This document shows, piece after piece, positions 1-24,780 of a stretch of DNA of 24,780 nucleotides. Each line of letters begins with the position of its first letter. Within the stretch, counting starts at the first letter, position 1. The translations under genes were made by a program, and so were the position numbers. Under the pieces are notes generated by a model that saw only the letters and a program-made list of their open reading frames with translations, had not been told where the DNA came from and searched no databases. Location of the stretch: contig PBKF01000062.1 of the NCBI GenBank assembly GCA_002722105.1, positions 1-24,780 on the forward strand, written 5' to 3'. This DNA is from Fidelibacterota bacterium. Lineage in GTDB: Bacteria > Marinisomatota > Marinisomatia > Marinisomatales > UBA1611.

Positions 1-370
1 AAACTATATTAATTCGAATTTTATTAAGGTAAGAATCAGCGCTTATTTTGGGAAACACTTTTAAAGTTCCTATATTTAAATTTTTTAGTTTTTGAATATT
101 TACCCATTCAATGACATTAGCACTAGGACTGTTTGAATGAAATGGAATTGAAGACTCCTCACTTAAAATAATTTCAGTTTCAGGTATTAATCCATTTGGC
201 AGACCAACAAATATACTTTTTGGAAATAGATCTGCAGCTGTAATTACAGACGTATTTATTTCAATCAGTAGATTTTCTTCAGTACTAGATATTATTTTAA
301 TCTCTGTTTTACCGTACAAATTATTGAATAAAGTAAATCCTATTATTAGGTATTTAATATTGTGATGCAA
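1..370 (-). CDS. N-terminal part of an exported protein, probably a PorU/gingipain-type (C25) secretion protease; runs off the left edge
   Basis: Reading the minus strand from position 370 gives an open frame of 123 codons with no stop up to the window edge. It opens with a signal-peptide-like segment (HHNIKYLIIGFTLFNNLYG), then about 100 residues of beta-rich sequence. The phrases VFPKISADSYLNKIRINIV and FPKSIFVGLPNG resemble the pro-region or N-terminal domain of gingipain/PorU-like C25 proteins, where a short beta strand followed by P and a final strand precede the catalytic domain. The catalytic His and Cys would lie outside the window, so function is inferred from the pro-region alone. 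The only usable initiator is TTG at 368-370; a TAA lies six codons upstream. If it is PorU, it would be the sortase of a type IX secretion system. Other exported proteins with a similar N-domain are possible. Confidence 0.45.
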   Translation of the reverse strand, partial: MHHNIKYLIIGFTLFNNLYGKTEIKIISSTEENLLIEINTSVITAADLFPKSIFVGLPNGLIPETEIILSEESSIPFHSNSPSANVIEWVNIQKLKNLNIGTLKVFPKISADSYLNKIRINIV

Positions 371-495
371 GATTTTATCTAATACTTAGTTAACTAATTT
401 TGTTATAAAGTAAAAAAAAAGATTAATTTCATGTAAGGAATATTCAATGATTATAATCATTTTATGTTCCAATTAACCCTCAAAAGATAACGGAT
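371..495. promoter_or_regulatory. Divergent promoter region with three perfect palindromes
   Basis: This 125-base region separates the minus-strand exported protein from aconitase. It holds TTAGTTAACTAA (386-397), GAATATTC (438-445) and AATGATTATAATCATT (446-461), each a perfect inverted repeat. The last contains ATGAT-N4-ATCAT, which has the spacing of an FNR/CRP-family dyad (TTGAT-N4-ATCAA) with 8 of 10 specified bases matching, and ends 34 bases before the aconitase start. The spacing does not fit a classic Fur box, although the half sites look similar. Operator function is inferred; palindromes also arise by chance in AT-rich DNA, though a 16-base one rarely does. Confidence 0.35.
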
Positions 496-2760
496 ATGTT
501 TGATCTAGAGATAATAAAAAATTTATATAATGAGCTTGCGACTAAAACCAATGTAGCTAGAGATGCGTTGAAAAGACCACTTACATTTGCCGAAAAGGTA
601 CTTTTTAATCATATTGATAGTAATGAAAATCAAGATTTCCATGAGCTTGGACGCGGGTCTTCATATGTTAATTTTAATCCAGATCGTGTTGCAATGCAGG
701 ATGCAACAGCTCAGATGGCGCTATTGCAATTTATTATGGCAGGTAGGGCAAAAGTTGCTGTTCCAACAACAGTGCACTGTGATCATCTAATACAGGCCAA
801 AATAGGTGCTGAAGAAGATCTGATGAACGCCAAAGAATCTAATTCTGAGGTATATAATTTTCTTGAATCTGTTTCAAAAAAATATGGTATTGGTTTCTGG
901 CAGCCTGGTGCTGGTATTATTCACCAAGTTGTTTTAGAAAATTATGCATTTCCTGGTGGAATGATGGTCGGCACAGATAGTCACACTGTAAATGCTGGTG
1001 GACTTGGTATGGTCGCTATTGGAGTTGGAGGTGCAGATGCTGTTGATGTAATGGTCGGAATGCCATGGGAGTTAAAATTCCCAAAGCTCATTGGTGTTTG
1101 TCTTAAAGGTGAACTTAGAGGATGGGCCTCGGCAAAAGATGTCATTCTAAAGGTCGCAGGTATATTAACAGCAAAAGGTGGGACTGGTTCTATAGTAGAA
1201 TATTTTGGTTCAGGAGCGGAAAAATTATCTTGTACTGGAAAGGGAACCATATGCAATATGGGTGCAGAGATAGGTGCTACAACATCAATCTTTTCTTACG
1301 ATCAAAATATGTCAAATTATCTTAGATCGACTGATAGACATGAACTTGCTGACCTTGCAGATAAAAACGCTGACTTTTTATGTGGAGATAGAGAAGTCTA
1401 CAATGATCCGGAAAAATATTTTGATGAGATTATAACTATAGATTTAGATACTTTAGAGCCTCATATTAATGGTCCATTCACCCCAGACCTAGCTACACCA
1501 ATATCGAAGTTTGCAGAGTCGGCTAAAGAAAATGGTTGGCCGTTAAAGCTAGATGTTGGGCTAATAGGCTCTTGTACAAATTCCTCTTATGAGGATATTA
1601 CTAGAGCAGCATCAATTGCCAAGCAGGCCAAAGAAAAGAAATTAAAAGCCAAATCTGAATTCACAGTGACTCCTGGATCAGAGCAGGTGCGTTACACTGT
1701 AGATAGAGATGGATATCTAGATATATTTAAAGATATTGGGGGAATGGTATTGGCCAATGCGTGCGGTCCCTGTATAGGTCAATGGGCTAGGCACGGAGCA
1801 GAAAAAAAAGAAAAAAATTCGATAATCACATCATTCAATCGAAATTTTGCTAAACGGGCTGATGGCAATCCAAATACACACGGTTTTGTTGCCTCTCCTG
1901 AAATCGTTACAGCATTGGCAATTGCTGGAGACCTTTGTTTTAATCCATTAAAGGATACCCTTATTAATGAAAATGGAGATAATGTAATGCTAGAGGAGCC
2001 TACAGGGATAGAATTTCCACCAAAAGGTTTTGAGGTTGAGAATAATGGTTTTATTGATCCTTCGAAATTTTCTGATAAGGAAATTGAAATTAATATTGAT
2101 TCTAATTCAAAGCGCTTACAACTACTCAAGCCTTTTAAGGCATGGGATGGAGAAAATATTTTAAACCTAAGGCTACTAATAAAGGTAAAGGGTAAATGTA
2201 CCACTGATCATATATCAATGGCCGGTCCTTGGCTTTTCTATAGAGGGCATTTAGATAATATATCCAATAATCTATTAACCGGTGCGATCAACTATTTTAA
2301 TGAAAAGCCAAATAGTATAAAAAATCATATTGATGGTTCTTATGGCGAAGTTCCGGATGTCCAAAGGCAATATAAATCGAAAGGTATACCCACGATTGTT
2401 GTTGGAGATGAAAATTACGGTGAGGGCTCATCAAGAGAGCATGCTGCCATGGAGCCAAGACATCTTGGGGTAAGGGTAGTACTTGTCAAATCTTTTGCTA
2501 GAATTCACGAAACAAACTTAAAAAAACAGGGTATGTTAGCACTCACTTTTAAGAATAAAGAGGATTATAATAAAATTTTAGAGGATGATACTTTTGATTT
2601 AATCAATTTAAACGAATTTAGTGTAGGAAAGTCGTTAGAAATAAAAATTATACACTTTGATGGTTCCAATGATATCATCAGTTGCAAACATACATATAAT
2701 GATACTCAAATAGAGTGGTTTCGGGCAGGTTCAGCATTGAACCTAATCAGATCAGAATAA
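496..2760 (+). CDS. acnA: Aconitate hydratase, mitochondrial type
   Basis: This TCA-cycle enzyme interconverts citrate and isocitrate through cis-aconitate in the cytoplasm, using a [4Fe-4S] cluster. The 754 residues match the length of mitochondrial-type aconitases rather than the longer AcnA/IRP1 form or the AcnB form, so the symbol is only approximate. The cluster cysteines are visible at C360 (GSCTNSS) and C423/C426 (NACGPCIGQ). The N-terminal region has [12 protein letters not shown] near residues 89-100 and [13 protein letters not shown] near 159-171. The C-terminal swivel domain carries the substrate-binding [17 protein letters not shown] near 640. The start is ATG with only a weak upstream purine stretch. 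The serA gene follows after 24 bases. A palindromic operator candidate lies just upstream and could link expression to oxygen or iron, which would suit an Fe-S enzyme. Confidence 0.96.
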
Positions 2761-2784
2761 TAATATTTTTTCAAAGGTAATTAA

Positions 2785-4365
2785 ATGAGAGTAATTGTTT
2801 CAGATCCAATATCTGAAGAGGGATTAAGAATTTTTAAGGATAACAATATTGAAGTTATTGACGCAAATGGGGAGAATATTGATGAGAACTTCAGTCATGT
2901 TAAAACAGCTAATGGGTGGATAATTAGAAGTGGAACGATTTTAGATTCAAAGATAATTGAAAAAGCTGAAAATCTTTCTGTTATAGGCCGTGCTGGAGTT
3001 GGGGTAGATAATATAGATATCTCAGCTGCAACTAGACGAGGTATTGTTGTTATGAATACGCCAGATGCAAATACAATAAGCGCAGCTGAGCACACGATGG
3101 CGCTTATTTTAGCATTGTCAAGAAACGTAAGCTCTGGGCATAGCGGATTGTCCAAAGGCGAATGGAACCGTCATTTGCTAATTGGTTCTGAATTAAACGG
3201 TAAAATAATTGGTATAGTTGGTCTTGGTAAAATCGGTAGAGAGGTATTAAAGCGTAGTAAGGCATTCAATATGCAAATTTTAGGCTATGACCCATTTATT
3301 CCAGAAGATTTTTTTCGAGATGATGAATTGCAGATATGTGATCTAGAATATCTAATAAAAAAATCAGATTATATTACGTTGCATATACCTTTAACAAATG
3401 AGACCAAAAATCTTTTTAATTACGATAATCTTGTAAAAATGAAAAAAGAAGCAAGGATTGTAAATGTTGCTAGAGGCGGCATTATTAACGAATGTGATTT
3501 ATCAAGAGTGCTTAAAGAAAAGAGAATATCTGGGGCGGCCTTGGATGTTTTTGAATTTGAACCATTGGACAATGATAGCCCATTATTATCTGCACCAAAT
3601 ATTATATTAACACCGCATTTAGGTGCTTCAACGAAAGAGGCAAAAAAAGGAGTCAGTATTTCCATATGTAATCAGGTTAAAAACTTCTTAATTAATGAAG
3701 AGCTGGATAACGCAATTAATATACCCTTCAAGAACTTTGCACACCTAAAGGAATTAGCTCCATTTTTGAAACTATCTGAGCTACTTGGTGGTATTCATAG
3801 TCAGATTTCTGATAGTCCAATTAAGAAGGTTGCAATTAACTGTTTTGGAAGTATAGATGATACAAAACCTATAGGTCTTGCATTTTTGAGGAGTTTACTT
3901 CAAAGTCGTGTTCCTGAAAGGGTGAATTATATCAACGCAGATGCTGTTGCAAAAGAGTTAGGAATGGAGGTCAGTATTAATTTTTCCACAATGGATTCAA
4001 ATTACTCAAATTTAATATCTGCCAGAGTTAGTTCGGATGAAGAAATCTTAATAGAAGGTAGTGTATTTGATGATAATCTACCTAGATTGGTTAATATTTT
4101 TGGCTATAAAATGGAAGTAAATCCTAGTGGCACTTTATTATTTGTTCAAAATGATGATGTTCCTGGGGTTATAGGCAAAGTTGGAACTTTATTAGGTGAT
4201 AATAAAATTAATATAGCAGCATATCTTTTGAGCAGAGAAAAAAATAAAAATTTAGCTTTTGCGGTAATTAGACTAGATGATTCAGTTGGAGCTGAGATTA
4301 TTGGTTTGTTAAATAGTATTGAAGAATTAAAATTTGTGCGTCAAATAAATTTAAAAGACTACTAA
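2785..4365 (+). CDS. serA: D-3-phosphoglycerate dehydrogenase with C-terminal ACT domain
   Basis: The enzyme oxidises 3-phosphoglycerate to 3-phosphohydroxypyruvate with NAD+, the first step of serine synthesis. The 526 residues match the long SerA type. The Rossmann motif GLGKIG lies at 146-151, the NVARGG segment with catalytic Arg230 at 227-232, and the catalytic His278 in LTPHLGAST. An intervening substrate-binding (ASB) domain covers roughly 315-450, and an ACT domain covers about 455-526 (DDVPGVIGKVGTLLGDNKINIA), which in this family usually gives serine feedback control. The ATG is preceded by AAAGGTAA, an acceptable ribosome binding site. It follows aconitase by 24 bases and may share its transcript. 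The next gene is 84 bases downstream. Confidence 0.96.
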   Translation: MRVIVSDPISEEGLRIFKDNNIEVIDANGENIDENFSHVKTANGWIIRSGTILDSKIIEKAENLSVIGRAGVGVDNIDISAATRRGIVVMNTPDANTISAAEHTMALILALSRNVSSGHSGLSKGEWNRHLLIGSELNGKIIGIVGLGKIGREVLKRSKAFNMQILGYDPFIPEDFFRDDELQICDLEYLIKKSDYITLHIPLTNETKNLFNYDNLVKMKKEARIVNVARGGIINECDLSRVLKEKRISGAALDVFEFEPLDNDSPLLSAPNIILTPHLGASTKEAKKGVSISICNQVKNFLINEELDNAINIPFKNFAHLKELAPFLKLSELLGGIHSQISDSPIKKVAINCFGSIDDTKPIGLAFLRSLLQSRVPERVNYINADAVAKELGMEVSINFSTMDSNYSNLISARVSSDEEILIEGSVFDDNLPRLVNIFGYKMEVNPSGTLLFVQNDDVPGVIGKVGTLLGDNKINIAAYLLSREKNKNLAFAVIRLDDSVGAEIIGLLNSIEELKFVRQINLKDY

Positions 4366-4449
4366 AAATATTTTTGAAAAAATTAAATATACTTAATGCT
4401 AGATTTATATGATTTGAAAAACCCAATAATAATTGATTAGGAATGATAA

Positions 4450-4854
4450 ATGAATAAATTATGGGATGATTTAAAAGATAACATGAAAGAGTGGGGTGCC
4501 TCTGCTGTTGAAAAAGCTGAAGAGATTAGCAGGGTTGCTGTGGCAAAAGGGGAAGAGTTCACCAAGATATCAAAAATTAAAATTGAGATTATGCAGCTTG
4601 AAAAAGAGAGAACAAAAGATTATGAAAAACTTGGCAAATTAGTTCATCGTTATGCTCAAGATGATAACATGGTTAATTTCACAGGGAATACTGAATTTTT
4701 TGAGATAATCAAAAAAGTAAATAATAGAAATGTTGAAATTGATTTAAAGAACAATAATATAGCTGATATAAAGAAAGCTTATGGTATTGAAGATGATGAG
4801 ATAGGTTTTAAACAAAATTACCAAAATAATATTGGACAGGCGGAGGAAGAATAA
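4450..4854 (+). CDS. Small cytoplasmic coiled-coil protein of unknown function
   Basis: I do not recognise this 134-residue protein as a named family. It has no signal peptide or membrane segment, is rich in Lys and Glu, and contains almost continuous amphipathic helix from residue 1 to about 70 (AVEKAEEISRVAVAKGEEF, then IEIMQLEKERTKDYEKLGK). That section recalls small YtxH-like or apolipoprotein-like helical proteins and the IEIxxLExERxKxYExLG pattern of uncharacterised bacterial coiled-coil proteins. The C-terminal 30 residues are acidic and low in complexity. The start ATG has AGGAATGATAA just upstream. It lies between serA and the M23 peptidase, both on the same strand, and may be an accessory of the envelope protein that follows. 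The coding call is secure from codon structure; the function is unknown. Confidence 0.8.
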   Translation: MNKLWDDLKDNMKEWGASAVEKAEEISRVAVAKGEEFTKISKIKIEIMQLEKERTKDYEKLGKLVHRYAQDDNMVNFTGNTEFFEIIKKVNNRNVEIDLKNNNIADIKKAYGIEDDEIGFKQNYQNNIGQAEEE

Positions 4855-4936
4855 CATACAATAAAGCGGTTGTTTGCTAGTGTATATTCTACGTAATATC
4901 AGCGAATTTGGTCTAATAAATTCAATTAAAAAATAA

Positions 4937-5857
4937 ATGTTTCAGAAGCGAAAATATATTTTACACACTGAAAGCGAAAGTGATATCAAACAATTGCATT
5001 TTAGTAATGCAAAAGTATTGGTTCTGGTTTCTGTCTCGCTAGTTGTTCTAGGATCCTTTTTAGTGATGGGTGCTGATTATGTTAGTAAAGTCCTGTATGA
5101 TAAGAGGCTTAAAGAATTCAAATCTAATTATGCTTCAGTTGTTGATAATATTGATGAAATACAATCGAGGCTTAAAGAGTTAGATCAACAAATCTTAGAA
5201 ATTGAAGAGAAGGATAGGGCGGTGCGAACATATGCTGGAATGCCTAATGTGGATAAGGATATTCGAAAGTTAGGTATTGGTGGAGTCACCATTAATGATC
5301 CAAATATCCTAGATAATTTAGCTCCAGTTGTCAGCAAAGAAATTTCAGAACTTCATCTGGATATAGAAAAACTATCTAGGCAGGTTAACTTTGAATTAGC
5401 CAGTTATGAAAAAATATATGAAAGAGTAAAAAGTGATATATCTCGTATTCGCAATATACCCTCAATTAGACCTGTCGCGGGGGGGTTTTTAAACTCAAGT
5501 TTTGGTTATAGACAAGATCCGATTGATGATGTGAGGCGTTTTCATCAGGGGCAAGATTTTGCAGTTCCAACGGGGACACCTATATTTGCACCTGCTGATG
5601 GCTTAGTGAAAAGGGCATATTATATTGGTGGTTTTGGGAATCATATCAAACTAGAACATGCATCAGGGTATACTACGACTTTTTCACATCTTTCAAAAAT
5701 CTTTGTAAGGCATGGACAGAAAATAAAAAGAGGTGATGTTATTGGTGAGACTGGAAATACTGGAAGATCTACTGCACCTCATTTACATTATGAAGTCCAT
5801 TATCGTGGAACCCCAAAAAATCCTCTTGATTACTTTTTTTCTGAAGCGGGTAATTAA
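4937..5857 (+). CDS. Membrane-anchored M23 family metallopeptidase (LytM/murein endopeptidase-like)
   Basis: This is a predicted cell-wall endopeptidase, or a regulator of amidases, acting in the periplasm. A short cytoplasmic N-terminus is followed by one membrane segment at about 26-45 (LVLVSVSLVVLGSFLVMG), a coiled coil at about 55-95, a second helical stretch at 130-170, and the M23 domain from about 178. The zinc-binding residues are intact: H203 and D207 (HQGQD), with H282-L-H284 in the HLHYEV motif and H251 in the active site. An intact site argues for an active enzyme rather than a degenerate EnvC/NlpD-type activator. The first ATG gives the complete anchor. It precedes miaB by 21 bases. 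The domain layout (membrane anchor, coiled coil, LytM) is common in Bacteroidota-like bacteria. Confidence 0.93.
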   Translation: MFQKRKYILHTESESDIKQLHFSNAKVLVLVSVSLVVLGSFLVMGADYVSKVLYDKRLKEFKSNYASVVDNIDEIQSRLKELDQQILEIEEKDRAVRTYAGMPNVDKDIRKLGIGGVTINDPNILDNLAPVVSKEISELHLDIEKLSRQVNFELASYEKIYERVKSDISRIRNIPSIRPVAGGFLNSSFGYRQDPIDDVRRFHQGQDFAVPTGTPIFAPADGLVKRAYYIGGFGNHIKLEHASGYTTTFSHLSKIFVRHGQKIKRGDVIGETGNTGRSTAPHLHYEVHYRGTPKNPLDYFFSEAGN

Positions 5858-5878
5858 ATAAATTAAAGAAAAAACTCA

Positions 5879-7201
5879 TTGAGAAAGACTTACCATATTC
5901 AGACATACGGTTGTCAAATGAATGTGTCTGATTCTGAGTTAGTAGAATCTTTGTTAATTAAAGAAGGTTATCAATCTATTGATAGTCCTGATAATGCTGA
6001 TTTATTATTTATTAACACTTGTTCAATTAGAGAACATGCTGAAGATAAGGTTCACTCTCTTTTGGGTAGATTTAACCTATTGAAAAAAAACAAACCATCA
6101 ATGATTATTGGTGTCCTAGGCTGCATGGCGCAGAGTTTAAAACATGATATACTTGAAAATAAATCCTATGTTGATATTGTTCTAGGTCCTGATTCCTACA
6201 GAAAATTGCCCGAATTATTATCACGGCATAAGGCTAATAAGAAAAGCCTTGTTGATACACAACTATCAAGATTCGAAGTGTATGATGATCTTTTTCCCAG
6301 TCGTAAAGAAGGGGTCAATGCTTGGATCACAATTATGAGAGGCTGTGATAAGTTTTGCACATTTTGTATCGTACCATTTACTAGAGGCAGAGAAAGAAGT
6401 AGAAGTATTCAGGGCATTATTGATGAAGTGAAGAATGCAGTAAATAATGGATTTTCAGAGGTTACATTGCTTGGTCAAAATGTAAACTCTTACAATCATG
6501 AAGGTAAAAATTTTTCTAAGTTACTAGAAAGTGTTGCAAAAGTTTCTGGTCTCAAAAGGATACGATATACTTCTCCTCATCCACAGGATATATCATTAGA
6601 ACTTTTAGATGTTATGAGTAATTATGATAATATTTGTAATTCAATTCATCTCCCACTACAATCAGGTTCAAATAGAATTTTGAAAAGAATGAATAGAACA
6701 TACACTCGTAACCATTTCATTGAACTTGCTACAAATATCAGAAAAAAATTACCTAATGCTGGTATAAGCACAGATATAATTGTTGGTTTTCCTGGCGAAA
6801 CTTATGAAGATTTTTTAAGGACTATTAATGTAATGGAGCAAATAAGGTTTGACTCTGCATTCACTTTTAAATATTCTCCAAGAAAGGGGACTAAAGCCAT
6901 AGAGTATGAAGATCAGGTTAAAGAAAATGTGAAGCAAATTAGATTAGAGGAGGTAATCTCATTGCAAAAATCTCACACAATACTAAGAAATCAGAACTTT
7001 ATAGGGAAAATTGAAAATGTGCTCATAGAAAAAGAAAGTAAAAGGAATTCATCGAAATGGGCTGGTAGAACAGATTCAAATAAATGGGTAATTTTTGATA
7101 AGGAGAACACCAAGATTAAGGATATTGTTCCAGTTTTAATTACGCAATCTAAAGATATAACATTGCATGGAAAAATAATGAACAAGGCAAAGGCAGCATA
7201 A
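5879..7201 (+). CDS. miaB: tRNA-2-methylthio-N6-dimethylallyladenosine synthase
   Basis: This radical-SAM methylthiotransferase adds a methylthio group to i6A37 of tRNAs that read codons starting with U. The 440 residues are full length. The N-terminal UPF0004 domain supplies the auxiliary cluster cysteines C12 (TYGCQMN), C48 (NTCSIRE) and C82 (GCMAQ). The radical-SAM cluster motif is C156-x3-C160-x2-C163 (GCDKFCTFCIVPFTRG). A TRAM domain ends the protein. The start must be the TTG at 5879: the first in-frame ATG is at residue 14 and would remove the cluster ligand C12. AAAGAAAAA upstream is a poor ribosome site. Its stop overlaps the lapA start by one base (TAATG), so the two are translationally coupled. 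Confidence 0.95.
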   Translation: MRKTYHIQTYGCQMNVSDSELVESLLIKEGYQSIDSPDNADLLFINTCSIREHAEDKVHSLLGRFNLLKKNKPSMIIGVLGCMAQSLKHDILENKSYVDIVLGPDSYRKLPELLSRHKANKKSLVDTQLSRFEVYDDLFPSRKEGVNAWITIMRGCDKFCTFCIVPFTRGRERSRSIQGIIDEVKNAVNNGFSEVTLLGQNVNSYNHEGKNFSKLLESVAKVSGLKRIRYTSPHPQDISLELLDVMSNYDNICNSIHLPLQSGSNRILKRMNRTYTRNHFIELATNIRKKLPNAGISTDIIVGFPGETYEDFLRTINVMEQIRFDSAFTFKYSPRKGTKAIEYEDQVKENVKQIRLEEVISLQKSHTILRNQNFIGKIENVLIEKESKRNSSKWAGRTDSNKWVIFDKENTKIKDIVPVLITQSKDITLHGKIMNKAKAA

Positions 7202-7521
7202 TGCATCTATTTAAGGTATTCTTATTAATTTTATTTAATCTTATAATTATTATATTTATGACACAGAATTCTGTTGAACGAGTAGATATCCATTTCATTA
7301 ATTATAGCATCCAAGATTCTTATTTAAATGTGGTACTTCTTTTTACTTTATTATTTGGTGTGATTTCGGGATTCTTGACATCTATTTTTCTTATCTTCTC
7401 TAATAAAAATCAAATCAAAAGCCTGCAAAATAAAAATCGAATTCTAACTGAAGAACTTAATGATCTAAGAAATGTTGCTATAGATGAGGGTATTTATGAG
7501 TCTGAGGATGGGGATTATTAA
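7201..7521 (+). CDS. lapA: LapA-domain (DUF1049) inner-membrane protein
   Basis: A 106-residue membrane protein with the usual LapA layout: an N-terminal membrane helix (FKVFLLILFNLIIIIFMTQNS), a short loop with the family-typical QNS..V.I.FI pattern, a second membrane helix around 46-68, and a cytoplasmic coiled coil ending in EELNDLR. In Enterobacteria LapA partners LapB in envelope homeostasis and in adjusting lipopolysaccharide synthesis. It starts inside the miaB stop codon, and the LapB-like gene starts two bases after its own stop, which strongly supports the LapA/LapB pairing. The acidic C-terminus (DEGIYESEDGDY) is not a feature I recognise from other LapA proteins. Identity rests on topology, pattern and neighbourhood. 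Confidence 0.82.
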   Translation: MHLFKVFLLILFNLIIIIFMTQNSVERVDIHFINYSIQDSYLNVVLLFTLLFGVISGFLTSIFLIFSNKNQIKSLQNKNRILTEELNDLRNVAIDEGIYESEDGDY

Positions 7522-7523
7522 TA

Positions 7524-8573
7524 TTGAATTTATTCTATATTATTTTTGCTGCTGTAGTAATCATAATGGCTGCCGGCATTTGGATTTTTTTTAATTATAA
7601 GCCCAAAAAACAAAAAAAGACTGATTCTTTATTCACAGATGCATTAAATGCGATGCTCAGAGCTGATAAGCATAAGGCTATAAGATTATTGAAAGATATT
7701 GTAAAGCAAGATTCTGGCCATGTTGATGCATATTTGCAACTTGGTAGCATTCTCAGAAGTGATGACCCACAACGTGCATTGAAAATACATCAGATGCTTA
7801 CTGTTCGGCCAAATTTAGACCAGAACATCCAGATAGAAATCTATAAATCACTGGCTATGGACTATGAAGCTATAGGAAATTTAAAAAAATCAAAAAGAGA
7901 GGCGGAACAAATACTAATAATTGATAAACAAAATCAGTGGGCATTATCATTTCTGTTAAATCTTGGAGAGAAGATAAAAGATTGGGATTATGCAGAGGAT
8001 AAAGCGAAAAGATTGCAAAAGATAACAGGTAATCATGACAATGAAGAATTAGCGAAATTTTTGATATTTAGAAGTGAGGAAAAAATAAAGAGAAATGAAT
8101 TTACAGCAGCTGAATCACTTTTGAATAATGCAATAAAACAGGCGCCTGAATTTGGGCTTCCTTATAAATATCTCGGCGAGATAAGAATGGCAAATAGAGA
8201 TTTAGTTAAGGCAGTTGAGTGCTGGGAAAAATTTGTAAATCTATCTCCAGAAAATTCTCATAAGGTTTTTGATAATATCGAGTCTGCATTGTTTGATCTT
8301 GGACGTTATAGTGAAGTTGAAAAATTTTATCGAAAAGTATTGGTAAATGATCCAACAAATATTGCTGGTTCATTAAGATTAGCTAATGTACTGAATGAAA
8401 AAGGTGAGGATCAGGCTGCGATAAAATTAGTTGAGGGTATAATAAATAATGGGGATCCTAAAATTTCTATACTATTAATGAAGTTAAAACTCTCACTGTC
8501 AATTCAAACTCCTACTGAATTAGGACACCAAATAGATGATATTTTAAACCAAATAGAAAACATTGATGATTAA
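7524..8573 (+). CDS. lapB: LapB (YciM)-like membrane-anchored TPR protein without the rubredoxin-type domain
   Basis: The 349-residue protein has one N-terminal membrane helix (about 3-24) followed by tetratricopeptide repeats through residue 310. The block near residues 35-85 (DALNAMLRADKHKAIRLL, then VDAYLQLGSILRSDDPQRAL and KIHQMLTVRPNL) closely follows the LapB family pattern. In E. coli LapB tethers FtsH to degrade LpxC and thereby limits lipopolysaccharide synthesis. E. coli LapB ends in a four-cysteine rubredoxin-like metal domain needed for its activity; here the only cysteine I see is in AVECWEKF, so that domain is absent. TTG at 7524 is chosen because the next ATG (residue 15) would cut the membrane helix. 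It sits two bases after lapA and overlaps the next gene, so it is part of a tight operon. Confidence 0.8.
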   Translation: MNLFYIIFAAVVIIMAAGIWIFFNYKPKKQKKTDSLFTDALNAMLRADKHKAIRLLKDIVKQDSGHVDAYLQLGSILRSDDPQRALKIHQMLTVRPNLDQNIQIEIYKSLAMDYEAIGNLKKSKREAEQILIIDKQNQWALSFLLNLGEKIKDWDYAEDKAKRLQKITGNHDNEELAKFLIFRSEEKIKRNEFTAAESLLNNAIKQAPEFGLPYKYLGEIRMANRDLVKAVECWEKFVNLSPENSHKVFDNIESALFDLGRYSEVEKFYRKVLVNDPTNIAGSLRLANVLNEKGEDQAAIKLVEGIINNGDPKISILLMKLKLSLSIQTPTELGHQIDDILNQIENIDD

Positions 8574-9354
8574 ATTTCTTCTTTTTTACCTATTACTAAT
8601 TTCTTATTCCTATGGACAAAACATTGATTTGTATCTATCTCTAATTGATGAAGGTAAAACTGAAGGTGTTTTAGAGAATTTACCAGAGCTTATTTCAAAA
8701 TACCCAAATAACCCAGGGGTTACATACATAAAAGCACTAATGACAGAAGATGGAAAAACTTCAATAGGCATATATAATGAAATAATTAAAAAATATCCAG
8801 ATACTATATATGCGCCATATGCTGCTATGAAAATCGGTGAATACTTTTATGCAAGAGGACTGTATACTCAAGCCTCAAAGTTATTAAAAAATATACCGAT
8901 AAAATATCCAAGATTTGCCGATATACAGAGAGCAACAAATCTAATGATAAATAGTTTTAATGCTATAGGCGAAGCAGATTCAGCTCGCTATTATGGCTTA
9001 ATTATAAAAAGTATGTTTCCTAGAGTAGACTTAGGTGATGAAAGACAAGTAGAAAAAAATAGACCTTTAGCTCAAGTTTTTGACTTTAATAAAAAAGCGC
9101 CTAAATCATTGGGTTCGTATGTTATTCAAGTGGGTGCTTTTAGCACTAAAAGTAATGCCAACAGGATAAAGTTACAGATTTCCCAATTGGGATATGATGT
9201 ATCTATCAATGATATAGAATCAAATGGGAAAATCCTATATGCAGTAAGAATAAATAGATATAAATCAAAGAAACAAGCTGAGCTTGTCGGAAAAGATATA
9301 AAGTCAAAAATAGGTATAAATTATAGAGTTCTTTATCGGCCTATTGGAAAATAA
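8566..9354 (+). CDS. Exported TPR protein with C-terminal SPOR (peptidoglycan-binding) domain
   Basis: From the ATG at 8566 the product is 262 residues. It starts with a signal peptide (IKFLLFYLLLISYSYG, cleavage before QNIDLY). Two or three TPR-like repeats of the BamD/YbgF type follow at about 25-140 (ELISKYPNNPGVTYIKALM; IYNEIIKKYPDTIYAPYAAM; ASKLLKNIPIKYPRFADIQ). A SPOR domain covers about 185-260 (SYVIQVGAFSTKSNANRIK), which in other proteins binds denuded peptidoglycan at division sites. A TTG one codon earlier is possible, but the ATG gives a better signal peptide. It overlaps the LapB-like gene by 8 bases, implying translational coupling. It is probably a periplasmic cell-wall or division-associated factor; the precise role is unknown. 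Confidence 0.85.
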   Translation: MIKFLLFYLLLISYSYGQNIDLYLSLIDEGKTEGVLENLPELISKYPNNPGVTYIKALMTEDGKTSIGIYNEIIKKYPDTIYAPYAAMKIGEYFYARGLYTQASKLLKNIPIKYPRFADIQRATNLMINSFNAIGEADSARYYGLIIKSMFPRVDLGDERQVEKNRPLAQVFDFNKKAPKSLGSYVIQVGAFSTKSNANRIKLQISQLGYDVSINDIESNGKILYAVRINRYKSKKQAELVGKDIKSKIGINYRVLYRPIGK

Positions 9355-9358
9355 TATG

Positions 9359-9451
9359 GGGAATGATTGAGTAGCTGGTGCTTTCCACGGCCTTCAAAGC
9401 CGATGTCTCAGATTAATTTTGAGAGCTGGGTTCGATTCCCAGGCATTCCCG
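9359..9451 (+). tRNA. selC: Selenocysteine tRNA (anticodon TCA)
   Basis: This is a complete tRNA of 93 bases. The acceptor pairs GGGAATG (9359-9365) with CATTCCC (9444-9450), followed by discriminator G at 9451. The anticodon loop CTTCAAA (9392-9398) is that of bacterial tRNA-Sec and is closed by four G-C pairs. A long variable arm pairs TCTCA with TGAGA around a 9-base loop, and the T arm is CTGGG-TTCGATT-CCCAG. The D arm can form an extended six-pair stem (GAGTAGC/GCTTTC with one bulged T) closed by TGGT, as tRNA-Sec requires. The eighth acceptor layer would be A-G and the fifth anticodon-stem layer A-A, both mismatched. CCA is not encoded; the DNA reads CTA. It lies four bases after the SPOR gene. 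A UGA-suppressor serine tRNA is less likely given the loop and D arm. Confidence 0.9.
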
Positions 9452-9543
9452 CTAAATAAAGAAATAACATTTATTAATTTTATTGACATCTGCTCTTGAT
9501 ACATTTACGTTATGTCACATCATTTTATCATAATTAATTTTTT

Positions 9544-10791
9544 TCACTTTAACGAATCATAGTTACTGAACATTTCAAGATAAAAGTTTCGTAAATAAAT
9601 GATGAGTAAGCTTAAGGATAAACTCAAAATACCTGCTAAAAGAACGCTTCTTCTTCTTTTTGGACTAGATTTGTAAATCGGTACTTGAGCTTTGTCAATT
9701 ACTTGAATTAATGTACTTCTTCCAATCTCTTCAATTCGTGTAATTTCATATTGGCTTTTTAATGTTGTATATATTTGATTAAGAGATCCAACTTCTCTTA
9801 TAATTCTATTTTCAGCAAGTAATAAACTGGGCGAACCAGCTATATTTCGGTTACTTTGTCTGAAATCTCTTAATTTTTCTTCTTCTTTAATTAGTTCAAG
9901 ACTAATGTTTTCCATTCTGTCTGAAATATATGAAAGTTTTTCTTTTACTCTTGAGAGTGTAATACGTCTTTGTATTTTATCCAGTTCTTCAACTACAGCC
10001 ATTGCAATATCAGCTGCTAGTTTACTTTCATCTGCCTTAACAGTGATTTTCATAAGATCATTTGATTGATTTTTTACAACTGATATTTTTGAGTTCAATT
10101 CTTCCACACCCTTTTTTTTATAAAAACTCTTATTATTCAAAAAATCATCATTTTCACCATAATAATGTTCGAGGAGAGTGATTTTTTGGGAATTCTTAGA
10201 GGTTTTAAACTTTCTATCTAACATTGCAAATTGTAAGGTCTGTGAAGAGATAAGATCAGGTATAAGGTTAGCGGATCCAATATCAGTATCGGATGATGCC
10301 CCAAGGTTTACTCCAAACTGTGAAGCAATACCACTAATTTTATTATTATTTCCTCCTTTGTATGGAATTATCGAAACTGTTGAATGAAAGACTACTGGTG
10401 CAATGTATAGGACATATATAATTGTAAATGACACAATTACACTATTAAATAGAAGAATAAATTTATAATTTTTTGATACTATACTATATACAAATAAGAT
10501 AATATTTTTTATATCATCTTTTATATTTGTATCATCTAATGATAGACTGGAATCAGAATTCATTTTCCATAAAGATTTAAGCAAATTTATATTGTCATCA
10601 TTAATATCTTCTCCAGATGCATTTTCTTTTTCAATTGCCCTAATTATTTTTACGTATTTATATGGTACTTTATCTCTATTCTTCCAGTTATTAATAACTT
10701 GGGGCGTAACCGATAATTCTCGTGCTATATCTGCTAAGTGGACAATATCTAATTGCTCAGATAATATTTTTTGCATTTCTTTAAAAGTCAT
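9544..10791 (-). CDS. Wzz-type polysaccharide chain-length/co-polymerase protein fused to an N-terminal helix-turn-helix domain
   Basis: The 415-residue protein has two parts. Residues about 15-52 form a helix-turn-helix: LADIARELSVTPQVINNWKN followed by RDKVPYKYVKIIRAIEK, the pattern of phage CI-repressor-like domains (recognition helix, then NW-K-R--VP). After an acidic linker comes a Wzz region: a membrane helix at about 110-132, a periplasmic domain with SSQTLQFAMLDRKF and a coiled coil near 255-320, the pre-membrane PIYKSSPKRRR, and a second membrane helix at about 380-400. Wzz proteins set polysaccharide length or help export in the inner membrane. There is no C-terminal tyrosine-kinase domain. 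The start is ATG with a weak upstream AAGAAAA. It lies 47 bases downstream of the SLBB exporter on the same strand. The topology puts the DNA-binding domain in the cytoplasm, as in CadC/ToxR-type regulators. The fusion is seen directly; the regulatory role is inferred. Confidence 0.88.
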   Translation of the reverse strand: MTFKEMQKILSEQLDIVHLADIARELSVTPQVINNWKNRDKVPYKYVKIIRAIEKENASGEDINDDNINLLKSLWKMNSDSSLSLDDTNIKDDIKNIILFVYSIVSKNYKFILLFNSVIVSFTIIYVLYIAPVVFHSTVSIIPYKGGNNNKISGIASQFGVNLGASSDTDIGSANLIPDLISSQTLQFAMLDRKFKTSKNSQKITLLEHYYGENDDFLNNKSFYKKKGVEELNSKISVVKNQSNDLMKITVKADESKLAADIAMAVVEELDKIQRRITLSRVKEKLSYISDRMENISLELIKEEEKLRDFRQSNRNIAGSPSLLLAENRIIREVGSLNQIYTTLKSQYEITRIEEIGRSTLIQVIDKAQVPIYKSSPKRRRSVLLAGILSLSLSLLIIYLRNFYLEMFSNYDSLK

Positions 10792-10838
10792 AGCTTTTCT
10801 TACATTAATAAAGTTGAATTATTTTTAATTAAAATTAA

Positions 10839-13800
10839 TTAACGGCCCAAGACAGCAATTACAGCATAAGCTTGAATCAAATCTGCATAAATTTGTGTTA
10901 TGTTAGTTACATATTCTGTAAAACTAAATGGTTCTGTTTCGTCTTCTGATAAAACTGTAATAATCGATCCATCCATAACTTTTGGGCTAAATTTTAGAAA
11001 TCCTATTTTTTTTGAAGCGCCATTTGGATAACTAATAAATGTAGAATACTTATCTGCATTCTTTGAATAACCTCCAGCGAGTTTAATATAGTCATCTAAT
11101 TTAAATCCTCTAATGTATTGATAAGTTCCAGGTGAACTTACTTGTCCAATTATTTTTACTATATTTGTTCTAGGTGATACAAATATTGAATCACCTCCAA
11201 TTAAACTAATATTAAATTTTGACCTAGGCGATTTGATAAGTTCAGAAAATCTAATTTTAATTTCCTCATTATTACGAATTAAAATAGATGCATCTGGGTT
11301 TGCGTAATCTGTTATTCCACCCGCTCGTTTAATTAGAGAGCTTAGTTTTTCATCTTTACTTTGCAATGTATAATTACCTGGATAATAAACCTCGCCACCT
11401 AAACTAACACTCTCGTACTCTATAATCTCAGAGGAATATATTGATATCTGGTCATTAGCTTTTAATCTATAATTCAGAATTGATTTACTAAAGTCAGAAA
11501 ATGTCTCTATTGAATTAACAAAATCATATGCATTTACATCCGCAATAATTTTTGCGTCCTTCTTACTGTTATTTATACTCGAAATTTCAATCCTTACACT
11601 TTTATTACTATTCAAAAAACCTCCAGCTAATAATATCAAATCGCCTAATTTCATGTTTTCATAAAGTTCATAAAAACCAGGATTATTAATTTGTCCAAAA
11701 ATGGAAACTTCTCTATTCAAATTTTGAAAAAGCGAGTTGGAATATAATACCAACCTATCACCAGGCATCATTCTAATATTATTCTCATTATTTATATTAA
11801 AGTCCTTTAGGTTTAACGATATAATTCTTCTTGTATTTTTTACCTGGTCCATTCTAATTAAATCAGCTCTTCCTAAGAATATATCATTAAAGAATGATGA
11901 ATCATCAAGACCAGATCCTGAGAAAAGCAAATCACTAACCGTCATATTTTCAGCATAGGGATACTTGCCTGGTGATTTTATGAAACCATCGATTTCAACT
12001 GAATCTGGAATTGTTCCAAGAATTTGTTCTTTTGAATAAATGGTAATTTTATCTCCCATTTTTATTTCTTCTTTGGCAATACTATGACCAGATAATACCG
12101 AGTCAAGATTAAAAGAGATTAATTCAAGATCTAACTTATCTGGCATAATTCTCAATAAATCTGCTCTTTCCATATATGTATTATTTAATCTATCAATATT
12201 CTCAAATCCCCCGCCAAGAAATATCAAATCAAAAATAGTCATGCCCCTTCTATATTCTTTTAAGCCAGGGTCCAATACATAGCCTTCTATACTAATATCA
12301 TCACTATAAATCATATCAGAAAAAGAATATATTCGTACTTGGTCATTGGATAATAAAGTAATGTCATGATTCGGATTATTTATCATTACAGAATCAAGAT
12401 TGACCGTAATTAAGGTTTGGCTTGCATCAGGACGCTGTCTGATTATGTCAATTTTTTCTTTGTAAACATCATCATTAATAAAACCGTCTGCTTTTTTTAG
12501 CAATTCAGATACTTTTAATGTTTTTCCGATAGAATAACTACCTGGCCTTTTAACGGGACCATTAATCGTAACAACTTTATGCTGTTCATCTGTTATTTTG
12601 TAAAATGTAATTATATCTCCATCAAATATGTCAATATCACTATCTGTCAGCATTAAATCATTAAAGTCGATATCAATAAGTTCTCTATCCTTTCCAAATT
12701 TTATACGATCTTCTATGGACAATATTCTATCTAAGCGCACTCTTTTCATGTATGTTGTTGATAAAAACCCTCCAAAGATTTTTTTCAAATCCTTAAAAGA
12801 TTCATTTTCTTTTAACTCAAAAATTGAACTCCTTCTAATTTCACCTATTATTTTTACAGTCTTTTGTCGAGGTGAAATAAAAACAACATCATTATCTTGT
12901 AATTGAATATCATCTAATTTTTTACCCGTAAGTAAAAAATTATAAAAATCAATTGACCCTATTTCTTTTCCTTTTCGGATAAGCTTAATATCTCTAAGTG
13001 AGCCCGAGATTTTTGGACCATCAAAATAATAAAGGGAGGTAAAGAGTGATGTTGAAGGTCTCATTTCATAGGCGCCTGGTTGGTCTACCTCTCCCATCAC
13101 GAAAACCCTAATTGGTTTCAAGACTATTGATCCTAGGCTAACATCAAAAAAGGTAGATGGGTTATTATTACTCGATGAAAGGCTTGAATAAGCTTTCTGA
13201 AGTATTTTTTTTAATTTTTTTTCGAGACCAGCAAGATCTAACCCATTAACAAAGACTTGCCCTATATTTGGTATGAAAATATATCCATCTCTAGAAACAA
13301 TATATTCCGACATGTCTTCAGTTTCACCCCATAACATTATAATGATTTCATCACCTGGGCCAATGATATAATCAGGTGAAGCAGCTAAATCAGAGGAGCT
13401 TTGAAAAATTGTTGGATCACTTGAGAAAGTAGAGTAACCAAAATATTCTTCCTTTAGAATTATTTTATCTTCTGATTCTTTTATTGAGTCTATAATTGAA
13501 TCCATTTTTTGATTTGAAATATCAATCAATTTTTCATTCTGTTTAATTTCGCTCATGATAATTTTTTCAATAACACTATCACGATCAGAATTTTTTAAAG
13601 GTTCAGTTTCATTTAAGCTATTATCTAGTTCAATTGTCTTCTTAAGATCTGGAATGATATCTTCATTTATAGATTGGTCGATCTTAGATTTTTCAATAAC
13701 ATTTTGATCAAAAGAAATATCGGAATCGATATTGTCTTCTATTAGTCTTTTTATTTCCTCATTAGATAAACCGGATTGCTCGATTAATCTTTTCATTTCG

Positions 13801-13880
13801 TTTATATTGCTTTGCCCAAACAAAATATGAGCAGATAAGATAAATATTAGGTTAATAAATAAATTATTTTTTTTTATCAA
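10839..13880 (-). CDS. Outer-membrane polysaccharide exporter with eight SLBB repeats (Wza-related)
   Basis: The 1013-residue protein has a signal peptide (residues 1-22, ending ILFGQ), an acidic helical region to about 150, and a Poly_export domain at about 166-232 (DYIIGPGDEIIIMLWGETE). Eight SLBB-type beta-grasp repeats then begin near residues 259, 342, 436, 529, 627, 723, 825 and 908, most with the signature G-(V/I)-x-x-PG-x-(Y/F). A final amphipathic helix (about 986-1009) resembles the Wza segment that forms the outer-membrane pore. E. coli Wza has about 380 residues and is a lipoprotein; this one is far longer and has no lipobox cysteine after its signal. It is predicted to form the periplasm-spanning exit channel for exopolysaccharide or capsule, working with the Wzz-like protein encoded directly downstream. 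The ATG at 13880 follows a 269-base AT-rich leader. Confidence 0.92.
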   Translation of the reverse strand: MIKKNNLFINLIFILSAHILFGQSNINEMKRLIEQSGLSNEEIKRLIEDNIDSDISFDQNVIEKSKIDQSINEDIIPDLKKTIELDNSLNETEPLKNSDRDSVIEKIIMSEIKQNEKLIDISNQKMDSIIDSIKESEDKIILKEEYFGYSTFSSDPTIFQSSSDLAASPDYIIGPGDEIIIMLWGETEDMSEYIVSRDGYIFIPNIGQVFVNGLDLAGLEKKLKKILQKAYSSLSSSNNNPSTFFDVSLGSIVLKPIRVFVMGEVDQPGAYEMRPSTSLFTSLYYFDGPKISGSLRDIKLIRKGKEIGSIDFYNFLLTGKKLDDIQLQDNDVVFISPRQKTVKIIGEIRRSSIFELKENESFKDLKKIFGGFLSTTYMKRVRLDRILSIEDRIKFGKDRELIDIDFNDLMLTDSDIDIFDGDIITFYKITDEQHKVVTINGPVKRPGSYSIGKTLKVSELLKKADGFINDDVYKEKIDIIRQRPDASQTLITVNLDSVMINNPNHDITLLSNDQVRIYSFSDMIYSDDISIEGYVLDPGLKEYRRGMTIFDLIFLGGGFENIDRLNNTYMERADLLRIMPDKLDLELISFNLDSVLSGHSIAKEEIKMGDKITIYSKEQILGTIPDSVEIDGFIKSPGKYPYAENMTVSDLLFSGSGLDDSSFFNDIFLGRADLIRMDQVKNTRRIISLNLKDFNINNENNIRMMPGDRLVLYSNSLFQNLNREVSIFGQINNPGFYELYENMKLGDLILLAGGFLNSNKSVRIEISSINNSKKDAKIIADVNAYDFVNSIETFSDFSKSILNYRLKANDQISIYSSEIIEYESVSLGGEVYYPGNYTLQSKDEKLSSLIKRAGGITDYANPDASILIRNNEEIKIRFSELIKSPRSKFNISLIGGDSIFVSPRTNIVKIIGQVSSPGTYQYIRGFKLDDYIKLAGGYSKNADKYSTFISYPNGASKKIGFLKFSPKVMDGSIITVLSEDETEPFSFTEYVTNITQIYADLIQAYAVIAVLGR

Positions 13881-14149
13881 TTCAATACCTCGTCATGATT
13901 TTTAAGGTATAAATTAATTAATAAACAAAATTTAAACAATATGTAAATAATGAATTTTCAAAATAGACAATCATATATCTGATTTAGTTTTTAAAAATTT
14001 AATAAAAATGGATAATTAGTTTATAAAAAGTTTATAATTTAAAAAATTTGATATACTAGTTAAATAATTTAGTTATAAGAAGTCTGAAAAATTTTTCTTC
14101 TAATTATTTGGATTTTGAATGTTAAAAACTAATAATGTAGTATTGAATA
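13881..14149. promoter_or_regulatory. AT-rich leader upstream of the export operon, with an 11-base-spaced direct repeat
   Basis: This 269-base gap lies upstream of the exporter gene and downstream of the flavoprotein gene, both on the minus strand. AGTTTATAA occurs twice (14018-14026 and 14029-14037) with start points one helical turn apart, about 140-155 bases before the exporter start. A short hairpin (AGAAG/CTTCT, 14078-14101) lies closer to the flavoprotein end. No convincing promoter hexamers stand out, and no gene fits here. The repeat is a possible operator; this is weak evidence in such AT-rich DNA. Confidence 0.25.
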
Positions 14150-15274
14150 TTAATTAACCATTTTTGCTACCATTTTACCAATTGCTAGTGAAGAGGTTAT
14201 TCCAGGTGACTCTATCCCAATCAAGTTTATCCATCCAGGAAAACCATTTTTCTTTTCATCATTTATATAGAAATCGTTGAATTTATTTTCTCTCGAATGA
14301 ATCTTAGGTCTTATTCCTGCATAATCAGGAGATAAATCCTCTTCGCTTAACTCAGGGATATAGATTCTTGCTTTTTCATAAAATTCTTTTATTAAATCGG
14401 GGCTAACAGTATAATCTTCTTCTTTTATCTCTAGCCACTCCGCACTTGGTCCTAGTTTTGCTAGGCGGTCTCTATCAATTGTAAGATGTATTCCAAGAGT
14501 TTGGTTTAAATAATCTGGAATTGGATATATCAGATGATTAAATTGATTTTTCCATTTTGATGACAGCTTAAAATAGCAACCTTTCGAATATTTAATTTCT
14601 GGACATGTTAAATTATTACCTAGAATCATTTTTGACACTAAGTCACTTTTTAGACCAGCGCAGTTTATTACTAATTCGCAATTTACTATTTCTTTTTCAT
14701 TGTAGGGATTATCTATTATTAATTCATAGCCTCTATCTCTCTGATGCACATCAATTAATGATGACTTAAATAAATAATCATGGTCATATGTGCTTGAGAT
14801 GTTATAAAGAGAAGCCATGTAATCATGTACTGAAACTATTCCTGTACTTTTAATCAATAATCCTTTGTATGCCGATATATTTTCATTTATTATTTTAATG
14901 GTCTTGTGATCTATTTCTTTTACGCCCCTTATACCGTTAGCTAATGCCTGATAAAATAGATTTTCTAAATGACTAATTTCATTTTTTTGTGCAACAACTA
15001 ATTTCCCACATTTATCATGCCAAATATTATTTTCATTACAGAAATCATATAATAATCGTCTTCCCTCTAGGCATAATCTTTGTTTTAATGATCCTTTTGG
15101 GTAATAGATACCAGAGTGAATTACCTCGCTATTTCTGCTCGATATTCCTCTTCCAAATGTTTCGTCCTTTTCAATTATAAGTACTGATTTATTTTTTGTA
15201 TCAACAAGGCTTTTTGCAATTGCTAGTCCTATAACGCCTGCACCAATTATTACGATTTCATAATCTATTTTCAT
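14150..15274 (-). CDS. lhgO: FAD-dependent oxidoreductase of the L-2-hydroxyglutarate oxidase (LhgO/L2HGDH) family
   Basis: The likely reaction is oxidation of L-2-hydroxyglutarate to 2-oxoglutarate at a membrane-associated FAD enzyme, a metabolite-repair function linked to the TCA cycle. From the ATG at 15274 the protein has 374 residues. The dinucleotide-binding GAGVIG lies at residues 11-16. Family-typical segments include SSRNSEVIHSGIYYPKGSLK near 46, VINCAGLKSD, LGIHLTIDRD, LGPSAEW, PDYAGIRPKI and the C-terminal NLIGIESPGITSSLAIG. A TTG three codons upstream is possible but less likely. It is divergent from the TonB-dependent receptor and 269 bases upstream of the export operon. D-amino-acid or glycerol-3-phosphate oxidase-like alternatives in the DAO superfamily fit these motifs less well. 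Confidence 0.82.
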   Translation of the reverse strand: MKIDYEIVIIGAGVIGLAIAKSLVDTKNKSVLIIEKDETFGRGISSRNSEVIHSGIYYPKGSLKQRLCLEGRRLLYDFCNENNIWHDKCGKLVVAQKNEISHLENLFYQALANGIRGVKEIDHKTIKIINENISAYKGLLIKSTGIVSVHDYMASLYNISSTYDHDYLFKSSLIDVHQRDRGYELIIDNPYNEKEIVNCELVINCAGLKSDLVSKMILGNNLTCPEIKYSKGCYFKLSSKWKNQFNHLIYPIPDYLNQTLGIHLTIDRDRLAKLGPSAEWLEIKEEDYTVSPDLIKEFYEKARIYIPELSEEDLSPDYAGIRPKIHSRENKFNDFYINDEKKNGFPGWINLIGIESPGITSSLAIGKMVAKMVN

Positions 15275-15595
15275 TAATGTCAAACTTTGTTTTCGACAAA
15301 AAAATGAAAAGGCATTTCCTGAATTGTGTTATTCGAAGAGGCTAAAGTTCTTCTACTAAGAAACATTATTTCTAATTTTGTGTATGGAACTGATTGTATT
15401 AATGTTTGCCATCTTTAAATTTATCATTTAAAAATACGATGATTTTTATTTGCTAATTTAGCTAATAAAAATACATTGTATAAATTAGTAGTTTCTGTAT
15501 AATTTTAAATTGATAGTAATACCACTTACGTGATATTATAAGTTCTAATTATTAATACAGAATAATCTTAAATACCCATATATAAGGAGTAATAA
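15275..15595. promoter_or_regulatory. Divergent intergenic region between flavoprotein and TonB-dependent receptor
   Basis: This 321-base region holds no credible gene. A perfect TATAAT at 15498-15503 with TTGTAT 16 bases upstream (15476-15481) could be a sigma-70-like promoter for the receptor; its -35 element matches only about half of the consensus. A strong ribosome binding site, AAGGAG, lies just before the receptor ATG at 15596 and is the best Shine-Dalgarno in the window, which suggests high expression. The remainder is AT-rich without repeats that I can support. Confidence 0.35.
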
Positions 15596-18403
15596 ATGAA
15601 AGTAAGTCGTAACGTTTTTACACTAGTGATACCATTTATTCTTGGCACTTTTATTCTAGCTCAAGATGATTTTAGCGATGAAAGTGAAACTTCATCCGTA
15701 GTTGTATCTGGAACTGTAACAGACGATTCGGGATCACCTCTAGCAGGTGCGAATGTAGTCGTAGATGAAACAGATTTAGGTGCAGCCACTGATGAAGAAG
15801 GTAATTTTACCATTGAAGGTGTTGACCTTGGTAGTAGTATTACCGCATCAATGATAGGCTATGAAAACCAAACTTCATATGCGGACACTGAAACAGTCAA
15901 TTTTACTCTGTCTCAAAAATTAATTGAGCTCGATGCTCTGGATGTTATTGCTCCAGTAGCAAAATTTAGAGAAACTCCTGTCGCTTTCTCTGATGTATCT
16001 AAAGAAGAACTAGAACTCAGACTTGCATCTAGGGACTTAAGCATGATCTTTAATGAGGTCCCAGGTGCGTATGCTTCAATGCTTGGTGGCGGCGCTGGTG
16101 ACTCTAGGGTTTCTATTAGAGGCTTTGACCAGAGGAATATGGCTATTATGATTAATGGTGTACCAGTTAATGATATGGAGAATGGATGGGTATATTGGTC
16201 GAATTGGGATGGAATGGCTGATGTGACATCCAACGTCCAAGTTCAAAGAGGTCTGGGTGCATCTAATTTGGCAGTTGCATCAGTGGGTGGAACGATAAAT
16301 GTAAAATCTTCCGCTGCTGATATGGAAAAGGGCTATGGTTTTAAGCAAGAAATTGGTAACGATAGTTTTTTTAAGACAACTTTTAATTATTCAACCGGGT
16401 TAATGGACAATGGTTTTGCTGTGACAGCTCTTCTGCAGAGGAAAACAGGTAATGGCTGGGTAGATGGAACATGGACAGATGCATATTCTTATTTTTTAAC
16501 TGCGAGTAAGACTTTTGGGGATCATTCTTTTGATGCTACAATACTTGGCGCTCCGCAACAACACGGGCAGAGAGATGGTGATAACATCTATGACCAAGAA
16601 GGCTGGGCGAGTTTTGATGGATACGCTACAGAATATGGTGGTGATGATTTTCGTCAGGTAAATACCGGTGGAAGAGGTAGTGGATGGGGTTATGTTAGCT
16701 CTGAAAATGCTGAGACTATAAAAATGGGGACTGATGAGTCATTAGATGGAATATCAGATGCGCTTTTTGGAGGTATTCAGCATACAAAAAAGGTTGGTGA
16801 TAAGTGGATAATTAATAACAGAACAAATTACTACCACAAACCTGTATATAATCTTAATCATTTCTGGAAAATTAACAATCAAATGTCGCTTAGCTCTACT
16901 CTCTATGGTTCAAATGGAAGAGGGGGTGGAACTGGTCCATTAAATAGTCGAGGAGATTTTTTAGGTAATGCAGATTTTGGTACTGATGGTGAGGTGTCCT
17001 ACTTTAAATATATCAACCCTCCTCATGATGAAAATGGTCTGTATGAATGGGATAAGCTGATTGCTTGGAATCGAAGTGACTGGGATGCAGATGGCTCGAA
17101 TGGAGTTGGCGATGCTGATTATATAGCTGGTGAATACCGATCTAAAGCTATTGTTAGGGCCTCTGTAAATCACCATGATTGGTACGGAATCATATCCACT
17201 ATTAAATATGATGAACTTATTCCAAATTTAAATTTAACCACTGGAATAGATGCTAGGTCATATAAAGGAGTGCATTACAGAGAAGTTGTAAACTTGCTCG
17301 GTGGTGATTATTATGTTGATTTTAGTGATGATAATGATGCCTCAAATGCTGACAAGGTAAAGAGAGTTGGTGATAAAGTTGCCTATCATAATATAGGTTA
17401 CAACTCATGGTTTGGTGGTTTTGTGCAAGCTGAATATACTCTTGATGCTCTTACAGCGTTTCTAAGTGCAGCTGGCTCGAATACATCCTATCAGCGTGAA
17501 GATTTCTTCAATTACACGGATGACTCAGGTGAGCAAAAATCAGAAAAAGCTGATTATCCAGGCAGTGCTGTTAAGGTAGGTGCTAATTACAATGTTAATG
17601 ATAATATAAACGTCTTCTTTAATGCTGGTGCTTTATCAATTGCTCCAAATTTTAGAAGTGTTTACCTAAACTACAATAATACTGTCAATCCTGAGGCAAA
17701 AAATGAAGATATAAGCTCAGTAGAACTAGGTCTTGGTTATGTCAACCCAAGTCTTAGCTTATTTGGGCAAAATATGGCATATAAATTGAATGTAAATTTC
17801 TATAATACATATTGGCAGAATAAGCAGCTGGTTAAAACCGCCAATGATCTCATATACAACATAGAGGGTATAAATGCAATCCACAGTGGTATAGAGGTTG
17901 AAAGTCGTTTAGGCCTAATGGATGGAGATTTAGATGTCTATGGCATATTGGCTCTTGGAAATTGGGAATGGGAAAATGATGTAATTGCATCAGTAACCTC
18001 TGATTATGATAGATCAGGTCCTGCATATGATGTTGAAATCTATGCTGGTGGTTTACCTGTTGGAGATGCACCGCAGACACAGGTAGTTCTTGGTGCGAGA
18101 TACCTAGCACCGTTCGGATTAGTTGTTAACCCTGTTTTTAAACTTTTTGATAAGCACTACGCAGACTATGACCCTGCGGACATGGATGAGCCTTTAAATA
18201 ATCATTTCCAAATAGAGGCATATAATACCATAGACTTACACCTAAGCTATAATACTGGTGATATGTTACCAGTTCCTCTTACAATAGGTTTTCATATGAT
18301 GAATCTTACAGATACAGAATATTTTGCTGATTATAGACAAGGTTCTGGTGGATTTTATGGGGCAGGAACGACTTACAATCTGAGTCTTGGTGTTAGTTTC
18401 TAG
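15596..18403 (+). CDS. TonB-dependent outer-membrane receptor with carboxypeptidase-regulatory-like N-domain
   Basis: This 935-residue outer-membrane transporter is predicted to take up a ligand using TonB/ExbBD energy. The signal peptide ends at about residue 22 (ILAQ). A carboxypeptidase D regulatory-like beta-sandwich follows at about 34-108 (VSGTVTDDSGSPLAGANV, TDEEGNFTIEGV). The plug domain covers about 120-240 (SRVSIRGFDQRNMAIMINGV, VQVQRGLGASNLAVASVGG). A 22-strand type barrel follows and ends in LSLGVSF, with the terminal Phe used for barrel assembly. No SusD-like lipoprotein gene follows, so this is not a classic SusC/SusD glycan system. The substrate cannot be read from the sequence. 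An intrinsic terminator lies 28 bases after the stop, so it is a single-gene unit. Confidence 0.94.
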   Translation: MKVSRNVFTLVIPFILGTFILAQDDFSDESETSSVVVSGTVTDDSGSPLAGANVVVDETDLGAATDEEGNFTIEGVDLGSSITASMIGYENQTSYADTETVNFTLSQKLIELDALDVIAPVAKFRETPVAFSDVSKEELELRLASRDLSMIFNEVPGAYASMLGGGAGDSRVSIRGFDQRNMAIMINGVPVNDMENGWVYWSNWDGMADVTSNVQVQRGLGASNLAVASVGGTINVKSSAADMEKGYGFKQEIGNDSFFKTTFNYSTGLMDNGFAVTALLQRKTGNGWVDGTWTDAYSYFLTASKTFGDHSFDATILGAPQQHGQRDGDNIYDQEGWASFDGYATEYGGDDFRQVNTGGRGSGWGYVSSENAETIKMGTDESLDGISDALFGGIQHTKKVGDKWIINNRTNYYHKPVYNLNHFWKINNQMSLSSTLYGSNGRGGGTGPLNSRGDFLGNADFGTDGEVSYFKYINPPHDENGLYEWDKLIAWNRSDWDADGSNGVGDADYIAGEYRSKAIVRASVNHHDWYGIISTIKYDELIPNLNLTTGIDARSYKGVHYREVVNLLGGDYYVDFSDDNDASNADKVKRVGDKVAYHNIGYNSWFGGFVQAEYTLDALTAFLSAAGSNTSYQREDFFNYTDDSGEQKSEKADYPGSAVKVGANYNVNDNINVFFNAGALSIAPNFRSVYLNYNNTVNPEAKNEDISSVELGLGYVNPSLSLFGQNMAYKLNVNFYNTYWQNKQLVKTANDLIYNIEGINAIHSGIEVESRLGLMDGDLDVYGILALGNWEWENDVIASVTSDYDRSGPAYDVEIYAGGLPVGDAPQTQVVLGARYLAPFGLVVNPVFKLFDKHYADYDPADMDEPLNNHFQIEAYNTIDLHLSYNTGDMLPVPLTIGFHMMNLTDTEYFADYRQGSGGFYGAGTTYNLSLGVSF

Positions 18404-18431
18404 AATAGAAAATAGAAACAAATAGAAATAC

Positions 18432-18464
18432 AAAAAACTCGATATGAAAAATATCGAGTTTTTT
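18432..18464 (+). terminator. Rho-independent terminator of the TonB-dependent receptor gene
   Basis: AAAAAACTCGATAT (18432-18445) pairs perfectly with ATATCGAGTTTTTT (18451-18464) around a 5-base GAAAA loop, giving a 14-pair stem whose 3' side ends in six T, followed by GTTT. It starts 28 bases after the receptor stop. The flanking A and T runs would let it work in either orientation, but only the plus strand has a gene that needs it. Confidence 0.88.
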
Positions 18465-18730
18465 GTTTATAAATAGTTGCTCAATGTAATATTATCAATT
18501 ATCGAAAATAATATTGGTATAAATTATAATTTCAATTAGAAATAATAAATAGCAGTTTAAAAGTTGCGATAACTTTGGCCTCTACGGATACAGAATTATT
18601 TATATTATTATTTGTTATAGTAGGAAATTAATTTCTATAACATACTATATAATTTTTAATCAATAATTATTAATTCCTTTTAGTACTTCTAATACGAATT
18701 GAATATAATTTTAGATTTTTGATGAGATAA
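18465..18730. other. Non-coding AT-rich spacer before the glycan cluster
   Basis: With the terminator this makes a 327-base gap without genes. I see no RNA gene or strong promoter. An imperfect inverted repeat GTTATAG...CTATAAC (18614-18641) encloses the palindrome GAAATTAATTTC. The promoter for the downstream cluster must lie here, but I cannot assign it. GATGAGATAA just before the ATG at 18731 is a weak ribosome binding site. Confidence 0.4.
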
Positions 18731-20359
18731 ATGAAAAAAATGAACATATACTGGGTTGTGGTTGATTGCGTCAGAAATTATCGAACTGGTAAAGATGACA
18801 GAGATAAGCTTGATATAATGTATGAGCTTGAAAAAGACTACGTCTCATTTCAGAAAATGATAGTTTCAGCTCCTAGTTCTGTTATGTCGATTAGTACTTC
18901 TTTAAGTAGCATTCCATCATATTACATTGCAGGTAATTACATTGACTTTAGATTTGACAATAATTTATTTTGGTCTTTAAGTAAGATTTTAGAAAATAAA
19001 GGGTACAATAATCATGCTATCTTAAATGCAAGAGCATCTAGAGAAAAGTTAGTTGATCTTGTAACTTTAGTAGATAGAAAATTTTGGGATCCACATCTTA
19101 AGCATTCCACAGTTTGCTGGAAAAATAGTGAGGTAACCAGTGTTTTCAATAACTTGTTTAAATCTAAACCTGAGGAACCTAATTTCTACCTTTTATGGTA
19201 CAATGCTAGAAGAGATCCAAATATTTCAAATGAAGTTTCAAATCTTCATAAGAAACTAAAAACAGAAGGACATCTAGAAAACAGTATCTTTATTCTAACT
19301 TCTGACCATGGTTATCCAGATCCAAAAAGAGGGTTAATCTCTGATGGAGTTGACTTAAAACAGGTTGGTTTACCTCATGATATAATTTTAACTGATGATA
19401 ACATAAACGTTCCATTCATTATAAGCTACCCTGGATCGCCAAAAGCGAAAATTAATTGTCAAACTAGTTGTGAAGATATAATGCCAACAATCTTAGATAT
19501 TTTAGGAATTGATAAGCCGAAACCAAAATCAGTAGACTTTTTTGGTAAATCTTTGATTCCTCTAATTAATGGTCAAGATGATGATTTTTGGAAGACCCGT
19601 ATAATAAGAAGCGATGCTAGATTTTCAATGCAGGCTGAAAGAATTACGTCCTTAAGAAAACATGATTTTAAATATATTATTCAACATGAGAATAAACATG
19701 AGGAATTATATAATTTTGATAGTGACCCTTATGAAGAAGTAAACTTGGCTAACTTAAAAGAATATGAGAATCAATTAATTAGCTTTAGAAAAATTTTCTC
19801 TGCTATGGAATCTAAATCTATTATTTTTTTAAAAAATAAACTTATTAATAAATTAAAAACAAAGAGTAATCTTTCTGATATAATTTCTGAAGACTGTTAT
19901 GTAATTAATTTTGGTGAATCATATTTTTATGAAATAGTTTTAGAGGCTTTATATGAAATTTATCCAAAAATTAATATGATATTTATAGGTTCTGGTTATG
20001 AGCAATTTAATTCAAAATTAAAAAAGAAAAAATTTAAGGTGATTAATTTTAAAAATATTTACACTACTACATTTATAAAATTTCCTGTGCGTATTGAGAT
20101 TTTAGATGACCCATTATCAAAAGTTTTCACTTCACATTTTTCTAATTGTCAAAAAATTAAATCAAACCAAAGTTATAGAATCAATCCCGCGCCTGAAATT
20201 TCTAATGTATCAAACAGTTTTTTTAATTCTCCTAAAGTTGCACATTATAAAAGAGTGTTGAATAGATTGATTATGAAAAAAGACGTATATCTTACAGAAC
20301 CAACCTATTTATATATTGAATTAAAAAGATTATTTAGAATTCTTCTCTCTAAAAAATAA
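18731..20359 (+). CDS. Sulfatase/alkaline-phosphatase-superfamily protein with an unassigned C-terminal domain
   Basis: Residues 1 to about 360 have the sulfatase fold: metal ligand D12 (WVVVDCVRNYR), a serine-rich nucleophile region (residues 46-60, SAPSSVMSISTSLSS), D192-H193 in LTSDHGYPDP, NVPFIISYPGSP near 226, EDIMPTILDILGI near 248, and the C-terminal ELYNFDSDPYEEVNL. The formylglycine motif (C/S)xPxR of true sulfatases reads SAPSS: there is no Cys, and the Arg is replaced by Ser. An unmodified Ser or Thr nucleophile, as in phosphotransferases of this fold, is therefore more likely than sulfate-ester hydrolysis. The region between nucleophile and DHG is compact. About 180 residues at the C-terminus (365-542) match nothing I know; NFGESYFYEIVLEALYEI to FIGSGYEQF looks Rossmann-like. 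There are no membrane segments or signal peptide, so it is probably cytoplasmic. It is first in the glycan cluster, 34 bases before asnB. Confidence 0.78.
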   Translation: MKKMNIYWVVVDCVRNYRTGKDDRDKLDIMYELEKDYVSFQKMIVSAPSSVMSISTSLSSIPSYYIAGNYIDFRFDNNLFWSLSKILENKGYNNHAILNARASREKLVDLVTLVDRKFWDPHLKHSTVCWKNSEVTSVFNNLFKSKPEEPNFYLLWYNARRDPNISNEVSNLHKKLKTEGHLENSIFILTSDHGYPDPKRGLISDGVDLKQVGLPHDIILTDDNINVPFIISYPGSPKAKINCQTSCEDIMPTILDILGIDKPKPKSVDFFGKSLIPLINGQDDDFWKTRIIRSDARFSMQAERITSLRKHDFKYIIQHENKHEELYNFDSDPYEEVNLANLKEYENQLISFRKIFSAMESKSIIFLKNKLINKLKTKSNLSDIISEDCYVINFGESYFYEIVLEALYEIYPKINMIFIGSGYEQFNSKLKKKKFKVINFKNIYTTTFIKFPVRIEILDDPLSKVFTSHFSNCQKIKSNQSYRINPAPEISNVSNSFFNSPKVAHYKRVLNRLIMKKDVYLTEPTYLYIELKRLFRILLSKK

Positions 20360-20393
20360 TTTATAGTGCTTTTAGGGAAAATATAAGATTATC

Positions 20394-21926
20394 ATGTGTG
20401 GTATTTTAGCATCTTTTAATAATAATCATAATAAGGCTGACTATATAAAGTCTTTAGGTTTAATGGTTCACCGTGGTCCAGATAATACTGGAAGCTATTT
20501 TAACGAAGAAACTAATACTTTTTTAGGACAAAATAGATTAGCTATCATTGATCTTGATCCCAGGTCAAATCAGCCATTTAAGCTGGGAAATTATTTGATG
20601 GTATATAATGGTGAAATTTATAATTACAAAGAACTTATTATTGAACATAAGCTAGATGTAAAAACCAAGTCCGATACTGAAGTATTATTGTCTATGTATG
20701 ATAAATATGGACCAAAATGTTTGGATTATTTCAATGGGATGTTTGCATTTGTGATATATGATTTAAAAAATAAAAATTTTTTTGTTGCCAGAGATCGTTT
20801 GGGTATTAAACCATTATATTATAGAAACATTGGTAATAAATGGATTTTCTCTAGTGAAATTTCTTCCCTTCTCAGTTTAGAAGATTCAGAATTTGATAAT
20901 TTTGGTTTGAGGCAATATAAAAAATTGAGAATGACTATAAAAGGTTATACGGTTTTTAAAGATATTAAAATATTTCCGCCTGGATATTTTTTACATAATT
21001 ATCAATTTAAACAATATTGGAATTTTAAAATAATTCAAAAAGATAAGCCTGATGAAGAAAATTTAAGGTGGTTGATTGAGGACTCTGTACGTTTAAGGAA
21101 AAGGTCGGATGTACCTGTTGGAGCTTATTTAAGTGGTGGATTAGACAGTACTATTTTAACTGCATTATTAAGACCTGATGATTCTTGGACTGTCGGGTTT
21201 AAAGAACTAAATGAATTTGAGTGGAGCAATATTGCCAATGAGAATATAAGATCAAATCATCATCAGATAGTCGTCGGTAAAAAGGAATATCTAGATACCG
21301 CAAAATGGATGATTAGAAAAAGAAGAGAGCCATTATCTGTTCCAAATGAAGTTTTGATTTACTTGATGACAAAGCAAGTTAAAATTAAAAATACAGTAGT
21401 TTTATCTGGAGAGGGCGCAGATGAATTGTTTTGGGGATATGATAGAATTTTTAAATGGGCTAACTCAGCAAAAGTTTTAAATCTCAGTGATTTTGATAAA
21501 TATTATTGTTATGGTAGTGATATTGATAATGAAATAATTGATTTTGCTTTAGAGGGTATTGATGGAGATAGTGTGCTAGATAAGATTGCTTATTATTTCC
21601 AGATACATCATTTACAGGGCTTGTTAAGAAGATTAGATAATTCTACTATGCTGTGTAGTGTGGAGGCTAGAGTTCCATTTGTTGATCATAGACTAGTAGA
21701 GTTGCTAGCTGGAACGCCTTTTAAATGGAAAATGGGAGATAGTTTTAAAGAACCTTTAAAAAGTATTTTTGCTGATTTACTTCCATCTGAAATTATTAAT
21801 AGGAAAAAAGTTGGATTTCCAGTGCCGCTTGATTCAGTTTTTCCAGATACACCAGAAAAAGAAACAGCAATGGATTCATGGTTGATGTTTAATATAAATA
21901 ATTTTAAGGAAAAGTTTCTTGACTAG
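20394..21926 (+). CDS. asnB: Glutamine-dependent asparagine synthase-like amidotransferase
   Basis: This class II amidotransferase uses glutamine ammonia and ATP to amidate a carboxylate. The N-terminal glutaminase starts with the required C2 after the initiator Met (MCGILASF) and carries HRGPDN near 26, NGEIYNY near 72 and SDTEVLL near 93. The synthetase domain has the PP-loop SGGLDST at 247-253 and SGEGADELFWGYDR near 340. At 510 residues it is shorter than E. coli AsnB (about 554). It lies inside a surface-glycan type cluster and overlaps the cytidylyltransferase by 8 bases. Homologues in such loci are thought to amidate uronic acids or other sugar acids, so free asparagine may not be the product here. 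The domain call is firm; the substrate is inferred from context. Confidence 0.9.
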   Translation: MCGILASFNNNHNKADYIKSLGLMVHRGPDNTGSYFNEETNTFLGQNRLAIIDLDPRSNQPFKLGNYLMVYNGEIYNYKELIIEHKLDVKTKSDTEVLLSMYDKYGPKCLDYFNGMFAFVIYDLKNKNFFVARDRLGIKPLYYRNIGNKWIFSSEISSLLSLEDSEFDNFGLRQYKKLRMTIKGYTVFKDIKIFPPGYFLHNYQFKQYWNFKIIQKDKPDEENLRWLIEDSVRLRKRSDVPVGAYLSGGLDSTILTALLRPDDSWTVGFKELNEFEWSNIANENIRSNHHQIVVGKKEYLDTAKWMIRKRREPLSVPNEVLIYLMTKQVKIKNTVVLSGEGADELFWGYDRIFKWANSAKVLNLSDFDKYYCYGSDIDNEIIDFALEGIDGDSVLDKIAYYFQIHHLQGLLRRLDNSTMLCSVEARVPFVDHRLVELLAGTPFKWKMGDSFKEPLKSIFADLLPSEIINRKKVGFPVPLDSVFPDTPEKETAMDSWLMFNINNFKEKFLD

Positions 21927-22392
21927 AGATAATAACAAGAGAGAAAAGTATAAATTAGGTTATACAACTGGAGTATTTGATTTATTTCATATAGGGCATC
22001 TTAAACTTTTAAAAAGAGCAAAAAATAAATGTGAAAAACTTATAGTTGGCGTCACTATTGATGAATTAGTTTCTTATAAACATAAAGAACCTGTTATATC
22101 TTTTGCGGATAGGGCAGAGATTGTAAAGAGTATAGAGTATGTCGACAATGTAGTACCTCAAGTATCAATGGATAAAATGGCTGCTTGGGAAAAATTGGGA
22201 TTTGATGTAATGTTTGTCGGAGATGATTGGAAAGGAACAGCTAAATGGAAAATAATTGAAAAGGATTTTAAAATTATTGGAGTAGATATTGTATATTTTC
22301 CTTATACAGAGGGTACGTCTTCAACACTCATAAATAATATTTTAATTAACCGCAGAAATAGAAAATCTAATGAGAAGGAAAATAATGACTAA
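21919..22392 (+). CDS. Glycerol-3-phosphate cytidylyltransferase-like nucleotidyltransferase (TagD family)
   Basis: The 157-residue protein belongs to the HxGH cytidylyltransferase group. It has GYTTGVFDLFHIGHLKLL at 14-31 with HIGH at 24-27, VGVTIDELV near 48, DVMFVGDDWKGT near 95, and the C-terminal YTEGTSSTLI, a variant of the RTEGxSTT motif. TagD makes CDP-glycerol from CTP and glycerol 3-phosphate for teichoic acids and capsules; Bacillus TagD has about 130 residues, so there are about 15 extra at each end. The only reasonable start is TTG at 21919: no ATG precedes the nucleotide-binding segment, and AAGGA lies 8 bases upstream inside asnB. It overlaps both neighbours by 8 bases. Phosphoethanolamine or another polyol phosphate are alternative substrates. 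Confidence 0.85.
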   Translation: MTRDNNKREKYKLGYTTGVFDLFHIGHLKLLKRAKNKCEKLIVGVTIDELVSYKHKEPVISFADRAEIVKSIEYVDNVVPQVSMDKMAAWEKLGFDVMFVGDDWKGTAKWKIIEKDFKIIGVDIVYFPYTEGTSSTLINNILINRRNRKSNEKENND

Positions 22393-23254
22393 ACTCGATG
22401 AAGTAAAAGATTACTGGAAGGGTAAAAATGTACCCCAGCAATGGTATTCAAAAAAGACGCCTCTTACATTAGCTTGGTTCAATGAAATTTCAATGAAACG
22501 ATATAAGGTTTATTATGAGTATTTAGCTGATCTTATGGAATTTGAATTCCATAGTGGAGAGAAAGTTCTAGAAATAGGTTGTGGTCTAGGAACTGACCTG
22601 GTTGAATATGCAAAAAATGGTTCTATCGTAACTGGTGTAGATTTAAATGAGGATCAAATAAATTTTACTAAATTAAACCTAGAGTTAAGAAACCTACCAT
22701 ATTCTGAATTAAAAGTAGCAAATGCGGAAAAATTACCTTTTGATAATAATAAATTTGATTTGGTAGTGTCTTTTGGTGTTTTACATCATACTCCAAATAC
22801 CGAAAAAGCTATTGAAGAGGTGTATCGAGTTTTAAAAGATGATGGCACTGCAATTATAATGCTTTATGCAAGAGGCTGGAAACATTATATCAAGCGATGT
22901 TTGATAAGTGGAATTTTATTAGGGAAATTTTTTAGATATGGTTTTAGCTGGCAAAAAGTTTATAATGATGCATCTGAGGTACATGGAAATTCTCCTAAAA
23001 CAGGAGTCTATACGAAAAGACAAGTAAAAAAATTATTTAAAGATTTTAAAAATCTAGAGCTGAGTAAAAAAAGGATGGGAGAATTTTTTGAATATAAACC
23101 ATATAATACTTATAAATTTCCTAAGTTTGTAATAAATCTATTTAAATTTTTTAATTTTGAAAGTCTATTGGGTGAAAATTGGTTAATAAGAGCTCAGAAA
23201 AAGCCATTCCCCAAAGAAGCATCACTTTTTGAGGTAATTTTTAAGCATTACTAA
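22385..23254 (+). CDS. Class I SAM-dependent methyltransferase (UbiE/type 11-like)
   Basis: The SAM-binding motif I is VLEIGCGLGTDLVEYAKNGS at about 60-79, with GVDLNEDQI as motif II. NAEKLPFDNNKFDLVVSFGV and LHHTPNTEKAIEEVYRVLKDDG follow, as in Methyltransf_11 enzymes. The N-terminus DEVKDYWKGKNVPQQWYSKKT is shared by methyltransferases found in polysaccharide loci. The C-terminal third is basic and aromatic and may contact substrate or membrane. I prefer the ATG at 22385 (289 residues) because GAAGGAAAAT sits directly before it; an ATG at 22370 would add five residues. The start overlaps the preceding stop by 8 bases. It probably methylates a sugar or another moiety of the cluster's product; the acceptor is unknown. 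Confidence 0.88.
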   Translation: MTKLDEVKDYWKGKNVPQQWYSKKTPLTLAWFNEISMKRYKVYYEYLADLMEFEFHSGEKVLEIGCGLGTDLVEYAKNGSIVTGVDLNEDQINFTKLNLELRNLPYSELKVANAEKLPFDNNKFDLVVSFGVLHHTPNTEKAIEEVYRVLKDDGTAIIMLYARGWKHYIKRCLISGILLGKFFRYGFSWQKVYNDASEVHGNSPKTGVYTKRQVKKLFKDFKNLELSKKRMGEFFEYKPYNTYKFPKFVINLFKFFNFESLLGENWLIRAQKKPFPKEASLFEVIFKHY

Positions 23255-23444
23255 TATAAACTAACTCTTTATAATAACATTCACTAATTCCATTTTAAAT
23301 TTTAATAAAATTGATTTATTTCTTACTAGAAATGACCAAATTTATAGAGATATTCATCTTTATAAATATTTTCTAGAAAAAGTAAACTATCTTAGAGAAA
23401 AATCTAACGTATCTCTATCAAAAAAAAATTTAATTTGTGAGCAA

Positions 23445-24578
23445 TTGTTTGATGCCATGGAAAGTACTTTTCATAAAAATAAAATTACAATTGCAAATAA
23501 TTTAATATCTTCCTTTAATATAAATTACGATAAGAGACACAATGTAAATATTGTATCTGGTAATGCTATTTTAGCTGATTTTTTTTCAAAAGATCATAGA
23601 GAGTCTTTATTTATTTTTGATTCAAGCGGTATAAATAATGTTATGGACTTTTATAATGATATTTCCATGCCTGCTGATATTAAAGTAATAGATATTGAAT
23701 CAATAAAATCTGGAAAAGATATAAGCAGAATTATTCATCTGAGTAAAGGGATTAAATTTATTATCGGAGTTGGTGGTGGTAGGACGGCGGATATTTTAAA
23801 GTTTCTTTCTTTTAAAACTGATATAAGTTGTATTTCCATTCCGACTAGTTTAACTAGTCATGTTTATGCTTCCCCCAAAATACATGCTCTCCCAGCCATT
23901 CAGGACTTCGGATATAAATTAACTATTGATGGCAAGGCATCTGATTTAGCTTTAGTAGATACCAGTTTTTTAGAACATGTTTATCTTAAAAATAAAAGAT
24001 TAATTATGGCTGGGTATGGAGATCTTATGGCATTTTGGACTGCTTTAGAAGATTGGAGGTTGGCCTGTTTAAATAAAAATAACCATTACAATCTTTTTGC
24101 TGAAAATGTTATTCTAGATATTTTTCAAAAGTTCGATGATATTAATATAAATGAAAAATTTTCAAAATGGGTTGATGATTATATTCTTATTCAGAACCAG
24201 CTTTGTCATATAACTGACTGGGTTAATAGTGCTCCAGCATCTGGTTCCGAACATTTATTTGCGCACGAAATAGAAAAATATTGTGACGAGCCTATGCCTT
24301 TGCATGGTGAATTAGTTTCAATAGGGGTTTTAATTTTTGGTTACATACACAAATTAGATATAGAAAAAATAGTTACTTTATTAGATAAGTTTTCTGTTTC
24401 CCGATCTCTAAAACAAATAGGAATAAATAAAAGTATAGTCTGTAAGGCCTTGATGGATTCATTAAAGTATGGATTCAAAAAGAATAGGTACACTATATTA
24501 AATGAACTGAATTTTTCTTATGCAGATTGGGAGAATGTTATAGATGGACTTATTGAAAGTAATTTTATTTTAGAATAA
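23445..24578 (+). CDS. sn-Glycerol-1-phosphate dehydrogenase-like enzyme (AraM/EgsA, iron-containing alcohol dehydrogenase superfamily)
   Basis: Known members reduce dihydroxyacetone phosphate to sn-glycerol 1-phosphate with NAD(P)H and a divalent metal. The 377 residues from TTG 23445 include the nucleotide-binding GVGGGRTADILKF at 108-120, IPTSLTSHVYASP near 132-144, the metal ligand D193 (AGYGDLMAFW), ASGSEHLFAHE with H270/H274, and H287 (PLHGELVSIG). The canonical (S/T)xDGxxSP segment of archaeal and AraM enzymes reads TSHVYASP, so its Asp-Gly is replaced. The start is doubtful: the frame stays open and protein-like back to 23265, with NKIDLFLTRNDQIYRDIHLY and VNYLREKSNVSLSKK, but has no ATG, GTG or TTG there. 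Starting near 23271-23292 at ATA or ATT would place the gene about 15-40 bases after the methyltransferase. It probably supplies the polyol phosphate for the cytidylyltransferase. Confidence 0.8.
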   Translation: MFDAMESTFHKNKITIANNLISSFNINYDKRHNVNIVSGNAILADFFSKDHRESLFIFDSSGINNVMDFYNDISMPADIKVIDIESIKSGKDISRIIHLSKGIKFIIGVGGGRTADILKFLSFKTDISCISIPTSLTSHVYASPKIHALPAIQDFGYKLTIDGKASDLALVDTSFLEHVYLKNKRLIMAGYGDLMAFWTALEDWRLACLNKNNHYNLFAENVILDIFQKFDDININEKFSKWVDDYILIQNQLCHITDWVNSAPASGSEHLFAHEIEKYCDEPMPLHGELVSIGVLIFGYIHKLDIEKIVTLLDKFSVSRSLKQIGINKSIVCKALMDSLKYGFKKNRYTILNELNFSYADWENVIDGLIESNFILE

Positions 24579-24638
24579 TCCATATTTATTTTAATTGAAT
24601 CTTTTGATATTACGTAACGAAACTCGTTTAAAAAAATT

Positions 24639-24780
24639 ATGTCAATAAATGTTAATCTATCAGACTTTAGTGTAATAAATACTAATGTCAAATTGTTGCA
24701 TAGTGATGATGGAGAAAATTTCATTATGAAGACAATTAAGCCAAATATTGATTTTGGCTTAACAATATTAGATATTAATG
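24639..24780 (+). CDS. Start of an unidentified gene, cut by the right edge
   Basis: From the ATG at 24639-24641 the frame stays open for 47 codons to the window edge, 60 bases after the dehydrogenase gene and on the same strand. The visible product begins MSINVNLSDFSVINTNVKLL and continues HSDDGENFIMKTIKPNIDFG, a soluble-looking alpha/beta composition without signal peptide. This is too little to assign a family. It is probably the next member of the same cluster. Confidence 0.55.
   Translation, partial: MSINVNLSDFSVINTNVKLLHSDDGENFIMKTIKPNIDFGLTILDIN

Follow-up and report, generated by a model that had tools for sequence, protein, structure and literature searches.

A Wzz-type polysaccharide co-polymerase with an N-terminal helix-turn-helix domain in Candidatus Neomarinimicrobiota: a candidate membrane-anchored regulator of its own export operon

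The window, i.e. the entire 24,780-nucleotide stretch of DNA analysed here, carries on its reverse strand a gene coding for a protein in which an N-terminal helix-turn-helix (HTH) domain is joined to a Wzz-type polysaccharide co-polymerase (PCP) (Table 1). Directly upstream lies a gene for a Wza-like OPX protein of the SLBB/Poly_export type; the two genes are separated by a 47-bp gap and probably share an operon, and the locus thus has the Wza-like partner expected of a Wzz-type protein in a polysaccharide locus. The next gene beyond the SLBB gene codes for a FAD-dependent oxidoreductase. In most of the other loci examined an SLBB gene is likewise found upstream of the Wzz gene, being unrecognised or cut off in L047-L050, L058, L073, L128 and L133, and in L064 Wzx-like and glycosyltransferase genes follow downstream. 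Elsewhere in the window, a selenocysteine tRNA gene (positions 9359-9452, forward strand; Rfam tRNA-Sec, 62.8 bits; ARAGORN tRNA-SeC) is flanked by a SPOR-domain gene and by the 3' end of the HTH-Wzz gene, which runs convergently, and a row of sulfatase-like, asparagine-synthase-like, cytidylyltransferase, methyltransferase and iron-ADH-type genes (18731-24578, forward strand) perhaps specifies a decorated glycan or phosphoglycerol pathway.

Table 1. Features of the HTH-Wzz locus, in window coordinates
Feature	Position	Strand	Basis or remark
HTH-Wzz fusion gene	9544..10791	-	415 aa, ATG start
Cro/CI-type HTH domain, residues 3-58	10618..10785	-	AlphaFold2 helices; PF15943/PF07022 in relatives
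Recognition helix, residues 30-39 (PQVINNWKNR)	10675..10704	-	P30, Q31, N35, W36 and K37 invariant in 47/47
Disordered cytoplasmic linker, residues 59-87	10531..10617	-	pLDDT under 50
First membrane helix (TM1), residues 109-130	10402..10467	-	Model helix and hydrophobic sequence
Periplasmic Wzz/PCP domain, residues 133-378, ending in a conserved proline segment	9658..10395	-	Foldseek; GNVR, residues 329-402
Second membrane helix (TM2), within residues 379-402 of a longer helix (379-414)	9586..9657	-	AlphaFold2 model
SLBB/Poly_export (Wza-like OPX) gene directly upstream	10839..13880	-	1013 aa; PF02563 E=5e-18; 7 SLBB stretches
Intergenic stretch preceding the SLBB gene (candidate control region)	13881..14149	.	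Motif searches negative

An AlphaFold2 model of the window protein, built on 47 aligned sequences including its own, resolves the N-terminal region into helices spanning residues 3-14, 19-25, 30-39 and 44-58, with block means of pLDDT of 84-92 over residues 1-50 and of 70 over residues 51-60. The HTH is formed by helices 2 and 3 of this helical bundle which, along with the Pfam matches of relatives, marks it as a domain of the Cro/CI type. The model also predicts an additional helix (residues 90-107) between the linker and the first membrane helix. Foldseek searches with the model recovered Wzc, WzzE and KpsE with E-values down to 1.1e-11, in agreement with a PCP fold with two flanking membrane helices. 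The GNVR domain (PF13807) is matched above the cut-off (E=6.7e-8), P368 and P377 ahead of TM2 are conserved in at least 90%, and PF02706 is matched by 43 of the 47 aligned sequences, while not being listed for the window protein up to E=1. The preliminary description of this locus had proposed a CI-repressor-like HTH at about residues 15-52, followed by a two-helix Wzz protein with a proline segment before its second helix; both proposals are borne out, the HTH being slightly longer than envisaged and present also in the predicted structure of the full chain. Of the profile matches that it had suggested seeking, those to HTH families are found in relatives, PF02706 is not listed for the window protein itself, and the HTH hits of the latter remain below the cut-off.

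These hits are to the YdaS family (PF15943; E=1.2e-3 with the whole protein and 1.1e-4 with residues 1-87) and to the CI repressor family (PF07022; E=0.13 and 0.015, respectively). At E<=0.01, PF15943 matches 42 of the 47 aligned sequences (best 6.5e-7) and PF07022 matches 24 (best 6.4e-7). A PDB search with the single HTH sequence of the window protein gave nothing useful; with an HTH profile the best match was a phage-type Cro protein (3bd1), at a weak E=0.009. Mean pairwise identity is 16% over residues 53-105, 39% in the periplasmic domain, 60% in the HTH (residues 1-52) and 79% in the helix 2-turn-helix 3 segment, the best-conserved part of the protein in the alignment. The recognition-helix pattern PQ-x3-NWK is present in all 47 sequences, and its invariant Q31 and N35 presumably match the base-contacting positions of 434/CI-type repressors. 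HTHs similar to this type, hereafter group A, also occur in 27 short frames of 125-261 aa within the phylum. Two of these that were examined combine the HTH with weak PAS matches (PAS_3 2.7e-4; PAS_13 7e-3; both below cut-off) and are apparently soluble one-component regulators, which would support a DNA-binding ancestry of the group A HTH. The short frames include L055:604-1200, L056:5847-6542 and 25 more, with HTHs like those of group A and of group B (see below). In viral contigs, three loci match the HTH region only.

A search of 5.8 billion proteins, in which 7,995 candidates were scored, yielded 84 homologues of the window protein, and 76 of the 84 match the HTH motif, a share that is biased upward by the preference of the word-based search for sequences with a conserved HTH; three of the eight proteins lacking the motif are short fragments. 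With residues 1-60 as the sole query against proteins of similar length, 18 were found, all of them within the same set of Wzz homologues. Among these proteins, P0001-P0031, which are encoded on metagenome contigs, are 46-67% identical to the window protein when aligned over the full length, P0007 being a fragment at 100%. Nearly all relatives also share the start site, typified by M-x-F, the exceptions being P0011 and P0030 (shorter) and P0075 (longer). Chimaeric contigs can create fusions of this kind, and in one genome (G118) a wHTH part and a Wzz part lie on opposite strands of a single contig, probably by an assembly fault. However, the recurrence of the HTH motif in those 76 homologues and in dozens of separate genomes leaves next to no room for a gene-prediction or assembly artefact that joined a regulator to a Wzz gene in the window. 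Thus, the fusion is real: it is present in relatives, where the preliminary description had suggested that it be sought, and the misassembly that the latter had considered is ruled out by conservation.

Within the same phylum, other Wzz proteins carry an HTH of a second, different kind. In these proteins (group C) about 75 residues of another HTH precede TM1, with an EKTLRNR motif in the third helix that is kept in 39/39 and 16/17 of the proteins compared. A group A HTH profile at E 1e-3 gave no match to this domain. A model of one representative (P0085) predicts helices at residues 5-16, 24-33 and 38-50 (block means 76-87) and no confident wing, and Pfam matches to the domain are weak (Rrf2, 4.8e-4; penicillinase repressor, 9.4e-4; CggR_N, 2.7e-3). 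The domain occurs 63 times in 61 of the 245 genomes of the phylum, 57 times within frames of 395-598 aa; the six short frames are those of G118, of G037, G124 and G153, which are cut by contig ends, and of G036:C41 and G152, which are partial. A Wzz match was found in 42/43 and 17/17 of the group C ORFs examined, G118 being the exception. In a tree of 81 Wzz domains, made by a quick method, unrooted and with long branches, group C forms one group (support 89) and group B another (support 100), with group A and HTH-less sequences being mixed; the labels change 6 times against a mean of 37.4 after shuffling. This topology places the two HTH types on separate parts of the tree and implies repeated gain or loss of the group A type. 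HTH-less relatives are present within the A/B part, which suggests that the HTH is dispensable for export as such.

The fusion loci L001-L004 and L006 belong to Candidatus Neomarinimicrobiota/Marinimicrobia. Two further loci carry other labels: L005 (G005:C8) is an HTH-Wzz gene in a MAG that bears the label Flavobacteriales and whose relatives within the family have Wzz proteins devoid of an HTH, and L007 (G298:C26) is a contig end in a MAG labelled Dehalococcoidia, with a 138-residue piece running from the HTH to TM1 that is close to the Marinimicrobia locus L006. Both likely reflect misbinning or transfer. Group A fusions are found in 10 of the 245 genomes of the phylum, and group B, with a divergent HTH that is probably related to that of group A, in 6. 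Altogether, a Wzz protein with an HTH of one of the three groups is present in about 68 of the 245 genomes (60 with group C, leaving out G152, and 8 with group A or B only). Each outside group was tried with only one of two profiles (group A for Bacteroidota, group C for a proteobacterial sample). With the group A profile, 51 of 296 Bacteroidota give a Wzz match, and only the match of G005 starts in the first half of the HTH; that of G833 starts at position 36 and has a stop inside. Similarly, 43 of 52 genomes in the family of G005 match this profile, with G005 alone matching from position 1. The group C profile found 0/299 in the phylum of G299 (a Parendozoicomonas), an empty answer that by itself shows little. 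As to co-occurrence, one 229-kb contig (G002:C2) bears group A and group B HTH-Wzz genes about 63 kb apart, and groups A and C are both carried by G001, G066, G076, G077 and G086, which suggests one DNA-binding type per polysaccharide locus. The group B proteins of G109:C50 and G147:C101 (L049 and L050) are identical over the compared Wzz part, pointing to a recent transfer or a shared contamination.

The group C loci offer a candidate DNA target. In 17 of them serS is divergent from the SLBB-Wzz operon, and alignment of the intergenic regions gives the palindrome GCCCGGGC in all 17, preceded by a T in each except L066. Between 700 bp upstream of the SLBB start and 60 bp into the gene, it is found in 25 of 40 group C loci, including 22/22 in one clade, and in 0/26 loci whose Wzz either is HTH-less or belongs to group A or B (Fisher 4e-8, with related genomes counted as independent and some of the 26 comparison loci carrying little upstream sequence). 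When counted by hand, the loci that retain 100 bp or more upstream give 19/21 against 0/17. All loci of this comparison were chosen before the motif was known. Across whole loci, those of group C (352 kb) hold 58 sites where 0.49 is predicted, those of groups A and B (254 kb) one where 0.32 is expected, and the HTH-less ones (177 kb) none where 0.20 is expected, these expectations resting on base composition only. The same holds within genomes: G136 and G121, which also have a group C operon, lack the palindrome at their HTH-less Wzz loci (L059, L067 and L069). Judged by these locus comparisons, the palindrome tracks the group C HTH type at its own operon and is a candidate operator of the group C HTH-Wzz proteins.

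With the SLBB start as reference, the sites lie at -257 to -137, about -23, 0 and +50, and they are also seen inside the SLBB and ugd genes. A reading in which the intergenic palindrome belongs to serS is not favoured, since the 8-mer is also seen near the SLBB start in loci without an adjoining serS (L112, L140, L116-L119, L131 and L139, the last six having it in coding sequence). Among 18 group C loci with both an upstream site and one in the SLBB gene the spacing is 369-449 bp in 16 and 233 bp in 2; in a hand count the spacing varies with no constant helical phase, so that looping by phased operators is not favoured and is entertained only within the extended reading given further on. The copy within the SLBB gene falls on a conserved G-P-G-D, written GGC-CCG-GGC in 17 of the 22 clade loci; it is missing from five (L106 and L116-L119), and L116-L119 instead carry the 8-mer close to the 5' end of the SLBB gene. 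Thus, the SLBB G-P-G is coded GGCCCGGGC in 17/22 clade loci against 0/29 G-P-G in other SLBB genes (0/12 in deeper group C and 0/17 in A, B or HTH-less loci). Other G-P-G are coded GGC-CCG-GGC in 0/51, of which only 3 come from same-clade loci, and the same-clade control stands at 0/3 in unselected loci and, excluding the L204 SLBB gene, at 3/10 in loci chosen for the 8-mer, a selection that biases the latter count upward. This thin control weakens the codon argument.

In 15 of the 40 group C loci GCCCGGGC is missing from the SLBB start, and in many of these a site is found in ugd codons further up the operon. In the deeper group C clade the palindrome is mostly away from the SLBB gene and recurs in the codons of ugd, which belongs to the same operon (19 of 29 genes); these codon sites may be taken as weak support for the target. 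In the ugd genes of L125-L138 and L217-L230, EPGL or ARA is often coded with GCCCGGGC or CCCGGGC, even at 26-35% G+C. Among 17 loci chosen by their HTH after the motif was known, 12 have the palindrome, with 13 sites against 0.78 expected. It occurs 2-10 times per genome in ten whole genomes of the clade, with a total of 59 sites against 11 for a reversed control. About 20 of the 59 lie at the operon, and of the 39 off-operon sites the 32 examined are all in ORFs, some at codons conserved between genomes. Since the palindrome is commoner than the reversed control elsewhere in the genome too, and the other sites examined are in ORFs, not every site is likely to be functional. An extended motif, GGGC-N2-5-GCCCGGGC, is matched in 73 of 245 genomes; among the matches listed, many are at the operon in the AT-rich clade and many are chance hits in GC-rich genomes, and one match that recurs lies in coding sequence, for a protein of about 1,400-1,600 aa. 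Two additional serS-SLBB regions with the site (L197 and L204) were found through the motif and are excluded from the support. As a separate observation, an intergenic GCCCGGGCAGTGCCC is present at L198:3449 (G146) and L199:1757 (G145), where neither an SLBB nor a Wzz gene was recognised in the neighbourhood.

A second conserved block, AGGAAT-n-CTATCGA, precedes the SLBB start in the 17 serS-SLBB regions (L064, L066 and 15 others), and in many of them CTATCGA is followed by a hairpin, AAACTG-CGCC-CAGTTT, and by AGGCAA. This block is possibly a leader RNA. Scans of five such leaders against Rfam gave no family at the gathering score, and a twister-P3 hit in L066 was sub-threshold (17.9 bits against 39.9).

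Comparable searches for the group A HTH were negative. Palindromic dyads shared among 8 loci were not found (best uncorrected 3e-4, AT-rich), nor were k-mers of 6-10 bases or spaced trimers in 7 loci (best corrected k-mer 0.27), or dyads across the whole operon in sets of 4, 5 and 8 loci (best corrected 0.26-0.34, with 4-base arms); in particular, these methods turned up no motif that the intergenic region upstream of the window's SLBB gene has in common with the 7 further loci of this group. The group A set is small and its members are widely separated; as a positive control, the same methods recover GCCCGGGC from group C sets of 10, 7 and 5 loci, and an operator search in a set of 6 deeper group C loci gave nothing. 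The group B loci yielded a single dyad of marginal significance (corrected 0.04), CAGC-N8-GCTG, shared by 3 of the 4. As promoter scans showed no excess of hits over shuffled sequences, no promoter was placed.

Taken together, these observations lead us to propose, with a probability of roughly 0.6, that the HTH-Wzz proteins are polysaccharide co-polymerases that double as membrane-anchored transcription factors acting on their own export operons. The two membrane helices would hold the Wzz domain in the periplasm, with the HTH reaching into the cytoplasm on a flexible linker, the topology that the preliminary description had deduced and that homology to known PCPs supports. Wzz/PCP proteins function as multi-subunit rings, and a ring would therefore present several HTHs, which might hold on to a single operator or to several close to where the SLBB-Wzz operon begins, such that its transcription would shift when the export complex is assembled or busy. 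The earlier idea of a membrane-anchored regulator is supported, and a second HTH type and the group C palindrome at the operon come in addition. For group C this regulatory reading is supported by the comparison of loci; for the window protein we infer it. Taking group C as a guide, the window HTH would most likely serve to bind the region that controls its own operon: the domain presumably binds DNA, its site should lie at that operon, and the state of the ring might be the signal for an autoregulatory effect, with repression as the simpler guess for its direction. Conceivable signals are the assembly of the ring, the polymer or its repeat units.

A different use of a DNA-bound co-polymerase would be to tether the polysaccharide locus to the export machine at the membrane, so that synthesis and insertion would be local, with no control of transcription. 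The varied positions of the palindrome (upstream, at the SLBB start, and inside the SLBB and ugd genes) would suit an anchor as well as a regulator. Nevertheless, we know of no precedent for a co-polymerase with a dedicated tethering role, and all 17 serS-SLBB intergenic regions have one site in the control region itself; tethering is hence regarded as unlikely, even with the clustering of CadC at the membrane in dependence on its DNA site, described in the part of PMC6320335 available to us, as a parallel. It could also be envisaged that the HTH has lost DNA binding and serves as a cytoplasmic protein-docking module. HTH folds in membrane proteins can bind proteins, as does the HTH-like domain of RodZ, and the fruitless searches for a group A DNA site would be in keeping with this. 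However, the most conserved residues are on the turn and the recognition helix, the group C domain tracks a DNA palindrome, and the uptake of two different HTH types is better suited to DNA binding than to one common partner, all of which makes docking rather improbable.

Action of the HTH on RNA, or on transcription elongation through the long polysaccharide operon in the manner of antitermination, appears very unlikely. The conserved block with its hairpin after the palindrome in the serS-SLBB region might hint at such a role; it matched no Rfam family at the gathering score in five loci, and palindromes inside the SLBB and ugd genes would also be present in the mRNA. Against this, CTATCGA is not found in L112, L116-L119, L131, L139 and L140, where GCCCGGGC stays, and both HTH types resemble DNA-binding domains. 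Thus, regulation of the own export operon by a membrane-anchored co-polymerase is the reading that we prefer. It can be extended, tentatively and at somewhat less than even odds, to co-polymerase transcription factors throughout the Neomarinimicrobiota, in which Wzz rings would have acquired HTHs of different origin, each locus being wired to its own export machine via its own operator, and a ring with many HTHs might grip two operators, one in the upstream region and one in the SLBB gene. Were this true, the assembly of the export machine or its filling with polymer would be read out directly as transcription. Little is understood of how bacteria adjust the transcription of polysaccharide genes to the activity of the export machine; a co-polymerase that carries a DNA-binding domain of its own would provide a direct link from the one to the other, for which group C supplies a concrete candidate operator, GCCCGGGC.

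The window protein shares with the Wzz/PCP family (PF02706 and PF13807; e.g. WzzE, Wzc and KpsE) the two membrane helices, long helices in the periplasmic domain, a proline segment ahead of TM2 and the adjoining Wza-like SLBB gene. It differs in its approximately 100 extra N-terminal residues containing the HTH, and it is without a C-terminal kinase domain. In fold and motif its N-terminal domain is like the Cro/CI-type repressors and YdaS-like HTHs (PF07022 and PF15943), which are soluble phage or chromosomal regulators. RodZ combines a cytoplasmic HTH that binds MreB with a single membrane helix and a periplasmic domain, and has no Wzz domain; the likeness is in the succession of cytoplasmic HTH, membrane helix and periplasmic domain, whereas the window protein has two membrane helices and no listed match to the RodZ-type HTH_25 (PF13413) up to E=1. 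In CadC and ToxR the DNA-binding domain is an OmpR-type winged helix, and no such Pfam match (Trans_reg_C) is listed for the window protein.

The view of the preliminary description that no system of this kind has been described agrees with our search of the open-access literature, which found no HTH-Wzz fusion, an absence that is no proof, and nothing on the regulation of surface polysaccharides in this uncultured marine phylum. In the parts available to us, neither PMC11340318 nor PMC12419801 describes such a fusion, and the latter reports that other lipid or exopolysaccharide enzymes can have an HTH domain fused to them or beside them. The closest precedent is streptococcal CpsA of the LytR-CpsA-Psr family, a capsule protein for which binding to capsule promoter sequences has been reported (Hanson et al. 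2010, 2012, cited in the portion of PMC11739294 consulted); CpsA is of a different family and role, being linked to polymer attachment, and is no co-polymerase. With the ToxR/CadC-like regulators (for CadC, PMC6320335, in part) the window protein would, by its model and with its topology taken from known PCPs, share the union of a cytoplasmic DNA-binding domain, a membrane anchor and a periplasmic domain in one chain. In contrast to these dedicated sensors, the periplasmic part here is a component of the export machine, and the HTH is of the Cro/CI type (groups A and B) or of another type (group C). Thus, HTH-Wzz proteins may work like CadC but stand outside the CadC family and, if the proposed regulation is correct, an export component would join the membrane-integrated one-component regulators as a sensor.
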